A program made the position numbers and the translations under genes. A stretch of DNA of 64,000 bases from positions 1 through 64,000 of the forward strand of contig DVDT01000094.1 of NCBI GenBank assembly GCA_015296085.1, given 5' to 3'. The DNA comes from Trichormus sp. M33_DOE_039 (lineage in GTDB: Bacteria > Cyanobacteriota > Cyanobacteriia > Cyanobacteriales > Nostocaceae). The notes below the pieces were generated by a model, which was not told the origin of the DNA, made no database searches, and was given only the letters and a program-made list of their open reading frames with translations. Shown here piece by piece: positions 1-64,000 of this stretch; the stretch's first letter is position 1, and each line of letters begins with the position of its first letter.

Positions 1-230
1 AGCATTCCAGACATCGAAGCCCCGTTAATTTTTGTGTTAACGTTTTGTGCGGATTGATCGCTTATTGTCATCTACCTCAGAAGCCTAGCCTCCATCTGGA
101 CTGGCTTTTACCTTCTTATCTTTAACCCGAACTCAGGTTAAATAATTAATGGCTATTATCTAGATTTTGAATTTTCCCAAGAGACAACCTAACAACTGTA
201 ATGTATTCGGCTAGGTTGTTAAATCTTAAT
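1..230. other. Left-edge stretch without a recognisable gene
   Basis: No convincing coding sequence on either strand. A weak 8-bp inverted repeat (184-191 with 212-219) precedes the strong hairpin at 231-269. The stretch may hold the 3' untranslated end of a gene outside the window, but nothing seen proves this. Confidence 0.3.
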
Positions 231-269
231 CAAAACAAAAGGACTAGTAAAACTAGTCCTTTTGTTTTG
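231..269 (-). terminator. Strong bidirectional terminator hairpin
   Basis: A perfect 18-bp inverted repeat (231-248 pairing with 252-269) with a 3-nt loop. The outer part of each arm is A-rich or T-rich, so a U-run follows the GC-containing stem in either direction. It lies 19 nt beyond the stop of the ferredoxin gene on the minus strand, so it most likely ends the ferredoxin-Ycf35-DUF2997 transcript. It could equally end a plus-strand transcript entering from the left. Confidence 0.85.
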
Positions 270-287
270 TGTATTCAAATTTTTATT

Positions 288-746
288 TTAATAACGGGAT
301 TTCTTGTACTTTAGCTTTTGTTTTTTCCGCCGCTTTTCAGATGTAGCAACTGCATGATCTACCGGATAGCCAACAACGGGGATGACCTGATATTTGCGAT
401 CTTCTTCTAACTTTCTTAGTTCTGTGTAATCAACCCAGTGAATGCAATCAACCGGACAAGTGTCAATTGCTTCTTGAATAATTTCTTCCGCGTCCCCATC
501 CTGGCGAATTGCACGCGATCGCCCATAATCTGGTTCAATGTAAAAGGTATTACGCGCTACGTGAGCGCAGTGCTTGCAGCCAATACAGGTGATTTCGTCA
601 ACATAAACACCTTTTTGGCGCACCATACCCCCCAATTCCGGCTCTAATCCAGAACGTTCTGGCGCATCCCGTAAAAAACCGCCTAGTTCTGGCTCGAAAC
701 CGGAACGATTTTCTTGTTGTTCCGGTGACGGCAGAAATTCATCCAT
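288..746 (-). CDS. 4Fe-4S ferredoxin with long N- and C-terminal extensions
   Basis: A small electron carrier, predicted cytosolic, 152 residues. The cluster ligands are visible as C54xxC57xxC60 and the C97-P motif, giving one [4Fe-4S] site; C101 is an extra cysteine. The N-terminal 40 residues hold a duplicated RSGxEPELGG motif, and the tail is Lys/Arg-rich (about residues 138-152). Its start codon overlaps the Ycf35 stop by one base (TAATG), so translation is probably coupled. Homologues are, from memory, conserved throughout cyanobacteria. The electron partner is unknown. Family assignment is firm; a link to the Ycf35 function is inferred only from the operon. Confidence 0.9.
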   Translation of the reverse strand: MDEFLPSPEQQENRSGFEPELGGFLRDAPERSGLEPELGGMVRQKGVYVDEITCIGCKHCAHVARNTFYIEPDYGRSRAIRQDGDAEEIIQEAIDTCPVDCIHWVDYTELRKLEEDRKYQVIPVVGYPVDHAVATSEKRRKKQKLKYKKSRY

Positions 747-1132
747 TACGCACTCCAGCGTTGTACGACTAAGCGAATTGAACCATCAGTATTTTTTTCC
801 TGTTCAGTTACCTGAAAGCCAACGCGCGCTGTTTCTTGTACTACGGTTTGATAAGCATAACGCTGGGTGACTTGGCGCAAGAAACCATCTACGGATAGAT
901 TTTGTTGCCAATATTGTAAGTCAGCAACGAGTTCGTATTCTTTGCCATTCCATCTAAAGCCGATATCGTAGCCATTTTCCTGCTCAATGGTGATTTCCGC
1001 AGGATGGGTTTGACCGCGATATCCACGTACTTCCCTAGGGCCGGGTTTCCAATCTATGCCCAAATCGGTGAGAGCATCTTTTAAAGAGTCTAGGTTACGG
1101 ATTTGAGTTTTAATTTGGCTAAAGTGTGACAT
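746..1132 (-). CDS. ycf35: Ycf35 / DUF1257 family protein
   Basis: 128 residues, the usual length for this family, which is found in cyanobacteria and in some algal plastid genomes. The start MSHFSQIKTQI and the central tyrosine/tryptophan-rich block (about residues 77-95) are typical. No signal peptide or membrane segment is seen. The biochemical role of Ycf35 is not established. It sits between a DUF2997 gene (upstream, 39-nt gap) and a ferredoxin gene (downstream, 1-nt overlap) on the same strand, consistent with one operon closed by the hairpin at 231-269. Recognition is from family memory; no function should be assumed. Confidence 0.88.
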   Translation of the reverse strand: MSHFSQIKTQIRNLDSLKDALTDLGIDWKPGPREVRGYRGQTHPAEITIEQENGYDIGFRWNGKEYELVADLQYWQQNLSVDGFLRQVTQRYAYQTVVQETARVGFQVTEQEKNTDGSIRLVVQRWSA

Positions 1133-1171
1133 GGTGGTTGTAAATCAGTGACATTAAACTATGTGGAAAAC

Positions 1172-1381
1172 TTACCAATCGCTGTAAGTATTCTGCGTAT
1201 TCGCCGTATTAGATTCCTGCACGTTAGCGGCGAAATATTCTGAGGTTGGCTCTTGAGTCAGAACTTGTCCTAGCTGCGCCTCTATGGCTGCTGTGACTTC
1301 AGCGCAAGAAGCCCCCACAATGCCAGTGACTTTTTCTTGTACCCGACCGTCTGGATAAATTATGAACTCTAATGTCTCCAT
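1172..1381 (-). CDS. DUF2997 family small protein
   Basis: 69 residues when read from the ATG at 1381 (METLEFIIYPDGRV...). The family normally starts this way, so the in-frame extension up to 1402 is probably not used. The N-terminal half reads as a small beta-type unit with the pattern IYPDGRVxExVxG(I/V)xGxxC; the C-terminal 20 residues are low complexity, rich in N and T. It is the first gene of the ferredoxin/Ycf35 operon. Function unknown; the conserved grouping with Ycf35 suggests a shared process. Confidence 0.75.
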   Translation of the reverse strand: METLEFIIYPDGRVQEKVTGIVGASCAEVTAAIEAQLGQVLTQEPTSEYFAANVQESNTANTQNTYSDW

Positions 1382-1836
1382 GCTTTTGGCCAACCACAAC
1401 AATACGCTTGAATTTTACTGCTTTACCAGCAGGCTACATATACAGCCCAAGGAACATTGTTACTTTAAGGACAAAGTTGCCATTTTTTAACTAATGTTCC
1501 ATCTCTCAAAATAAATATCTCAGAAAGTTTACAAAATTTATGATTCTTATAAGTCTACACATCTATTACTTGTTAGTCTCTCTTAACCTAGTTTATTAGT
1601 CAAGGTCAAAATTGAGTTTGTAGTATTAATTTGCGATCGCCCCAAAACTGTTGCTAGCGGTAGTATAGCGAGCTATGAGAGTGAAAAAGCTATTAAAATT
1701 ATTGAAAAATTTTATCATTATCATTAGACTGGGCAGATTTATCGGGTAATTGTGCATTATATATAGGTACTAATGGATACATAGTAATTCCATCAAAAAT
1801 AATATTAACAGTGATTAAATAGCTATTTACTTAAGA
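1382..1836. other. AT-rich intergenic region with one HIP1 octamer and an iron-box-like motif
   Basis: Contains the promoter region of the minus-strand operon and probably that of the CPBP gene. One GCGATCGC octamer lies near 1633. At 1711-1728 the sequence TTTATCATTATCATTAGA repeats TTATCA, which on the other strand resembles Fur hexamers (GATAAT type). No coding sequence is supported except the short fragment starting at 1837. Confidence 0.4.
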
Positions 1837-1941
1837 ATGTCATCACTAACAGAAGCAGTAGATAAAATTTTTAACTGGTTACAAAAATATGATCCTGATG
1901 CTTTTACATTTTTCCGCACTATCTCGCAGTCTTGTTCATAA
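1837..1941 (+). pseudogene. 34-codon fragment resembling the N-terminus of SMI1/KNR4 family proteins
   Basis: An ATG-to-TAA reading frame of 34 codons beginning MSSLTEAVDKIFNWLQKYDP. From memory, many cyanobacterial SMI1/KNR4 (SUKH) immunity-type proteins begin with a similar amphipathic helix, but the rest of the domain is missing. It could be a remnant of a degraded gene or a chance frame. It ends 22 nt before the CPBP protease start. Confidence 0.25.
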
Positions 1942-1962
1942 ATCACATAGGAGTCCTATATT

Positions 1963-2775
1963 TTGATCAATTTAGCTCAACGCCCTGCCCCTATTCGGCT
2001 GGGTTGTTTTATTTTGGCATTATTGTTGCTGTGGTTGCCAATAGCTGCGCCCATTTATTTACTAGTGAGTGATCCTAACTTAGTAAGTATAGTGACAATG
2101 GTAGTGCTGTATGTGGAGTTTATTTTCCTGTTGAGATTATGGGGTCACAAAGTCTATCAACAGCCACGAATACTGAAGCTTTATGGCTTGGAATTCACAC
2201 AGCGTAATGGGGCAGAACTACTTTGTGGCTTAGTCTTAGGAACAATTAATATTTTTATCTTATTTGGGCTACAAAATTTTTTAGGTTGGCTAGTGTGGCA
2301 GCCATCTAAAATCTTTCTCCCCCAACTAATTTTAGAGGGTTTGATTGTTGGTTTAGGTATCGGGTTTGCAGAGGAATTGTTATTTCGTGGTTGGTTACTA
2401 GATGAGTTGCAAAGAGATTACAGTCAGCGTCTAGCATTGTGGATAGATGCACTAACTTTTGCTGCCTTACACTTTATCAAGCCATTGGCGGCAATTATTC
2501 ACACACTGCCGCAGTTTCCAGCTTTAGTCCTGTTGGGGTTAACGCAGGTATGGGGAAAGCGTTGGCGGGGTGGAAGTTTGGGATTACCAATAGGTTTACA
2601 TGCTGGTTTAGTTTGGGGTTACTACATTATTAATGTAGGGGGATTAATTCAATATTCCAGTCAAGTTCCTGACTGGGTAACTGGGGTAAATAATAATCCC
2701 TTGCAAGGATTAATGGGGGTGGTTTTTATGAGTATATTAGCGTTATGGATGTGGAGGCGGAGTATTAAAGGTTAA
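1963..2775 (+). CDS. CPBP family intramembrane metalloprotease
   Basis: 270 residues with about seven hydrophobic segments, so an integral membrane protein. The Abi/CPBP (Rce1-like) active-site motifs are present: E137-E138 followed by FRG, H170 in the second motif and H213 in the third. The start is TTG at 1963, chosen because AGGAG at 1949-1953 sits 9 nt upstream. In other organisms the family cleaves prenylated proteins or processes bacteriocins; in cyanobacteria most members have no known substrate. A small exported protein gene follows after 2 nt, suggesting co-transcription. Confidence 0.88.
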   Translation: MINLAQRPAPIRLGCFILALLLLWLPIAAPIYLLVSDPNLVSIVTMVVLYVEFIFLLRLWGHKVYQQPRILKLYGLEFTQRNGAELLCGLVLGTINIFILFGLQNFLGWLVWQPSKIFLPQLILEGLIVGLGIGFAEELLFRGWLLDELQRDYSQRLALWIDALTFAALHFIKPLAAIIHTLPQFPALVLLGLTQVWGKRWRGGSLGLPIGLHAGLVWGYYIINVGGLIQYSSQVPDWVTGVNNNPLQGLMGVVFMSILALWMWRRSIKG

Positions 2776-2777
2776 TT

Positions 2778-3071
2778 ATGATGAAATATGGTGTAATTTT
2801 ACTAGTATTAATATCTTCTTTTTCCTTGGCATCTCCCTCTTGGGCTATGGTTTGCCGCAACTATGAAGGGCATCAAATTTGCATTCTCAGCATCAAACGT
2901 AGTGCGAAAAAATATTGGGAATATCAGGCGGCTGTAAGTGTTGACGGTGTGAAAACACCAGTGGAAGTTTACAATTGTCGGGGTAAGTTTAAACTACAAA
3001 AAGATAGAAGTGTAATTCAATTTACCCAGAATAGTCCGGGTGAGATAATTTGTAGTTTTTTTAAGAAATAA
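2778..3071 (+). CDS. Small exported protein, unknown function
   Basis: 97 residues with a clear Sec signal peptide (hydrophobic residues 4-18, predicted cleavage after SWA near residue 23). The mature part is about 74 residues, basic, and has four cysteines that could form two disulfides in the periplasm. Two adjacent ATG codons are possible starts. It lies 2 nt behind the CPBP protease gene, so the two are probably one transcript. No family recognised. Confidence 0.65.
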   Translation: MMKYGVILLVLISSFSLASPSWAMVCRNYEGHQICILSIKRSAKKYWEYQAAVSVDGVKTPVEVYNCRGKFKLQKDRSVIQFTQNSPGEIICSFFKK

Positions 3072-3126
3072 TTAATCATTTGTGAGATGAATTAAGTTTA
3101 AGTGCCTTGTCACTTATGAAACGTTG

Positions 3127-3155
3127 CTTGACTAAGTTAATAACTTATTGTCAAG
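3127..3155. terminator. Hairpin between convergent genes
   Basis: A two-part stem: CTTGAC (3127-3132) with GTCAAG (3150-3155), enclosing TAAGTT (3133-3138) with AACTTA (3142-3147). There is no strong T-run, so termination is likely but unproven. It lies between the convergent exported-protein and pentapeptide genes. Confidence 0.4.
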
Positions 3156-3178
3156 TCACCAATTTCTAACTACTTTAC

Positions 3179-3817
3179 CTATAACCCTGTTTCCAGCACT
3201 GTACCAACCAAACAAGCTTTCTCTAAATTCACACCATTTAAATTCGCCCCTGCTAACTCAGCACATAACAAGTTAGCCCCTATCAAATTCACTCCTGCCA
3301 AATTTGCCCCACGTAAATCGGCTTCTTCCAAATTAGCTTCACTTAATAAAGCCCCTTGCAAGTCAGCACGGCTTAAGTCTGCACCTTTAAGATTTGCACC
3401 TGTCAAATTAGCACCGCGCAAATCAGCACCACGCAAGTCAACGCCTTGCAAGCTAACATTCATCAAATTTGCACCACTTAAGAAAGCACCAGCCAAAGAA
3501 ACATCACTAAGTCTTGCCCCCATCAAGCTAGCACCCCGCAAGTTGCTACCTCGCAAATCTGCACCAGTTAAATCTGCTTGCATGAGGTTAGCTCCCATCA
3601 GGTTAGCCCGTAAGTCGGTAGCTTGGAGGTTAGCTCCCATCAAATTTGCGCCTTCTAAATGCCCACCTTCTAGTTTAGAGTCTGCAAAATTAGTACCAAC
3701 AAGGGTAGCACCTGCTAAATTAATGCGGCTTAAATCCAGCTGAGAGAGTTCCTCATCTTCTAAATTTACCCCAGGAAAATGTTTAAGTTGTCCTTGTCTA
3801 ATAGCTTCAATATTCAT
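3179..3817 (-). CDS. Pentapeptide repeat protein
   Basis: 212 residues, almost entirely A(D/N)LxG-type pentapeptides from about residue 25 to 205, which fold as a right-handed quadrilateral beta-helix. There is no signal peptide or transmembrane segment, so a cytosolic location is likely. Cyanobacteria encode many such proteins, mostly of unknown function; some relatives elsewhere mimic DNA and protect gyrase, but nothing here indicates that role. The ATG overlaps the TGA of the upstream DICT/HD gene (ATGA, 4 nt), so translation is coupled and the two proteins may act together. Confidence 0.92.
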   Translation of the reverse strand: MNIEAIRQGQLKHFPGVNLEDEELSQLDLSRINLAGATLVGTNFADSKLEGGHLEGANLMGANLQATDLRANLMGANLMQADLTGADLRGSNLRGASLMGARLSDVSLAGAFLSGANLMNVSLQGVDLRGADLRGANLTGANLKGADLSRADLQGALLSEANLEEADLRGANLAGVNLIGANLLCAELAGANLNGVNLEKACLVGTVLETGL

Positions 3818-5196
3818 TGGGGGTAACTTTTAATTTCCTTACTAGTCTTGTTCTGGCTATCCCATCGAGAATCAAGTAGCCACATACCTGTGCTGACTTT
3901 GGGTGTCATTAAGGGTAAGTCTATTCCCTGTTGTAAGCCCATGACTAACAACGTTAGTGCATCTAATAGCTTAGGGTCAAAGCGATCGCTTTGTTGCCTA
4001 CATTCTGCTAAGGCTTGAGCAAATATCTCTTCCCGTGGCTGCTGGGAAGATTTCTGTTGATTAACTCGCCACTGAAAGTCAGCAACTAATGCCAAAATTC
4101 TTGACTCCAGGGGAATTGCATCACCGACTAATCCAGCAGGTTCTCCTGTTCCATCCCAATACTCGGTTTGGTGAGTGATAATTTGCGCTACTGCCCTTAA
4201 TCTTGACATTTTTCTTAATACTTGCGCGCCTGGGACTAGCGGACAACTAGGGGCTGTTTCTGGCTGATTTGTGGTTTTACTGCTGGGCAGAACGCTTTGT
4301 GCTGTACGGAGTGGATCTATGCGATGCAATAATGCTGCTAGCTTTAATCTCTTGATTTGCCATGCAGGTAGATCCAAAAGTTGCGCCATTGTTTCGGCGA
4401 TCGCAGCAACTTCTGTGGCTGCCATAGGATTATTAATATCCCCTAAATCCACCAGCTGCGCCATCCGCAAAAATGCTTGCACCTCATTAGAAAGCAAGTT
4501 GCTATCTAAAGCTTGTTGACGCATTGCTGTCGGAATCGATAATTGTTCCTGACCAGTTTGCAAGTAATCAACAACACGGGATACGACTGTACTCAGGTCT
4601 TCTGGGTTGATAAACGCAGGGGGAATTACCTGTTGATGTGCCAGGAGTTTTTGTGCTAATTCTGGGTTGTATTTTTGAATGTGAGCGATCGCTAATTCTG
4701 CTGTTTCTCTAACCAACGTCGGCTCAAATGTCCACAATCCGTAGAATTTGCGCTCTAGATCGGAATTTGGTAATCCTCTGACACCATAATCAGCATCTGA
4801 TAGCTCTTGACACAGTACCATAGCTGTGTATTTAGTTGATAAAATGATCAAGTGCCATTCTTGAGCTACTGGATCAGCCTCATCTAATGCTATCAAGTCT
4901 ACATTCGACAATTGACTTGTGGGGTTTTCCGCAAAGCCTGCATCTGGTGTAGCCATAATCACAATTTGGTGGCTATGTTTGGCAATGTCTGCGTATCTTT
5001 CTGCCTCTTGTAAATACCACTTACCTCGTTGAAAAGCAGTAATTACCAAAGGTGTACTGTCATCACTTAATATATGGTCTTCCAGAGCATGGCACAAAGC
5101 AACCAGCGTATTTTTGTAATACACCCCGAAGTGAATAGGTCTGGTTGTTTGACGATGGGCTGTTTCTAGCAGTTGTAGAATTGAACCTTCTAACAT
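3814..5196 (-). CDS. DICT sensory domain plus HD-type regulator
   Basis: 460 residues from the ATG at 5196 (MLEGSILQLLETAH); an in-frame extension to 5307 exists but is not typical of the family. Residues about 1-170 match the DICT sensor domain, named for association with diguanylate cyclases and two-component systems. The C-terminal part (about 270-430) resembles an HD/HD-GYP domain: LLHRID near 300 and HQTEYWDGTGEP near 355, but the HHE and GYP signatures are altered. Whether it still cleaves cyclic dinucleotides is therefore doubtful. Its stop overlaps the start of the pentapeptide gene. A signalling role is inferred from domains. Confidence 0.8.
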   Translation of the reverse strand: MLEGSILQLLETAHRQTTRPIHFGVYYKNTLVALCHALEDHILSDDSTPLVITAFQRGKWYLQEAERYADIAKHSHQIVIMATPDAGFAENPTSQLSNVDLIALDEADPVAQEWHLIILSTKYTAMVLCQELSDADYGVRGLPNSDLERKFYGLWTFEPTLVRETAELAIAHIQKYNPELAQKLLAHQQVIPPAFINPEDLSTVVSRVVDYLQTGQEQLSIPTAMRQQALDSNLLSNEVQAFLRMAQLVDLGDINNPMAATEVAAIAETMAQLLDLPAWQIKRLKLAALLHRIDPLRTAQSVLPSSKTTNQPETAPSCPLVPGAQVLRKMSRLRAVAQIITHQTEYWDGTGEPAGLVGDAIPLESRILALVADFQWRVNQQKSSQQPREEIFAQALAECRQQSDRFDPKLLDALTLLVMGLQQGIDLPLMTPKVSTGMWLLDSRWDSQNKTSKEIKSYPQ

Positions 5197-5317
5197 AGAG
5201 TTTAGGGTATTAGGCTGGATGCAAGAGGCAGTTCGCGGTAGTGTTGCCGTAAGGCTAGGCAGAAGGCAGAAGATTAGAAGAGGAAAGGATTTTCTTACAA
5301 CTTCCAATGCCCATTTT

Positions 5318-6892
5318 TTAAGATATGCTGGCTAACTGTTTCTCTTTTGTTTCAATGGGTGCAGACAGTGCCTCTTCTAAATCGGCACAACCCAACCTTT
5401 CTTCTAAGATGTTCATGACTTCTCTGCCAAAATCGTTGGGATTTTGTTGCCAAGCTTGCAAGCAAACTTCACCAAAGAATGAACCCAGGGGTTCAGGATT
5501 CCACAGCAGTTTTTTTGCTGTCCACGGCATCAAACTCATGGGATTATACCCTGGTTTGAGAATTCCTTCTTTCAAAGCATATTCTTCTAGGTGGGTATGG
5601 GGTTGTAAACCAATAAAGAAGATAGCTGGTTCAACTTTATCTGCACCAAATATCTTTTCTAGTTCGCGGTGGTAAGCAATAGTTTGGCGAATGGTTTCGG
5701 GACGCTCATCAATCACATTAAAGGAGTAGTTCACAGAAACTAAATCATTAAAACCAGCCGTTTTTAAATCACGACAGTTTTGCAGAACAGTTCGCAGATT
5801 GTAGCCCATTCGCATTTTCCGCACGAGTTCTTGAGAACCACTAGTAATCCCGATTTCAAAGTAATTCATCCCCGTCTTAGCCATCAATTCACACAATTCT
5901 GGTGTGAGGTTGTCGGCTCTAATGTATGCTGCCCAATGAATATCACTCATGCCAGAATCAACGATTTTTTGCAGGAGTTCTACAGCATCATCGATAAATC
6001 GCCGTGCAGGAATAAACTGGGCATCAGTAAACCAGAAATTACGAACACCACGATTATATAGTTGGCGCATTTCTGCCACCACTTCATCGGCTGGGTTAAT
6101 TCTTACCTGTTTACCCTCCACAACAGTGTAAACGCAATAACAGCAGTTGTGCGGACAGCCCCGTTTAGTTTGTACACCTATATAAAAATCTTGTTCTTGC
6201 AGGTAATAATTAAACTCTGGCCAAATGGTTTCTATATAATCATAATTACAAGCAGTTTTTTCTAGAGGAGTAGGTTGTTCGTGAATTAGTCTTTGTCGGG
6301 GTTTAGCTTCCCCTACTACGTAACAACGTTCATCTCGAAACTCTTGACCACTGAGCAATTTTTCTATCAAGGTTTCCCCTTCACCTACAGAAATAATTGT
6401 TCCTGGGTATAGGCTTTTACCTAGCTGTTCGTAAAATACGCTGACTGCACCACCACCCACAACTGCACGGGCTTCAGGATAATATTTCCTAGCACGTTTT
6501 AAGCCACGTTTAATTAGTCCTAGGTTGCGCCACAACTCTACATAGTAAGCAATGAAAATTCGCAAACCGCCCAATGCCCCACGCAGTTTAATGAAGGGGT
6601 TCTTCGCGTAGTAAAATTCAAAAGCATTTTGTAGCGGATTGCCACCACGACCACCTACTGGCGCATAAATTTGAATATCCCGCCAAGAAAAGACTAGTAG
6701 TGTGGGCTGAAATTCATCAATACAACGATCTAAGGCGGAAGCATAGTCTAAAGGTGGAACTGTTCCCAAATCAAAAATTCGTTGTTCGATGTGGGCAAAA
6801 ACCTTGTGGACATGATCACTTAAGTAAACAACCCCTATGGGAAATATAGGGTTACAAGGAAGGCGAACATACAGAATTCGATTTTCCATCAT
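5318..6892 (-). CDS. B12-binding-type radical SAM protein
   Basis: 524 residues. The radical SAM cluster motif is C246xxxC250xxC253 (RGCPHNCCYC). The N-terminal 180 residues form a Rossmann-like B12-binding-type domain with the VGGGAV and SVGEGE segments seen in such enzymes. A very similar cyanobacterial family carries, as I recall it, the database name 'photosystem II high light acclimation radical SAM protein'; that name is from memory and no reaction is proven. Two adjacent ATGs may serve as start. It is transcribed towards the DICT/HD gene (121 nt between 5196 and 5318). Confidence 0.85.
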   Translation of the reverse strand: MMENRILYVRLPCNPIFPIGVVYLSDHVHKVFAHIEQRIFDLGTVPPLDYASALDRCIDEFQPTLLVFSWRDIQIYAPVGGRGGNPLQNAFEFYYAKNPFIKLRGALGGLRIFIAYYVELWRNLGLIKRGLKRARKYYPEARAVVGGGAVSVFYEQLGKSLYPGTIISVGEGETLIEKLLSGQEFRDERCYVVGEAKPRQRLIHEQPTPLEKTACNYDYIETIWPEFNYYLQEQDFYIGVQTKRGCPHNCCYCVYTVVEGKQVRINPADEVVAEMRQLYNRGVRNFWFTDAQFIPARRFIDDAVELLQKIVDSGMSDIHWAAYIRADNLTPELCELMAKTGMNYFEIGITSGSQELVRKMRMGYNLRTVLQNCRDLKTAGFNDLVSVNYSFNVIDERPETIRQTIAYHRELEKIFGADKVEPAIFFIGLQPHTHLEEYALKEGILKPGYNPMSLMPWTAKKLLWNPEPLGSFFGEVCLQAWQQNPNDFGREVMNILEERLGCADLEEALSAPIETKEKQLASIS

Positions 6893-7494
6893 TTTGCCGG
6901 TTTTTGGGGAAAGTCCAAGAAACTATCAATTTTTTATGTGCTGATTGGTTTAGCACAGGATTGACAATCATACTTGACATTTAAGCAGATTATTGATATT
7001 TAGATTTGCTTAGTATTGCAGAGTATGAGTCAGGTTTTATGAAGAAAATTTTCATATATCTTTACCATAACATTAGAGTTTATAAGAAAGTTGTTGGAAT
7101 ACCTGATGATTTGAGCAATGTAAATGAAATCTAATGCGCAATCTTGAACTACGGAGAGTATCAATCCTATAAGCAATGATCCCTATTGCCATACCCTAGG
7201 AAAGATGAAACCAAAAATTACTTACAATCAACATACAAATTACTGCGCTGAACATTGAGTTATTTGATGTGATTACTTAATTAATTAGATGAAAAATCAA
7301 TAAAAATTATTTTATAATGTATAATTTTATAGTTTGTATATTTTTTTATTAAAAATTCATAACTTGAACATAACTTTAGATAGAAATAGCGTAGAAAATT
7401 TCAGTTGGTAGTCGGAGTTACAGCATATAGGGATCAGCCGATGTTAATTTTGCTGGTGTAATGTAAAATTGTGGCGTAAAGCTCCTCGGCAGTT
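6893..7494. other. AT-rich intergenic region between divergent genes
   Basis: Promoters for the radical SAM gene (minus) and the DUF1830 gene (plus) must lie here. A TTGACA hexamer is visible near 6974, but its orientation does not clearly serve either gene. No coding sequence, no strong hairpin and no recognised RNA was found. Confidence 0.4.
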
Positions 7495-7872
7495 ATGGCT
7501 CAAATATTAGATCCTCTACCACCTGAGCAATTGGGGAAAGTTCTCTGCTGCTACGTTAATGCCACGAGCAAAATTCAGGTAGCCCGCATCTCCAATATTC
7601 CCAATTGGTATTTTGAAAGGGTGGTTTTTCCTGGACAACGCCTCGTGTTTGAAGCTCCCTTAGAAGCTCAGATGGAGATTCATACAGGTATGATGGCAAG
7701 TGCGATTTTATCAGATACAATTCCGTGCGATCGCCTAGCAATCATCGAACATAGCAATAGTGAATTAGATACAAACTCAGTCGGTGCAGACCCTATTAGT
7801 ACCAAAGCAATTGTTCAGTCAAATAATACAAAATCTAGTGATACAACAAAACCTTTAACAGTTTCCGGTTAA
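7495..7872 (+). CDS. DUF1830 family protein
   Basis: 125 residues. The conserved core (about residues 10-85, LCCYVNATSKIQVARI and PGQRLVFEAP) matches the cyanobacterial DUF1830 family; the C-terminal 40 residues are a Ser/Thr/Asn-rich tail that looks disordered. No signal peptide. Function unknown. It stands alone and is closed by a terminator at 7908-7937. Confidence 0.8.
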   Translation: MAQILDPLPPEQLGKVLCCYVNATSKIQVARISNIPNWYFERVVFPGQRLVFEAPLEAQMEIHTGMMASAILSDTIPCDRLAIIEHSNSELDTNSVGADPISTKAIVQSNNTKSSDTTKPLTVSG

Positions 7873-7907
7873 GTATCAATTGATAAAAAAAATAATTTTA
7901 AACCTTA

Positions 7908-7937
7908 AAAGGTTGCTGAATTCAGCAGCCTTTTTAT
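7908..7937 (+). terminator. Rho-independent terminator
   Basis: A 13-bp stem with one G-T pair (7908-7920 with 7921-7933) followed by a T-rich tract, 36 nt behind the DUF1830 stop. Confidence 0.8.
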
Positions 7938-7998
7938 TTTCAGTCATTGGTCATTGGGCTATTGGGATAAAATCGACCTTGTCATCTGTCACCCTTCT

Positions 7999-8045
7999 CT
8001 ACGAGAGGCTGTGCCAACGGGTAATGCTCCTGCGTCGCTAACGTC
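7999..8045. repeat. Dispersed repeat copy A (CTACGAGAGGCT family)
   Basis: Shares CTACGAGAGGCT, GCCAAC and CGTCGCTAACGTC blocks in the same order and spacing with 8694-8741. It is non-coding and lies just upstream of the DUF4079 gene. Such short dispersed repeats are common in Nostoc genomes. Confidence 0.6.
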
Positions 8046-8182
8046 GGTTGCACCCCGCCAGGGACACAAGCTACATGGCGGCAACCACGGCAGTTCCTTC
8101 AAGTCGGCAAAGTCGCCCAAAAGACTGCCTCCCCAAGACTGCACCGACTCACCTATCACCTGTCACCCCTAAAATAAACCTT

Positions 8183-8647
8183 ATGCACCTACCGTCTTTT
8201 CTCTGGTTGTGGAAAATAGCTGCTTGGTCGATGGGATTATCGACACTAGCTTATTTACTATTAGCAGTTACAGGCTTTTGGATGTGGCGTGTGAAAAATC
8301 ATCAAGATGTTCCTCATTTTGTGTTAAGCAGTTGGGGTACACTTCGGTTGTGGCGATCGCTCCACTATACAATGGGCATCAGCATGGTTAGTTTAGTGCT
8401 GTTACTGTTAGCTATTGGTATAGTTGGCACTTTAGGCCACTTCGGCTCATTAGGACATTCTTCACACTTATGGGCTGGATTAGCAGTAGTAGGATTAGTT
8501 TTAATATCAGCATTTAGTGCAACACAAATTAGTAGCCGTAGATCTTGGGCTAGAACTTTACATATTAGTGTGAATATTATTTTATTTTTTGGTTTTACTT
8601 GGGTATCGCTCACTGGTTGGAGCGTGGTGCAAAAATATTTACCTTGA
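8183..8647 (+). CDS. DUF4079-type membrane protein
   Basis: 154 residues from ATG 8183. The frame is open further upstream, but that part is repeat DNA and not protein-like. Four hydrophobic segments (about residues 10-30, 52-75, 85-105 and 122-143) with His-containing turns (HYTMG, HFGSLGH, HISVN) resemble a small cytochrome-b561-like bundle; whether it binds haem is not known. The family is conserved in cyanobacteria and expected in a membrane. Function unknown. Confidence 0.7.
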   Translation: MHLPSFLWLWKIAAWSMGLSTLAYLLLAVTGFWMWRVKNHQDVPHFVLSSWGTLRLWRSLHYTMGISMVSLVLLLLAIGIVGTLGHFGSLGHSSHLWAGLAVVGLVLISAFSATQISSRRSWARTLHISVNIILFFGFTWVSLTGWSVVQKYLP

Positions 8648-8693
8648 ATTAGTAATTTTCTTTTGTCTTTTTCCTTTTTACTTTTGCCCTTAT

Positions 8694-8741
8694 CTACGAG
8701 AGGCTACGCCAACAGGTGACTGTAGGAGCGTCGCTAACGTC
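8694..8741. repeat. Dispersed repeat copy B (CTACGAGAGGCT family)
   Basis: Second copy of the repeat at 7999-8045, in the same orientation. The two copies flank the DUF4079 gene on either side. Confidence 0.6.
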
Positions 8742-8846
8742 ATTTGCTTTATGCCGATAAACCTGTCCACCGTAATGGCTCATTTTAGCCCCATGCTCAA
8801 TAGCAGTTAGACTGGATTTAAACGCCCATGTATTGATAATTGAGCC

Positions 8847-9401
8847 GTGACAGTCAACTCAACTAAAACTTCAGCATCTATTTTCCGTTTATCTCCCCTA
8901 ATTCGGATTACACTCTTAAGTCTTTATCTCGCACTTACTTTACCATTACCGTTTTTAGCCCAAGCGACGGCCGCGCCTACCCCTCCTGCTTTGTTATGGG
9001 TGGGAATTTGTATTGGCTTTCTGGGTTTATATGCAGTATTAACAGAAAGAGTAATTATAGATGATCAAACAATTCAAGTAGCTTACCCAGGTTGGGTTTC
9101 TCGCATCTGGCGTAAAGGTTGGTCTTTACCTTGGTCAGAGATAAAACAGCTTAAACCACGCTCTACCGGTCAAGGTGGGTTGGTTTATTATTTTCTCACT
9201 CAAGATGGCAAAGCTTATCTACTACCGATGCGGGTGGCCGGATTTGCTCGTTTAGTCAATATAGTGCAAGCTAAAACGGGTATAGACACCACAGATGTTC
9301 GCCCTTTAGCGCAACCGTGGATGTATTTGATTTTATTAGGATGTACAGTGCTGTTATTGTTGATTGATGGCTGGACTATCACCACAGCCTTAGCTATTTA
9401 G
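8847..9401 (+). CDS. Membrane protein with a PH-like cytosolic segment
   Basis: 184 residues from a GTG start. Two hydrophobic segments near the N-terminus (about 20-40 and 48-66) and one at the C-terminus (158-178) surround a soluble region (about 70-145) reading as alternating strands (VIIDDQTIQVAYPG, GKAYLLPM), like bacterial PH domains. The start codon is uncertain. It precedes an ABC-type ATPase gene by 91 nt of repeat-rich DNA, so a functional link is possible but unproven. Confidence 0.6.
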   Translation: MTVNSTKTSASIFRLSPLIRITLLSLYLALTLPLPFLAQATAAPTPPALLWVGICIGFLGLYAVLTERVIIDDQTIQVAYPGWVSRIWRKGWSLPWSEIKQLKPRSTGQGGLVYYFLTQDGKAYLLPMRVAGFARLVNIVQAKTGIDTTDVRPLAQPWMYLILLGCTVLLLLIDGWTITTALAI

Positions 9402-9404
9402 AGA

Positions 9405-9491
9405 TGGGATTGGGGACTGGGGAGTGGGGATTGGGAAGAAAATTCCTGTCCTACCCCCTACACCCTTACACCCCTAAACCCCTACACCCCT
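9405..9491. repeat. Heptamer-type short tandem repeats (GGGGATT / CCCCTACA series)
   Basis: A purine-rich run of GGGGACT/GGGGATT units is followed by CCCTTACA/CCCCTACA units. The series ends 1 nt before the ATG of the ABC ATPase, so it occupies the ribosome-binding region. Short tandem heptamers of this kind are known from heterocystous cyanobacteria. Confidence 0.75.
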
Positions 9492-9492
9492 A

Positions 9493-10248
9493 ATGCAACC
9501 CCAACTACACCTAGAACAAGTGAATCTTTTTGCCAAGCTGAAAACTCAGCTTCAGGGATACCCAATATTGCAGGATATTTCCTTTGCTGTGACGAGTGGA
9601 GAACGTTTAGCGATTGTTGGCCCCTTTGGTTCTGGAAAAACTTCACTATTACGTCTGATTAATCGTTTGAGTGAACCTACTAGCGGCAAGATTTATCTAA
9701 ATAATCAAGATTATCGCCAAATTCCGATTATCAAACTGCGCCAGATGGCGACACTGGTGCTACAAGAGCCAAGGCTATTAGGAATGACAGTCCAGCAAGC
9801 CTTGGCTTATCCTTTAGTTTTACAAAAATTACCGAAACAGACAATTCAGGAACGAGTAAATCATTGGGTAGAACAACTGGAAATTCCGAATGATTGGTTA
9901 GGACGCACTGAACTACAACTTTCGGTTGGACAAAGACAGCTAGTAGCAGTTGCGCGTGCTTTAGTCATTCAACCGCCAATTTTACTCTTAGATGAACCAA
10001 CCTCCAGTTTGGATATTGGCAAAGCTACCCATCTAATGCAAGTTTTAATTAAACTCAATCAAACTCATCAAACTACAATTTTGATGGTTAACAATCAATT
10101 AGATTTAACCCAGATATTTTGCACCCGGTTGTTAAATCTACAGCAAGGAAGTTTGTTATCTGATCAAACAGCCTCTCATATCGACTGGGTTAATTTAAGA
10201 GAAAGGTTACTGCACACTGAAGCTCAAATCAGTGAAGAATGGAGTTAA
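9493..10248 (+). CDS. ABC transporter ATP-binding protein
   Basis: 251 residues, a complete nucleotide-binding domain: Walker A GPFGSGKTS near 52, Q-loop LVLQEP near 94, signature LSVGQRQ near 147 (unusual in place of LSGGQ), Walker B LLLDEPTSSLD near 168 and an H-loop region in which N replaces the usual His (MVNNQLD). Its permease partner is not adjacent unless the preceding membrane protein serves. The substituted H-loop and signature are worth noting for activity. Substrate unknown. Confidence 0.85.
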   Translation: MQPQLHLEQVNLFAKLKTQLQGYPILQDISFAVTSGERLAIVGPFGSGKTSLLRLINRLSEPTSGKIYLNNQDYRQIPIIKLRQMATLVLQEPRLLGMTVQQALAYPLVLQKLPKQTIQERVNHWVEQLEIPNDWLGRTELQLSVGQRQLVAVARALVIQPPILLLDEPTSSLDIGKATHLMQVLIKLNQTHQTTILMVNNQLDLTQIFCTRLLNLQQGSLLSDQTASHIDWVNLRERLLHTEAQISEEWS

Positions 10249-10292
10249 TACCACTGAAATTGGCAGTTTTCATTGTCTTGGGATTCTGAGAA

Positions 10293-11063
10293 CTATGACA
10301 TTTGCCCACTCAGCGTTGAGCGTTGATTACTAAATCTCTCCTTTGGTAACTTAGTTTGTGTTTGGGGAAGATTAGCATTCAAAATTTCCATGTTAAATCT
10401 GTATCCCACATTCCGAATAGTTTGGATCAAACTCGGTTGACGGGGATCAAGTTCAACTTTTTTGCGTAACGATAACACATGAGTATCAATGGTACGCGGG
10501 TTGTCAATAGCATCAGGCCAAGCACGACGCAACAACTCAGACCGACTTAAAGGTACTCCTCCAGCTTGTGCCAAAACGTACAGCAAACTAAATTCCTGGG
10601 GGGTGAGGTCAATAAACTCCCCTTGGAATCGGACACGACGCTGCACTAAGTCAATTTGCAAAGTACCATAATCCAAATAAGCAGGTGCAGTTGGTGTGCG
10701 CTTACGACGAATTAACGCCTCTACCCTAGCCAAAAACTCTTGCATTCCAAAAGGTTTACTCAAGTAATCATCAGCTCCAGCTTTTAAGCCTGCAACCACA
10801 TCAGCTTCATTGCTACGAGCAGATAGCATCAAGATGAGCGGCTGTTGCTGACGATGCAACCACCGACAAAACTCAATACCGTCTCCATCCGGCAAATCTG
10901 CATCTAGGATAACCAAAGTTGGTTGATGGCTTAAAAAAGCTTCCCTAGCTTGATAAATGCTAGCGGCTTGATGAACTCTATATTCCAATTGTTGCAAGTG
11001 CCAACCAAGCAACGACCTCAGATGGGGATTCCCCTCAACGATTTCAATACAAACCGAACCCAC
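10293..11063 (-). CDS. OmpR-family response regulator with altered acidic pocket
   Basis: 256 residues: receiver domain (about 3-117) and OmpR/PhoB winged helix (about 128-225), then a 30-residue unstructured tail. The phospho-acceptor D54, S81 and K103 are present, but the acidic pair is E10-G11 instead of two acidic residues, so Mg2+ binding may be weakened. The start is GTG at 11063. No histidine kinase gene is adjacent (orphan regulator). Cyanobacteria have several such regulators (for example NblR-like), but I cannot assign a specific one. Confidence 0.88.
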   Translation of the reverse strand: MGSVCIEIVEGNPHLRSLLGWHLQQLEYRVHQAASIYQAREAFLSHQPTLVILDADLPDGDGIEFCRWLHRQQQPLILMLSARSNEADVVAGLKAGADDYLSKPFGMQEFLARVEALIRRKRTPTAPAYLDYGTLQIDLVQRRVRFQGEFIDLTPQEFSLLYVLAQAGGVPLSRSELLRRAWPDAIDNPRTIDTHVLSLRKKVELDPRQPSLIQTIRNVGYRFNMEILNANLPQTQTKLPKERFSNQRSTLSGQMS

Positions 11064-11706
11064 GGCGGCAAGACCCCTTAGCGTCTGATGAATTTCAAAG
11101 TAACAAGCCCATGCTCAAGGTTTTGTAGTCTTTGTTACTTCATTAATAATTACCTTTATATTTCCTCAATACAAAAATTGGCCAGATGTTTATTTTCTGG
11201 CTGTTCCAGAGATAAATTAGTAATCTTCTTAAATTTTTGTTATGATTATTAAAAATTTTCCTGGTTAGTATCCTATTTGCTATTTAGGTTAGAACAGCAG
11301 TCTAAAAAATCACAAATGAGCAAAAAGCAAGCTAACAATCATTTAGTCTGCGCTAAATTTTTTCTAGATAAATTTATGCCTGTTTAAGCTTGTAATTAAC
11401 CATTCCAGTCAACTACTCACAGGAAAACCCGCGACCAATATAATGAAAATCCCTCTTTACCCTACATCTTTGTGAGTCTCGTACACTTTTTAAAACTAGA
11501 CTACTATCTTCAAAAACTATAAAAATAGCTGATGAGATAATCTAATTGATTTTTTCTGGAATAGGATGTAACTATGTTGTAGTTGCTGGAGGCATTGCCA
11601 GCATTAGATATCAGAGCTTTTGAGAGCAGAGCCAGAAGAAATGCCCCTTCACTTTTTAGTCGGAATCAATTAAAATTCTCATTCCAAAGAGATCAATACA
11701 GCAGTT
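11064..11706. other. Intergenic region between divergent genes
   Basis: AT-rich, about 640 bp. It contains promoters for the response regulator (minus) and the DUF6761 gene (plus). TTGATT at 11546-11551 could act as a -35 box for the latter, but no good -10 follows. A plus-strand frame from 11583 is not protein-like. No RNA gene recognised. Confidence 0.35.
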
Positions 11707-11955
11707 ATGCTCCAAGACACACAAACCATCCGCCATTACCAAAAAATTACCGACGCCTTCGTCGAGTTATGGAATCGCGGGTATCGCTCGGATGATATGC
11801 GGATGTATTTGGATGGCTATCTAGCCGCACTGCGAAATGGTAACGTTATTGAACCGTTTCTGATTCACCGTTTAGAGGAAGAAGCCAGTCGTTACTTGTA
11901 TGATGCGTCAAACTTTGTGATGACACAACCCCAGCCACAGCATGATTATTACTAA
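11707..11955 (+). CDS. DUF6761-type small cyanobacterial protein
   Basis: 82 residues, all-helical in appearance (HYQKITDAFVELWNRGYR; HRLEEEASRYLYD), with a short Gln/Pro/Tyr tail. From memory it matches a cyanobacteria-specific family of this length (DUF6761). No signal or membrane segment; function unknown. A hairpin terminator follows at 12077. Confidence 0.72.
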   Translation: MLQDTQTIRHYQKITDAFVELWNRGYRSDDMRMYLDGYLAALRNGNVIEPFLIHRLEEEASRYLYDASNFVMTQPQPQHDYY

Positions 11956-12076
11956 TACCTACTCAGAGGCTATTCATAGTGGCTATAAAGCAACGCAGGT
12001 AATTATAGCATATTATCTGCAAAGATCAACACCTATATTCATGATAACTTTGGGAATCCTGTAATTACGAAAATCA

Positions 12077-12100
12077 ACCCCTCAATAGCTGAGGGGTCTT
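12077..12100 (+). terminator. Hairpin terminator
   Basis: ACCCCTCA (12077-12084) pairs with TGAGGGGT (12090-12097) around a 5-nt loop; CTT follows. It lies about 120 nt behind the DUF6761 gene. Confidence 0.6.
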
Positions 12101-12211
12101 AAATCAAATTTAGATAAATTAAAGACGTAAGTATGTGTACGTCAAGTTTAGGCAATTATGTCCAACAAATTTGATTATTGTTGGGTATTGTGTTTCTTTC
12201 AACTAGGTTAG

Positions 12212-12230
12212 AAACGGGCTGAACCCGTTT
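12212..12230 (-). terminator. Hairpin terminator of the grx gene
   Basis: AAACGGG (12212-12218) pairs with CCCGTTT (12224-12230). On the minus strand it is followed by A/T-rich DNA and lies 22 nt behind the monothiol glutaredoxin stop. Confidence 0.55.
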
Positions 12231-12251
12231 TCTGCTCTTTTGCCAAAGGGA

Positions 12252-12575
12252 TTAAGAAGCTAATGCTACTTCCACCATTTGCTGTAATTCCCCTTTTTGG
12301 TATAGCTCGATCAAAATGTCAGAGCCGCCAACGAACTGACCATCAACATAGACTTGAGGAATTGTAGGCCAGTTAGAGTATTCTTTAATACCCTGACGGA
12401 TTTCGTAATCATCTAAAACGTTAATGGTTTCAAAGGGAACACCCAGGGTATTGAGAATCTGCACAACGTTGTTAGAAAAACCGCATTGGGGCATTAGCTT
12501 AGTTCCCTTCATAAAAACTAAAATTTTATTTTGGTTTACCAAGTTGTCAATTTTTTCTTTAATTTCTGGTGTCAT
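12252..12575 (-). CDS. grxD: Monothiol glutaredoxin (Grx4/GrxD type)
   Basis: 107 residues with the hallmark CGFS active site (QCGFSNN near 31-37) and the glutathione-binding segments [11 protein letters not shown] and GGSDI. This class binds a [2Fe-2S] cluster with glutathione, delivers clusters and takes part in iron sensing, in the cytosol. A BolA gene lies 224 nt upstream on the same strand; monothiol Grx and BolA proteins form cluster-bridged heterodimers in many organisms, so the pair is functionally meaningful. The start at 12575 gives the standard family length. Confidence 0.93.
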
Positions 12576-12749
12576 GGTCTTTTCGTTCCCTAATTCTTGT
12601 TGATTGTTAAGAGTTATTAACCATTAGTCATGAGTCATGAGTCATTAGCTTTTTAGTTATTATGCTATTGCTGTTTGATCTAGTGTTTATTAGAGAGTTT
12701 AAATTCTCTTGAGATTTAACAACAAGCGGTAAGAGCGTCTATGATTGAC

Positions 12750-12798
12750 TTGTTACTATTGACTATGGACTATTGACTGTAGACTATTGATTAATTAC
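12750..12798. repeat. Short tandem repeats (TTGACTA / ATTGACT series) behind bolA
   Basis: Degenerate 7-10 nt units (TTGACT, ACTATTGACT, ATGGACTATTG) run directly up to the stop codon of the BolA gene on its 3' side. Confidence 0.55.
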
Positions 12799-12799
12799 T

Positions 12800-13054
12800 T
12801 TAGGAAGCAGTTGTTTGCCAAGCTTCCGGAGTATATGTTTTTAATGCCAAGGCGTGAATAGCTTCAGTTGACATAGCTTGGCGCAAAGCACCATAAACTA
12901 ACTGATGCTGCTGCACCAGTCCTTTACCCGCAAACTGCGATGAAACTACTGTCACCTGATAGTGGTCGCCACCACCGGTCAAGTCTTGCACCTGAACTTG
13001 GGCATCTGGCATTTCCGCTTTGATCATTGCTTCAACTTGCTGCGGAGTAATCAT
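12800..13054 (-). CDS. BolA family protein
   Basis: 84 residues from the ATG at 13054 ([20 protein letters not shown]); the upstream open frame to 13321 is repeat DNA. The family fold is visible: helix 1, the GGGDHY loop and the QHQLVYGAL helix with the invariant His region that can ligate a [2Fe-2S] cluster together with a monothiol glutaredoxin. The partner gene grxD lies downstream on the same strand. Role: Fe-S cluster trafficking or iron/redox regulation, known for the family and inferred here. Confidence 0.88.
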
Positions 13055-13174
13055 CGCAATTCCTGAAAAACCTACTTTTCTATTATTAACAGATATAGAG
13101 GTATTCACTCTGCCAAATTGCGGTTGTGGCAGTTCAATTACGGTATTGGTTTTTTTCTCCCCCTGCATTGGCGG

Positions 13175-13375
13175 GAGTCTATGGGTTGATAGGGAATTGG
13201 GAATTGGGGGGCAGTGCGTTGGGGAGACACTGCGTTGCGTTGTAGCAAGTGTCGTCATTGGGGAGGCAGTGACGGGTACGCAGGGGTCTCCCTCGAAGTT
13301 CAGAGCGGAGGTTTCCTCCACTCTGACTTCTCCCCAAGAGGAGCAACTGCCGTCATTTGGTACTTTATTTTTCTT
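13175..13375. repeat. Composite dispersed-repeat cluster upstream of bolA
   Basis: Non-coding repeat DNA. The block 13292-13338 (core GGAGGTTTCCTCC, flanks TTCAGAG and CTCTGACTTCTCCCC) recurs in inverted orientation at 33439-33485, with the palindromic core in the same orientation in both copies. GGGAGACACTGCGTT-type sequence near 13221 is shared with 25641-25670. Confidence 0.65.
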
Positions 13376-13394
13376 CCCCTACTCTCACTACTTT

Positions 13395-13973
13395 TTACTT
13401 TTGGGATGAAGAAGAATTGCCACCTTGTCGGGGATAGGGCGCATCAACAAAACCCAATTCAAACAATTGTTGATAGGCTTTTTTACCTAGTTCGCGTGTG
13501 GGATTTTGGCTTTTAATAATTTGCACTAATAAAGGTACGGCAAGTTCTGGTTGATTTTGGGCGCGATGTACTAGTGCTAGTTGATAGGTAGCTTCATCAC
13601 GCTTTTGTGCTGTTAGTAGGGCTTTTTGACGCTGGGAATCAGAGACGCGAATGTCTATGCCAGAAAAGCTAGAGTTTAACTCTTGATAAAAATTTGATAG
13701 CTGATTATAAACTTGACGGGCTTCTTGGAGTTTTTTAGCGGCTTGGGCGTAGTTTTGGGCAGCTACAGCTTGCTCTGCCTCTTTCATCAAGCGATCGCCA
13801 CCCTCAATGCTCAAGAGGCTATTATTTTGAGCTGTAGGACGTAGGTTTTTGGGGCTATTGGGATCAATAGGCTGTAATTGATTCTGAGCATGAGCGGGTG
13901 CAAGCAGACCTAGGGTTGCTAACACCGCTAGGGTAGTCAAACGAATTAAAGAAGCAGGAGCAGCAACTTTCAT
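13395..13973 (-). CDS. Exported TPR-like helical protein
   Basis: 192 residues from ATG 13973 (MKVAAPASLIRL); a 13-codon upstream extension is less likely because it would break the signal peptide. The signal peptide spans residues 1-29 with cleavage after AHA. The mature protein has a helical repeat region (about 65-180: AEQAVAAQNYAQAAKKLQEA, ATYQLALVHRAQNQPELAVPLL) like degenerate tetratricopeptides, then a Ser-rich tail. Probably periplasmic or lumenal and a protein-binding factor. No specific function known. Confidence 0.7.
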   Translation of the reverse strand: MKVAAPASLIRLTTLAVLATLGLLAPAHAQNQLQPIDPNSPKNLRPTAQNNSLLSIEGGDRLMKEAEQAVAAQNYAQAAKKLQEARQVYNQLSNFYQELNSSFSGIDIRVSDSQRQKALLTAQKRDEATYQLALVHRAQNQPELAVPLLVQIIKSQNPTRELGKKAYQQLFELGFVDAPYPRQGGNSSSSQK

Positions 13974-14148
13974 GGGGTCAATTTGTGCAACAACTATTAA
14001 GAAATCGAACAAGGTAGGTAAACTTCGGGTATCTTAACTCTGTTTTCGTTTTTAACAAAACGCAGCTAAGTACGGAGTTTCTTTGATTTAGACTGAAAAT
14101 CGGTTTCACAGAGTTCCCATTCCTCCTGCATCAACCACAATCGCCCCT

Positions 14149-16269
14149 ATGAACGATAATTCCGGTATTCAACGCCATCCATCCTCTGATTTTGCAACCA
14201 CAGGTGAACCAACAAGCAGTATGGGATTAGTTCTCCAACGGGGAGGTGAAGAATTAATCCTTGCGAAAGCTTTAGACCGCTTCACCGTCCGTTTTGTCAC
14301 CGACTTTCCTGTGCAACAATTATCTCAGGTTAGTTGGGCTATTTGGCAGCGCAGTATTACCCAAGCCAAATTAGAACTATTTCAAACTACAGCAGAGCAA
14401 ATAGAGGCAGCGATCGCTCAAGCACGTAGTGACGAAAATGTAGTTTTTGCTAGCCATGCCTACACAGTCCAAAACAATCCTGAAACTTTTGTTTATCTGG
14501 CTGATCAAATCACCATTCAGTTTGCTGATGGCGTAGATACCGTCAAAATTAATCTCATCGCTTCGCAATTCCAGTTAGTCCAAGACAAACCCATACTCGG
14601 ATTACCCAATGCGTTTGTGTTTTTGGTGAGCAAACAAGCTACAGAAAATCCTGTCAAAATTGCCAACCAATTACAAACAATGCCAGAGGTGTTAGCGGCT
14701 GAAGCCAATGTGTTAATCGAAAGCGAGCCGCATTACCAACCCCGTGACACAATGTATAGTCAGCAATGGTATCTCAAGCATAATGGCGGTAATGAATTAT
14801 CTCTGGGGTCTCATATTGCTGTCGAACCAGCTTGGGATGTGACGCGTGGGGTGCGGTCTGTGGTTGTGGCCGTAGTTGATGATTCTTTTGACTTAAATCA
14901 CCCAGACTTTCAAGGTAGTGGGAAGGTGGTTGCGCCCAGAGATTTAAGGGAAAATGACTTTTTACCTTTACCAGATGGGAAAGGCAGCAGTCACGGTACA
15001 GCCTGTGCAGGATTAGCTGTGGCTGAAGAAAATGGTACAGGAATTGTGGGAGTCGCTCCTGGTTGTGCTTTGATGCCTATCCGTACAACTGGGTTTTTAG
15101 ATGATGAATCAATTGAACAGATATTTAACTGGGCAATTGACAAGGGAGCTAGCGTGATTTCTTGTAGTTGGGGAGCTTCGGCGGTTTACTTCCCACTATC
15201 TTTGCGCCAAAAGGCAGCTATTACTAGGGCTGTAATACAAGGACGTAATGGGAAAGGTTGTGTAGTTTTATTTGCAGCTGGTAATGCTAATCGGCCAGTA
15301 AGTGGTACTGTCTATGAGCAGAATTGGCCAAACAATGTTTTACAAGGTCTGACAGATTGGTTGGGAGGCTTTGCTGTCCATCCTGATGTGATTACTGTTT
15401 CAGCATCGACCAGTATGAGTAAAAAAGCTGCCTACAGTAATTGGGGGACTAATATTTCCGTGTGCGCTCCCAGTAACAATGCGCCGCCAGGAATGTCATT
15501 TCCGGAGAAGGGTTTTTTGTTAACTCAACCTACAATCAACTCTTCCCTGACTGGCTTAGGAATGTTGACAACTGACCAGATAGGCGCAGCCGGTTACGAT
15601 GTGGGTAACTTTACTACCAATTTTGGTGGAACTTCCAGTGCTACTCCTGTAGTTGCAGGAGTAGCGGCTTTGGTGTTATCAGTTAATCCTGATTTGACGG
15701 CACAGCAAGTTAAACGCATCTTAGAAACAACGGCAGATAAAATTGTAGACTCTGATTCTGACCCACAATTAGGGTTATATGGAGGGACTTACGATGCCAA
15801 TGGTCATTCTCAGTGGTTTGGTTATGGTAAGGTGAATGCGGCTAAGGCTGTGCAAGCTGCTTTACAAATGCGACCTGGTAATACATCCACTGCAAGTAAG
15901 CAAATTCAGGTGAGTAATTCTAGCCCAGTAGAGATTCCTGATGGGAATCCACAAGGGGTGAAGAGTGCGATCGCAATTTCTGAAGCGAGTACAGTTAAAG
16001 ATATTCAAGTTTCAGTCAATCTCACCCATGATTTTCTAGGTGATTTAGAAATTTACTTAATTGCTCCCAATAATCAGCAGGTACTACTGCAAAACCGTAC
16101 TTTAGGATGTCGAACCGCATTAAAAACAACTTATACCCTGCGATCGCATCCTTTGCTGAAACAGTTACTCTCTCAGTCTGCTAAAGGTAGTTGGCAGTTA
16201 TGGCTGATAGATTACGTACCCCAAGATGTCGGTAAACTCATTAGTTGGGAATTAAGTTTAGGGATTTAA
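14149..16269 (+). CDS. Subtilisin-like serine protease with C-terminal P domain
   Basis: 706 residues. The S8 catalytic triad is visible: Asp in VVDDSFDLNHPDF (about 246), His in SSHGTACAGLA (about 282) and Ser in GGTSSATPVVAG (about 505), with oxyanion Asn in FAAGNANR (about 381). An N-terminal 200-residue region is probably a propeptide, and a proprotein-convertase P domain occupies about 595-706. No Sec signal is seen, so the protein may be cytosolic. The architecture resembles the calcium-dependent protease PrcA described in Anabaena, but identity with it is not established. Confidence 0.88.
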   Translation: MNDNSGIQRHPSSDFATTGEPTSSMGLVLQRGGEELILAKALDRFTVRFVTDFPVQQLSQVSWAIWQRSITQAKLELFQTTAEQIEAAIAQARSDENVVFASHAYTVQNNPETFVYLADQITIQFADGVDTVKINLIASQFQLVQDKPILGLPNAFVFLVSKQATENPVKIANQLQTMPEVLAAEANVLIESEPHYQPRDTMYSQQWYLKHNGGNELSLGSHIAVEPAWDVTRGVRSVVVAVVDDSFDLNHPDFQGSGKVVAPRDLRENDFLPLPDGKGSSHGTACAGLAVAEENGTGIVGVAPGCALMPIRTTGFLDDESIEQIFNWAIDKGASVISCSWGASAVYFPLSLRQKAAITRAVIQGRNGKGCVVLFAAGNANRPVSGTVYEQNWPNNVLQGLTDWLGGFAVHPDVITVSASTSMSKKAAYSNWGTNISVCAPSNNAPPGMSFPEKGFLLTQPTINSSLTGLGMLTTDQIGAAGYDVGNFTTNFGGTSSATPVVAGVAALVLSVNPDLTAQQVKRILETTADKIVDSDSDPQLGLYGGTYDANGHSQWFGYGKVNAAKAVQAALQMRPGNTSTASKQIQVSNSSPVEIPDGNPQGVKSAIAISEASTVKDIQVSVNLTHDFLGDLEIYLIAPNNQQVLLQNRTLGCRTALKTTYTLRSHPLLKQLLSQSAKGSWQLWLIDYVPQDVGKLISWELSLGI

Positions 16270-16417
16270 GTAAAACAATGAGGAAAAAGCAAACTATGTC
16301 CATCAACATGAAATAGGCTTAAACTATTTTCCCTTATGCTTTTTGCCTTATACTAACTATCTATAATTTACGCCGAGCTAATTAGTCATTAGTCAACAGT
16401 CAGCATTTTTTTGCTTA

Positions 16418-17188
16418 TTAAGAATTAGGAATCTCTGCAAAAGCGTGATGACTCACAGCTAATTCTTGACTGCTTAAATTTTGTAGTGATCTGGTTAAAT
16501 CCTCTGTGAGATGCTTGGCATTTTGTTTAATTTTGCCATTAGTATAATTTTTGACATTAATTGCTGGGCCAATGTTGATGCTGACATCTGCACCCCAACT
16601 TGGGTAAGGTTCGCTGTAGTTAATCCCAATAGGTATAATTTTTACACCTAATCCTGAATGATACGATTCTGCACTCAAAGCTAGACGGGAAATCCCTGGC
16701 TTTAAAGTGTGGACTTTACCGTCACGAAATATATTACCTTCGGGATAAATGACTAACATTTGTCCTCGCTGTAGCACTTCCACTGCATGACGGAGAGTAG
16801 AAATAGCGGGTTGCTGAGTATCTACAGGGAATCCACCCATACGACGCACAAACCAACCTTGTAGCCCTTGACATTCATCAATTGTCACCATGAATTGTAA
16901 GTCTCTACCTGTAACATAACGACCTGCGGCGTAGGCTAGTAGTAATGAGTCCCAACGAGCGCGATGGGTGGGAGCTAAAATTACAGGGCCAGTTTTGGGG
17001 ATATTTTCTCGTCCCGTGATTTGAATTTGTCCAAAAAAGAGTGGTAGGAGCAAATGATGTCCTAGAAAATAAGCCATAGGAGTTAATAAAGGCGAAATAT
17101 TACCCTCACTAACAGCTAATTGGGAATTTGCGGTGTTTTTCTTAGTTTGTATGGAGCAGTTATCAGACGCAGAGTAAAATTCCATCAT
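16418..17188 (-). CDS. plsC: 1-acyl-sn-glycerol-3-phosphate acyltransferase (PlsC family)
   Basis: 256 residues. The acyltransferase motifs HRARWDS (HX4D, about residue 76) and YPEGNIFRDG (about 150) are present. The reaction is transfer of an acyl group to lysophosphatidate to give phosphatidate, at the inner face of the membrane. The N-terminal 30 residues are not conserved in appearance, and the true start may be internal. It stands alone; cyanobacteria carry several PlsC paralogues, so the exact acceptor is uncertain. Confidence 0.82.
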   Translation of the reverse strand: MMEFYSASDNCSIQTKKNTANSQLAVSEGNISPLLTPMAYFLGHHLLLPLFFGQIQITGRENIPKTGPVILAPTHRARWDSLLLAYAAGRYVTGRDLQFMVTIDECQGLQGWFVRRMGGFPVDTQQPAISTLRHAVEVLQRGQMLVIYPEGNIFRDGKVHTLKPGISRLALSAESYHSGLGVKIIPIGINYSEPYPSWGADVSINIGPAINVKNYTNGKIKQNAKHLTEDLTRSLQNLSSQELAVSHHAFAEIPNS

Positions 17189-17305
17189 GTGGGTAGCTGC
17201 AAATTAACTGGTAAGATTCGGTGAAAAATTAATTTAATGTAGTTACACCGTAAATTTTCTTCCTGAATTTGTGTGATCACACCTGGACAGTTTTGTCTCT
17301 GTCTG

Positions 17306-17830
17306 TCATTGTTTTTGATGTCGCTTTGTCGCAAACCAATTTTGTAATTGCTGCCGACAGGCTGATTCTAGAATACCTCCGATAACTATTAAGTGATGAT
17401 TAGATGCAGCACTATCAGGAATGTTCAAGACAGTGCGAATTGCTCCAGTTTTGGTATCGTCCACTCCATAGACAAGCCTGTCTAGGCGCGATTGCAAGAT
17501 CGCGCCTGCACACATAGGACAAGGTTCTAAGGTGACATACAAGGTACAACCATGAAGTCGCCAAGTTTGTAAATTTTTAGTAGCTGAACGCAAAGCAATA
17601 ATTTCTGCATGGGCTGTAGGGTCTTGATCGCGCTCTTTTCTATTTTCACCTTCAGCAATCAAATTACCTTCAGCATCGGCAATTACAGCCCCAACCGGGA
17701 CTTCTCCCGCATCACCTGCGACCTGTGCTAGCTCTAAGGCTTTGCTCATACAGTGGCGGTACATGAAATATTCGGGGTAGTTAACCCCTTCTGTTGGAGA
17801 CACTACGTGAATCGGGAATTCAAAATTCAA
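17306..17830 (-). CDS. tadA: tRNA adenosine(34) deaminase
   Basis: 174 residues. Zinc and catalytic motifs HAEII (about 73) and PCPMCAGA (about 102) identify a TadA-type deaminase that makes inosine 34 in tRNA-Arg(ACG). The family usually starts closer to MSKALELAQ; ATG codons at 17764 and nearby are alternatives to 17830. It stands in the same direction as grxC, with a short spacer. Essential in most bacteria. Confidence 0.88.
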   Translation of the reverse strand: MNFEFPIHVVSPTEGVNYPEYFMYRHCMSKALELAQVAGDAGEVPVGAVIADAEGNLIAEGENRKERDQDPTAHAEIIALRSATKNLQTWRLHGCTLYVTLEPCPMCAGAILQSRLDRLVYGVDDTKTGAIRTVLNIPDSAASNHHLIVIGGILESACRQQLQNWFATKRHQKQ

Positions 17831-17875
17831 AATTAGAAAATTGCCAAGTAATGGGAATTAGGAAAGTAGGGGAGG

Positions 17876-18217
17876 CTAACTATTGACGGTTGACTGTTGA
17901 CTACTAACTACTGACTCTACTAACAGTGGATCAAGTTGGCCTTTGGTATCTAACTCATAAAGGTCATCACAGCCGCCGATGTGTTGGTTATTGATGAAAA
18001 TTTGCGGGACTGTGCGGCGACCATTGGCTCTTTCTGCCATTTTTGCTCTTGCGGCTTCGTCACCATCGATTTTGTACTCAGTGAAATTTACACCTTTCCA
18101 CCACAGTAATAGCTTGGCTCTAATGCAGTAAGGGCAAGTTTGCCAAGTGTAGATCTCGACATTGGCTTTGATGCGTTCTGGATGGCGACCAAGTAGGGGA
18201 TTAAGAAAGTCAAACAT
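17876..18217 (-). CDS. grxC: Dithiol glutaredoxin (GrxC type) with repeat-encoded tail
   Basis: 113 residues. The CPYC active site is near residue 28, with RTVPQIFIN and GGCDDLYEL glutathione-binding segments. It reduces protein and mixed glutathione disulfides in the cytosol. The last 14 residues (VESVVSSQQSTVNS) are encoded by short TTGACTG/TAGTCAG repeats that continue past the stop codon, so the gene's 3' end has been rewritten by repeat DNA. Confidence 0.9.
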   Translation of the reverse strand: MFDFLNPLLGRHPERIKANVEIYTWQTCPYCIRAKLLLWWKGVNFTEYKIDGDEAARAKMAERANGRRTVPQIFINNQHIGGCDDLYELDTKGQLDPLLVESVVSSQQSTVNS

Positions 18218-18608
18218 AGTTTTTATCTGAAAGGTTGTTCGAGAATTATAAATGAGCTACTAATGTTTGTTTTACTACTCAAGGTGAATTTTCAGAATTT
18301 TTTTAGGCTGGTTGTCTACTTGGGCAGAACGCGATCGCATTTTCGTAAAAATAATATTTTTATCGAGAAAATCTGCAATGTGCGAGGCAATTGACAAGTG
18401 CAAATCATCTGTCATCCTACGGGTGAACCTATATCTGGTGGGAATTAGCACTTGCTATCCTCATACCTGAAATACATCATTAGCAGCAAAACTTAACACA
18501 TATGCGAGTGGATACTATTTTCCACAGGTATCCGCCCTTTGGTAGACTTAAGAACTGAAATGGCCAGATAAAAAGACGCAATAGTCAAGCAGTTGAGAGG
18601 GCGACTCT
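18218..18608. other. Upstream region of the FBP/SBPase gene
   Basis: Holds the grxC and glpX promoters. One HIP1 octamer lies near 18330. A perfect inverted repeat, GGATAC N12 GTATCC, lies at 18510-18533, and TAGACT at 18543-18548 may be a -10 box. Nothing coding. Confidence 0.45.
18510..18533. promoter_or_regulatory. Inverted repeat, possible operator upstream of glpX
   Basis: GGATAC (18510-18515) and GTATCC (18528-18533), separated by 12 nt, just upstream of a possible -10 box and 75 nt before the GTG start. The spacing and symmetry suit a dimeric regulator; none can be named. Confidence 0.35.
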
Positions 18609-19646
18609 GTGGAAAATACACTTGGATTAGAAATTATTGAGGTAGTCGAACAAGCCGCGATCGCATCTGCGAAGTGGATGGGTAAGGGCGAAAAGAATAC
18701 TGCTGACCAAGTAGCAGTGGAAGCAATGCGGGAGCGCATGAACAAAATTTATATGCGCGGTCGCATCGTGATTGGCGAAGGGGAACGCGACGACGCTCCC
18801 ATGCTGTATATCGGGGAAGAAGTTGGTATTTGTACTCGTGAAGATGCCAAAACATTCTGTAACCCTGATGAATTAGTCGAAATTGATATTGCGGTTGACC
18901 CCTGTGAAGGTACAAACTTGGTAGCCTATGGACAACCTGGCTCAATGGCAGTACTGGCGATTTCGGAGAAAGGTGGCTTATTTGCAGCACCTGACTTTTA
19001 CATGAAGAAATTGGCAGCACCTCCAGCAGCTAAAGGTAAAGTAGACATCAATAACTCAGCTACAGAAAACCTCAAAATTCTTGCCGAGTGTCTAGACCGT
19101 GCTATTGACGAACTGGTAGTAGTAGTCATGAAGCGCGATCGCCATAACGACTTGATCAAAGAAATCCGTTCAGCCGGAGCAAGAGTACAGCTAATTTCCG
19201 ACGGTGACGTGGGTGCTGCGATATCTTGTGGTTTTGCTGGTACTAATATCCATGCGTTGATGGGTATTGGTGCTGCACCTGAAGGTGTGATTTCCGCAGC
19301 CGCTATGCGTGCTTTGGGTGGACACTTCCAAGGTCAACTGATCTACGATCCAGAAGTAGTGAAGACAGGTTTAATTGGTGAAAGTAAACAAGCCAATATT
19401 GAGCGTTTGCAGTCTATGGGAATCACTGACCCCGATAAGGTCTATGATGCTCATGAACTAGCCTCTGGAGAAACCGTACTGTTCGCAGCTTGCGGTATTA
19501 CCTCTGGCAACCTCATGCAAGGTGTACGCTTCTTCCACGGCGGCGCAAGAACTCAAAGTCTGGTTATTTCCAGTCAATCCAAAACTGCTCGGTTTGTGGA
19601 TACTATTCATATGTTTGAGCAGCCCAAAATTGTACAACTGCACTAA
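18609..19646 (+). CDS. glpX: Class II fructose-1,6-bisphosphatase / sedoheptulose-1,7-bisphosphatase
   Basis: 345 residues from a GTG start. The GlpX-type family is recognised by [16 protein letters not shown] (about 55-70) and the metal/substrate motif DPCEGTNL (about 97). In cyanobacteria this bifunctional enzyme dephosphorylates FBP and SBP in the Calvin cycle and gluconeogenesis; it is cytosolic. The length is standard. It is followed by a terminator and then hemA. Confidence 0.95.
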
Positions 19647-19701
19647 GAATTAGGGACTGAGGACTGGGGGCTGGAAAGTAAAAAGGTAAAAGTTACAAGG
19701 C

Positions 19702-19742
19702 AAAAGGCAAAAGCAAATAATCTTTTTACTTTTGCCTTTTTT
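19702..19742 (+). terminator. Hairpin terminator behind glpX
   Basis: A perfect 12-bp inverted repeat (19702-19713 with 19729-19740) followed by T residues, about 55 nt behind the FBP/SBPase stop. Confidence 0.75.
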
Positions 19743-19799
19743 CTGCCCAATCCCCGTTACCCCGAAATTAATAACTCATTACTAAATTACTGATAAGAA

Positions 19800-21086
19800 A
19801 TGAATATTGCAGTGGTGGGGTTAAGCCATAAAACAGCCCCAGTTGAAATTCGGGAAAAGCTGAGTATTCCAGAACCACAAACAGAAAGTGCGATCGCTCA
19901 TCTCTCCAGCTATCCCCACATTGATGAAGTTGCTATCCTCAGTACTTGTAACCGCTTAGAAATTTACATTGTGGCCGCGGAAACAGATCACGGGATCAGA
20001 GAAGTTACTCAGTTTCTTTCTGAACACAGCAAATTACCTGTAAATTCTTTGCGACAACATTTATTCGTGCTTCTCCATGAAGACGCAGTCATGCACGTTA
20101 TGCGCGTAGCAGCTGGCTTAGACAGCTTAGTCTTAGGCGAAGGACAAATTCTGGCTCAGGTGAAAAATACTCACAAACTGGGACAGCAATATAACGGTAT
20201 AAAAACAATTTTGAATCGATTATTTAAACAAGCAATTACCGCAGGTAAGCGTGTCAGGACAGAGACTAGCATCGGTACAGGCGCAGTTTCTATTAGTTCG
20301 GCAGCTGTAGAACTAGCACAAATCAAAGTAGATAATTTAGCAGCCTGTCGCGTGGCAATTCTTGGTGCTGGCAAAATGTCACGGCTATTAGTCCAACACC
20401 TGATTTCTAAAGGTGCTACGCAGATCAGTATTGTGAATCGCTCCCGCGATCGCGCTCAAGAATTAGCAAAGCAGTTTTCTGACCAGCCCATTCGCACACA
20501 CTTGCTCGCAGAAATGATGCAAGTAATTGCCGAGAGTGACATAGTATTTACTAGCACATCTGCAACTGATCCAATTCTTGATAAAGCTAAATTAGAGATG
20601 GTTTTAGCTCCTAACCAACCTCTAATGTTATTTGATATTTCCGTACCACGTAACGTCCATACAGATGTAAATGATCTGTCCCATGTACACGCATTTAACG
20701 TGGATGATCTCAAGGCTGTTGTAGCCCAAAATTATGAAAGCCGTAGAAAAATGGCTCAAGAAGCAGAACGGCTATTAGAAGAAGAAGTTGATGCTTTTGA
20801 TATTTGGTGGCGCAGTCTTGAAACTGTCTCAACAATCAGTTCTCTACGGAACAAAATTGAAACTATCCGTGAACAAGAATTAGAAAAAGCTTTATCAAGA
20901 CTAGGTTCGGAATTTGGCGACAAGCATCAAGAAGTCATAGAAGCTTTAACAAGAGGAATTGTTAATAAAATTTTACATGATCCGATGGTGCAATTGCGAG
21001 CGCAGCAAGATGTGGAAGCCAGAAGACGCTGTATGCAAACCCTACAAATGCTATTCAATTTAGATGTAGGTGAGCAGTTTAGTTAA
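19800..21086 (+). CDS. hemA: Glutamyl-tRNA reductase
   Basis: 428 residues. The catalytic cysteine lies in the STCNRLEIY motif (C50), the NADPH-binding motif ILGAGKMS is near 188, and the C-terminal dimerisation helix is present. It reduces Glu-tRNA(Glu) to glutamate-1-semialdehyde, the first committed step of haem, chlorophyll and corrin synthesis. The length is standard. Bacterial and plastid homologues are often feedback-regulated by haem; no regulatory site is visible here. Confidence 0.96.
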
Positions 21087-21092
21087 ATTAGG

Positions 21093-21232
21093 GGTGTAGG
21101 GGTACGAGGGTATAGGGGGAAGATTTATAGCGGTTGACAGTTGACAGTTGACAGTTGACAGTTGGCTGATTAAACTCCCTTACACCCTTACACCCCTACA
21201 CCCCTACACCCCCACACCCCCACACCCCCAAC
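21093..21232. repeat. Heptamer tandem repeats upstream of the Uma2 gene
   Basis: At 21133-21160 the heptamer GTTGACA is repeated four times perfectly. It is followed at 21178-21229 by CCCTTACA, CCCCTACA and CCCCCACA units that end a few bases before the ATG at 21234. Confidence 0.85.
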
Positions 21233-21233
21233 G

Positions 21234-21920
21234 ATGGTGACACAACAGCCACGTAGTAATCAGATACCTCCTTTAGAAAACGGCGATCGCTTATCACGTC
21301 ACGAATTTGAGAGGCGTTATGCAGCCAGTCCCGATGTCAACAAAGCCGAATTAATTGAAGGAGTAGTTTACGTGGCATCCCCTTTACGTTTTCAAGGTCA
21401 TGCAGAACCACATAGTAAATTGGTGATTTGGTTGGGAAATTATCAAATTGCTACTCCCGGCATCATGGTGGGAATTGAACCCACGATACTCTTAGATCAA
21501 GACAATGAACCACAACCAGATGGTGTATTATTTATTGAACCTGATCGGGGGGGACAATGCCGATTCACCACCGATGACTATATTGCAGGCGCACCAGAAT
21601 TAATTGCTGAAGTTGCCGCTAGTAGTGCCGCCTATGATTTGCATGACAAAAAAAAGGCTTACCGACGCAATGGTGTGAAAGAATACATTGTGTGGCAGGT
21701 TTTAGAAAACCAATTGCACTGGTTCTCGCTACATGAAGGTGAATATGTACCTCTAAGATCTGATGCAGATGGAATTATTCGCTCTCAAGTTATGCCGGGA
21801 CTATGGTTAGCGGTTGCAGCATTGCTAACAGGGGATATGGTGAAGGTTTTAGCAGTGTTACAAGCAGGATTAAACTCTCCAGAACATACAGAATTTCTGA
21901 ATAGTTTAAATTTGCTCTAA
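21234..21920 (+). CDS. Uma2 family (DUF820) putative endonuclease
   Basis: 228 residues. The Uma2 core of the PD-(D/E)XK fold is visible: ELIEGVVYVASP near 40, QPDGVLF near 96, PELIAEVAASSAAYDLHDKKKAYRRNGVKEYIVW near 123-157. The family is heavily expanded in filamentous cyanobacteria; its function is unproven, with links to mobile DNA and toxin modules suspected. The start is set by ATG at 21234, directly behind tandem repeats, so no ribosome-binding site is evident. Confidence 0.88.
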   Translation: MVTQQPRSNQIPPLENGDRLSRHEFERRYAASPDVNKAELIEGVVYVASPLRFQGHAEPHSKLVIWLGNYQIATPGIMVGIEPTILLDQDNEPQPDGVLFIEPDRGGQCRFTTDDYIAGAPELIAEVAASSAAYDLHDKKKAYRRNGVKEYIVWQVLENQLHWFSLHEGEYVPLRSDADGIIRSQVMPGLWLAVAALLTGDMVKVLAVLQAGLNSPEHTEFLNSLNLL

Positions 21921-21922
21921 AT

Positions 21923-22504
21923 TTACAATTCCCTAGTTGTATTGGAAGCAGGTGTTTGTGGTTCAGGTTGGGAATTACTAGGAGATACCACTGGTGTCGT
22001 ATCACTCTCTAAGTGGCTACTGACATCAATATAAGGACTTGAAGCACTTTCATACAGTGAAGGTGTTTCCGTTTGACCTTCGCGCCAAGCTAGGAGATTG
22101 TCCAGTGTGGCGATCGCATCTTGTCCTGGCTTCAGTGTAAAAATGAGTCTTTCACAGCGACCGTTGATTTTACTAGCGGTACAAACTACACGCTGACGGT
22201 TCATGATACCTACAGTAATAAATCTTAGCCTCTTTTGTTGACGGTAAATTTCCAAGCGACTACTGACTTCTCTGCATCTAGTCCATATGTCGTAACCACT
22301 GTTTTGAAAAAAATTAGAAGTCCAGCGAATCCAAGGTTCTCGACCACCGCTAGAATTACGATACATTGTGATCGGGTTGCCTGTGGACGTGTCACAGTAA
22401 AAACCTCTAGTATGTTGTGTCCAACCTGGCTGCTGTAAGATGCTAACTGCACCAATAGCGATCGCACCTGTTGTGATAACTGCTCTCAAAAAGGAGAATT
22501 TCAT
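21923..22504 (-). CDS. COP23 domain exported protein
   Basis: 193 residues from ATG 22504 (MKFSFLRAVITTG), preceded by AAGGAG at the right distance. The signal peptide spans residues 1-29. The mature protein matches the COP23 (circadian oscillating protein 23 kDa) family: FYCDTSTGNPITMYRN, W-rich segment, RCREVSSRLEIYRQQ, VCTASKINGRCERLIFTL with paired cysteines. The last 55 residues are Ser/Pro/Thr-rich. Probably periplasmic or thylakoid-associated; molecular role unknown. Confidence 0.8.
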   Translation of the reverse strand: MKFSFLRAVITTGAIAIGAVSILQQPGWTQHTRGFYCDTSTGNPITMYRNSSGGREPWIRWTSNFFQNSGYDIWTRCREVSSRLEIYRQQKRLRFITVGIMNRQRVVCTASKINGRCERLIFTLKPGQDAIATLDNLLAWREGQTETPSLYESASSPYIDVSSHLESDTTPVVSPSNSQPEPQTPASNTTREL

Positions 22505-22601
22505 ATACTCTCTGTGGTTTAAGTCATAAGAAATACTTAATTCACCCAATTATAAAATACAGTTCTATACTGTGAGATTTACTACGTATTTGTTAAATCT
22601 G

Positions 22602-22632
22602 TGAGAGCGCACAAACTAGCTGCGCGCTCTCA
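22602..22632 (-). terminator. Hairpin behind the HTH gene
   Basis: A perfect 9-bp stem TGAGAGCGC (22602-22610) with GCGCTCTCA (22624-22632), 33 nt behind the HTH gene stop on the minus strand. The T-run is weak. Confidence 0.45.
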
Positions 22633-22664
22633 TCAAGATTTTTGTTTGATTTACCTACAAAGAA

Positions 22665-22883
22665 CTATGAGAGATGTCTAGTTCTTGCTTGATAATCTAA
22701 CAGCGCACCTTGACTAACTACAGTGCGTCCATTTCTTTTGTGAGTGGGAATCTGTCCTTTTTGTAGAGCCATGTAAAGGGTACTTTGGTCTACGCCTAAA
22801 AGTCTAGCTGCCTGTACCAGCGAAGTACCTGGTTTGAGCATACCTGCTTTCTGCTTCTTTCGACGGGATGAGGATCTGAACAT
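22665..22883 (-). CDS. Small excisionase-like helix-turn-helix protein
   Basis: 72 residues; ATG codons at 22883 and at residue 15 are both possible. The region LVQAARLLGVDQSTLYMALQ ... GQIPTHKRNGRTVV (about 22-57) is a typical MerR/excisionase winged-helix unit, preceded by a basic N-terminus. Proteins like this act as DNA-bending factors in recombination or as small regulators. No integrase is nearby, so a regulator role is the simpler reading. Its target is unknown. Confidence 0.72.
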   Translation of the reverse strand: MFRSSSRRKKQKAGMLKPGTSLVQAARLLGVDQSTLYMALQKGQIPTHKRNGRTVVSQGALLDYQARTRHLS

Positions 22884-23056
22884 AGCGAAATGTGAAGAAC
22901 TACTTAAGAAAACTCAACTTTTTTCACAACGAATCGCAAAATTAACATTAATTCAAAATTCACCAAAGCAGAGATTGTGCTGCAACACGAAGATTACAGC
23001 ATCAGTGATTCGATCTACCTCTAATTAGATTGGGGTCGAATTAAGTATAACAAATT

Positions 23057-23647
23057 ATGAACAAAGAACAATTTCAAACCCTGCTACAGTTTTTCAAAGC
23101 GTTGGCTGATGAAAGCCGATTAAAGATTTTAGGAATCTTAGCTAATCAAGAGTGCAGTGTTGAAGAATTGGCAGCACTAATGCAACTCAAAGAGCCGACA
23201 GTTTCCCATCATTTGGCAAAGCTAAGAGAGTTAAATTTGGTCACAATGCGGCCAGAAGGTAACAGCCGCATATATCAGTTAGACAGTGAAGTCTTACAAA
23301 GCATCAGTAAGGAAATCTTCACCACCGAGCAATTAGCCTCTTTAATAGAGGATGTGGATACTGAAGCTTGGGAGAGCAAAGTCTTAAAAAATTACTTGGA
23401 GATAGAGCATAGTAGTACAGGAATAGTACAAAGTCTGAAAGAGATTCCTGCTAGTCGCAAAAAGCGTTTAGTGATCCTCAAATGGTTAGCCAATAAATTT
23501 GAATTAGGAGTTCACTATTCAGAACGTGAGGTGAACGACTTACTCAAAACCTATCATCCTGACTACGCTACCTTAAGACGGGAGTTAATTGGCTACCAAT
23601 TAATGCAGCGAGAAAACGGGGTTTATTGGAGATTAGTCAATAGTTAA
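23057..23647 (+). CDS. ArsR-family regulator with C-terminal DUF2087 domain
   Basis: 196 residues. Residues about 1-90 are an ArsR-type winged helix (FFKALADESRLKILGIL, VEELAALMQLKEPTVSHHLAKLRELNLV). Residues about 130-195 form a DUF2087 domain (KKRLVILKWLANKFELGVHYSEREVNDLL ... RREL). The metal-binding ELCVCDL motif of classical ArsR proteins is absent (QECSVEEL instead, with one Cys), so metal sensing is not implied. It is transcribed towards the amino-acid transporter genes. Signal unknown. Confidence 0.85.
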   Translation: MNKEQFQTLLQFFKALADESRLKILGILANQECSVEELAALMQLKEPTVSHHLAKLRELNLVTMRPEGNSRIYQLDSEVLQSISKEIFTTEQLASLIEDVDTEAWESKVLKNYLEIEHSSTGIVQSLKEIPASRKKRLVILKWLANKFELGVHYSEREVNDLLKTYHPDYATLRRELIGYQLMQRENGVYWRLVNS

Positions 23648-23704
23648 TAGCATTAGTTATTAGTCATTAGTTGTTCTCCCCCTGCTTTCCCAGTACCCAG
23701 TCTC

Positions 23705-24487
23705 CTATTGCCCCAAGTATGCTTCCAAAACTTGGGGATTGTTTTGAATTTGTGCAGGTGTGCCATCAGCTAAGTTCCTACCTTCTGCTAATACCCAAAC
23801 ACGATCGCATAAAGACATAATCACATCCATGTTGTGTTCAATAATCAGAAAGGTCATACCGTCTTGACGATTCCAATTGATAATGCGATCGCATATATCA
23901 TCAATTAATCTAGGATTGACTCCAGCTGCTGGCTCATCCAATAAAATCAACTTGGGATTAGTCATTAAGGCTCTCCCCATTTCCAGTAGCTTGCGTTGTC
24001 CACCAGACAATCCACCAGCATAGTCATAGGCTTTATGGGCTAACCCCACAGACTCTAACACCGTCATTGCTCTTGCTTTTAATTCCTTTTCTTCCTGAGC
24101 AACTACGTGGGGCTGTAACTGCACTTGCCAGAAATTTTCGCCTGTTTGTTTTTGCGCCGCTAGTAGCATATTTTCTAAAACTGACAGCCGAGAGAGTGTA
24201 CGGGCTACTTGGAAAGTCCGTACTAACCCCTGTTGGGCAATTTGGTGGGGTTGTAAGTTTTGGATAGGTTCGCCGTCAAAAATCACACGTCCCTTATCTG
24301 GACGAATGAAGTTGGAAAGTAAGTTAAATAAAGTAGTTTTACCTGCGCCATTGGGGCCAATCAAGCCAGTGATACTGCCTTGAGCAACTTCAATGTGGGC
24401 TTCACTCACAGCTTTAATTCCACCGAAACTTTTACAAAGTCCAGTAGCTGCGAGTAAGGGAAGGGGGGATGATTGGTTATTTACCAA
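23705..24487 (-). CDS. natA: Amino-acid ABC transporter ATP-binding protein (LivG type, probably NatA)
   Basis: 260 residues: Walker A GPNGAGKTT near 43, signature LSGGQRKLLEMGRAL near 162, Walker B LILLDEPAAGV near 184, H-loop EHNMD near 220. Matches the branched-chain/neutral amino-acid (HAAT) subfamily. It overlaps the upstream permease gene by 11 nt. From memory the homologous pair in Anabaena sp. PCC 7120 encodes NatA and NatC of the neutral amino-acid permease N-I, whose other subunits are encoded elsewhere; this fits the missing binding-protein and second permease genes here. Confidence 0.85.
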   Translation of the reverse strand: MVNNQSSPLPLLAATGLCKSFGGIKAVSEAHIEVAQGSITGLIGPNGAGKTTLFNLLSNFIRPDKGRVIFDGEPIQNLQPHQIAQQGLVRTFQVARTLSRLSVLENMLLAAQKQTGENFWQVQLQPHVVAQEEKELKARAMTVLESVGLAHKAYDYAGGLSGGQRKLLEMGRALMTNPKLILLDEPAAGVNPRLIDDICDRIINWNRQDGMTFLIIEHNMDVIMSLCDRVWVLAEGRNLADGTPAQIQNNPQVLEAYLGQ

Positions 24488-25610
24488 GGGTGAGTTCCTC
24501 CTTTTTCCCTAAGATACCTTGAGGCCGCCAAATCATTAGTACCATTAAAATTAGACCAATGAACATGATCCGAAATGCACCTAAACGTGCTTCATCTAAA
24601 GGAATAATTTTCGGTAAAACTTCGCGGGTAACAGCATCGTAGGCAAAGTAAATCACTGCGCCTAAAATTGTGCCGATATTATTCCCAGAACCGCCCAAAA
24701 TCACCATAATCCACGAGTCAAAAGTTAGCTGTGGCTGGAAGTTATCAGGGTAAATAGCACTGATTTGCCAAGCGAAGAAAGCACCAGCAACACCTGCGAT
24801 CGCACCACCTAACATCAAGGATTGTAACTTGTACCAAAACACATTTTTACCCATTGCTTTGGGTATTTCTTCATCTTCGCGGATAGCTTTGAGAATTCTA
24901 CCCCAAGGCGATCGCACTAAATATTCCAACCGCCAAAATACCAGTGCTAACACCAACAGCGATAACAACATTAAACCCGCTTTCGGGAGGTAGTTATAGA
25001 GTGTGATCACCCCTGAAATATAAATGGCTATTGCTAATAAGCCTAAGATACTGCCCACCACCAACCGCGAGGTAAATTCTTGCTTGTTACCAATGCCGTA
25101 AACTGAATCAGCAGTCCGTGACTTTTGAGCAATGCGAATCCACCGCCACAATGAAAAGATAGTAATCACTAACAGCAGCGTTAAGACACCAATCATCCCT
25201 AAACGAAACAACAAATTTGGCTGTGTCGATAGAGGTATAGGATAACTCTGCACACCAAACGCACCAGATACCCAAGTATCACCCACAGGTAACTCTTGGT
25301 TATTTACCACCAAGCGAATTAGTTCACCTGTGCCAATTGTGACAATTGCTAAATAATCTTCACGCAGGCGCAGAGTTGCCAAACCTATAACGAAACCTAA
25401 TAAGGCTGCTACCGCTGCTCCAATCAGGGTTGATAAAAATAAAGGTACACCTTTAACACTTAATAACACCGTAGTGTAAGCACCCAAGGTCATAAAGGCG
25501 ATATGACCAAAATTAATTAATCCTGTAAAACCCCACTGTAAATTCAGTCCTAGACTAAACAGGGCAAAGGTTGCTGTAGAAATGGCGAGAAAAATAAGAT
25601 ATTCAATCAT
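24477..25610 (-). CDS. natC: Amino-acid ABC transporter permease (LivM type, probably NatC)
   Basis: 377 residues with about ten hydrophobic segments. The LivM hallmarks are visible: LQWGFTGLINFGHIAFMTLGAYT at the N-terminus, the EAA-like loop SPWGRILKAIREDEEIPKAMGKN near 235-257 and GAIAGVAGAFFAW near 273. A cytosolic insertion near 165-185 lengthens it. It belongs with the ATPase gene that overlaps its 3' end. NatC identity is inferred from recalled gene order in Anabaena PCC 7120. Confidence 0.82.
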   Translation of the reverse strand: MIEYLIFLAISTATFALFSLGLNLQWGFTGLINFGHIAFMTLGAYTTVLLSVKGVPLFLSTLIGAAVAALLGFVIGLATLRLREDYLAIVTIGTGELIRLVVNNQELPVGDTWVSGAFGVQSYPIPLSTQPNLLFRLGMIGVLTLLLVITIFSLWRWIRIAQKSRTADSVYGIGNKQEFTSRLVVGSILGLLAIAIYISGVITLYNYLPKAGLMLLSLLVLALVFWRLEYLVRSPWGRILKAIREDEEIPKAMGKNVFWYKLQSLMLGGAIAGVAGAFFAWQISAIYPDNFQPQLTFDSWIMVILGGSGNNIGTILGAVIYFAYDAVTREVLPKIIPLDEARLGAFRIMFIGLILMVLMIWRPQGILGKKEELTLGK

Positions 25611-25635
25611 TGGTTAATAGTCATTGGGCATTGGG

Positions 25636-25770
25636 TATTGGGGAGACACTACGTTGGGGAGACACTGCGTTGGGCGGGCAATGCCCGACTTGCAGCAAGT
25701 GTCGTCGGGTTTCCCGACTTGTAGCAAGTGTCGTCGGGTTTCCCGACTTGTAGCAACTGCTGTCATTGGG
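25636..25770. repeat. Dispersed repeat with 29-bp tandem palindromic units
   Basis: Two full 29-bp units (25684-25712 and 25713-25741) and a partial third, each containing CCCGAC ... GTCGTCGGG, able to form a hairpin. The preceding GGGGAGACACTGCGTTGGGCGG block and the first unit recur in inverted orientation at about 52858-52912. Confidence 0.75.
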
Positions 25771-25896
25771 AATTGGGGTAAAATCTCATTTGTTACCTCT
25801 ATACTTCTACACCCCAATCCCCACTCCCCAGTCCCCGTTAACAGTGGGAGATATTTGGGAACAATATGGTTGTGTTCCGGTTAATGTAAAGAATAG

Positions 25897-26094
25897 ATGA
25901 ACTTGCTGAGAATTAGAATCCATCATTTAATTGAGCAGTTAGGGGACGAAGAACTCGAAAGCGTTTGGAGCGATATCCATGCGCTGCACTGTGATTTTTA
26001 TATGCTAAAAGCAATACAACAAGTCAAGCGATCGCAGCAACCGTGGGATATCTTAACCCATGATGAAGCCGTCAGAATGATGATGTTTGTTTAG
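25897..26094 (+). CDS. Putative antitoxin-like small protein
   Basis: 65 residues, helical, with LIEQLGDEELESVWSDIHAL and a C-terminal PWDILTHDEAVRMM segment of the kind found in small antitoxins of cyanobacterial RelE/ParE pairs. A RelE-like gene follows after a 122-bp repeat tract. Antitoxin role is inferred from this context and size. Confidence 0.5.
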   Translation: MNLLRIRIHHLIEQLGDEELESVWSDIHALHCDFYMLKAIQQVKRSQQPWDILTHDEAVRMMMFV

Positions 26095-26206
26095 GATTAG
26101 GGATTGGAGATTGGGGATTGGAGACTGGGTATTGGTATAAAAATCTTACCCTTACACCCCTACACCCTTACACCCCTACACCCTTACACCCCTACACCCC
26201 TACTAA
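26095..26206. repeat. Heptamer tandem repeats between antitoxin and toxin genes
   Basis: GGGGATTGGAG-type units are followed by CCCTTACA/CCCCTACA units, ending about 10 nt before the toxin start. Intergenic gaps in toxin-antitoxin pairs are normally very short, so the tract probably arrived after the pair formed. Confidence 0.8.
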
Positions 26207-26216
26207 GGTGAACGCA

Positions 26217-26474
26217 GTGAATCTGGAAATGCGCTACGCTAGGTCTTTCTTAGTAGACCTGAAAAGTTTAGAATCAGCTGCCTATCAGCGAGTATTCGAT
26301 TTCGTGTTTTTCGAGTTTGCTGAAAAGTGGAATTTGCATTCTCTCCCAGAACTGCGACAGCTGGATGATGAGGGCATTTTTCACAGGTTTACCATCGATA
26401 ATTACTTAGTAGGTATAGAAATTAGGGGAGAGATTGTCAAATTTCTTCGCGTCATACCTATGCCAGATGTTTAG
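26217..26474 (+). CDS. RelE/ParE-like toxin
   Basis: 85 residues from GTG at 26217, chosen because AAGG at 26205-26208 lies 8 nt upstream; GTG 26208 and ATG 26229 are alternatives. The RelE-fold pattern is visible: RYARSFLVDLKSLE, the helix pair VFDFVFFEFAEKW, the strand GIFHRFTIDNYLVGIEI and the end VKFLRVIPMPDV. Family members cleave mRNA at the ribosome or inhibit gyrase; which applies here is unknown. A putative antitoxin gene lies upstream. Confidence 0.72.
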   Translation: MNLEMRYARSFLVDLKSLESAAYQRVFDFVFFEFAEKWNLHSLPELRQLDDEGIFHRFTIDNYLVGIEIRGEIVKFLRVIPMPDV

Positions 26475-26578
26475 GGTCAAGAGTTTCTCAACACTAAAAA
26501 CTGTATAAGGCAAAGCAGGGATGGGTCTACCGTTACATTACACTTGATTTTAAGGACACTTTTACTAGAGATTTCCCT

Positions 26579-28165
26579 ATGGATGCGAAGGCACTTTGGC
26601 AACGATACCAAGATTGGTTATATTTCCACGAGGGATTAGGACTGTATCTAGATGTGAGTCGGATGCGTTTTGATGATGCCTTCGTGAAGTCGTTGCAGCC
26701 GAAGTTTGACAAAGCGTTTGCGGATATGGCTCAATTAGAGCAAGGCGCGATCGCCAATCCCGACGAAAACCGCATGGTGGGACACTACTGGCTGAGAAAT
26801 CCAGATTTAGCCCCCACGCCAGAACTGACACAAGAAATTGTGCAAACCTTAGAACAAGTTGAAGCCTTTGCAGAAAAAGTTCATACAGGTGCTATTCATC
26901 CCCCCAAAGCAAACCGCTTTACAGATATTATTTCTATTGGTATAGGTGGTTCTGCCCTTGGGCCTCAATTTGTTGCTGAAGCCCTCGCCCCTGAATTTCC
27001 ACCCCTAAAAATTCATTTTATCGACAATACTGATCCCGCCGGTATTGATCGGGTTTTGACTCAACTGAGAAATCATCTTTCCAGTACTTTGGTACTCGTC
27101 ATCTCCAAATCTGGAGGTACACCAGAACCTCGTAATGGCATGATTGAAGTCAAAAAAGCCTATGCTGGACAAAATTTAGAGTTTGCTCACTATGCAGTAG
27201 CTATTACTAGTGCTGATAGTAACCTGGATAAATTAGCGAAAGCTGAAGGTTGGCTGGCTAGATTCCCCATGTATGATTGGGTAGGTGGGCGTACCTCTGA
27301 AATGTCTACTGTCGGCTTAGTTCCCGCCGTCTTGCAAGGTATTGATATTCGCACCATGCTAGAGGGTGCAAAAGAAATGGATGATGCTACCCGCGTCTCT
27401 GATGTGAAAAAGAACCCAGCAGCCTTGCTGGCGTTGTCTTGGTATTTTGCGGGTAACGGTAAGGGCGAAAAGGACATGGTTGTCCTACCTTACAAGGACA
27501 GTTTGCTGTTGTTCAGCCGCTACTTGCAACAGCTAGTCATGGAATCCTTGGGTAAAGAAAAAGACTTAGATGGCAATACTGTTTATCAAGGTATTGCTGT
27601 TTATGGTAACAAAGGTTCAACCGATCAACATGCTTATGTACAGCAGTTACGTGAAGGTGTACCTAATTTCTTTGCGACCTTAATCGAAGTTTTAGAAGAC
27701 CGCAACGGCACGTCCCCAGAAATTGATCCTGGCGTGACTTCTGGTGATTATCTCTCTGGATTTCTGCAAGGAACTCGCCAAGCCCTGTATGAGAATCAGC
27801 GTGACTCAATTACTGTGACTATTCCCCAAGTTAACGCTAGGACAGTAGGCGCACTAATTGCTTTGTATGAACGGGCTGTGGGTTTTTATGCTAGCTTGGT
27901 CAACATTAACGCTTACCATCAACCAGGGGTAGAAGCTGGTAAAAAAGCGGCTGCGGCTATTTTGGATTTGCAAGCCAAAGTAGTAGGATTGCTGCAAAAA
28001 GAAAAAACAGCCCTCTCATTGGCAGAAATTGCTGATAAGTTGGGTGTTACTGATGAAGTTGAAGCCATCTACAAAATTCTCCGTCACTTACAGGCTAATC
28101 AACGCGGTGTAATCTTTCAGGGAAATTTTGCACAACCCAACAGCTTAAAAGTTTCTCTTGGTTAA
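26579..28165 (+). CDS. pgi: Glucose-6-phosphate isomerase
   Basis: 528 residues. Phosphate-binding and catalytic motifs are present: [10 protein letters not shown] near 122, [13 protein letters not shown] near 174, [12 protein letters not shown] near 350 and the late-region lysine in GVEAGKKAA. It interconverts glucose-6-P and fructose-6-P. The C-terminal 70 residues ([26 protein letters not shown]) look like a winged helix, a feature I recall from cyanobacterial enzymes. It ends with a terminator at 28220. Confidence 0.95.
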
Positions 28166-28219
28166 TAACTTTTGTCCGGCGACACAAGAGTCACAAGCCA
28201 AATATTTCTCTTAACTTAA

Positions 28220-28250
28220 AACCCCGGTTTCTTTCAAAAATCGGGGTTCT
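28220..28250 (+). terminator. Hairpin terminator behind pgi
   Basis: AACCCCG (28220-28226) pairs with CGGGGTT (28242-28248), with further weak pairing in the loop; TCTT follows. 55 nt behind the pgi stop. Confidence 0.65.
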
Positions 28251-28441
28251 TGATTCTCATCCAAACAGCTAGAAATCAATAAATTAATGTTTGTAGTCAG
28301 AATTTTAATTCTAATTATCCTGAGTATCAACAATGAATTCTTCTCCACTAACTCTGATTTTCTCTCACGTTTAAGTCTGGTTATCTGTGGTTAAATTTAA
28401 GAACTACCTAACACATGAGTAGCTTTTGCTGTCAAATAATA

Positions 28442-29098
28442 TCAGCTTTGGGTGATTAGGTGTTGATTAAAGTAGCTTTTAGGTAAAAAACAGCGATCTG
28501 GTAAAAAAGGATTGTCAGTGTATTGCGAAAGAAAATTTAGGGGTGGTTCTCTATGGCAAAACGGTGCTATCAGTCCCCATTCTTCTGCTAACCAAATCCA
28601 GTATCCTATTTCTATCCTGCCGTAGTTTGATACAGTGTCAACTTCTCCAACACTATTATCAATCGGTACTAATTTTGGCAATGCTTTGATTTCAGTTAAC
28701 AGCCAAGCTAATTCATCTACAGTAAAGTAATAACCATAATCAGCCGCAATATGCACAAATTGTTGGGGAGTTTTAGATGCTAGCAATTTGTCTTTGATAG
28801 CTGAGGTTTTTTGAGCTAAATCAAGAAACTCCCATATCTGCTTTCTAGTGACAAGAAACCAAGCTATTTCTTCTATTGTTAAGTTGCAACCATTCTCGGT
28901 TGCCATGTGAATAAACTGCTCTGGATTTTGTGATTCGCCTAATTGAGATTTCAACAAGAAGTTATCTTCGACAGATGCAAAAAAATCCTTAATTTTCTGC
29001 CATGTAAATTTATTAGAAATATTGTTAATTTTTATTTTTTCTTTCCAAGTAAGATATTCATGATCTTGGAGAAAGAAACTCCAAAGTTGATAATACAT
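28442..29098 (-). CDS. Tandem Nif11-like domain protein
   Basis: 218 residues. Two Nif11-like units are visible, about 37-82 (FFASVEDNFLLKSQL ... FIHMATENGCNLTIEEI) and 88-135 (FLDLAQKTSAIKDKL ... FVHIAADYGYYFTVDEL). Nif11 domains occur in nitrogen-fixation gene neighbourhoods and as leader regions of ribosomally made peptides. The 75-residue C-terminal part (rich in W, F, P, Y) is not the short Gly/Cys-rich core expected of a peptide precursor, and no modification enzyme is nearby. The gene is AT-rich, in an accessory stretch. Function unknown. Confidence 0.7.
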   Translation of the reverse strand: MYYQLWSFFLQDHEYLTWKEKIKINNISNKFTWQKIKDFFASVEDNFLLKSQLGESQNPEQFIHMATENGCNLTIEEIAWFLVTRKQIWEFLDLAQKTSAIKDKLLASKTPQQFVHIAADYGYYFTVDELAWLLTEIKALPKLVPIDNSVGEVDTVSNYGRIEIGYWIWLAEEWGLIAPFCHREPPLNFLSQYTDNPFLPDRCFLPKSYFNQHLITQS

Positions 29099-29851
29099 AG
29101 TTCATTTACTCTCAGATTTAAAATTTACAAGTTTTTCTTAATTATTAGTGTAATAAGTATAAGCTTGATTATTCGACAGTATTAATTTAAAAGTTTTTGT
29201 AAAGTACACAACTCAGAATTTAAGTATAAAGTTAACGTAATATTCAAAACTCGTAATTATATTTACGTATGGTACTTTCCTGCAAATGAAAAGGCGATCG
29301 CTGTTTTCCCGTTACTTTGCTTAACATCTGAGGAATTGCGATCGCTCTTTTGCTCTTGTTACTTTTCTTCATCTAAAATTGAGTCTACACTGATACTCTT
29401 GAAACGAATCCTTAGTTAACTGGTAAGTCACGTAAATAGTAAAAGCGATCGCTTTCGCTCCTCCAATAACTACCTTTAACTCGTCCCAAGTATCCTGTTA
29501 ATGTGTATAAATGCTACACTATGTTGCTCAAAGTGGGAGAATATAAACTACTTCGATTTTATGTAGCTTTATATTCATCCCAAAAACTCTTAATGAGATC
29601 ACGATTACGGATGATTTTTTCTGCTGTTGTATTTCTAGTGATTGCCTGGAATATACTCACATACCAGATGATATTGATAGCTAAACATGATTCTTGTTTG
29701 TTCAAGAGTTAAACCGAACTCTTTCATAATTTCCTCTGATAACTATGAATGAAGTTAATTTCATTAAACTGATGCTTTTTCAGAATCAGTTGTGACGGAA
29801 TATCTAATTGAGAATTTTTTCAATATAATATGTAGTTGTTACATTTTTAAT
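29099..29851. other. AT-rich region with decayed coding remnants
   Basis: No complete gene. Three HIP1 octamers lie near 29294, 29338 and 29446. On the minus strand short protein-like stretches occur between stops: one ending at 29413 (TGYLGRVKGSYWRSESDRFY) and one about 29549-29700 (AITRNTTAEKIIRNRDLIKS). They suggest a degraded gene or genes. A plus-strand frame at 29503 is not protein-like. Confidence 0.35.
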
Positions 29852-30115
29852 TTATTTAGAAATAGAATAATAGCCGAAAAATTGCTCAATATACATAGCA
29901 ATCATCAATAAATTACAAAAATTTGCGGTGTCCATACCCTCGGCTTCTGAAATGAGTGGGTACTTAACTTCTAACTCTCCCTCTAAAGAACGATCGCAAT
30001 GTCTTTCAAAAGTAAGACGGAAGACTGAAAAAATCGGCTCATCATAATAAAGGTAACTACAAATTTTTGCAAAATAGGTGTTTATCCTACTGCAATATTT
30101 CAGCGAGGAAATCAA
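29852..30115 (-). CDS. Hypothetical or truncated protein, uncertain
   Basis: 87 codons, starting at best with TTG and beginning 3 nt from the divergent gene's ATG. The stretch SYLYYDEPIFSVFRLTFERH ... LEVKYPLISEAEGMDTANF has protein-like composition and ends with a stop at 29852. It may be the 3' remnant of a longer gene. No family recognised. Confidence 0.35.
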   Translation of the reverse strand: MISSLKYCSRINTYFAKICSYLYYDEPIFSVFRLTFERHCDRSLEGELEVKYPLISEAEGMDTANFCNLLMIAMYIEQFFGYYSISK

Positions 30116-30117
30116 TT

Positions 30118-30375
30118 ATGGTGGGTGATTTTTTACGGAAAGCGCAGGATTTTATGGGTGGTTCAAGGCGCGAAGAAAGAGAGGAAGAAGGAGATTATCA
30201 GGAATATCAAGGACGCAGAGGTAGACGAGACAGAGAAGACCGATATGACGATGAAGACGAGGAAAATTATGGTCGCCGACGCTCCCATGAAGACCGCGAC
30301 GATGAAGACGAAGAAGATTATGGTCGTCACCGTTCTCGCAGAGATCGCTACGATGATGAGGATGAGGACGAATAA
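30118..30375 (+). CDS. Asp/Glu/Arg-rich low-complexity protein
   Basis: 85 residues from ATG 30118, preceded by GAGGA. The N-terminus MVGDFLRKAQDFMGGSRRE is helical; residues 25-85 are almost only D, E, R, Y and H, in imperfect repeats (DREDRYDDEDEENYGRRRS, EDRDDEDEEDYGRHRSRRD), so intrinsically disordered and mixed-charge. Such proteins may bind metal or nucleic acid or act in condensates, but nothing specific can be said. A bidirectional terminator follows. Confidence 0.6.
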   Translation: MVGDFLRKAQDFMGGSRREEREEEGDYQEYQGRRGRRDREDRYDDEDEENYGRRRSHEDRDDEDEEDYGRHRSRRDRYDDEDEDE

Positions 30376-30425
30376 TCATTGAAAAATCTATTTTGAAAAG
30401 GTGATGAATTGCGTGATTTAACATT

Positions 30426-30456
30426 AGGCAGTAGCATTTAAAGCTACTGCCTTTTT
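30426..30456. terminator. Bidirectional terminator
   Basis: GGCAGTAGC (30427-30435) pairs with GCTACTGCC (30443-30451), followed by TTTTT. It lies between the convergent charged-protein gene and mdh. Confidence 0.8.
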
Positions 30457-30463
30457 GTTTTTA

Positions 30464-31447
30464 CTATATCGAACTTGTTGCAGCTAAAATTTCTTGCGAT
30501 CTCTCAATATTTTTTCGTACAGATTGAGCCGAAATGTGTAAAGCTTCTCGTTCACTGTTACTAAGATTTAATTCCAAAATACTCTCAATTCCACCAAAAC
30601 CCAAACAACAAGGAACACCAATCACCACATCTTTTAAACCATATTCACCTTGCAGATATGCAGCCACAGGTAACAAACGTGACTGATTTAATAAAATCGA
30701 TTCCACCATCAAACTCGTAGCCGAAGCTGGTGCAAAAAATGCCCCACCAGTCTGCATCAATTCGACAATTTCTGCACCACCATTGCGGGTTCTATCCACC
30801 AAGCGTTCGATTGTATCTGCATCCAATAATTCTGTGATGGGGATACCGTTAACGGTTGCGTAACGAGATAAAGGAACCATCAAATCCCCGTGGCTACCTA
30901 AAACCATCGCTTTGACATCAGCAGGTAATACCCCCAACTCCAAGGCGATAAAAGTTTCAAACCGTGCTGAGTCTAACACCCCAGCCATTCCCATGATTCT
31001 ATTTCGTGGTAAACCCGTTGCTTCCCAAGCTAGATAAGTCATCACATCCAAAGGATTGGTGACTACGATAAAAATAGCATTAGGAGAATAGGCGATCGCA
31101 CTCTTGGCTGCTTCGACCACAATTTTGGCGTTGGTTTTTAGCAAATCATCCCGACTCATCCCTGGCTTACGGGGAATTCCGGCGGTAATCACCACAATTT
31201 GCGAACCAGCCGTATCCGCATAATCATTTGTCCCGATAATCTCACGATTATGTAACTCAATACCCCTAGCTTCCAACAAATCCAGTGCTAAACCTTGAGG
31301 CATTCCCTCAACAATATCCAATAACACAACATCTGCTAGATTTTTCTCAGCAATGCGTTGGGCTAACGTACTACCAACCCTACCAGCACCGATAATAGCA
31401 ACGCGCGGTAGACGGCACACAATTGAGGAGTCAAGTGGAGACAACAT
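30464..31447 (-). CDS. mdh: Malate dehydrogenase (LDH-like type)
   Basis: 327 residues. NAD-binding GAGRVGSTLAQ near 20, substrate arginines in IPRKPGMSRDDLL near 92-99, VVTNPLD near 130 and catalytic His in GSHGD near 194 are all present. Arg instead of Gln at the specificity loop (RKPGMSR) favours malate/oxaloacetate over lactate/pyruvate. Cytosolic NAD-dependent enzyme. The N-terminal 14 residues are an extension of uncertain use. Confidence 0.9.
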   Translation of the reverse strand: MLSPLDSSIVCRLPRVAIIGAGRVGSTLAQRIAEKNLADVVLLDIVEGMPQGLALDLLEARGIELHNREIIGTNDYADTAGSQIVVITAGIPRKPGMSRDDLLKTNAKIVVEAAKSAIAYSPNAIFIVVTNPLDVMTYLAWEATGLPRNRIMGMAGVLDSARFETFIALELGVLPADVKAMVLGSHGDLMVPLSRYATVNGIPITELLDADTIERLVDRTRNGGAEIVELMQTGGAFFAPASATSLMVESILLNQSRLLPVAAYLQGEYGLKDVVIGVPCCLGFGGIESILELNLSNSEREALHISAQSVRKNIERSQEILAATSSI

Positions 31448-31556
31448 AAACTCAAGTAGAAACGCAACCTTTACACCACTCAGGTTAGCAGCTAGTTTTG
31501 CGATCGCCTATGACTTGAGTCAGAACATCGCCTATATAGGATGGACGATATCTCCG

Positions 31557-31612
31557 TTTGTAGTAAGGACTTTAATCCTCAAATTTTTAAGCACTAAAGT
31601 GCTTACTACAAA
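31557..31612. repeat. 56-bp palindromic repeat next to ndhO
   Basis: TTTGTAGTAAG at the left and CTTACTACAAA at the right, each joined to a small inner palindrome (AGGACTTTAATCCT and AGCACTAAAGTGCT). It ends 1 nt before the ndhO stop codon on its 3' side, so it may double as transcript-end structure. A known type of dispersed repeat in Nostoc, by recollection. Confidence 0.65.
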
Positions 31613-31613
31613 C

Positions 31614-31829
31614 TTATTGAAATTCTTCAAGTTGGTCTAAACGTAACCAAATATTAGGTGTTGGTACTTGTCCAAACTTCACTAGGGCATAATCACCTTT
31701 AATGTCTACAACTTCACCTTGAGTATCAAACAAATATGCAGGAAAGCGAGTATCACTAGCTTTCGCTTCCAAACTATTTTCTAGCTTCTCGCGCACAGCA
31801 CGCACCATATTTCCCTTTTTAATCGGCAT
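31614..31829 (-). CDS. ndhO: NAD(P)H-quinone oxidoreductase subunit O
   Basis: 71 residues from ATG 31829 ([19 protein letters not shown]), which matches the family start; five upstream codons are not needed. It is a peripheral subunit of the cyanobacterial/plastid NDH-1 complex, in thylakoid membranes, serving cyclic electron flow, respiration and CO2 uptake. The [31 protein letters not shown] region is characteristic. Single gene. Confidence 0.93.
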
Positions 31830-31883
31830 AAGTTCCCCTTTCAATTGATTACGTTATTTGATAAAGAATTATGAGAATTATAG

Positions 31884-31976
31884 GGGATTGGGGACTAAAG
31901 ACTGGGGATTGGGGATAAATCCTACCTTAATTTCCCCTACACCCCTACACCCCTATACCCTTACACCTTTACACCC
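31884..31976. repeat. Heptamer tandem repeats between ndhO and mutM
   Basis: GGGGATT/GGGGACT units followed by CCCCTACA, CCCTTACA and CCTTTACA units, reaching to the stop codon of mutM. Confidence 0.8.
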
Positions 31977-32828
31977 TTAATGCTGACACTGGGAACAAAA
32001 ATGGCTGGATCTTCCGGCTAACTTAATGCGCTGAATAACTTCACCACAAACTCTACAGGGTTCGCCTGTACGATTGTAAACCCAGGCAACACCGCCGTAG
32101 TTACCATTGATCCCCTTAACATTGAGGAAATTACTAAAAGTCGTGCCGCCAGCCGCAATACTCGTTTCCAGGACTTGAATAATCGCGGTTCGTAATGGCT
32201 CAATTTGCTTTAACTTTAAATCTGCACACAGAGTTTCCGGTAATATCCCACTCTTGAATAAAGCTTCATCAGCATAGATATTACCTAAACCAGCCACCAC
32301 CGACTGATCTAAGAGTGCCGTCTTAATCGGACGGCGGCGATTACGTAGCTTATCGGCTAAATACTCAACAGTGAACTCTGCTGAAAAGGGATCGGCTGCT
32401 AGTTTACCTAAACCAGTAATTACACTTTCTACAGCCACCCCAGGCTGAACCCACCACATCTGTCCGAACGTACGCTGGTCAACAAACCGCAACTCTTGTT
32501 GATTCTCAAAGAAGATTCTCACCCGTGTGTGTTTGTGCAATGGTTCATCTTGCTTTAGCCATAGCAATTGACCAGTCATCCGCAAATGTACCCCCAGCCA
32601 GCCACCGGAGGGAGATGGGGAAAATTCAGAGAGTTCAGCTAGTAGGTACTTACCACGACGCTGCCAATTAATTATGGCTTTGCCTGCGATCGCACTCAAA
32701 AACTCATCTACAGAAAAAGGGTGGGCGATGGTGCGATTGAGCAACACATCTCCACCCGTGATTTTACAATTCAGGGTTAATTGATTTAGACCCCGACGGA
32801 CTGTTTCAACTTCAGGCAGTTCAGGCAT
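31977..32828 (-). CDS. mutM: Formamidopyrimidine-DNA glycosylase
   Basis: 283 residues. The catalytic N-terminus PELPEVETVRRGL (Pro2 nucleophile, Glu3), the H2TH domain (GLGNIYADEALF near 175) and the C-terminal zinc finger (CRVCG ... FCSQCQ) are complete. It excises 8-oxoguanine and ring-opened purines. Heptamer repeats abut its stop codon. Confidence 0.95.
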   Translation of the reverse strand: MPELPEVETVRRGLNQLTLNCKITGGDVLLNRTIAHPFSVDEFLSAIAGKAIINWQRRGKYLLAELSEFSPSPSGGWLGVHLRMTGQLLWLKQDEPLHKHTRVRIFFENQQELRFVDQRTFGQMWWVQPGVAVESVITGLGKLAADPFSAEFTVEYLADKLRNRRRPIKTALLDQSVVAGLGNIYADEALFKSGILPETLCADLKLKQIEPLRTAIIQVLETSIAAGGTTFSNFLNVKGINGNYGGVAWVYNRTGEPCRVCGEVIQRIKLAGRSSHFCSQCQH

Positions 32829-33077
32829 TTAAGCTGATTAAGCAAGTGATTGGATTTATTTATAGGGATCAGAAATTGGATTAATAATATAGATACAATG
32901 TTTTCCCAAACCCCACAAAATAATCCGCAAATACCCGCAGGTTGGTGCTGATTTAGTAGGCTAGTCTGGGGTGAAGAATGAAATAATTATAATTACTTAT
33001 AATTTTCATACTTTAGTATCTATACTTCACCCATCACTTCATCATCCCATTAAATAAATCCCTTCAGGCTTGGCTGA

Positions 33078-33290
33078 TTATTTTTTGGCTTTAGCCTTGG
33101 GTGCTTCAACCTCTACGAGTTCATCGAGAGCGAAGTTGTTGGTGTTGATGCCGGAGTAATTTACCTTGTCAAAGCGGACAATTACAGGGTATTTGATGCC
33201 GCTTTGGTCTACGGAAGCTACAGTTCCAACATCTTGAAACCAGTAGGATTCGGGGCGAAGAATACGTACTTTAGAACCACGTTGTACCAT
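33078..33290 (-). CDS. psaE: Photosystem I reaction centre subunit IV
   Basis: 70 residues, the standard length. The SH3-like sequence [20 protein letters not shown] and [20 protein letters not shown] are diagnostic. PsaE lies on the stromal side of photosystem I and assists ferredoxin docking and cyclic flow. The last 9 residues (APKAKAKK) are a basic tail. Monocistronic, with a repeat cluster upstream. Confidence 0.97.
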
Positions 33291-33647
33291 GATTATTTTC
33301 CCTTTTAGTTATCAATCGCCATTATGTAGGGCTAATTGATTTCACTCTACAACTTGAAGGTCGTTACTAGAGGGTTTGTTAAGTTATTTATCTGATTTAT
33401 CATTAGTTTTTCTCCCCTGCCCCTCCGCAATTGCTCCACTTGGGGAGAAGTCAGAGCGGAGGTTTCCTCCACTCTGAACTTCGGGACAAAGCCCAAGACC
33501 GCATTGCTCACTGCCTCCATCTACCAATCTCTACCTTTAGTTGCTTTTATGTCCAAAATTACAAACCTAGTATGGGGGTTAAACCATCCTTGACAAAGTG
33601 GCAACAATGACATAACTTCGTTCGCAAACACATTTTTAAGGAAAATC
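33291..33647. other. psaE upstream region with a dispersed repeat
   Basis: Contains the psaE promoter and, at 33439-33485, an inverted copy of the repeat at 13292-13338 (core GGAGGTTTCCTCC). No coding sequence. Confidence 0.5.
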
Positions 33648-34232
33648 TTATGTTTTGCTTAAAACAAACACACTACCCTCGTTACCCCTGCCAATTCTGA
33701 GATTCTCATCTATGTAGGTGATATCCAACCAGCCCTGTTGCGTTTCACTATTGATAGGTACATCCAAAGCAGTAAATTTTTTACCTGCAACAATTTGTTG
33801 AATAAAATTCTCTGGAGAAGTGTATCCTATTAATCGTTGCAACCCAACGATAGAACGCTGAAATTTTACTTGGACACGCCGTTCTGAAACTGGCTCAAAT
33901 TTGGCAGCTACACTTACTAATCCTTCGAGATAAGGTAAGCCATAAATCTCAGCAATGTTGTAAACACTGGTAGTTTCTATCCGAATACACTGGTAAATTT
34001 GCCCAAGTTTATATATCGGTAGGCGATCTATGTTCAAGAGAGCTTTACTAGTGGTGTAAAGTAAACGCCAATTGCCTTCTAGCAAATTGGTAGCCTCTAA
34101 TGGACGCGGTGTCGGATTCTGGTCTTCTAAAGTGGCGATCGCTGCTAAGATAGACTGCTTTTGCGGTTCGCTAGCTAGTAAACCCCGATTTGTACCTGCG
34201 ATCGCATTTAATAGAGCCGCTTTTTTGATCAT
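33648..34232 (-). CDS. PAP/fibrillin family protein
   Basis: 194 residues from ATG 34232 (MIKKAALLNAIAGTN). The plastid-lipid-associated/fibrillin lipocalin-like fold is recognised by LLEGNWRLLYTTSKALL near 60, GQIYQCIR near 85 and the end GWLDITYIDENLRIGRGNEGSVFVL. In plants these proteins coat plastoglobules and thylakoids and aid stress tolerance; the cyanobacterial proteins are likely thylakoid-associated lipid-binding factors. Stand-alone gene. Confidence 0.85.
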   Translation of the reverse strand: MIKKAALLNAIAGTNRGLLASEPQKQSILAAIATLEDQNPTPRPLEATNLLEGNWRLLYTTSKALLNIDRLPIYKLGQIYQCIRIETTSVYNIAEIYGLPYLEGLVSVAAKFEPVSERRVQVKFQRSIVGLQRLIGYTSPENFIQQIVAGKKFTALDVPINSETQQGWLDITYIDENLRIGRGNEGSVFVLSKT

Positions 34233-34476
34233 CACCCATGTCCTCAAAAATTATCAGAATTAAAGCCACATTAAATTGATATTAATGTCCTATGTATGAA
34301 GCGGAAAAAATTACTCACAATCAGTTTTTAATAGCTTTATCACTATTAAATAAAATATTTTTGTTAGCTTACGGATTTATTCATCCCAGAGTTGAAGAAA
34401 TAACTAAATTATCGCGTATCAAGTGATAGACTTCTTAATGTCTAGTTACATAAGCTTTTTTGCCTATTAAATCGAT

Positions 34477-34713
34477 ATGTTGAATTCTCCTCTACGTGAA
34501 GAACCTCGAAATCAGCGTGCTGCCGTCATCCCCCTAAAGCAAGAATCTTCTTTATTAGATTGGTTACAAGCTAACGGACGCATTATCGCACGGGATGTTC
34601 TTGAGCCTGATTTTCAAGATGAAGAAGAAGAAATTTCAGAATTTCTGGGTGGAGATGACGGCATTGATTACCTTGATGATGATGACGACGATATCAGTCT
34701 AGACGAAGATTAA
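34477..34713 (+). CDS. DUF3134 family small acidic protein
   Basis: 78 residues. The N-terminal half (MLNSPLREEPRNQRAAVIPL ... LLDWLQANGRI) matches the cyanobacterial DUF3134 family; the C-terminal half is strongly acidic (a run of Asp near 66-71), so the protein is probably disordered there. No signal peptide. Function unknown. 74 nt upstream of mraY, perhaps co-transcribed. Confidence 0.75.
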   Translation: MLNSPLREEPRNQRAAVIPLKQESSLLDWLQANGRIIARDVLEPDFQDEEEEISEFLGGDDGIDYLDDDDDDISLDED

Positions 34714-34787
34714 ACTTTGAGGACTGAGTTTCCGAAAAATTATGCAGTTAAGCAGTTTTATTAAGTGTGGAGTGAAGGGAAGGTTTT

Positions 34788-35891
34788 GTGGACGCTAAAT
34801 TATCTCCAAACCAAGGATTGAATTTTTCTGGCATCGGTCTAGCTTCTGGTTTAGCCACTGGACTAGGTATAGCAGCCGTAACTTTAGATTGGCTGGCAAA
34901 CAGAACCCCCTGGCAGGGTACATCTTTAACTCTGCCTTTGTTAGTGTCTGCCGTCATCTCCGCAGTGGTAGGTTACTTTGTAGTTCCTATGCTACAAAGG
35001 CTGAAAGCTGGACAAATCATCCGCGAAGACGGCCCTCAAGCCCACTTAAAGAAAGCGGGTACACCAACTATGGGTGGAATATTTTTCATCCCTGTAGCGG
35101 TGATAGTCGCTTGTGTTTGGTCTAATTTTGCTTCAGAAGTTCTTGCCGTCTCCGCTTTGACTCTCAGCTATGGTTTAATTGGCTGGATTGACGACTGGCA
35201 AATTCTCCGCCGGAAGTCTAATAAAGGCATCTCTCCCCGGATGAAGCTGTTATTACAAATCGGTTTCGCCGTCGCCTTTTGTATATGGCTGATGTTTAAT
35301 CAACCTGCCAATATTACAAGTATCGCGTTACCTTGGGTGAGTTTTGCTATACCTTTGGGATTCTTATTCTGGCCTTTGGCTGGTTTCGTTCTCGTGGCAG
35401 AGAGTAATGCCACTAATTTAACTGATGGTATTGACGGTTTAGCCGGTGGTACAGTTGCGATCGCCTTACTGGCATTAGGTGCTGTAGTCGCTCCTAATTC
35501 CCCAGAATTAATGATTTTCTGTGCAGCATTGAGTGGTAGCTGTTTAGGTTTCTTAGCCCACAACCGCAACCCCGCCCGTGTATTTATGGGAGATACTGGT
35601 TCTCTGGCTTTGGGTGGTGCTTTAGCAGCCATAGCATTGTTAACTAACAGTTTAGTAGCCTTGTTTATTCTTAGTGGCATCTTCTTTGTAGAAACTCTAT
35701 CTGTGATGGCACAGGTAACTTATTACAAAGCCACTAAAGGCCCCGATGGCAAAGGCAAGCGTCTGTTTAAAATGGCCCCTTTACATCATCATTTAGAATT
35801 ATCTGGTTGGTCAGAATTGCAAGTAGTTGGCGTGTTCTACATCATCGCCGCAATTTTAGCGACTATTTGTTTAGCGATCGCTCCCTTTTAA
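34788..35891 (+). CDS. mraY: Phospho-N-acetylmuramoyl-pentapeptide-transferase
   Basis: 367 residues from a GTG start, about ten transmembrane segments. Motifs: GPQAHLKKAGTPTMGG near 84-98, NATNLTDGIDGLAGG near 204-218 and MAPLHHHLELSGWSE near 328. It attaches phospho-MurNAc-pentapeptide to undecaprenyl phosphate, giving lipid I. It is not in a mur cluster here, as often in cyanobacteria. A terminator follows. Confidence 0.96.
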   Translation: MDAKLSPNQGLNFSGIGLASGLATGLGIAAVTLDWLANRTPWQGTSLTLPLLVSAVISAVVGYFVVPMLQRLKAGQIIREDGPQAHLKKAGTPTMGGIFFIPVAVIVACVWSNFASEVLAVSALTLSYGLIGWIDDWQILRRKSNKGISPRMKLLLQIGFAVAFCIWLMFNQPANITSIALPWVSFAIPLGFLFWPLAGFVLVAESNATNLTDGIDGLAGGTVAIALLALGAVVAPNSPELMIFCAALSGSCLGFLAHNRNPARVFMGDTGSLALGGALAAIALLTNSLVALFILSGIFFVETLSVMAQVTYYKATKGPDGKGKRLFKMAPLHHHLELSGWSELQVVGVFYIIAAILATICLAIAPF

Positions 35892-35917
35892 AGCTTTTTA
35901 AATAACTCTAAAAATTT

Positions 35918-35950
35918 AACCCCGCTTTCTAGAAGAAGGTGGGGTTATTC
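35918..35950 (+). terminator. Hairpin terminator behind mraY
   Basis: A 13-bp stem with one or two non-Watson-Crick pairs (35918-35930 with 35934-35946) followed by ATT, 27 nt behind the stop. Confidence 0.65.
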
Positions 35951-36065
35951 TATGAAAGGGCAGAGGTCAGAAGAGAATAACCAATAACTCATAAGTAATG
36001 ACTAAATTATTCAGAAATTGTCTGTGAGCAAGTTGGATATATTTATAGAGTTATCTCATAAAAAT

Positions 36066-36497
36066 ATGCAAAGATTAATTGCACCAGTATTATTAATAGG
36101 AATTAGTGCCAATTTATTAGCAAACACTCCTAGTAATGCTAATAATAGTAATTTATTATTAGCCCAAGCTAACAATAGGAATCGAGTTACAGAAGAATTT
36201 ATCGCCAGTGGAACAGAGCCATTTTGGAGTGTGACAGTTAGCAAAAAAGGCATTATTTATTCCACCCCAGAATCTCGCCAAAGCTTCCCTTATGTTGCGC
36301 CGCTCAAAGCATCTGGTCGCCCTGTGGACGTAGTAAGAGTTTATAGGTTGAGAGGCAATAACAAGACAACTAACACCTTAGTAATTCAAAAAGTAGCATC
36401 CTGTAGTGATGGGATGTCTGATATCAAATACCCCTATTCAGCTAGATTTATTAGCGGCAATACTGTCTTAGAAGGTTGCGCTAGACCAAATAAATAG
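36066..36497 (+). CDS. Exported COG3650-like protein
   Basis: 143 residues from ATG 36066 (MQRLIAPVLLIG); an upstream extension to 36018 would bury the signal peptide. The signal peptide spans 1-25. The mature domain has FIASGTEPFWSVTV near 50 and CSDGMSDIKYPYSARF ... LEGCARP at the end, matching the COG3650 envelope-protein pattern with two conserved cysteines. Probably periplasmic; function unknown. Confidence 0.72.
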   Translation: MQRLIAPVLLIGISANLLANTPSNANNSNLLLAQANNRNRVTEEFIASGTEPFWSVTVSKKGIIYSTPESRQSFPYVAPLKASGRPVDVVRVYRLRGNNKTTNTLVIQKVASCSDGMSDIKYPYSARFISGNTVLEGCARPNK

Positions 36498-36521
36498 TGT
36501 TCAGTCTCTACTCACGACTCC

Positions 36522-37025
36522 CTATTTCCGCATTTGACTAACTAAATGAGCGAGTTCTGGCAATATGAGCCTTTCCATCCCCAATCGCACAGCATTGCTA
36601 GAACCAGGTAGGGAAAAAATGAGTTGATTTCGATAAACACCAGCCACAGCGCGAGAGGCGATCGCACGCGAACCGATTTCTTGGTAACTCAAAAATCTAA
36701 ACAACTCCCCGAATCCTGGTAGAGTTTTTTCCAACAATTTTTCAATGGCATCATAGGTCGTATCTCTAGGGGCGATCCCTGTACCACCATTAAAAATCAC
36801 AGCATCTAAATTGACTTTTTGACTGAGTAATTCTATCTGCTGTTGAATTTGCTCTGCTTCATCTTGAATAATTGTGTATGCTCCTACAGTATGATGAGCA
36901 TCTACGAGTAATTGCCGGATAATTTGACCACTTTTGTCTGTCTCTGGAGTGCGTGTATCGCTGACAGTAACAACCGCACAAGTTACTGTAATTTCTGGCG
37001 TATCTGGATGGGGTTGTAATTTCAC
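36522..37025 (-). CDS. MoaB/MogA family molybdopterin protein
   Basis: 167 residues from GTG 37025, preferred because GGAG lies 9 nt upstream; TTG 37046 is an alternative. The molybdopterin-binding fold motifs [16 protein letters not shown] near 17 and [16 protein letters not shown] near 78 are clear, as is [12 protein letters not shown] near 139. It adenylylates or binds molybdopterin in molybdenum cofactor synthesis, needed for nitrate reductase. MoaB and MogA cannot be separated from sequence alone. Confidence 0.82.
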
Positions 37026-37140
37026 CTCACTGCGCTCCGAATTCAAAATTCATGACTATCTACTGTATGAAAAATCCATAGAAAGTAAGCATTCAGAATG
37101 ATGGATTCTGATCGACAAGGAGAAAATGCACAAAGCACAA

Positions 37141-38259
37141 TTACTGCTTGCGGCGTGCGTAGCCTATTCCATCAAGCCAAATGGCACTTTTTGGATCTTT
37201 GGGATCGGTAATCAAAATGCGACGTTCTTCTGAACCATCGTCGTAAGTAATATGTAGCACCACCCCTTGGATGCGATAGCGACCGCGTTGATTTGGTGCT
37301 ATGTTGCTGGTAACTACCGATGAGTCGCCGGATTCTGCTTGTCCCCCTGCACCGTTACCGCGCACGACTCGGCCATCTGGTGAGAAGCGATAGTCCTGCC
37401 AAACTGTGACCGATTGGCTACCTCCAACTGCAATTGTCCCCGTACCAGAGAGTGAGCGAAACAACCCGTTGAGTTTGAAGTTGTTGGGTAATTTAGCATA
37501 GGTCGTCTGAAAAGGTAGGGCTTTCCATCCGTCTTTGTGCGCAAGTTGCACTTTACCACCTTGATTACGCCAACGAGTCCATTCACCAGGGTTTGCACGT
37601 TTGTGAGCTGCAAGACCACCACTGAAAGACAGCCCTTTAACATTGGTGAGCGCATCACCATTGCGAAAGAGAACAACAGGATAGATATCGACGGTCACGA
37701 AGCCACCGATACCTACCTTGGGGCGGGAATTAAAGCCGAAGCTATGGATTTGAGCCACGGTTTCAGGGTTAACTGCGGAGGGAGCGATCGCAGTTTTACC
37801 AGAGGTTGGCCTAACCACCTCTTGGGGATTTTTAGTTGAGGTGTCTATCGGTGTGAGAATTTGTGGCGACACCGTTGCAAACTGTGCGTCTGGCAGTTTT
37901 GATAATGATAATGCCACACTGCACGGATTGATATTGACATGCTGTGTCTCGACTTTGCTAGTGATTTCGGCCAAAGCCTGTTCTAGTTGCCGCTTTTGAG
38001 TAGGGTGTCGCTCAAAGTCTTGCAGGCGCGTGCGGATCTGGACGACACCGTTCACGCTTTGCCATGTCTCGACTTGAGCAGCATTGTCAGGGGCGAAGCC
38101 ACCACGCTGCTTACATTTACTGGCGAAGTAGTCGAACGTCATCACCGCCAGCGCAGCCCGCATGAACGGCACGCTTGTGATGTCGATATCCTGTGCGTAA
38201 CCACTCTGTACTGCTGTCAGTGAAAACAGCAGAGTGATGAATATAGCATTTACTCGCAT
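37141..38259 (-). CDS. Exported protein of unknown function, compositionally distinct
   Basis: 372 residues from ATG 38259 (two codons after a GTG). The signal peptide ends after SGYA. The mature protein has an N-terminal helical region (about 25-110) with two cysteines, a Thr/Pro-rich linker, and a beta-rich C-terminal half (about 175-370) ending GRYRIQGVVLHITYDDGSEERR, a pattern typical of lipocalin-like domains of proteobacterial proteins. The gene is visibly richer in G+C (GCGCGTGCGGATCTGG-type stretches) than its neighbours, suggesting acquisition. No function assigned. Confidence 0.65.
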   Translation of the reverse strand: MRVNAIFITLLFSLTAVQSGYAQDIDITSVPFMRAALAVMTFDYFASKCKQRGGFAPDNAAQVETWQSVNGVVQIRTRLQDFERHPTQKRQLEQALAEITSKVETQHVNINPCSVALSLSKLPDAQFATVSPQILTPIDTSTKNPQEVVRPTSGKTAIAPSAVNPETVAQIHSFGFNSRPKVGIGGFVTVDIYPVVLFRNGDALTNVKGLSFSGGLAAHKRANPGEWTRWRNQGGKVQLAHKDGWKALPFQTTYAKLPNNFKLNGLFRSLSGTGTIAVGGSQSVTVWQDYRFSPDGRVVRGNGAGGQAESGDSSVVTSNIAPNQRGRYRIQGVVLHITYDDGSEERRILITDPKDPKSAIWLDGIGYARRKQ

Positions 38260-38414
38260 ACACACTTTTCTTTCTTGACACTCTCACCGCTAAACCTTGT
38301 GAGTGTAGCGGTGAGATGAATTATTGATTTTGGGTAATGCTAACGCTTGAATTGAAAGTACTACTATTCTGAAATATTTCAGTCATGGACTAATAGTCAT
38401 GCGCTGATGAATAC

Positions 38415-38750
38415 TTATGCTTTACTAAATCCCAAATCATTTTCTTGGGCATATCGCTCCATAAAACGCATAAAGCGATCCCATTCTTCACTTGATTTCA
38501 TTAAATAAACGGCTTCTAAAGCTTCTGGTCTACCGTTGATGAATTTAGCCTTCACCTCGCGGGTGATCAGTTCACCTTCTTCATCAATTAAGTACATCCC
38601 GGTAATATCTTCGGTGCTACCTTGCCCTAAAATCTTAGGATTGGTAAAAATAAAGGTTGCTGTACCAGTGTCACCACTACGCGATCGCGTTAAACGTACT
38701 TCTGGAATTACTTCTTCGTCAAGTCCCCTGGAAAACTGGATTTTCGCCAT
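38415..38750 (-). CDS. psb28: Photosystem II assembly protein Psb28
   Basis: 111 residues from ATG 38750 ([20 protein letters not shown]), the family start. [12 protein letters not shown] and [22 protein letters not shown] are diagnostic. Psb28 binds PSII assembly intermediates (CP47/RC47) at the cytosolic face and affects chlorophyll-protein biogenesis. Single gene. Confidence 0.95.
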
Positions 38751-38884
38751 GATCAATGAATTTAAAGTTTTGTAATCATTAGTTTAATATTGTCTCATCA
38801 TTTGGAGGGGATTAGGGATCGGGGACTGAACACAGGAGAAGTATATGAGAATAACTAATGAGTCATACTCCAATACTCAACTAT

Positions 38885-39334
38885 TTAGAACTCTCTTTCG
38901 AGTATCAAAGTTACTGGGCCATCATTTTCGATATTAACTTGCATCATTGCGCCAAATTTACCTGTTTCTACTAGCAAACCGCTATTTTTTAACTTATTGA
39001 CAAAACTGTTATACAGTTCCTCTGCGTGCGAAGGATTCGCTGAACGATCAAAGGAGGGACGACGACCTTTGCGACAGTCACCATAAAGGGTGAATTGGCT
39101 CACTACCAACAACTCACCCCCAATTTCTTGCACCGATTTTTGCCACCTGTCCCCACCTGCTGCGTCAGGAAATAGGCGTAACTCTAGACATTTCCGCACC
39201 ATCCAATCGAGTTCTGCATCTGTGTCTGTGTCAGCAATACCGACGAGTAGATTTAATCCTCGCCCAATTTTGCCAACAATTTCACCATTAACAGTAACTT
39301 GAGATGATTTCACTCGCTGGACAATTACACGCAT
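38885..39334 (-). CDS. dtd: D-aminoacyl-tRNA deacylase
   Basis: 149 residues from ATG 39334 ([18 protein letters not shown]). SQFTLYGD (about 79-86) and the C-terminal [14 protein letters not shown] loop form the active site, with the cross-subunit Gly-cisPro-like motif. It removes D-amino acids and glycine from mischarged tRNAs. The upstream in-frame codons to 39364 are not conserved in kind. Confidence 0.93.
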
Positions 39335-39410
39335 AATAGTCATCTTGCTTTTAACATGAGCCATTAGTAATTTTATTAATCACTAATGGCTAATAACTAA
39401 TGACTAATGA

Positions 39411-40544
39411 CTATTTCCCAAAACCTTTACCTCGGTTGGCGGAAGAAAGACAGAGACAGTTTTCTAATTGAGTTAGTAAGGTTTCGCGATCTAAATTTTG
39501 ACCAATCAGTACTATCTGATTTTTGGGTTCGCCTTTCCACTCGTCATCATCTAAGGTGAAACGCTTACCACACAGGTGGAAAATATGGCGTTTGGGACTT
39601 TCATCAAACCACATGATACCTTTAGCGCGGAAGATGGTTGTCGGTAATTGATTATCGAGAAAATATTGAAACTTCCGAATAGAGAAAGGTTTCTCACTCT
39701 GGAAAGAGATGGAAGTGAAACCATCGTTTTCCAAGTGATCAGAGTGATGATGGTGGTGATGGTGGTCATGATCGTGGTGGTCATGACCGCAGTTTGAATG
39801 GTCGTGATCATCATGACCGCAGTTTGAATGATCATGGTCATGATCATGGTGATCATGATGTTCGTGATCATGCTCATCAACTGTGTCAAAATATTTGTCA
39901 GATTCAAACAATCCAACACTCAGAATCAAAGGTAAAGGTACTTGCGATCGCGTTGTCCGTAAAATCCTTGCGCCTTCCTTCACCTCATTAATTTTTGTTT
40001 CCAATTCATCTAACTTAGCTTCATCCACCAAATCTGACTTGTTCAAGATAATCACATCACCATAGGCAATTTGACTATAAGCAGCTTGGGAGTTAAATAA
40101 ATCTAAGCTGTAATTGGCTGCATCTACCACTGTAATAATTGAATCCAACCGGGTTAAATCCCGCAATTCTGTACCCAAAAACGTTAGGGCTACTGGTAGG
40201 GGATCTGCTAGTCCTGTGGTTTCTACAACTAAGTAATCTAGCTTTTCTTCCCGTTCTAAAACTTTATATACAGCATCGACTAAATCATTATTAATAGTGC
40301 AGCAGATACAACCATTGCTGAGTTCCACCATATTCTCATCAGTGGCAACGATTAACTCGTTATCAATGCCGATTTCCCCAAATTCATTGACCAAAACGGC
40401 GGTTTTTAAGCCTTGTTGATTGCTGAGGATATGGTTTAGTAAGGTGGTTTTACCACTACCCAGAAATCCAGTAATAATTGTGACTGGCATTCCTTTCTTG
40501 GGAGCATCCATTGGTTGAGAATTAGGAGTAACTGCTGATTGCAT
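39411..40544 (-). CDS. CobW/COG0523 family GTPase with His-rich loop
   Basis: 377 residues. G3E GTPase motifs: Walker A GFLGSGKTT near 26, the metal-binding GCICCTI near 78, ETTGLADP near 108 and NKSD near 168. A His/Asp-rich segment (about 225-270) made of HDHDHSNCGHD units suggests metal loading. The C-terminal CobW domain is complete. The family supplies Zn, Co or Fe to targets; which one is unclear. No Zur-like operator was seen upstream. The His-rich part is encoded by tandem ATGATC/TGATCATGG repeats. Confidence 0.88.
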   Translation of the reverse strand: MQSAVTPNSQPMDAPKKGMPVTIITGFLGSGKTTLLNHILSNQQGLKTAVLVNEFGEIGIDNELIVATDENMVELSNGCICCTINNDLVDAVYKVLEREEKLDYLVVETTGLADPLPVALTFLGTELRDLTRLDSIITVVDAANYSLDLFNSQAAYSQIAYGDVIILNKSDLVDEAKLDELETKINEVKEGARILRTTRSQVPLPLILSVGLFESDKYFDTVDEHDHEHHDHHDHDHDHSNCGHDDHDHSNCGHDHHDHDHHHHHHHSDHLENDGFTSISFQSEKPFSIRKFQYFLDNQLPTTIFRAKGIMWFDESPKRHIFHLCGKRFTLDDDEWKGEPKNQIVLIGQNLDRETLLTQLENCLCLSSANRGKGFGK

Positions 40545-40954
40545 AAGACTGTAATCAAAAAATTAGAAACTTGGAGAGACGTTAAAAATATACTGAGAAA
40601 GTCAATCAATTTTGGATTTTAGATTTGCAATAGCGTAGCGTTAGCCACACAGGAGCGTCTTTTAGATTGATGATTTTAGATTTGTTGCACCCACTTTAAA
40701 AACGAGGATTGAACCGAAAATCTAAAATCCCTCTTGGCAATTTCTGAGCAGATGAAACCTCGCTCAGACTTTCCCAACAATCCAAAATCTAAAATTGGCA
40801 GGGTCAAAAGTCTCAAGAGTTGAATTTTGGGCTTTTGAACTGTTTTAAATGGTAGTCGTATTTTTGCCGTGATGTACTAGCATAAGGATGCTGGATAATT
40901 ATTCCTGCTGCTTGACCCTATTATCGCGTATCTCTATTTCAAAGTTACTGTGTT
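40545..40954. other. Upstream region of cysS with short repeats
   Basis: About 410 bp. Contains AATCCAAAATCTAAAAT-type dispersed repeats in both orientations (near 40611 and 40779) and a GCGTAGCGTTAGCC-type fragment near 40633. No coding sequence and no recognised T-box or leader. Confidence 0.4.
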
Positions 40955-42415
40955 ATGACCCTATCTATTTACAATACCCTTACACGTCGTCAAGAACCGT
41001 TTGAAACCGTAGAACCAGGTAAGGTTAAGATGTATTGCTGCGGTGTAACAGTTTATGACTACTGCCATTTGGGTCATGCACGTTCTTATATTGTGTGGGA
41101 TACGATCCGTCGCTATTTGATTTGGCGAGGTTTTGAAGTTACCTACATCCAAAATTTTACGGATATCGATGATAAAATTCTTAACCGCGCAAAAGAACAA
41201 GGTTCAACAATGGAAGCGGTTTCTAACCGCTTTATTGATGCTTATTTTGAAGATATCCGCCGTTTAAATGTTAAGGATGCGGATGAATATCCCCGCGTAA
41301 CTGAGCATATTCCCGAAATCCATCAACTGATCCAAATTTTAGAGCAAAAAGGTCTAGCCTACGCTGTGGGTGGTGATGTTTATTACCATGTTGAAAGATT
41401 TCCTGATTATGGCAAACTTTCAGGTAGAGAACTGGAGCAAATGCAAGCTGGTGCTAGCGGCAGGCTAGATGCAGAGGAATCGGAAGCTAAAAAGCAACAC
41501 CCCTTTGATTTTGCCTTGTGGAAGGGAGCAAGACCAGGAGAACCCTCATGGAATTCTCCTTGGGGTCAAGGTCGTCCAGGATGGCACATTGAATGCTCGG
41601 CCATGATTCGCTCTAAACTAGGCGAAACAATTGATATTCATGGCGGTGGAGGAGATTTGATTTTTCCTCACCATGAAAATGAAATTGCGCAGTCAGAAGC
41701 AGCTATAAATAAACCATTGGCGCGTTATTGGACACATAACGGGATGGTGATGGTGAATGGTCAGAAGATGTCTAAGTCTCTGGGTAATTTCATCACCATT
41801 AGAGAATTATTAGATGGCTCAGGAAATTGGCATGGTGAGCCAGTCAACCCAATGGCGGTGAGATTGTTTGTCTTGCAGGCACATTACCGTAAACCTTTAG
41901 ATTTTACCGAAGAAGCGATCGCCACTGCGGAAAATAGCTGGAAAACCCTGAAAGAAGGGTTAATTTTTGGCTATCAATACGGCGAAAAACTGAGATGGGG
42001 TCAAGAAACATCAATCATTCCCGAACTTGCTACCCGCTTTCAAGAATTAGGTGATGATGATTTTAACTTCTCTGGTGGTTTAGCGGTGTTATTTGAATTA
42101 GCCAAAGAACTCCGTCGGGAAGGAAATATTTTGGTGCATGAAGGAAAAACCAAGACCCCGTCCGATGAACTCTACCGCCAATGGTACACCTTGATTACCT
42201 TGGCCAAAGTCTTGGGTTTAGAAGCAACTCCAGATGATGAAAACCTCACACAAGTCGGTTTAAGCGATGCAGAAATTGAGGATTTGATTCAGCAAAGACA
42301 GGAAGCGAGAAAAACCAAAAACTTTGCCGAAAGCGATCGCATCCGCAACGAACTACAAGCTCAAGGTATAACTTTAATTGATAGCCCTCAAGGCACACGT
42401 TGGCATAGAGGCTAA
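40955..42415 (+). CDS. cysS: Cysteinyl-tRNA synthetase
   Basis: 486 residues. Class I motifs HLGHARSY (HIGH, about 36) and KMSKSLGN (KMSKS, about 273) and the zinc-binding Cys/His ligands (C28, C-region GWHIECSAM near 213, HHENE near 241) are all present. Length standard. Charges tRNA-Cys with cysteine. A heptamer-repeat tract separates it from tldD. Confidence 0.96.
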   Translation: MTLSIYNTLTRRQEPFETVEPGKVKMYCCGVTVYDYCHLGHARSYIVWDTIRRYLIWRGFEVTYIQNFTDIDDKILNRAKEQGSTMEAVSNRFIDAYFEDIRRLNVKDADEYPRVTEHIPEIHQLIQILEQKGLAYAVGGDVYYHVERFPDYGKLSGRELEQMQAGASGRLDAEESEAKKQHPFDFALWKGARPGEPSWNSPWGQGRPGWHIECSAMIRSKLGETIDIHGGGGDLIFPHHENEIAQSEAAINKPLARYWTHNGMVMVNGQKMSKSLGNFITIRELLDGSGNWHGEPVNPMAVRLFVLQAHYRKPLDFTEEAIATAENSWKTLKEGLIFGYQYGEKLRWGQETSIIPELATRFQELGDDDFNFSGGLAVLFELAKELRREGNILVHEGKTKTPSDELYRQWYTLITLAKVLGLEATPDDENLTQVGLSDAEIEDLIQQRQEARKTKNFAESDRIRNELQAQGITLIDSPQGTRWHRG

Positions 42416-42417
42416 AA

Positions 42418-42498
42418 GTGACTGGGGACTGGGAAGTAGAAAATTTACCCAATCCTCAATACCCAGTACCCAATCCCCAATCCCTATTCCCTAATTTT
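42418..42498. repeat. Heptamer repeats between cysS and tldD
   Basis: GTGACTGGGGACTGGG at the left and ATACCCAGTACCCAATCCCCA-type units at the right, filling the gap from 2 nt behind the cysS stop to the tldD start. The frame stays open through it but is not protein-like. Confidence 0.7.
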
Positions 42499-42501
42499 TT
42501 T

Positions 42502-43941
42502 ATGTGGTCAGAATTAACAAAAGCGATCGCTAGTTTTAAAATAGCTGCTGATTGGATCGGTATTCGAGTCGTGAAAGAAACGGCTGCTAACCATTATGTT
42601 CGTGATGGTTTGCCTCAAGCTAATGGCAAATCCACAACGACGGGAGCAATGTTAGAAGTTTTAGTTAACGGCTGTCTTGGTTATGCAGCAACTAATTCTC
42701 TAGAACTGCCATCTCTGCAAGCAGCGGCGGAAATGGCTTATAAACAAGCACTAGCAGCTAGTGAATGGTGGATTTATCCCTTTCGAGAAACTGAACGTCC
42801 TAAAGTGGTGGGTGAATATAACTCACCGTTTTTAGAACCATTGGATGCTTTATGTCCAGGGGAAATCAATGATTTGTTGGTGCGGATTTGTCACACCCTC
42901 AAAGTTGATGACAAAATTGTCCAAACCTCAGCCAACGTCAGCACCAATCAAAAAGAGAGTTGGTTTGTCAGCAGTAATGGTTCTGAGGTATATCAAAAGT
43001 TTTTATCTTTAGGAACTCATTATGGCGCGATCGCTCAAGACGGAGCAATAGTCCAACAACGCAGCAATAATGGTTGGCAAGCCCACTGTTATCAAGGCGG
43101 GATGGAACTGTTACACAGAGAGAATCTATGGCAACAGGTGCAGCAAATTGGCGAACAAGCTATAGAACTGTTAACCGCCGAAGAATGTCCTACCACTCGC
43201 ACTAATTTAGTGTTAGCTCCCGACCAAATGATGTTACAAATTCATGAAAGTGTCGGACATCCCCTAGAAATCGACCGCATTTTGGGAGATGAGCGCAACT
43301 ACGCAGGGGGTAGCTTTGTCAACACCAGTGATTTTGGTAAATTAGTCTATGGTTCGCCCTTGATGAATATTACCTTTGACCCTACTGTTGATGGTGAATA
43401 TGCTAGCTACGGCTTTGATGATACAGGAGCAGTCGCCACACGAGAATATGTGATCAAAGAAGGTGTACTGCAAAGAGGTTTAGGCAGTTTAGAAAGTCAA
43501 GCCAGGGCCGGAGTTCCTGGAGTCGCTTGCGCTCGTGCATCCTCTTGGAATCGCGCCCCAATTGACCGCATGGCGAACTTAAATTTAGAGCCAGGAAACG
43601 TCAGTTTTGACGAGATGATTAGCAACATTGAACACGGCGTTTATATGGAATCTAACCGTTCTTGGTCAATTGACGATCGCCGTTATAAATTTCAGTTTGG
43701 CTGTGAGTATGCCAAATTGATTGAAAATGGTAAACTTACCAAAACTCTTCGTAATCCTAACTATAGAGCCACTACTCCAGAATTTTGGCACAGCTTAATC
43801 CAAGTGGGTAATGATTCCAACTGGGAAATGTATGGTACACCTTACTGTGGTAAAGGCGAACCCAACCAAGCCATCTGGGTAGGACATGGTTCACCTGTCT
43901 GTGTATTCGCTAACGTCGAAGTTTTTGGGGGAGGAAGTTAA
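42502..43941 (+). CDS. tldD: TldD-type metalloprotease subunit
   Basis: 479 residues from ATG 42502 (MWSELTKAIASFKIAAD); upstream open frame is repeat DNA. The zinc-binding HExxxH motif HESVGH (about 250) and downstream GGSFVNTSDFG and YASYGFDDTGAV segments mark the catalytic TldD partner. TldD/TldE degrade unfolded peptides and mature microcin B17 and CcdA in E. coli. A TldE-type gene follows on the same strand. Confidence 0.9.
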   Translation: MWSELTKAIASFKIAADWIGIRVVKETAANHYVRDGLPQANGKSTTTGAMLEVLVNGCLGYAATNSLELPSLQAAAEMAYKQALAASEWWIYPFRETERPKVVGEYNSPFLEPLDALCPGEINDLLVRICHTLKVDDKIVQTSANVSTNQKESWFVSSNGSEVYQKFLSLGTHYGAIAQDGAIVQQRSNNGWQAHCYQGGMELLHRENLWQQVQQIGEQAIELLTAEECPTTRTNLVLAPDQMMLQIHESVGHPLEIDRILGDERNYAGGSFVNTSDFGKLVYGSPLMNITFDPTVDGEYASYGFDDTGAVATREYVIKEGVLQRGLGSLESQARAGVPGVACARASSWNRAPIDRMANLNLEPGNVSFDEMISNIEHGVYMESNRSWSIDDRRYKFQFGCEYAKLIENGKLTKTLRNPNYRATTPEFWHSLIQVGNDSNWEMYGTPYCGKGEPNQAIWVGHGSPVCVFANVEVFGGGS

Positions 43942-44087
43942 AAAAGTCAAGATACCCTACGATCAGCAAGCTATAAATTTCAAGATTGAACATATAACGC
44001 AGGTTGGGTTGATGCAAGTAAACCCAACATTACTAAACATATTTTTATTGCGCTCCGCTGCCATTATTAAGTGCATCATACTTACAT

Positions 44088-45431
44088 ATGAAAACAGAAA
44101 TATCAATCTTAGAAACTAGTTTTAATCAAATATTAGAAACCCTGCTAGCTAAAAAAGCAGAAAATGAAGAATTCACTGTCAAATTGAACTGTGAACGTAG
44201 TCAATTTACCCGATTGAATCATGCTAAAGTTCGTCAAACAGGTTATGTGGCTGATGGTTGGGTAGAGTTAACTCTAATGACTGATCAGCGTAGTAGTTTC
44301 CGCCAATTTCCGTTCACTGGCAATGGTGAAATTGACTGGCAAGCAGCATATCATGCCTTACAAGAACTACGGGATGAATTACCTGTATTACCAGTTGACC
44401 CATACATAGTTTTACCATCAGGAAATAATACCAGTCGAGAAGTAAATATAGGAAACTTATTATCAGCAGATCTGTTAGTACCAAGTATTTTAAAACAAGT
44501 TAAAGAGTTAGATTTTACTGGTATCTACGCTGGGGGAATTGTCATTAGAGCCTATGGTGATTCTCATGGGCAGAAACATTGGTTTGCAACCGATTCTTTT
44601 ACTCTAGACTATTCTTTGTTTATTGAGTCTGGACAAGCCGTTAAAGGCATATTTGCTGGTAGTAATTGGGATACAGCAGCATATATAAACAAAATTAGCG
44701 AAGGTAAAAAACAACTTAAATTATTATCCAGCACACCAAGAGAAATACCAAAGGGACAATACAAAACCTACTTTGCTCCTGCGGCTGTGTCTGATTTATT
44801 AACTATGTTATCTTGGGGTGCTGTAAGTGAAGCGGATATTCAACAAGGTAACAGTGCTTTAGCCATTTTGTCACGCCAAGAAAAACAATTATCCCCTGCA
44901 TTTAGTTTGCAAGAAAATTTTCAAAGGGGATTAGTACCGCGATTTAATGAATGGGGAGAAATTGCAGCACCAGAAATACCAATTATTGCCAAAGGTACAT
45001 TAGTCAATACTTTGATTAATTCTCGAACGGCGAAGGAATATCGAAAAATTGCTAATGCTGCTAATAGCTCAGAAACTTTACGCGCGCCAGAAATCAGTCC
45101 AGGTAATTTAGCATATGACCAAATTTTGCCTAGTTTAGATACAGGGTTATATGTATCAAATTTGCATTACTTGAATTGGAGCGATCGCCCCACAGGTAGA
45201 ATTACAGGTATGACCCGTTACGCCTGTTTTTGGGTAGAAAATGGTGAAATTGTCGCACCTATAGAAAACTTACGCTTTGATGAAAGCCTTTATCGCTTCT
45301 GGGGTGAAAATTTAATAGACTTCACCAACTTTCAAGAATTTATTCCCGAAGTCGGTACATACGACAGTCGTCAACTAGGCGGAAGTTTAGTTCCAGGAAT
45401 GTTAGTCAATGATTTTACTTATACCTTGTAA
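44088..45431 (+). CDS. TldE/PmbA-type subunit
   Basis: 447 residues, homologous in layout to TldD but without an HExxxH motif, as expected of the TldE/PmbA partner. The C-terminal region (GRITGMTRYACFWVENGEIVAPIENLRFDESLYRFWG) is typical. It probably forms the heterodimeric protease with the upstream product; the gap between them is 146 nt. Physiological substrate in cyanobacteria unknown. Confidence 0.85.
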   Translation: MKTEISILETSFNQILETLLAKKAENEEFTVKLNCERSQFTRLNHAKVRQTGYVADGWVELTLMTDQRSSFRQFPFTGNGEIDWQAAYHALQELRDELPVLPVDPYIVLPSGNNTSREVNIGNLLSADLLVPSILKQVKELDFTGIYAGGIVIRAYGDSHGQKHWFATDSFTLDYSLFIESGQAVKGIFAGSNWDTAAYINKISEGKKQLKLLSSTPREIPKGQYKTYFAPAAVSDLLTMLSWGAVSEADIQQGNSALAILSRQEKQLSPAFSLQENFQRGLVPRFNEWGEIAAPEIPIIAKGTLVNTLINSRTAKEYRKIANAANSSETLRAPEISPGNLAYDQILPSLDTGLYVSNLHYLNWSDRPTGRITGMTRYACFWVENGEIVAPIENLRFDESLYRFWGENLIDFTNFQEFIPEVGTYDSRQLGGSLVPGMLVNDFTYTL

Positions 45432-45456
45432 CAGCTTAATTACGGTTGATTTCTTA

Positions 45457-45879
45457 TTAAGAATCATCCTCAGTATATTTGCAAAAGACGTTTACGCCAA
45501 TTTTTAATATATACAACACAACTATTGTAGCGATCGCTGCATCAATAGGGATACCGTTCACCGCAGCCATAGCTACTAGTGAACCAATAATGCCATTGAG
45601 TAAAGATGCACTACCAGGGTTTTTAGTGTACTCTTTTATTTTGCCTTGTAAACCATCATCACCGCAGATTTCCGCGCGGATTTCATTCAGAGTTAGTTGT
45701 AGGAGAGATTTATTTTTACCGTAATCTTTTCTGCCAAATTTTTCTTGCCATAATTCATCAAAACTAGCTTCTAAATCGCCATTATGGTGTTCTAGAGTTT
45801 TGAGTGCTTTTTGTGCTTCCTCGTCTTGAATAATTTGGTTAAGTCTTTGAATTTCATCAGGAGATACTTGAATTGTCAT
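45457..45879 (-). CDS. UBA-like N-terminus with C-terminal membrane segments, unknown function
   Basis: 140 residues. Residues 1-50 read as a helical bundle (IQRLNQIIQDEEAQKALKTLEHHNGDLEASFDELW) like UBA domains; about 95-135 is hydrophobic, one or two membrane segments (IIGSLVAMAAVNGIPIDAAIATIVVLYILKIG). No enzyme motif. It borders the decayed toxin-antitoxin locus in the accessory island. It may be an effector or adaptor, but this is speculation. Confidence 0.6.
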   Translation of the reverse strand: MTIQVSPDEIQRLNQIIQDEEAQKALKTLEHHNGDLEASFDELWQEKFGRKDYGKNKSLLQLTLNEIRAEICGDDGLQGKIKEYTKNPGSASLLNGIIGSLVAMAAVNGIPIDAAIATIVVLYILKIGVNVFCKYTEDDS

Positions 45880-45899
45880 ATATTCTGAATGGGAATATT

Positions 45900-46319
45900 T
45901 TAAGGTGTATTTGTTAATTCTTGAATTAATTGTTCAGGTGTAAGAATCCGAGGAGTGGATATAGGAAAATCTCCAGGATTACGAGTAATAATAGCATCTA
46001 AGTGATTAATTACCGCAGTGCTGTATTGAATAGCGTCTTCAAAATCTTTAAAATTAACGTTTAACGCCATATTGACTGTGTTGCTGTCTACAGTAGCAAT
46101 ACGGCAGAAGTTGACTATCTCACGTCAAAACTCAAGGGCTAAACTTCGGCTTTTTTCTTTACGGAGAATATAATAAATGTCACTAAATGAAAATCAACAG
46201 ATGTAACCTTCAATTTGTCCTTGTTCAACAAAGGATACAACTGTTTCACTATTGGTAAAAAATGGCTGTCGCTCAAGGGCAATATCCAAAATAATATTGC
46301 TGTTTAACAAGACTTTCAC
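45900..46319 (-). pseudogene. PIN-domain (VapC-like) toxin gene with two in-frame stops
   Basis: Read from GTG 46319, 140 codons give VKVLLNSNIILDIALERQP ... VDSNTVNMALNVNFKDFEDAIQ ... VINHLDAIITRNPGDF, a typical PIN toxin (Asp in LDIAL, acidic DFEDA, ITRNPGDF). TGA codons interrupt it at 46194-46196 and 46125-46127, the rest of the frame being intact. No single-domain active protein can be made unless stops are read through. GTG overlaps the TGA of the broken antitoxin. Confidence 0.82.
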
Positions 46320-46596
46320 AGATTATGCTTCTCCTTTAATGCTTCCCATCTGGCTGCATCAGCATCAAAGTCAGGAGGTGCTGGTTGTGTCTTTTCAAAC
46401 CAGCCTTGCAAAGCTTTGATTTTTGTTTGTCTTTTTGGCTTGTCTGGTTGTGGTTCGGTAGAAACTTTTGTGGAAGTTATCTCAGATAAAGTTTGCAAAT
46501 AATAACTTCCACTTCACCAGGAGCAATATTTAAAGGTTCGTCAATAATCAAATTACCTGATTCATCAATTGTGGCGTTTACCTTGTAGGCTTGCAT
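46316..46596 (-). pseudogene. Frameshifted antitoxin gene of the PIN toxin
   Basis: From ATG 46596 the frame reads MQAYKVNATIDESGNLIIDE, PLNIAPGEVEVII, then stops after 39 codons. In the next frame the expected continuation appears (QTLSEITSTKVSTE ... KIKALQGWFEKTQPAPPDFDADAARWEALKEKHNL) up to 46316. One missing T in a short T-run near 46500 explains the break. Together the two parts make a complete AbrB-like/DUF2281-type antitoxin; the locus is dead. Confidence 0.8.
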
Positions 46597-46616
46597 ACTC
46601 CTACTCCTTTTTATTT

Positions 46617-47061
46617 CTGACTTTTCACAAGATTTGGAAAACCTCTCTCCATAGCTTGCTTCCCGCAGGGTACCTCTCCCCTAAAAGGCTACGGTGTACA
46701 CACATCTTTGTGCTAGGCGCAAAATGTGGTTTGATCCCCCTAAATCCCCCTTAAAAAGGGGGACTTTGAATCTATTCCCCCCTTTTTTAAGGCTACCGTG
46801 TATACACATCTTTGGTGCTAGGTACAAAATGTGGTTTGATCCCCCTAAATCCCCCTTAAAAAGGGGGACTTTGAATCTATTCCCCCCTTTTTTAAGGGGG
46901 GTTAGGGGGGATCAAAACGTTGTAGGGCTAGGTTATTAGACTTGTGCGTACACCGTAGCCCCTAAAAGGAAAGAGGCTTTAATTTTCCCCCTTCCCTCGT
47001 AGGGAAGGGGGTTAGGGGGTTAGGTTTTGCGTTAAATTTTCCACATAACGTGAAAAGTCAG
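46617..47061. repeat. Older composite repeat bracketed by 12-bp inverted ends
   Basis: CTGACTTTTCAC at 46617-46628 and GTGAAAAGTCAG at 47050-47061 are perfect inverses. Between them lie AACCTCTCTCC, CCTCTCC, GGAAAGAGG and CCCCCTTCCCTCGTAGGGAAGGGGG blocks, a dispersed-repeat type frequent in Nostoc. The MITE at 46687-46960 sits inside it. Confidence 0.6.
46687..46960. mobile_element. MITE copy 1 with terminal inverted repeats and 7-bp target duplication
   Basis: Starts GGCTACGGTGTACACACA and ends with GTGCGTACACCGTAGCC, an inverted repeat of about 17-18 bp. The flanking CCTAAAA occurs directly on both sides (46680-46686 and 46961-46967), a perfect target-site duplication. No transposase inside, so nonautonomous. 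The left 104 bp (46687-46790) are duplicated in tandem (46791-46895). The interior has GATCCCCCTAAATCCCCC and its partner GGGGGGATC, a large hairpin. Confidence 0.85.
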
Positions 47062-47121
47062 TTTTTTATTTCTAGTATATATAGTTAGGCGTAAGCCGTA
47101 ACGCACCGAAAACCTTGGGAA
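47062..47121. other. Short spacer with fragment of CGTAACGCACC repeat
   Basis: GCGTAAGCCGTAACGCACC near 47089-47107 is a partial copy of the repeat inside 47427-47535. No gene seen. Confidence 0.4.
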
Positions 47122-47229
47122 GTGCCGTACTTTCGCTGCTCAAATCCCCTAATGGCTGAGATTTCCATTGTCTACAAAAAACCGCATTGCTTCCACATTG
47201 CTTGTCGTTATCAAAATCATGATGTTGGT

Positions 47230-47357
47230 TCAAAACATTACAACTTTAAGGCAAAAGATTCCAAGGTTGACTCAAAACATTACGACTTTAAGGCAAAACA
47301 TTCAAAGGTTGACTCAAAACATCACGACTTTAAGGCAAAACATTACGACTTTAAGGC
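47230..47357. repeat. 42-bp tandem repeat
   Basis: Units 47230-47271 and 47272-47313 (42 bp each, four substitutions or so), then a half unit 47314-47336 and a further half unit 47337-47357 sharing ACGACTTTAAGGC. The period is a multiple of three, so long frames stay open here by chance; the encoded KHYDFKAKHSKVDS pattern is not a known protein. Confidence 0.8.
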
Positions 47358-47426
47358 AAATGCTTATATGTTTACCACTAACACTTCAACAAAACCTATA
47401 ACCTATAAATAGTAAACCTGAAATTT

Positions 47427-47535
47427 GTAGGGTGTGTTAAAGCGACGCGTAACGCACCGTACGATAGTGGTGCGTTACGGCTATATGTTATTTGCTCACA
47501 CGCTCAAATCTTTACACAGCCGTAACACACCCTAC
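47427..47535. mobile_element. Palindromic MITE-like element at the 3' end of the CHAT gene
   Basis: 13-bp perfect terminal inverted repeats GTAGGGTGTGTTA (47427-47439) and TAACACACCCTAC (47523-47535), with an inner inverted pair CGTAACGCACC (47448-47458) and GGTGCGTTACG (47470-47480). No target duplication is evident. It directly touches the stop codon of the CHAT gene. A common cyanobacterial type, from memory. Confidence 0.75.
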
Positions 47536-50500
47536 TTAATCGCTATCTCGCGCCTGCCAAATTGCCTCACGCACCTCACCCGCGCACTCTTCCCCCGTCG
47601 CCTCGCACCAAATGGCTTGAAACTGACTTTCGCCTAACTGCTGGAGCATACGGGCTAAAGCATTGATATAGTCACGAATAAAATCTTGATGATGTTCCAT
47701 GTCAATTGTTAAACCACGAATATAAATTGGCAAAGCCTCAGCATAATTTTCTTGAGCTTCTAAAACCCTTCCCCATTTACCCAATGTTAATGAAGCCCAA
47801 TACCAATCCTTGAATTGCTGATAAATTTCCCCAGCTTTTTGATAATAGTTAATTGCCACATCAAACTGCCTCTGCTCTTGGGCTACCATGCCCAGATTAT
47901 GATAGTCACTAGCAGCAGAGTACAAATCCCCCGCATCTTCAAATATCTTGAGAGCCTTGCGGTAATAATCCACAGCCACATCAAACTGCCTCTGCTCTTG
48001 GGCTACCATGCCCAGGTGGTGATATTCACGAGCAGCAGAGTACAAATCCCCCGCATCTTCTTTAATCTTGAGAGCCTTGCGGTAATAATCCACAGCCACA
48101 TCAAACTGCCTCTGCTTTTCGGCTACTACGCCCAGATTATGATAGTCACTAGCAGCAGAGTACAAATCCCCCGCATCTTCAAATATCTTGAGAGCCTTGC
48201 GGTAATAATCCACAGCCACATCAAACTGCCTCTGCTCTTGGGCTACTATGCCCAGTTGGTGATAGTCACTAGCAACAGAGTACAAATCCCCCGCATCTTC
48301 TCTAATCTTCAGAGTTTTGCGGTAATAATCCACAGCCACATCAAACTGCCTCTGCTTTTGGGCAATATAGCCTAGATTGTGATAAGCGACAGCGATTTTG
48401 TCATGCACTGAGGCATCATTTAAAGCTATCAACTCATCTAAAATTTCTTGATAAAATTTTCTCGCTCCTTCTAAATCAGCACTTCGAGCTGCTTCATTAG
48501 CTTCATTACCCCGTATATACATCCAGAAATCAAAAGCATCTTTACCTTTTGCCTTTACATCTGCTAAGTGAATGCCAACTTGCTTCAACGCCCGTTGTTG
48601 CAGTGATTTAAATTCAGGTTTGCGCCCAATGCGCTCATACACTTCTCCCAAGGCTTGCAGAATTGCTTGTGCTTGCGCCCATTCTTGTTGCTGCTCTGCT
48701 AGACGCAGGTTTTGCAATAGATTTGGTTCTTCTACTCGCAGCACAAATGTTGCTAGTTCAGCGTTGCTGATGAGTTTCTTACGGTAGCTAGCCGCCAGAT
48801 AAGCGTAGAGAATCAGCAACTTTTTTTCGAGTTCGTCAAGTTTGCCTTGTGCCTCCATAACTTGTTGGTTCAACTGCTGCCGCAAATACCAAGGTAACGC
48901 AGGGTGAATTTTGTAAATAGTTTCACCAAGCAAATATTCCAAAACACCTGCGGCTGCGGCTTCGTTGAGAATCTGCAACCAATCAGCTTTTTGCAAATTC
49001 TCTCCAAACACCGCCCGATAAGCTTGCCCAAATTCATTATCAGGGCTTTTTGAGAACGAATGCAGCAAATTTGCATTTACCCGTTCCGAGAACAAGCCTA
49101 AAAACGGTAAATGTCGCCGCGTCTTCTCCGACAACTTCGCAAAAGAATAATCCAAAGACACCGTTAACGACTTATCCCTACCTTCCTCCTCTACACCCTG
49201 AAAAGTATCTAAACCACGCCGCAACGCCTCAATTAACTGCGTTGGTGTCTGGGTTTGCAAATGCCGTAACACTACCCGCAACGATAAGGGATGTCCACCC
49301 AGCAATTTCAACAACTCTAAATACTCTTTTGGTAGGTTCTTTCTCTCCACACCCACCGTTTGTAAAATCTTCGCCGCCAATTCTTCCGCATCGGCTGACG
49401 ATAAACCATGCACGTTAATTAACTTATACCCACAATCAAGCCAAAGTTCTTCGCGGCGACTGGTAATTAATACCCAAGATTTCCCACCCCGCAATTCTTT
49501 GAGAAACCGTTTGAGGTTGTTTCTTTCTTCCTCACTCAGCAATGGTTCATTTCCTGTGGGGAAACCGTTCACGGGTTCAAAGTTATCCCAAATCAATAAA
49601 CAAGGATGGGTTTGCAGATATTGCCGCACTACCGCCTCTTGTTGTTCTATCATCAACTGGGAAAATTTATCTCCACCCAACGCCCTGCCAATTTGGTTAA
49701 TTACCTGAATTAACCCCGCACCCTGTTCAAAGGAGGTGAAGAAAATACCGCCTGTACGTCCTTGGGTATCATCCAACCACCGGGCAAAACCTGCGGCTAA
49801 CTCTGTCTTACCAACGCCGCCCATTCCCTGAAGTAATACGACATGATTTTGGCGAAATGCTCTTTCTAATGACAAAATTTCATAATCTCGCCCAATAAAA
49901 CCATAGGCACTTTCAACAGGTAAATCATGTAGAGACGTTGGGTGTAGAGACGTTTCATACAACGTCTCTACATTGTTGATTAATTCTAAAAAACTCGGTG
50001 CTTGCTGTTTCGGAACAAACGGCGTGTATGGTTCTTGTTGATATAAAACTGGCACTAACCAATCTTGTAACGGTAAATTACCTTTCGGACTGGGACGCAG
50101 TTTATCAACAGACATAGATTTACGCCCAACTGCAACGGCGGTGGCAATACATTCTCCCCTGACTAATTCGCTATACAACCGCCCAATAAAGTGTTCTGCA
50201 CCTTTGGCTTTGACTTTATACGCCATTGCTACTACACCCTTCGCGCCCAATTTCACCAACTGTCCCGCCACTGAGGAAAAGGCTTCTTCGCCTACTTGTC
50301 CTGATTTGCAAGCGTTTAAGACGAAAATTGGCACGCGACAATCTGTTAAATATTGGGCAATTTCTTTGGCGTTGACCGTTTGGGGGTTGCCTTCGTCGTC
50401 TTCAAACACTAAAACGCCTTGGGTTTCTTTGTCAAAATCCCCATGTCCATCAAAATGGACGATATGGTAAAAACCCTTATGTGCCTGTAATTCTGCTTCA

Positions 50501-51123
50501 AACTCTCTCAGGCTAGGGGGACGCAATACTTTCAGGTTGACTCGTTGGCGTATGGGTTGCAACGCTGTCAACAGGGGACGGGCTATGGTTTTAAAATTTA
50601 CGTCTCGTTCCCCATAAGGACGGGCAATTACTAATAAAATATTCAGTTGGTCATCGGGCATGGGTGGTAATGTTGCCCTAACTCCCTGACTGCTGAGGCT
50701 GCGATACATTCCTGCTAATGATGGGGCGAGAAATTGATAGTCGAGGGAATACAGCAATTCCCAAGGTAAATTCAATACCTTGGCGTTATCAGAAATTATG
50801 CCCAATTCACACTTATCTAACCCTTCCCTTGTCGCTTCCTGAAAAAACTCTCTTCCCTTCTCGGTGCTGCGAAATACTAGCTCAAATAACTCTTGTCCCC
50901 ATTGCTGCAACTGTTGTTCAATTTTGGCGGCGTTATCTGGGAATATCCCATAGGGGAACGTGAGATATTCTTCTAAATACCAGCGTAAATTAGTTAGCTT
51001 TTCTTCATCAAAACAGTGATCAAAGGGGACTTCTGGGGCAAGGCGTGGGGTTTCGTGTCCCCGTTGCCAGGATAGTTGTATGGTTTGACTGTGATGAGTA
51101 ATTCGCAACCAGTTTCTTGCCAT
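47536..51123 (-). CDS. CHAT protease - STAND NTPase - TPR protein
   Basis: 1195 residues, cytosolic. Residues about 155-360 are a CHAT caspase-like domain with catalytic His in HFDGHGDF (H227) and Cys in LNACKSG (C272). A linker (384-399) is encoded by a palindromic repeat. A STAND/NB-ARC NTPase follows (about 408-740): GRDYE, Walker A GMGGVGKT (433-440), Walker B LLIWDNFE (about 509-516) and GGHPLSL. A helical region leads to TPRs (about 915-1090), five near-identical 40-residue units QRQFDVAVDYYRKALKI. By family knowledge such proteins are NLR-like switches whose TPRs sense a trigger and release protease activity, in antiphage defence or cell death. Trigger and substrate unknown. Stand-alone gene. 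Confidence 0.9.
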   Translation of the reverse strand: MARNWLRITHHSQTIQLSWQRGHETPRLAPEVPFDHCFDEEKLTNLRWYLEEYLTFPYGIFPDNAAKIEQQLQQWGQELFELVFRSTEKGREFFQEATREGLDKCELGIISDNAKVLNLPWELLYSLDYQFLAPSLAGMYRSLSSQGVRATLPPMPDDQLNILLVIARPYGERDVNFKTIARPLLTALQPIRQRVNLKVLRPPSLREFEAELQAHKGFYHIVHFDGHGDFDKETQGVLVFEDDEGNPQTVNAKEIAQYLTDCRVPIFVLNACKSGQVGEEAFSSVAGQLVKLGAKGVVAMAYKVKAKGAEHFIGRLYSELVRGECIATAVAVGRKSMSVDKLRPSPKGNLPLQDWLVPVLYQQEPYTPFVPKQQAPSFLELINNVETLYETSLHPTSLHDLPVESAYGFIGRDYEILSLERAFRQNHVVLLQGMGGVGKTELAAGFARWLDDTQGRTGGIFFTSFEQGAGLIQVINQIGRALGGDKFSQLMIEQQEAVVRQYLQTHPCLLIWDNFEPVNGFPTGNEPLLSEEERNNLKRFLKELRGGKSWVLITSRREELWLDCGYKLINVHGLSSADAEELAAKILQTVGVERKNLPKEYLELLKLLGGHPLSLRVVLRHLQTQTPTQLIEALRRGLDTFQGVEEEGRDKSLTVSLDYSFAKLSEKTRRHLPFLGLFSERVNANLLHSFSKSPDNEFGQAYRAVFGENLQKADWLQILNEAAAAGVLEYLLGETIYKIHPALPWYLRQQLNQQVMEAQGKLDELEKKLLILYAYLAASYRKKLISNAELATFVLRVEEPNLLQNLRLAEQQQEWAQAQAILQALGEVYERIGRKPEFKSLQQRALKQVGIHLADVKAKGKDAFDFWMYIRGNEANEAARSADLEGARKFYQEILDELIALNDASVHDKIAVAYHNLGYIAQKQRQFDVAVDYYRKTLKIREDAGDLYSVASDYHQLGIVAQEQRQFDVAVDYYRKALKIFEDAGDLYSAASDYHNLGVVAEKQRQFDVAVDYYRKALKIKEDAGDLYSAAREYHHLGMVAQEQRQFDVAVDYYRKALKIFEDAGDLYSAASDYHNLGMVAQEQRQFDVAINYYQKAGEIYQQFKDWYWASLTLGKWGRVLEAQENYAEALPIYIRGLTIDMEHHQDFIRDYINALARMLQQLGESQFQAIWCEATGEECAGEVREAIWQARDSD
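47858..48378. repeat. 120-bp tandem repeats encoding TPRs
   Basis: The sequence repeats with an exact 120-bp period about 4.3 times (for example 47881-48000, 48001-48120, 48121-48240, 48241-48360) with only a few differences per unit, far more similar than typical TPRs. Each unit encodes one 40-residue TPR-like motif. Confidence 0.92.
49928..49972. repeat. Palindromic repeat inserted in frame in the CHAT-STAND gene
   Basis: TGTAGAGACGTT (49943-49954) pairs with AACGTCTCTACA (49961-49972), a perfect 12-bp stem; another left arm lies at 49928-49939. Total length 45 nt, a multiple of three, so it adds about 15 residues between the CHAT and NTPase domains. The TGTAGAGACGTT palindrome is a widespread dispersed repeat in cyanobacteria, by recollection. 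Confidence 0.8.
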
Positions 51124-51261
51124 CTCTGCTGGGCTATTGTCTTGGGTAAATTGATGCTAGCTCATTTGAGTAATTTACGCAGAGGCGCAAGGAAGAAGGC
51201 AGGAGGCAGGGGGATAAGAAAATGTATATGTTTAATTTTCTAGTTATGTATAATTACTAAG

Positions 51262-51948
51262 TTACTTCTTTCTATTAGAATGTGAGTTTCGCTGTGATTG
51301 GCTATCAACTCTCAGTTGTTGTCGGCCATTGGTGATAATTCGCAACATATCTTTGAGGTCTTGTTCAATCCCTTCTAAGACATGATCGGCGTATTCATCA
51401 GCACCGCCTTCAATTTCTTGAGCTTGGGCGATCGCAATTTGTCGCATTTCCTCTAATTCTTGTTGACAAGCACGCCGCTTCAGGTCAATTTCATTGAGTG
51501 TTTCTTTCATCATTGCTTCACACTCTTGCTGCACCTGTCGCCGTAATTGTTCAGCTTCTTGTTGGGCCTGTCTGATGATATCGCTTTCTGCCAAAATCTG
51601 CGCTCTTTTGGCTTGTGCTGCATCAACAAGCTGCTGTCCATATTCTTCAGCTTCTAAGAGAATTTCATCTTTTTGTTCCAGAATTGCGGCTGCGTCCTGA
51701 AACACAGAAGGTAAAGAAACCCTAATATAATCTAGCTGTTCTAATAGTTTTTCCTCATCTATTATTGTGCGTCCTGTGAGGGGAATGCGGAAACTAGACA
51801 GGACAAGTTCCTCCAAGCGATCAAGTTCCTGCTGGATATCTACGCTTCCTGTTGGGGGAATTTCTCCAGGAGAGATTCCGTTGGCGTATTCTGGGGGATA
51901 GCTTCCGTTGCGATTGGGTTCGCCATTGGATACTTGTGGTTGTAGCAT
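51262..51948 (-). CDS. Coiled-coil protein, DivIVA/ATP-synthase-b-like
   Basis: 228 residues. N-terminal 35 residues are Gly/Pro/Asn-rich; about 55-210 is a long charged coiled coil ([51 protein letters not shown] ...), with a basic Ser/Arg tail. No signal peptide. Its 5' end overlaps coaD by 109 nt in another frame; if the ATG at 51948 is right, this is a long same-strand overlap. Homologues are often next to coaD in cyanobacteria (recollection). A structural or cell-division role is only a guess. Confidence 0.68.
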
Positions 51949-52409
51949 TTGTATATATCTAGGGCAATTTGAGGGGGGACAAGGTGATCAACTGAACCAC
52001 CAAATCTTGCAATCTCTTTTACCACACTACTACTTAAAAAACTATACTCATTTGATGTTGCTAAAAAAACTGTCTCGATTTGGGTAGAAAGTGTTTTATT
52101 AGTATGTGCCATCTGTAGTTCTACTTCAAAATCAGAAATAGCTCGTAGACCCCGTAACAAAACTTGTGCTTTTCGTTGCTGAGCATAATTGACAGTTAGA
52201 CCATCAAAGCTATCTACTTCTACATTAGAGATGTGTTTTGTTGCCCAGCGAATTTGTTCTATACGTTGCTGTACGCTAAATAGTGGTACTTTATTGGGGT
52301 TACGCAATACAGCCACAACTACCCCGTCAAACAAACGACTACCACGCTGAATAATATCGAGGTGTCCCAGAGTAATGGGATCAAAGCTACCAGGATAAAT
52401 AGCAATCAC
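51840..52409 (-). CDS. coaD: Phosphopantetheine adenylyltransferase
   Basis: 189 residues. The nucleotidyltransferase motifs [16 protein letters not shown] (about 5-20) and the [18 protein letters not shown] segment (about 128-145) are complete. It adenylylates 4'-phosphopantetheine in CoA synthesis. The enzyme is normally about 160 residues; here a 25-30 residue tail ([20 protein letters not shown]...) overlaps the next gene. Confidence 0.93.
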
Positions 52410-52578
52410 AATAAATCACTTTAATTGAATTTATCAAAGTTATTGAGGAGATTATATCGGAATAAGGGGATTGGGCATTGGGAACGAAGAATGAGAGACA
52501 AGAGAGCAGAAGAGAAAAACTAACTAACGCCGTGTGCAACTACATTCTCTTAAACCTAAACCCCAACCCCTTCCCTAC
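52410..52578. other. Spacer upstream of coaD with repeat fragments
   Basis: Contains the coaD promoter and, at 52540-52578, TAAACCCCAACCCCTTCCC-type repeat sequence in which the second MITE copy lies. No gene. Confidence 0.4.
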
Positions 52579-52585
52579 AAAAGAA

Positions 52586-52803
52586 GGCTACCGTGTACAC
52601 ACATCTTTGTTGCTAAGTGCAAAATGTGGCTTGATCCCCCCTAACCCCCCTTAAAAAAAGGGGGAAACTAGAATCAAAGTCCCCCTTTTTAAGGGGAGCC
52701 ACTGCGTTGGACGGGTTTCCCGGCTTAAAGCAAGTGGCGTGGATTTAGGGGGATCAATAACGATGCAGGATAAGCTGATCAGACTTGTGTGTACACTGTA
52801 GAC
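52586..52803. mobile_element. MITE copy 2 with 7-bp target duplication and a nested repeat
   Basis: Left end GGCTACCGTGTACACACA, right end TGTGTGTACACTGTAGAC, inverses with two mismatches. AAAAGAA flanks it on both sides (52579-52585, 52804-52810). The interior shares CAAAATGTGG(C/T)TTGATCCCCC with copy 1. A second repeat (52698-52741, GCCACTGCGTTGGACGGGTTTCCC...) interrupts its right half, showing that the repeats insert into each other. Confidence 0.85.
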
Positions 52804-52857
52804 AAAAGAAGGGGAGAAAGAATCAAAGCCACGCCGCTTGCTAGAACGAGGGAAACC

Positions 52858-52925
52858 CGACGACACTTGCTACAAGTCGGCAATGCCGCCCAACGCAGTG
52901 TCTCCCCAACGGTGGCTTCTCCTTG
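52858..52925. repeat. Inverted copy of the 25636-25770 repeat
   Basis: CCCGACGACACTTGCTACAAGTCGG and CCCAACGCAGTGTCTCCCC blocks are the reverse complement of the sequence around 25650-25712. Non-coding. Confidence 0.65.
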
Positions 52926-53054
52926 CAGGGGAGGAGTAACCTTCAAAAAGCAAGCTATGGGGGGGTTTAAATAATAAGTTGCACATCATGTTAACTAATT
53001 AATAATGACTAATGACCGTTGAATATTAACCATTGACGATTTAGGGAAATTTAC

Positions 53055-53951
53055 ATGGCACTGGATCTTTCCGTTCTGCCTCTGGCGTTTTTATTCACTT
53101 CTCCCGGCCCTGTTGTGGTAGAAATAGGGCCAATTACTATCCGCTGGTATGGCTTATTAATTGCTTCTGCTGTCTTAATTGGTGTCAGCCTTTCCCAATA
53201 CTTAGCAAAACGTCGTCATATTAATCCAGATTTGTTGAGTGACTTGTCAATTTGGCTGGTGATCACAGCAATTCCTGCTGCCAGAATTTATTATGTTTTA
53301 TTTGAATGGTCAGAATATGCCCAAAATCCAGCCCGGATTATTGCAATTTGGCAAGGCGGTATTGCCATTCATGGAGCGATTATTGGTGGGACTTTGGCAG
53401 CATTACTCTTTGCAAAGCTCAAGCGGGTTTCGTTTTGGCAGTTAGCAGATTTAGTTTCACCTTCGCTGATTTTAGGACAGGCGATCGGGCGTTGGGGTAA
53501 CTTCTTCAACTCAGAAGCTTTTGGTCGTCCTACTAACTTACCTTGGAAATTATACATTCCGCCAGAACGCCGTCCTCTAAATTTAGCCAGTTATGAATAT
53601 TTTCATCCCACCTTCCTCTATGAATCTTTGTGGGATTTAATGGTGTTTGGTCTACTTCTAACTCTATTCTTTCGTGGTTTATCGGGTAAGCCACGTCTGC
53701 GAGTAGGAACATTATTTATGGTTTACTTGGTAGCCTACAGCATGGGACGTTTTTGGATTGAAGGACTTCGCACTGATAGCTTGATGTTGGGGCCGCTGCG
53801 AATTGCACAAGTAGTCAGCCTCAGTGCAATGGTTGTGGGATTAGCTGGTTTAGCCTGGCTTTATCTCCGTAAACGCCCTTTACCTGATGTTGTTTCTCTG
53901 AAAGAAGAGCAAGGGATTGAGAGGGGACAGGGGACAGGTGACAGAGGATAG
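53055..53951 (+). CDS. lgt: Prolipoprotein diacylglyceryl transferase
   Basis: 298 residues, about seven transmembrane segments. The Lgt signature [17 protein letters not shown] (about 142-158), [10 protein letters not shown] (about 102) and the [13 protein letters not shown] segment (about 230) are present. It transfers diacylglycerol to the lipobox Cys of prelipoproteins at the inner membrane. The C-terminal 12 residues ([11 protein letters not shown]) are encoded by GGGGACAGG-type short repeats reaching past the stop. Confidence 0.95.
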
Positions 53952-54203
53952 GAGAGACAAAGTAGACAAGGGAGAAAATGCAATGCCCAATGCCCCATTG
54001 CCAAGAACTAATGACTGATGGCTAATAGCTAAAAATAAAAAATGCCCCAGAGTATTCTCTAGGGCTTAACCAGGGTGCATCTACCATTTCTCTCTACTAC
54101 TCCTATAGAGGTAATCCGGAAAGATACTGAGCAAATTTCCAAAAAATTTTTTGGGGCTGGAATTTTTACTCGGTAATTACTGAGGCTTTATTGAAATTTT
54201 TGT
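53952..54203. other. Spacer between lgt and cobM
   Basis: Repeat traces (CTAATGACTGATGGCTAATAG), then a weak hairpin 54043-54066 (GCCCCAGAG/CTCTAGGGC) that may end the lgt transcript. No cobalamin riboswitch was recognised ahead of cobM. Confidence 0.4.
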
Positions 54204-54980
54204 ATGAAAGCTTATCAAAATACCCTAGAAACGAAAGTTTATATTGTGGGGGCAGGTCCAGGAGATCCAGATTTACTAACGCTTAAGGCTCAGAAACTGC
54301 TTGCTGTGGCAGATGTGATTTTATTCGCCGACTCTTTAATTCCTGAACAGCTTTTGCAGTTTTGTCGGGAAGATGCAGAAATTATTCGCACAGCTGATAA
54401 AACCTTGGAAGAGATTCTACCTTTAATGATTGAACGGGTGCGATCGCAGCAAAAATCTGTAGTTCGTCTACAGTCAGGTGATCCCAGTCTCTACAGTGCG
54501 ATGCACGAGCAAATGCAACTTCTCGCTGAAGCCAACATTCCCTTTGAAGTCATCCCAGGCATTAGTGCTTTTCAAGCCGCAGCCGCGAAACTCAATGTTG
54601 AGTTGACTGTCCCTGGGGTAGTGCAAACCATCATTTTAACGCGCATCAGTGGACGTACAGAAGTACCCGCAACAGAAGAGTTAGCCTCTTTAGCAGCCCA
54701 TCAAGCTAGTTTGTGCTTATATTTAAGTGCGCGTCACGTAGAAAAAGCCCAAGCTAAATTATTAGAACACTATCCAGCAGATACCCCCGTGGCAATTTGC
54801 TTTCGCATCGGCTGGCCGGATGAAAAAATTAGGGTTGTACCTCTTAAGCAAATGGCAGACTGTACGCAGCAAGAACATCTGATGCGGACAACGCTGTATG
54901 TAATTAGTCCAGCATTAACGGAGGCAAAAGGGCGATCGCGTTTATATAATCCTGAGTACAGTCGATTATTTCGTCAATAA
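54204..54980 (+). CDS. cobM: Precorrin-4 C11-methyltransferase
   Basis: 258 residues. SAM-binding VGAGPGDPDLLTLKAQKLL (about 13-31), LQSGDPSLYSA (about 89) and VIPGISAFQAAAAKL (about 113) identify a CobM/CbiF-type corrinoid methyltransferase. It methylates C-11 of precorrin-4 (or cobalt-precorrin-4) on the way to B12/pseudo-B12. Stand-alone gene, as is common in cyanobacteria. Confidence 0.93.
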   Translation: MKAYQNTLETKVYIVGAGPGDPDLLTLKAQKLLAVADVILFADSLIPEQLLQFCREDAEIIRTADKTLEEILPLMIERVRSQQKSVVRLQSGDPSLYSAMHEQMQLLAEANIPFEVIPGISAFQAAAAKLNVELTVPGVVQTIILTRISGRTEVPATEELASLAAHQASLCLYLSARHVEKAQAKLLEHYPADTPVAICFRIGWPDEKIRVVPLKQMADCTQQEHLMRTTLYVISPALTEAKGRSRLYNPEYSRLFRQ

Positions 54981-55073
54981 GGCATGGGGCATTAGGTATT
55001 GGGACTTATGGCTTCTTACACCAACAAATTAGGTTAATATTAAATTTTGAATTTTAAATTTTGAATTGATACT

Positions 55074-55427
55074 ATGCCTCTAATTAAAGTCCAAACTTCT
55101 GCATCTGCACCGGAAAAAGCTGAAATTGAGGCAATGTTAAAAAGCCTATCAGCTAAGTTAGCCAAGCATTTAGGCAAACCAGAATCTTATGTGATGACTG
55201 CGTTTGAATCAGGAATTCCTATGACTTTTTCTGGGAATACAGAACCAGTTTGTTACATAGAAATTAAAAGCATCGGCACAATGAAGCCCAATCAAACTGA
55301 GGCAATGAGTCAAGATTTTTGCCAGCAAATTAATCAAACTCTCGGTGTTCCGCAAAACAGGATTTACATTGAGTTTGCTGATGCTAAGGGTGCAATGTGG
55401 GGCTGGAATGGCTCAACTTTTGGTTAG
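55074..55427 (+). CDS. MIF/phenylpyruvate tautomerase family protein
   Basis: 117 residues. The catalytic Pro2 is in MPLIKVQTSA, and the fold pattern (LAKHLGKPESYVMTAFE, NRIYIEFADAKGAMWGWNGSTFG) matches macrophage migration inhibitory factor-like tautomerases. In bacteria the physiological substrate is generally unknown. AATTTTGAATTTT repeats precede the ATG. Confidence 0.85.
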   Translation: MPLIKVQTSASAPEKAEIEAMLKSLSAKLAKHLGKPESYVMTAFESGIPMTFSGNTEPVCYIEIKSIGTMKPNQTEAMSQDFCQQINQTLGVPQNRIYIEFADAKGAMWGWNGSTFG

Positions 55428-55554
55428 CCGAAAAGGCTACGAACAACTTGGAGAGACAAGGGAGAAATTTTCAAATCAATTCCCAATGCCTTATTCCCCA
55501 TTCCCAAATGGAAAAGTTGTACGATAGAGGTTCAGCATCAATTTGTGATTTTTT

Positions 55555-56622
55555 ATGTCTGCTACGCCTCTTGTTTCCCCAGTTAACTCAACCATCTCAG
55601 AAACAACAACTTTACCTCCATTACTCGGTGCTTCAGTGGCGGAGTTAACTGCTTGGGTACAGCAGCAGGGACAACCCGCTTACAGAGGTAAGCAACTCCA
55701 CGATTGGATATATCATAAGGGCGTGCGATCGCTAGCCGACATTTCTGTATTCCCCAAGCAATGGCGTGCAGATCTTGCAGATATCCCCATCGGGCGTTCT
55801 CAAATTCACTACCGTTCTGTTGCACCAGATGGCACTGTGAAGTATCTGTTGCAACTATCTGATGGGCAGATTGTAGAAACTGTGGGCATCCCTACAGACA
55901 AGCGATTAACCGTTTGTGTCTCTACGCAAGTAGGTTGTCCGATGGCGTGTGATTTCTGCGCTACTGGTAAAGGTGGTTACAAACGGAATCTAGGCAGACA
56001 TGAAATTGTTGATCAAGTATTAACGGTACAGGAAGATTTTCAGCAACGTGTGAGTCATGTCGTGTTTATGGGTATGGGCGAACCGTTGTTAAATACTGAG
56101 AATGTTTTAGGTGCAATTAAATCTTTAAATCAAGATGTGGGGATTGGGCAGCGATCGCTGACTTTATCTACTGTGGGAATCCGCGATCGCATCCGTGAGT
56201 TAGCCGAACACCATCTACAAGTTACCTTAGCGGTGAGTCTCCACGCACCCAACCAAGCCCTACGGGAGCAAATTATCCCCAGTGCGCGCCCTTATCCCAT
56301 TGAGGATTTACTGCTTGAATGTCGGGAGTATGTGGAAATTACTGGCAGACGTGTAAGTTTTGAATACATTCTGTTAGCTGGTGTGAACGATTTACCAGAA
56401 CACGCCCTAGAACTAGCCAAGCGTCTGCGCGGATTTCAATGTCATGTCAATTTAATTCCCTATAATCCTATTGAGGAAGTTGATTATAAACGGCCAAATC
56501 GCGATCGCATTCAAGCTTTTGTCACAGTTCTGCAACAGCAAAAAATCGCTGTTAGCGTTCGCTACTCCCGTGGTTTAGAAGCTGATGCTGCCTGTGGGCA
56601 ATTGAGAACAAATAATTTGTAA
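55555..56622 (+). CDS. rlmN: 23S rRNA (adenine-C2503)-methyltransferase
   Basis: 355 residues. Radical SAM motif CPMACDFC (CxxxCxxC, about 123-130), GMGEPLLN (about 176) and the C-terminal catalytic Cys in EADAACGQL (about 348) fit RlmN, which methylates A2503 of 23S rRNA and A37 of some tRNAs. The N-terminal 20 residues are Ser/Thr-rich and the start may be slightly downstream. Confidence 0.93.
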
Positions 56623-56789
56623 TTACTAATTCAAAATCAGTAATTTATACCGCATCATACATTAGCATTTCCAAGAAATTCGAGACGCATTAGTGTAGTG
56701 AAAGTGCAATTTTGCGTCCTTAAAATGTTTTTGTAGACTCTTGACAATCCTCACCTTTCTTGATTTTTCCCATAAACAATGACTAAAAA

Positions 56790-57071
56790 CTATTCTTCAG
56801 GTTCTATAGTGCTGCTGAGTCCATGACTCTTGAGAGTTTCACAATAAAACTCTGCATGTTCTTGAGCGCAGGTAATTACTAGGGCTAGCCCATTGGTGTG
56901 AGCTTCCATCATGATGCTAACGGCTTGAGGCTGAGTTAGGCTTGGTACTGTAGTGATTAACACTTGTACTACGTACTCCATAGAGTTGTAGTCGTCATTA
57001 TGGAGCAAAACGCGATACCGAGGCGCAAGCTTGCGGGATGTAGAACGCTTCTCAATGGTTTCGACTGACAC
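56790..57071 (-). CDS. clpS: ClpS adaptor protein
   Basis: 93 residues. YRVLLHNDDYNSMEYVVQVL (about 19-38) with the N-degron-binding Asn/Asp-Asp pair and Met, and the MMEAHTNGLALV helix, are diagnostic. ClpS delivers N-end-rule substrates to ClpAP/ClpCP. Cyanobacteria usually have ClpS1 and ClpS2; this sequence looks like ClpS1 by length but this is not certain. Confidence 0.93.
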   Translation of the reverse strand: MSVETIEKRSTSRKLAPRYRVLLHNDDYNSMEYVVQVLITTVPSLTQPQAVSIMMEAHTNGLALVITCAQEHAEFYCETLKSHGLSSTIEPEE

Positions 57072-57308
57072 AACTTTTGCTCTCTTATTGTTGATTAACT
57101 ACAACAGTGTTCTGTACTAGCGATCGCTTAAAAGTTATTCACCTATATTAGAGCATTTTTATCAAAACTTCATAGCGGATAAAAATTTTCCTGCTTTTAA
57201 GTTGTAACACTCACAAGATAGCTTGACAGTAATATTCCCTCCCACTCTTAAAATAGAGATAGAAAAAACCACAAACTGACCCGTGCTACTGCCCTACATT
57301 AAGTAATT

Positions 57309-57671
57309 ATGGACATGAGTCTCGACTTTCAACCAGGACAAATTGTGTCTTTGGAGCATGGTGATAAGAATCTGTATGCAGAAGTCATTCAAGTTGTGGT
57401 TTCCCGCCATCTCTGTTGGGTACGTCCCTTCTTGCTAGTCACTCATACCCCAGAACTACCTATCATGATTGACCTCCGGGATGGCTCTGATTTGCTTTGG
57501 CCTATTGAGTTGTTTCGACCTGCTCTAGATACAGAAGTCATTACTTTTTTAAGTCAACTTTTGGCAAAAGAACCAAAATCTGAACTTGACACAGTGGCTA
57601 AACAACAACTCCATCAATTTATCTACCAACTCTGGCAAGCTTATCAGGAAAGCTTAGGAGCTAGAGGTTAA
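57309..57671 (+). CDS. Conserved cyanobacterial protein, unknown function
   Basis: 120 residues, soluble. The N-terminal half (FQPGQIVSLEHGDKNLYAEVIQVVVSRHLCWVRPFLL) reads as a small beta-barrel, then an acidic/aromatic stretch DLRDGSDLLWPIELFRPALD and a C-terminal helix pair. From memory it is a lone-standing cyanobacterial family. No function known. Confidence 0.7.
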   Translation: MDMSLDFQPGQIVSLEHGDKNLYAEVIQVVVSRHLCWVRPFLLVTHTPELPIMIDLRDGSDLLWPIELFRPALDTEVITFLSQLLAKEPKSELDTVAKQQLHQFIYQLWQAYQESLGARG

Positions 57672-57711
57672 AAAATAAATTCCCAAAGCCCAATTTCCAA
57701 TTCTCGATGAT

Positions 57712-58884
57712 CTAAGCATAGCGAATTCCAACATCCTGCATCCGTTCTATTGCTTCTTGTAAACGTTGCTCAGGAATTGTGAGGGCAATTCTGATGTAAC
57801 CTTCTCCCGATGCACCATAGCCATTACCGGGAGGAACTAAGATAGCGCATTTATCTAGTAGGAGGTTAGCAAATTCGGTGGAAGAATATCCTGAAGGGAC
57901 TTGTACCCAGACGTAAAGTGTAGCTTTTGGTGGCTCAATTGGCCAGCCTAAAGATTGTAGGCCTTTCACAACTATGTCACGGCGGTTTTGGTACACTGAC
58001 ATCAAGCTTTTTAGTTCAGCTTCATCAGTATTGTAAGCTGCGATCGCAGCTTGTTGAATAGCTTTAAAAACCCCAGAATCTACGTTGGTTTTGACTTGAC
58101 TCAAGGCTTTAACCCCATCGGCATTACCAACTACAAATCCGATCCGCCACCCTGTCATATTGTAAGACTTAGACAAACTGTGGAACTCAATTGCTACATC
58201 TTTAGCCCCTGGAACTTGCAATACACTCGGTGGCTTGTAGCCATCGTAAGCCATTTCGGAATAAGCATGATCGTGACACAGTAGAATATCATACTGCCGG
58301 CAAAACGCCACTAATTCCTCAAAAAATTCTATTGTTGCTAAAGCCCCAGTCGGATTATTCGGGTAATTAATCCACAATAGTTTTGCTTTCTGGGCTATAG
58401 CTTCAGGAATGAGACTGAGATCAGGTAAAAATTTATTTTCTGCCTTCAAAGGCATAGTAAACGGCTCACCCCCAGCAAAAATTGTGGCTGTTCGATACAC
58501 GGGATAACCAGGATCGGGTATCAATACATAGTCTCCCGTTTCCACAAAGGCTAAAAAAGTATTATGTATGGCTTCCTTTGAACCAATAGAAGATATAACC
58601 TCTGTATTCGGGTTTAATTCCTCAACCCCAAATCGTCGTTCCATCCACTCAACTGCTGCCTCACGAAACGCTGGCATACCATAATAGGGTGGATAGTTAT
58701 GATTACTCACTTCATCAATTGCTATGTGCATCGCATGGAGAATATGAGCAGGAGTCGGCTTATCAGGATCACCCACTGCCATATTAATGATGTCAACTCC
58801 TTGAGCGACAAGTTCATCCCGTTTACGGTTAATCTCAGCAAACAGATAAGGAGGAATTTTTTCTAAACGTTTAGCAGGCTGCAT
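57712..58884 (-). CDS. LL-diaminopimelate aminotransferase-like class I aminotransferase
   Basis: 390 residues. PLP lysine lies in SLSKSYNMTGWRIG (about 235); NYPNNPTG (about 174) and the C-terminal Arg in GYIRIALT (about 370) complete the active site. The sequence is of the DapL/aspartate aminotransferase-like type common in cyanobacteria, which make lysine through LL-DAP aminotransferase; substrate specificity cannot be decided from sequence alone. Confidence 0.85.
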   Translation of the reverse strand: MQPAKRLEKIPPYLFAEINRKRDELVAQGVDIINMAVGDPDKPTPAHILHAMHIAIDEVSNHNYPPYYGMPAFREAAVEWMERRFGVEELNPNTEVISSIGSKEAIHNTFLAFVETGDYVLIPDPGYPVYRTATIFAGGEPFTMPLKAENKFLPDLSLIPEAIAQKAKLLWINYPNNPTGALATIEFFEELVAFCRQYDILLCHDHAYSEMAYDGYKPPSVLQVPGAKDVAIEFHSLSKSYNMTGWRIGFVVGNADGVKALSQVKTNVDSGVFKAIQQAAIAAYNTDEAELKSLMSVYQNRRDIVVKGLQSLGWPIEPPKATLYVWVQVPSGYSSTEFANLLLDKCAILVPPGNGYGASGEGYIRIALTIPEQRLQEAIERMQDVGIRYA

Positions 58885-59040
58885 GGCGACTTTTTACTAA
58901 TGCACAAGTGGAGGCTCATTAGCACAGTTTACGCCACACTAGGTAATTAAATAGTAAATATCTTGTAGGAGCAGCAGCAGTTTTGCTAGATTTTCATAAA
59001 TTAAATTCTTGAGAGGAAAATCCTCCAGCAATCACTGAAT

Positions 59041-59241
59041 TTAATATCCCAGACTAGAAACTAGCTGAATACGTCCAGCATCCATCTCTGCCATCAATAA
59101 TTCTAAAGCTTCGTAATCTGTATCAGATATATAGCCCTGTTGAGTTAATTCTGAGTTGATTTCGTTCTCTATCTCTGGAGTTAGTTTTTTAATATCGAGA
59201 GCTTTTTCCACTAACTGACGAATTACATATTTAGTTCTCAT
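59041..59241 (-). CDS. Small conserved cyanobacterial protein
   Basis: 66 residues, helical: RQLVEKALDIKKLTPEIENEINSELTQQGYISDTDYEALELLMAEMDAGRIQLV. I recall close relatives in many filamentous cyanobacteria, all of unknown function. No signal peptide. A CRP-like site lies about 85 nt upstream. Confidence 0.68.
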   Translation of the reverse strand: MRTKYVIRQLVEKALDIKKLTPEIENEINSELTQQGYISDTDYEALELLMAEMDAGRIQLVSSLGY

Positions 59242-59723
59242 AAGTAATGAACCCGCTATACGGTGATACTAAATTATCCAAGATGAAGTTCAGTATAAAA
59301 TGTGATCACTGTACTACTGTACTAGTGATTTAGATCACGCTTAAATTAAGTAGATACTTCCTGATTAAACTTAACAATTACCGTAAATACCATGAGCAGC
59401 AAATGCACCTTAGCCATTGCTATAAAGCGGTTAAATTTGATTTATCTCTATAGATTGGCATCCGTTTTCAGCACAATTGTGGATGACTGTTTTGTCGTCT
59501 TCTGCTCTGTGATTGCCTATGTTGATTCTTTTTTGAACTTCCCAGAAAAAAAGTATAGATGAATACATTTCACTCCGAAATTATGACAATCTTTAAACAG
59601 ACATGGAAAAAAAATAAAGATTCAGCAAAGAGATTTAAGACATCTGGTCGATGCTCGACCAAACGGTTTATGTTCAAATAAATTCAAGCTTAGTGGTTAA
59701 ATAACTCTAATTAGGATGGCTAT
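59242..59723. other. Divergent promoter region and leader of the STAS gene
   Basis: Apart from the CRP-like site, a perfect hairpin TGGTCGA-TGC-TCGACCA lies at 59645-59661 in the likely 5' leader, 63 nt before the STAS ATG. A 56-codon frame from 59392 is not protein-like. Confidence 0.45.
59325..59338. promoter_or_regulatory. CRP-type binding site
   Basis: GTGATTTAGATCAC (GTGA N6 TCAC), flanked by A and G, fits the CRP consensus TGTGAN6TCACA except at the outermost bases. It lies between the divergent small-protein and STAS genes. Cyanobacteria have cAMP receptor proteins (AnCrpA, SyCRP1). Function here is inferred. Confidence 0.45.
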
Positions 59724-60032
59724 ATGCAAGCACTACTAAACAGTCCGAAAATTGCAGTTATTCGTCCTCAGGGTTGCCTGAATGCGACCAATTCTTTGGA
59801 ATTTGAGCGTGAATTATCAACAACTCTGGCTCAAGACGATGTTGCCAGTTTGTTAGTAGACCTAGCAGCAGTCGAGTCTTTTGATAGCTCTGGACTCATG
59901 TCTCTAGTATCTGCACTCAAATTAGCTCAGAGTTTAGGCAAGGGTTTTCGGCTTGATTCCGTGTCCCCAGCTATTAGAATAATTTTAGAGTTGACCCAAC
60001 TAGATGAAATTTTTGAGATATCTGAGGGATAA
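59724..60032 (+). CDS. STAS domain protein (anti-sigma factor antagonist-like)
   Basis: 102 residues, a single STAS domain: ASLLVDLAAVESFDSSGLMSLVSALKLAQSLGKGF. The phospho-acceptor Ser is probably in SFDSSGL (about residue 54-56), as in SpoIIAA-like proteins. It would act in a partner-switching system with a kinase and phosphatase encoded elsewhere. A radical SAM gene follows 165 nt downstream. Confidence 0.85.
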   Translation: MQALLNSPKIAVIRPQGCLNATNSLEFERELSTTLAQDDVASLLVDLAAVESFDSSGLMSLVSALKLAQSLGKGFRLDSVSPAIRIILELTQLDEIFEISEG

Positions 60033-60197
60033 TTCATGGCGTATGGGTTGCCAACACAACAACACACGCCTTATTTATGGCTAACTGAGTCGACAAAGAG
60101 TTATAAATTGCCACCAGAAAAGCCAATCAAAGAGCTAATCAATGCTAATGTTGGAGGAAAGAAGTAGCTGTAATTCAAGTAGCTCAAAGTTGGCACA

Positions 60198-62885
60198 GTG
60201 GCTATTGCATTTGAACAATTAATCACACCGGATATCTTAAAGCCAGCCCGTTACTTAGGTAACGAACAACTGGCAGTACATAAACCTTGGGACAAAGCAG
60301 CCATCCGCTGGGTATTGACCTACCCAGAAGTATACGAAGTCGGTTCATCTAATTTAGGGCATATCATTCTGTATAATATTTTGAATGCCCAACCTCGACA
60401 GTTATGCGATCGCGCTTATCTACCAGGTACAGACTTAGCAGGCAAACTCAGGGACACAAACACTTCCCTGTTTGCCGTTGAGTCGAAGCGAGATTTAAAA
60501 GAATTCGATATTTTAGGTTTTAGTCTCAGTTATGAACTAGGAGCGACCAACATTCTAGAGATGTTGGACTTGGCGAGAATTCCTCTGACATGGCAAGAAA
60601 GATTACAGGGAAATTATCCCCTCATCTTCGCCGGTGGACAAACAGCAACATCCAATCCTGAACCCTATGCTGACTTTTTCGACTTTTTTGCTTTGGGAGA
60701 CGGAGAAGAACTCTTACCGGAAATCGGCTTAGTCTTGGAAGAAGGTAAACAAGCTGGATTAAGTCGGGAAAATCTCCTCTTAGACTTGGCACAAGTCCCT
60801 GGGGTGTACGTACCGCAGTTTTACGCCCCAGCAAAAGATGGCTTAGTACAACCACTACGCCCAGATGTACCCCAAGGCATTTTGCGGCGAGTAGCTACCC
60901 CTATTCCTGCCTATTCTATTGGAATAGTCCCCTACGTACAAACGGTACATGATCGCTTGACGATAGAAATTCGTCGTGGTTGCACCCGCGGTTGTCGGTT
61001 TTGTCAACCGGGAATGCTGACTCGACCAGCCAGGGATGTAGAACCAGAGCAAGTAGTGGAAGCTATTGAACAGGGCATGAGAGCGACTGGTTATAATGAG
61101 TTTTCGCTCTTATCCTTGAGTTGTTCAGATTATCTATCCCTACCATCTGTGGGGATGGAAATTAAAAATCGATTAAGAAATGAAAATATTTCCCTGTCCC
61201 TCCCCAGCCAACGTGTAGATAGATTTGATGAAAACATCGCTAATATCCTGGGTGGTACACGCCAAGGTGGGTTAACTTTCGCCCCCGAAGCTGGCACACA
61301 AAGGATGCGAGATATCGTCAATAAGGGTTTGACCAACGAAGAACTATTACGAGGTGTCAAAACTGCCTGGGAACAAGGCTGGGATAAAATTAAATTGTAT
61401 TTTATGATCGGCTTACCAGGAGAGACGGATGCTGATGTCCTAGGCATTGCAGAAACAGTCAGCTGGTTACAAAGAGAATGTCGGGGGAAAGGTAGAAGAC
61501 CGCTCAACTTTAACCTGACCATTTCCAACTTCACTCCTAAACCCCATACGCCATTTCAATGGCACTCAGTTTCCACGGCGGAATTCCGACGCAAACAAGA
61601 CTTATTGCGACAAGCATTCCGGCGCATCCGGGGTGTGAAAGTCAATTTCACCGATGTCCGAATTTCGGCGATGGAAGACTTTATTGGTCGAGGCGATCGC
61701 TCTTTGGGTAAAGTAGTAAAACGTGCCTGGGAATTGGGCGCAGGGATGGATTCTTGGTATGACAGCCTAGATAAAGCTTTTGCCGCCTGGGGAGAAGCGA
61801 TTAGCGAAGCTGGTCTAGATTGGAAATACCGCCAAGTCGAAAACGGAGAATGGAATCTATTTGCAGCACAGGAAGAAAGCAGAGGAGCAGGGGAAGCAGA
61901 GGAGCAGGGGTGCAGGAGTGACTCTCCGTCCCCAGTCGCCAATCCCCAATCCCTCGAAGCTCCTCTGCCGTGGGATCATATAGATACTGGTATTGACAAA
62001 AAATGGCTGATTGAGGACTTACAACGCGCTCTAGAAGCAGCTGTTGTCCCTGACTGTTCTTTTGAAGGCTGTTCTCACTGCGGCGTATGTGGCACAGATT
62101 TTGGCCACAATATCGTTATCGAGCCGCCTGCTATTCCAGAATTTGCTGGTGAGTTTGTCCCTAACATCACTAAAAGCCAACGCCTACGTGTTTGGTTTGG
62201 AAAACAAGGTAACATGGCGTTACTGAGTCACTTAGATTTGATGCGCTTGTTGGATCGAGTGGTGCGCCGGGCAAGTTTACCAGTAGCTTATACTAACGGC
62301 TTTCATCCCAGTCCCAGAATTGCTGTAGCTAGTGCTTTAGCTTTGGGAGCTACTAGTAGCGGCGAGATTGTCGATTTTGAGTTGACTGAGCTTATAGAAG
62401 TGGATGTATTTCATCAAAAATTAGCTCAAGAACTGCCCCCCGATATCCCTGTATATCGTGTGACAGAAGTAGACTTAAAAGCTCCAGCCGCTAATAAGTT
62501 ACTAGAAAAAGCAGAGTATTTAATTACTATCTCCGCCCCCAGCGAAGTCACGCCTGCACAATGGCAAGAGTGGATAGCAGCAATTCAGAATCAAGAAGAA
62601 ATTTTGTGTGAGCAAACTACCAAATCTGGTAAAACTCAGATGATAAATCTGCGCTCACGGTTATTTGAGATAGAACTAATCTCCACTAGCAACAACGAAA
62701 CCGAAGCGATCGCCATCGTCCGTTATGTCGGTAGCTGTCGCCAAGATGGCTTCTTGTTGCGTCCTGAACAAATTCTGTCTATGCTGGAAATAGTTGCTGA
62801 TGGAAACTCAGCTACCTCCAAAACAGACTTTACAAAATTTCATCTTCTGCACATCCATCGCAACCAGCTAATTTTATCAATCTAA
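60198..62885 (+). CDS. B12-binding-type radical SAM protein fused to DUF2344 (TIGR03960/TIGR03936 type)
   Basis: 895 residues from a GTG start. The N-terminal B12-binding-type part (about 20-240), the radical SAM motif RRGCTRGCRFC (about 259-269) and the C-terminal DUF2344 part (about 650-890: LRVWFGKQGNMALLSHLDLMRLLDRVVRRA) are all present. It stands directly before rne, an arrangement I recall as conserved in cyanobacteria. About residues 558-590 (EESRGAGEAEEQGCRSDSPS...) are encoded by heptamer repeats. The reaction is unknown. Confidence 0.87.
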   Translation: MAIAFEQLITPDILKPARYLGNEQLAVHKPWDKAAIRWVLTYPEVYEVGSSNLGHIILYNILNAQPRQLCDRAYLPGTDLAGKLRDTNTSLFAVESKRDLKEFDILGFSLSYELGATNILEMLDLARIPLTWQERLQGNYPLIFAGGQTATSNPEPYADFFDFFALGDGEELLPEIGLVLEEGKQAGLSRENLLLDLAQVPGVYVPQFYAPAKDGLVQPLRPDVPQGILRRVATPIPAYSIGIVPYVQTVHDRLTIEIRRGCTRGCRFCQPGMLTRPARDVEPEQVVEAIEQGMRATGYNEFSLLSLSCSDYLSLPSVGMEIKNRLRNENISLSLPSQRVDRFDENIANILGGTRQGGLTFAPEAGTQRMRDIVNKGLTNEELLRGVKTAWEQGWDKIKLYFMIGLPGETDADVLGIAETVSWLQRECRGKGRRPLNFNLTISNFTPKPHTPFQWHSVSTAEFRRKQDLLRQAFRRIRGVKVNFTDVRISAMEDFIGRGDRSLGKVVKRAWELGAGMDSWYDSLDKAFAAWGEAISEAGLDWKYRQVENGEWNLFAAQEESRGAGEAEEQGCRSDSPSPVANPQSLEAPLPWDHIDTGIDKKWLIEDLQRALEAAVVPDCSFEGCSHCGVCGTDFGHNIVIEPPAIPEFAGEFVPNITKSQRLRVWFGKQGNMALLSHLDLMRLLDRVVRRASLPVAYTNGFHPSPRIAVASALALGATSSGEIVDFELTELIEVDVFHQKLAQELPPDIPVYRVTEVDLKAPAANKLLEKAEYLITISAPSEVTPAQWQEWIAAIQNQEEILCEQTTKSGKTQMINLRSRLFEIELISTSNNETEAIAIVRYVGSCRQDGFLLRPEQILSMLEIVADGNSATSKTDFTKFHLLHIHRNQLILSI
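61872..61955. repeat. Short tandem repeats inside the radical SAM/DUF2344 gene
   Basis: GAGGAGCAGGGG / GCAGAGGAGCAGG units and GTCGCCAATCCCCAATCCC units keep the frame open and add about 28 residues between the two halves of the protein. Confidence 0.7.
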
Positions 62886-62936
62886 TCTCTAGAGGGCATC
62901 TGGTTAGCAGTTGCCCTGAATAGCACATCATAGGAA

Positions 62937-62964
62937 TTGATTTTTAGCAAGGTTGCGTTAGAAT
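62937..62964 (+). promoter_or_regulatory. Predicted sigma70-type promoter of rne
   Basis: TTGATT (62937-62942), 16 nt, TAGAAT (62959-62964). Start of transcription would be near 62971, giving a leader of about 470 nt. Predicted from sequence only. Confidence 0.4.
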
Positions 62965-63225
62965 AATATGAAGAGAAATTTTCTGACGCTGCATTGAACG
63001 AACTGGTTCACAACTACCCTGTTAATCAGGGAGCAACGAGCAAGATATCAGAGTGAAGCTTCTTGGATTTTATCCCAGACAAACTAAGGCAGATTAAAGA
63101 ACACTCTCTCTATAGCTACTTTGTGAACTGGTAATTAACAGCAGACTCCCGTCAACTTCTCTATCTATGCTTTTTAAAACAACTGCTGAATGCCTAATCC
63201 CTAGAGGGTGAAGGTATCGCATCAG

Positions 63226-63421
63226 AAATCAACCACGGACGGTTGATTTATTTGATTAAACAGTATGCAGCCGTTCTGGAATAATCAGGCGTGTGAACGC
63301 AATTCCTTAGCCAATAGCTCTTTAATTTTGAAGCTCGACTTCACAATTTTTATTACTAACAGCGTCTTTGGAGGCTGGCAGGGGCGAGAGGCATAACAAA
63401 CCTCCAAGTCCGTTGACGCTG
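63226..63421 (+). promoter_or_regulatory. Structured 5' leader of rne
   Basis: Hairpin 1: AAATCAACC (63226-63234) with GGTTGATTT (63241-63249), perfect 9 bp, followed by an AU-rich stretch. Hairpin 2: CAGCGTC (63360-63366) with GACGCTG (63415-63421), enclosing TTGGAGG (63368-63374) with CCTCCAA (63401-63407). The second ends 10 nt before the GAGGA ribosome-binding site. RNase E messages in other bacteria are autoregulated through leader structure, so the same is inferred here. Confidence 0.55.
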
Positions 63422-63441
63422 CCGATTTTTGAGGAAATTGA

Positions 63442-64000
63442 ATGCCAAAACAAATTATCATCGCGGAGCAGCATCAAATTGCTGCCGTGTTTTCCGAAGA
63501 TCAAATACAAGAGTTAGTTGTAGCCACAGGGCATCATCAAATCGGTGATATCTACTTAGGTGTAGTAGAAAACGTTTTACCTGGCATTGACGCGGCTTTT
63601 GTCAATATCGGCGATCCAGAACGTAATGGTTTTATTCATGTAACGGATTTAGGCCCACTGAGGCTAAAGCGCACAGCAGCAGCAATTACAGAATTATTAG
63701 CACCACAACAAAAAGTGTTGGTGCAGGTAATGAAAGAGCCGACAGGCACAAAAGGCCCAAGGCTCACCGGTAATATCACTCTGCCCGGCCGCTATGTAGT
63801 ATTGATGCCCTATGGCAGAGGTGTCAATTTATCACGGCGAATTAAAAGTGAAAATGAACGTAACCGTTTACGAGCATTAGCAATTTTAATCAAACCCGCA
63901 GGTATGGGTCTACTGGTGCGGACAGAAGCAGAAGGTAAACCCGAAGAAGCAATTATCGAAGATTTGGAAGTGCTGCAAAAGCAGTGGGAAGCGATTCAAC
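63442..64000 (+). CDS. rne: Ribonuclease E/G, N-terminal part (runs off the window)
   Basis: 186 codons are present; the gene continues beyond 64000. It begins MPKQIIIAEQHQIAAVFSED and contains the S1 domain (GDIYLGVVENVLPGIDAAFVNIG, about 33-55; GFIHVTDLG, about 62-70) and the start of the sensor/RNase H region (GPRLTGNITLPGRYVVLMP). RNase E/G makes the endonucleolytic cuts in mRNA decay and rRNA processing. The start is fixed by GAGGA 7 nt upstream. Cyanobacterial enzymes carry a noncatalytic C-terminal part, not visible here. Confidence 0.93.
   Translation, partial: MPKQIIIAEQHQIAAVFSEDQIQELVVATGHHQIGDIYLGVVENVLPGIDAAFVNIGDPERNGFIHVTDLGPLRLKRTAAAITELLAPQQKVLVQVMKEPTGTKGPRLTGNITLPGRYVVLMPYGRGVNLSRRIKSENERNRLRALAILIKPAGMGLLVRTEAEGKPEEAIIEDLEVLQKQWEAIQ

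Follow-up and report, generated by a model that had tools for sequence, protein, structure and literature searches.

The receptor gene and its neighbourhood

The window, i.e. the whole stretch of 64,000 nucleotides that was analysed, contains a single open frame for a protein of 1195 residues on the minus strand, which is accompanied by a small gene, two gene relics and repeats. The features are as follows.

45457-45879, minus strand: partner gene, 140 aa (linkage; weak Pfam CUE/UBA_4 matches in relatives; AF2 model; hydropathy)
45906-46322, minus strand: relic of a PIN-domain toxin gene (tblastn with the PIN protein of a relative, 66% identity; two in-frame stops)
46319-46596, minus strand: remnant of the antitoxin gene that belongs to this toxin (matched by tblastn as two pieces, each in its own frame; frameshift near 46492-46498)
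46685-46970, no strand: palindromic dispersed repeat, labelled MITE-like here (repeat search, several inverted pairs)
47231-47377, no strand: repeat with a 21-nt period, between the receptor gene and the toxin-antitoxin relics (repeat search)
47536-51123, minus strand: CHAT-STAND-TPR receptor-protease gene, 1195 aa (open reading frame list and translation; Pfam; AF2 model)
47692-48414, minus strand: TPR sensor array, residues about 904-1144 (40-residue units)
49198-49905, minus strand: STAND/NB-ARC NTPase, residues about 407-642 (Pfam NB-ARC 427-642; Foldseek)
50008-51123, minus strand: CHAT protease region, residues 1-372 (Pfam CHAT 103-342)
50308-50310 and 50443-50445, minus strand: codons of C272 and H227, inside the CHAT region
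about 52584-52800, no strand: related copy of the palindromic repeat (repeat search)

The protein unites an effector domain, an NTPase with Walker A and B motifs and a repeat sensor in one chain, and is by this architecture an NLR-like STAND receptor. Pfam matched CHAT (E 1.1e-22), NB-ARC (E 2e-6) and a strong TPR array (TPR_12, E 6.7e-45), the central 120-bp units of which resemble one another. H227 lies in HFDGHG and C272 in LNACKS; Walker A (GMGGVGKT) spans residues 433-440 with K439 encoded at 49807-49809, and Walker B (LLIWDNF) starts at residue 509 and includes D513. The AF2 model has a mean pLDDT of 84.6, and its top Foldseek match as a whole was the bacterial-type STAND-TPR structure 6mfv_A (E 2.9e-15), with Apaf-1 (1z6t_B, E 2.8e-9) also matched. 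Structure comparison showed a resemblance of the CHAT region to Csx29 and separase, and of the TPRs to the peptide-binding arrays of LGN, Rap and NprR. By its catalytic His and Cys in a CHAT fold the protein is classed as a CHAT protease; proteolysis itself is predicted.

The neighbouring toxin-antitoxin genes are dead in the window, and intact (open) at many Nostoc-type loci among the 30 tested; the 21-nt-period repeat has a counterpart at L188, in a genome of the same genus. Pfam tests of seven neighbour proteins in the window revealed no CRISPR effector. The PIN/antitoxin pair was rejected as a core part of the module, as nothing was found of it at eight of the 30 loci (L050, L067, L071, L075, L078, L079, L085 and L168), several of which are tight receptor-partner pairs. 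An earlier note on this DNA had described the gene without naming its strand, a chain uniting CHAT His and Cys, Walker A/B and TPRs, the residue numbers H227 and C272, dead toxin-antitoxin genes, and repeats in the island, all of which were borne out; it had also stated that no effector partner is adjacent, and this part was not confirmed.

A small, probable partner protein linked to the receptor

The gene at 45457-45879 lies 1.66 kb downstream of the receptor gene, with the dead genes between, and its family is linked to the receptor family across genomes. The receptors include the window's clade (clade 1) and a second clade about 29% identical to it. A partner gene or fragment was found within 10 kb of the receptor at 34 of 49 clade-1 loci, always on the same strand, and at 35 of 44 clade-2 loci, 33 on the opposite strand and two on the same strand upstream; fragments of either gene are counted among these loci, and G021:C86 and G150:C5 are placed in the clade other than that of their first assignment. 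The pairs occur in three arrangements across both clades, with spacings down to 7, 32 and 34 bp, and plasmid Cal7716_p3 of Calothrix PCC 7716 carries a convergent pair 26 bp apart; Chlorogloeopsis fritschii PCC 6912 has a clade-2 receptor gene with a partner gene convergent to it. The two proteins diverge in a correlated manner (Mantel r 0.62 for 43 pairs; 0.71 for 32 pairs of clade 1 and 0.94 for 11 pairs of clade 2; P 0.0005 each), a result that fits co-evolution and shared ancestry alike. Linkage is incomplete on both sides: no receptor of clade 1 or 2 was found within 10 kb of 54 of the 119 partner matches of at least 331 bp, and among the 37 clade-1 loci that measure 2 kb or more, eight lack a partner in the surrounding 10 kb, four of these eight being on contigs shorter than 10 kb. 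In the whole genome G014, which carries the receptor, a search at E up to 1e-5 found no partner.

The partner starts with a weakly UBA/CUE-like part, which is followed by a linker and, at residues 91-135, by a hairpin of hydrophobic helices. Its AF2 model is all-helical (pLDDT 88.1), with three helices across residues 7-48; a PDB fold search with the whole model gave no match at E < 0.001 and no convincing likeness to a solved structure. Weak Pfam matches (E up to 1) to CUE were obtained for 21 of 61 relatives (best 6.7e-5) and to UBA_4 for 19 of 61. As for the hairpin, the maximum 19-residue hydropathy is at least 1.89 in 61 of 61 partner proteins; the partner is probably a membrane-inserting protein. 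At E up to 0.01, none of 50,697 phage records matched the partner, and a pattern scan of viral contigs returned 42 matches, none of them a relative; on this partner search, a phage-borne module was rejected.

PADLOC gave partial or weak matches only for the module: PDC-M35B has weak profile similarity to partner residues 46-137 (E 1.3e-5), and the PDC-M35 models gave no match to the receptor of the window (E up to 0.01) or to six other receptors (E up to 0.1). The term PDC-M35 was not found in the literature searched. The CHAT-STAND-TPR architecture is already known; the papers searched yielded no description of the partner or of a diversifying sensor, the weakly similar PDC-M35B of PADLOC aside.

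Conservation of the receptor and apparent diversification of its sensor

H227, C272, K439 and D513 are kept in 66 of 66 distinct long receptor proteins, the window's included, of which 45 are alignment rows (down to 24% identity) and 21 were checked at these four residues only; the latter comprise open-ended or short proteins, L077, and some full-length ones. L077 retains H and C within altered motifs, and TPRs were not found in it. Motif conservation is biased in the loci from the contig scan because its search patterns included FYHIVHFD; the whole-genome search is free of such bias. In that search, the receptor was found in 45 of 217 genomes of the host family. Broken copies and relics are frequent in relatives, and receptor genes are also located on plasmids. 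Patchiness, decay and plasmid carriage form the pattern expected for a conflict gene.

The TPR units are near-copies of 40 positions each, and the eight positions at which they differ most are identical in the two clades (8/8 agreement, hypergeometric P 1.3e-8). At five of these eight, chosen on clade 1, pN/pS was 1.59 (1.24-2.18) in that clade and 1.69 (1.17-2.82) in clade 2, and at the 32 positions outside the top eight it was 0.27 and 0.35, respectively, with the reservation that recombination between TPR units can distort these ratios. The test used 19 of 28 clade-1 arrays, 11 of 12 clade-2 arrays and two of seven others, i.e. those with a mean unit difference below 0.35, after removal of edge units and of arrays with undetermined letters; an independent TPR array as control for this test was looked for and none was found. 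Thus described, the receptor has diversifying repeats of the fungal type, with similar units and an excess of nonsynonymous change at fixed positions, and its repeats seem to be diversifying rapidly. The variable positions 2, 9, 12 and 13 are, by canonical TPR numbering, presumably groove positions; positions 31, 3, 6 and 39 fall outside the canonical groove set (2, 5, 9, 12, 13, 33). This set exceeds the remaining positions in variability (P 0.009 and 0.02), and in a smaller run its pN/pS was 1.43 in clade 1 and 0.69 in non-clade-1 arrays. In any TPR protein, variation is greatest at those positions that do not maintain the fold.

In Podospora, NB-ARC/TPR fungal NLRs have highly conserved repeats with few positively selected positions, all on the concave side, as described in PMC4986451. 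These share with the window receptor an N-terminal effector, the NB-ARC domain, near-identical TPR units, a varying unit number and few selected positions; the window system differs in being bacterial and in having a CHAT protease effector and a linked small membrane-type partner.

A proposed two-gene module and its alternatives

It has long been suspected that bacterial STAND proteins carrying caspase-like effectors are immune receptors. The earlier reading of the gene as an NLR-like conflict gene agrees with the retained catalytic residues, the loss of which in close relatives was not seen, and with the patchy distribution, broken copies, relics and plasmid location; its proposal that the protein acts alone is not supported, given the linked gene for a small membrane-type protein. 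This small protein is likely to work together with the receptor in cell death or in defence against phage. We propose, with about an even chance of being right, a two-gene, NLR-like intracellular conflict module in which the activated CHAT protease acts through the small protein, most likely by cutting it. A non-self or danger ligand, possibly from a phage, would bind in the groove of the TPR array, the STAND NTPase would then switch and oligomerise, and the protease would be activated; cleavage, most likely in the exposed linker at about residues 49-58, would free or rearrange the hairpin, leading to membrane damage by which the infected cell is stopped. Csx29 and separase cleave partner proteins; compared with Craspase (the TPR-CHAT protein Csx29 with Csx30) and with separase, the window receptor differs by its STAND-TPR activation module.

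Alternatively, the small protein may sense membrane damage or anchor the complex and so activate a protease that in reality cuts some other protein, of the host or of a phage; we consider this unlikely. Such a sensor role was proposed for EACC1, a small protein with one TM that is paired with caspase-type proteins (PMC7159879); shared features are a gene for a small TM protein next to one for a caspase-superfamily protein, possibly with STAND and repeats. It would suit the hydrophobic hairpin, and partner genes often have no receptor nearby, as would be tolerable for a harmless sensor or anchor. However, the TPR diversification suggests that ligand binding is the receptor's own task. EACC1 is, in the same text, the product of a 5' gene, has one TM together with alpha+beta extensions and comes mainly from actinobacteria, unlike the all-helical cyanobacterial partner with two hydrophobic helices and a mostly 3' gene, and no Pfam match to EACC1 was obtained for the window partner (E up to 1) or among the 25 of 32 families listed for its 61 relatives. 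Close linkage in several arrangements would equally suit a toxin-antitoxin-like pair, with the CHAT protein as toxin and the small protein as inhibitor; this is highly improbable, as a toxin lacking its inhibitor is expected to be rare, and both long receptors without a nearby partner and partner-only genomes exist.

HetF is a CHAT protein, and the receptor might likewise be a regulatory or developmental protease, as in heterocyst formation, with TPRs that bind a self signal peptide; the likeness of these TPRs to peptide-binding arrays speaks for this reading, as does the role of HetF in division and heterocyst differentiation of Anabaena (PMC8406250). It is nevertheless distinctly improbable, since a gene that is confined to about a fifth of the genomes, often broken or lost, plasmid-borne and equipped with a diversifying sensor does not behave as one would expect a developmental gene to do. 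The frequent fragments and relics, and the dead genes and repeats around the window gene, might instead indicate a neutral or selfish passenger, i.e. a decaying mobile cassette with TPR repeats diverging by recombination without selection, but the low pN/pS outside the variable positions, the conserved catalytic and Walker residues and the divergence correlated with that of the partner make this very doubtful.

Within the proposed two-gene module, a closer parallel to NLRs is conceivable, and is put forward tentatively as the less probable case: TPR units would be copied and reshuffled and fixed groove positions diversified for strain-specific recognition of invaders, with proteolytic release of a UBA/CUE-headed, membrane-disrupting partner as the readout. 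Two points of entry come with the locus, namely a linked gene whose product is the candidate substrate or effector, and a small number of sensor positions that apparently diversify; recognition and readout are thereby both directly testable. If the closer parallel is true, it would be a repeat-based, diversifying immune receptor of multicellular bacteria that would need no diversity-generating retroelement, and the module would parallel, in bacteria, the concerted repeat evolution of fungal non-self recognition.

Linkage of a small gene to the receptor

The genes concerned lie in the window as follows; the partner gene and the repeat are separated from each other by relics of dead PIN/antitoxin genes.

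47536-51123, minus strand: CHAT-STAND-TPR protease gene (receptor), 1195 aa
47231-47377: repeat with a 21-nt period, between the receptor gene and the toxin-antitoxin relics
45457-45879, minus strand: window copy of the partner family, 140 aa

Clustering of neighbouring genes yielded a protein of about 140 aa (the partner) at 29 loci of one receptor set, mostly on the same strand and downstream. The partner family is represented in 115 of the 217 Nostocaceae genomes searched (E up to 1e-5). In the receptor clade of the window protein (clade 1), 34 of 49 loci have the partner or a fragment of it no more than 10 kb away, on the same strand in all 34; among the 37 loci that are 2 kb or longer, 29 have it. 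A second receptor clade (clade 2; about 29% identical) was reached via 20 partner loci taken from genomes without a clade-1 match: ten have a long clade-2 CHAT-STAND-TPR receptor within about 6 kb, an eleventh (L159) has one in two frames, and the remaining nine have none within about 6 kb. In the same 217 genomes, clade 2 comprises 44 loci in 39 genomes, 35 of them with a partner within 10 kb (33 on the opposite strand, two on the same strand and upstream). In the tally of each clade, one row is corrected that falls in the other clade. By chance, far fewer than 1% of loci would be expected to show such linkage, as estimated from a 10-kb stretch in about 8 Mb. The spacing is tight at several loci:

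L050: receptor stop to partner start, 7 bp
L079: receptor stop to partner start, 32 bp
L101: receptor stop to partner start, 34 bp
L100: partner upstream, with about 190 bp between its end and the start of the receptor alignment

Both plasmid records with the partner also carry the receptor. On Cal7716_p3 of Calothrix PCC 7716 the two genes are convergent, 26 bp apart and annotated as hypothetical, in a stretch between an integrase gene and a transposase gene; on pANSO36B of Nostoc cf. commune SO-36 the receptor is split in two. The distances between receptors correlate with those between their partners (Mantel 0.62, 43 pairs; 0.71 within clade 1 and 0.94 within clade 2, each with P 0.0005). 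The partners group by receptor clade, on a weakly supported branch (57/27). The earlier note was right in placing CHAT, STAND and TPR in one chain; its suggestion that the protein may act alone is unsupported, given the linked partner family in both clades.

Exceptions to the pairing and receptor decay

Receptor-less partner genes (for 54 of 119 partner matches of at least 331 bp, neither a clade-1 nor a clade-2 receptor was found within 10 kb) and the Tolypothrix PCC 7712 plasmid NZ_CP063786 (coordinates as in genome G014), with a receptor and no partner at E up to 1e-5, count against a strict pair. Partner genes without a nearby receptor include those of L161, which adjoins an intact PIN gene, L162, and L147, where the partner accompanies a TPR array of receptor type that may be a relic. 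Two plasmid receptors without partner (L182, L183) have other neighbours in common, namely open frames that contain hydrophobic stretches (178 and 528 codons long), beside a caspase-like gene. Non-cyanobacterial relatives have a nearby small gene with a hydrophobic stretch and no Pfam match (L089:9298-9744, L108:3248-3634, L113:8306-8764, L104:5532-5882; receptor frames short or broken in L108 and L113), and partner swapping is possible in these relatives.

Clade-1 receptor relatives occur in 45 of the 217 genomes (E up to 1e-60) and are frequently broken or truncated. In the window's genus the receptor is present in two of 13 genomes, and in the second carrier, G209, it is in two pieces. In genome G204, the site of the window receptor retains the PIN/antitoxin region and the genes on its flanks; no CHAT gene was seen there, and the small gene is reduced to its last 20 residues. 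In genome G205, one flank of the site adjoins a CHAT relic (residues 345-375). Of 72,556 plasmid records, 18 contain receptor relatives; in five, the match spans 80% of the query or more.

The window's genome also encodes more distant CHAT, NB-ARC and TPR proteins (C89:94143-97082, C35:975-3140, C60:106240-107301), and the window protein gave 46 match rows against it. A repeat matching that of the window adjoins the coaD-side flank in G208 of the same genus (L188, about 2875-3138), with no receptor match there; translated tandem repeats of L064, L161 and L162 resemble it as well.

The partner protein and its putative role

The AlphaFold2 model of the partner (pLDDT 88.1, pTM 0.84) predicts three UBA-like helices (7-16, 20-31, 36-48), two further helices (59-72, 75-86), and a hydrophobic hairpin (91-107, 114-127, 129-135). 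Pfam matches to CUE (21 of 61 members, best 6.7e-5) and UBA_4 (19 of 61), at E up to 1, are suggestive of a UBA/CUE-like N-terminus but do not prove it; in all 61 members the most hydrophobic stretch of 19 residues has a mean of 1.89 or more. Residues 49-58 form a linker of lower model confidence (71, block 51-60), with K57 in 57 and S58 in 56 of the 61 members, and are proposed as a candidate cleavage region.

In the mechanism considered most likely, a ligand would occupy the TPR groove of the receptor, the STAND module would then switch, and the CHAT protease, thus activated, would act on the small membrane-type partner. Csx29 (CHAT) cuts Csx30, and separase (CHAT) cuts cohesin; because CHAT proteins of known function, to our knowledge, cut a dedicated partner, cleavage of the partner is the leading hypothesis. 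The main rival is that the partner may serve as a sensor or anchor, as proposed for EACC1 in PMC7159879, in which the terms UBA and CUE are absent.

Diversification of the TPR sensor

At 120-bp steps, the central TPR copies share 87-92% identity with the reference copy. Among the 28 clade-1 arrays found, the longest run of exact period ranges from 3 to 12 units. Differences within arrays cluster at unit positions 2, 9, 31, 3, 12, 6, 39 and 13, of which 2, 9, 12 and 13 are presumably groove-facing by TPR numbering. Clade 1, with 19 arrays, and clade 2, with 11, share all of their top eight variable positions (P 1.3e-8); the variability profiles over the 40 unit positions correlate between the clades (rho 0.76). 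Since positions under no fold constraint are the most variable ones in every TPR protein, the agreement in position is by itself little proof. The stronger point is a pN/pS above 1, for which no independent control array was found: in clade 1 it is 1.59 (bootstrap 1.24-2.18) at the five positions of greatest variability, and in clade 2 it is 1.69 (1.17-2.82) at the same five positions, picked on clade 1. For the 32 positions not among the top eight, the values are 0.27 (clade 1) and 0.35 (clade 2); a canonical groove set gave, in a smaller run, 1.43 for clade 1 but 0.69 for the other arrays.

Fusions of bacterial caspase-superfamily proteins with repeats and with NACHT or NB-ARC, and conflict systems with such parts in multicellular bacteria, have already been described (PMC3501461, PMC8195603, PMC10907252). 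Neither the receptor-partner pair nor diversifying TPRs in bacterial STAND proteins are described in the titles and abstracts searched, by which absence is not proven. The PADLOC candidate models PDC-M35B have weak similarity to residues 46-137 of the partner (1.3e-5); the term PDC-M35 was not found in the literature searched, and the linked partner is not named there. The regime of the receptor TPRs is also that of fungal NB-ARC/TPR receptors, whose diversifying sites lie on the concave face of the TPRs (PMC4986451). We conclude that the locus combines a bacterial NLR-like protease, equipped with a diversifying TPR sensor, and a small membrane-type partner linked to it.
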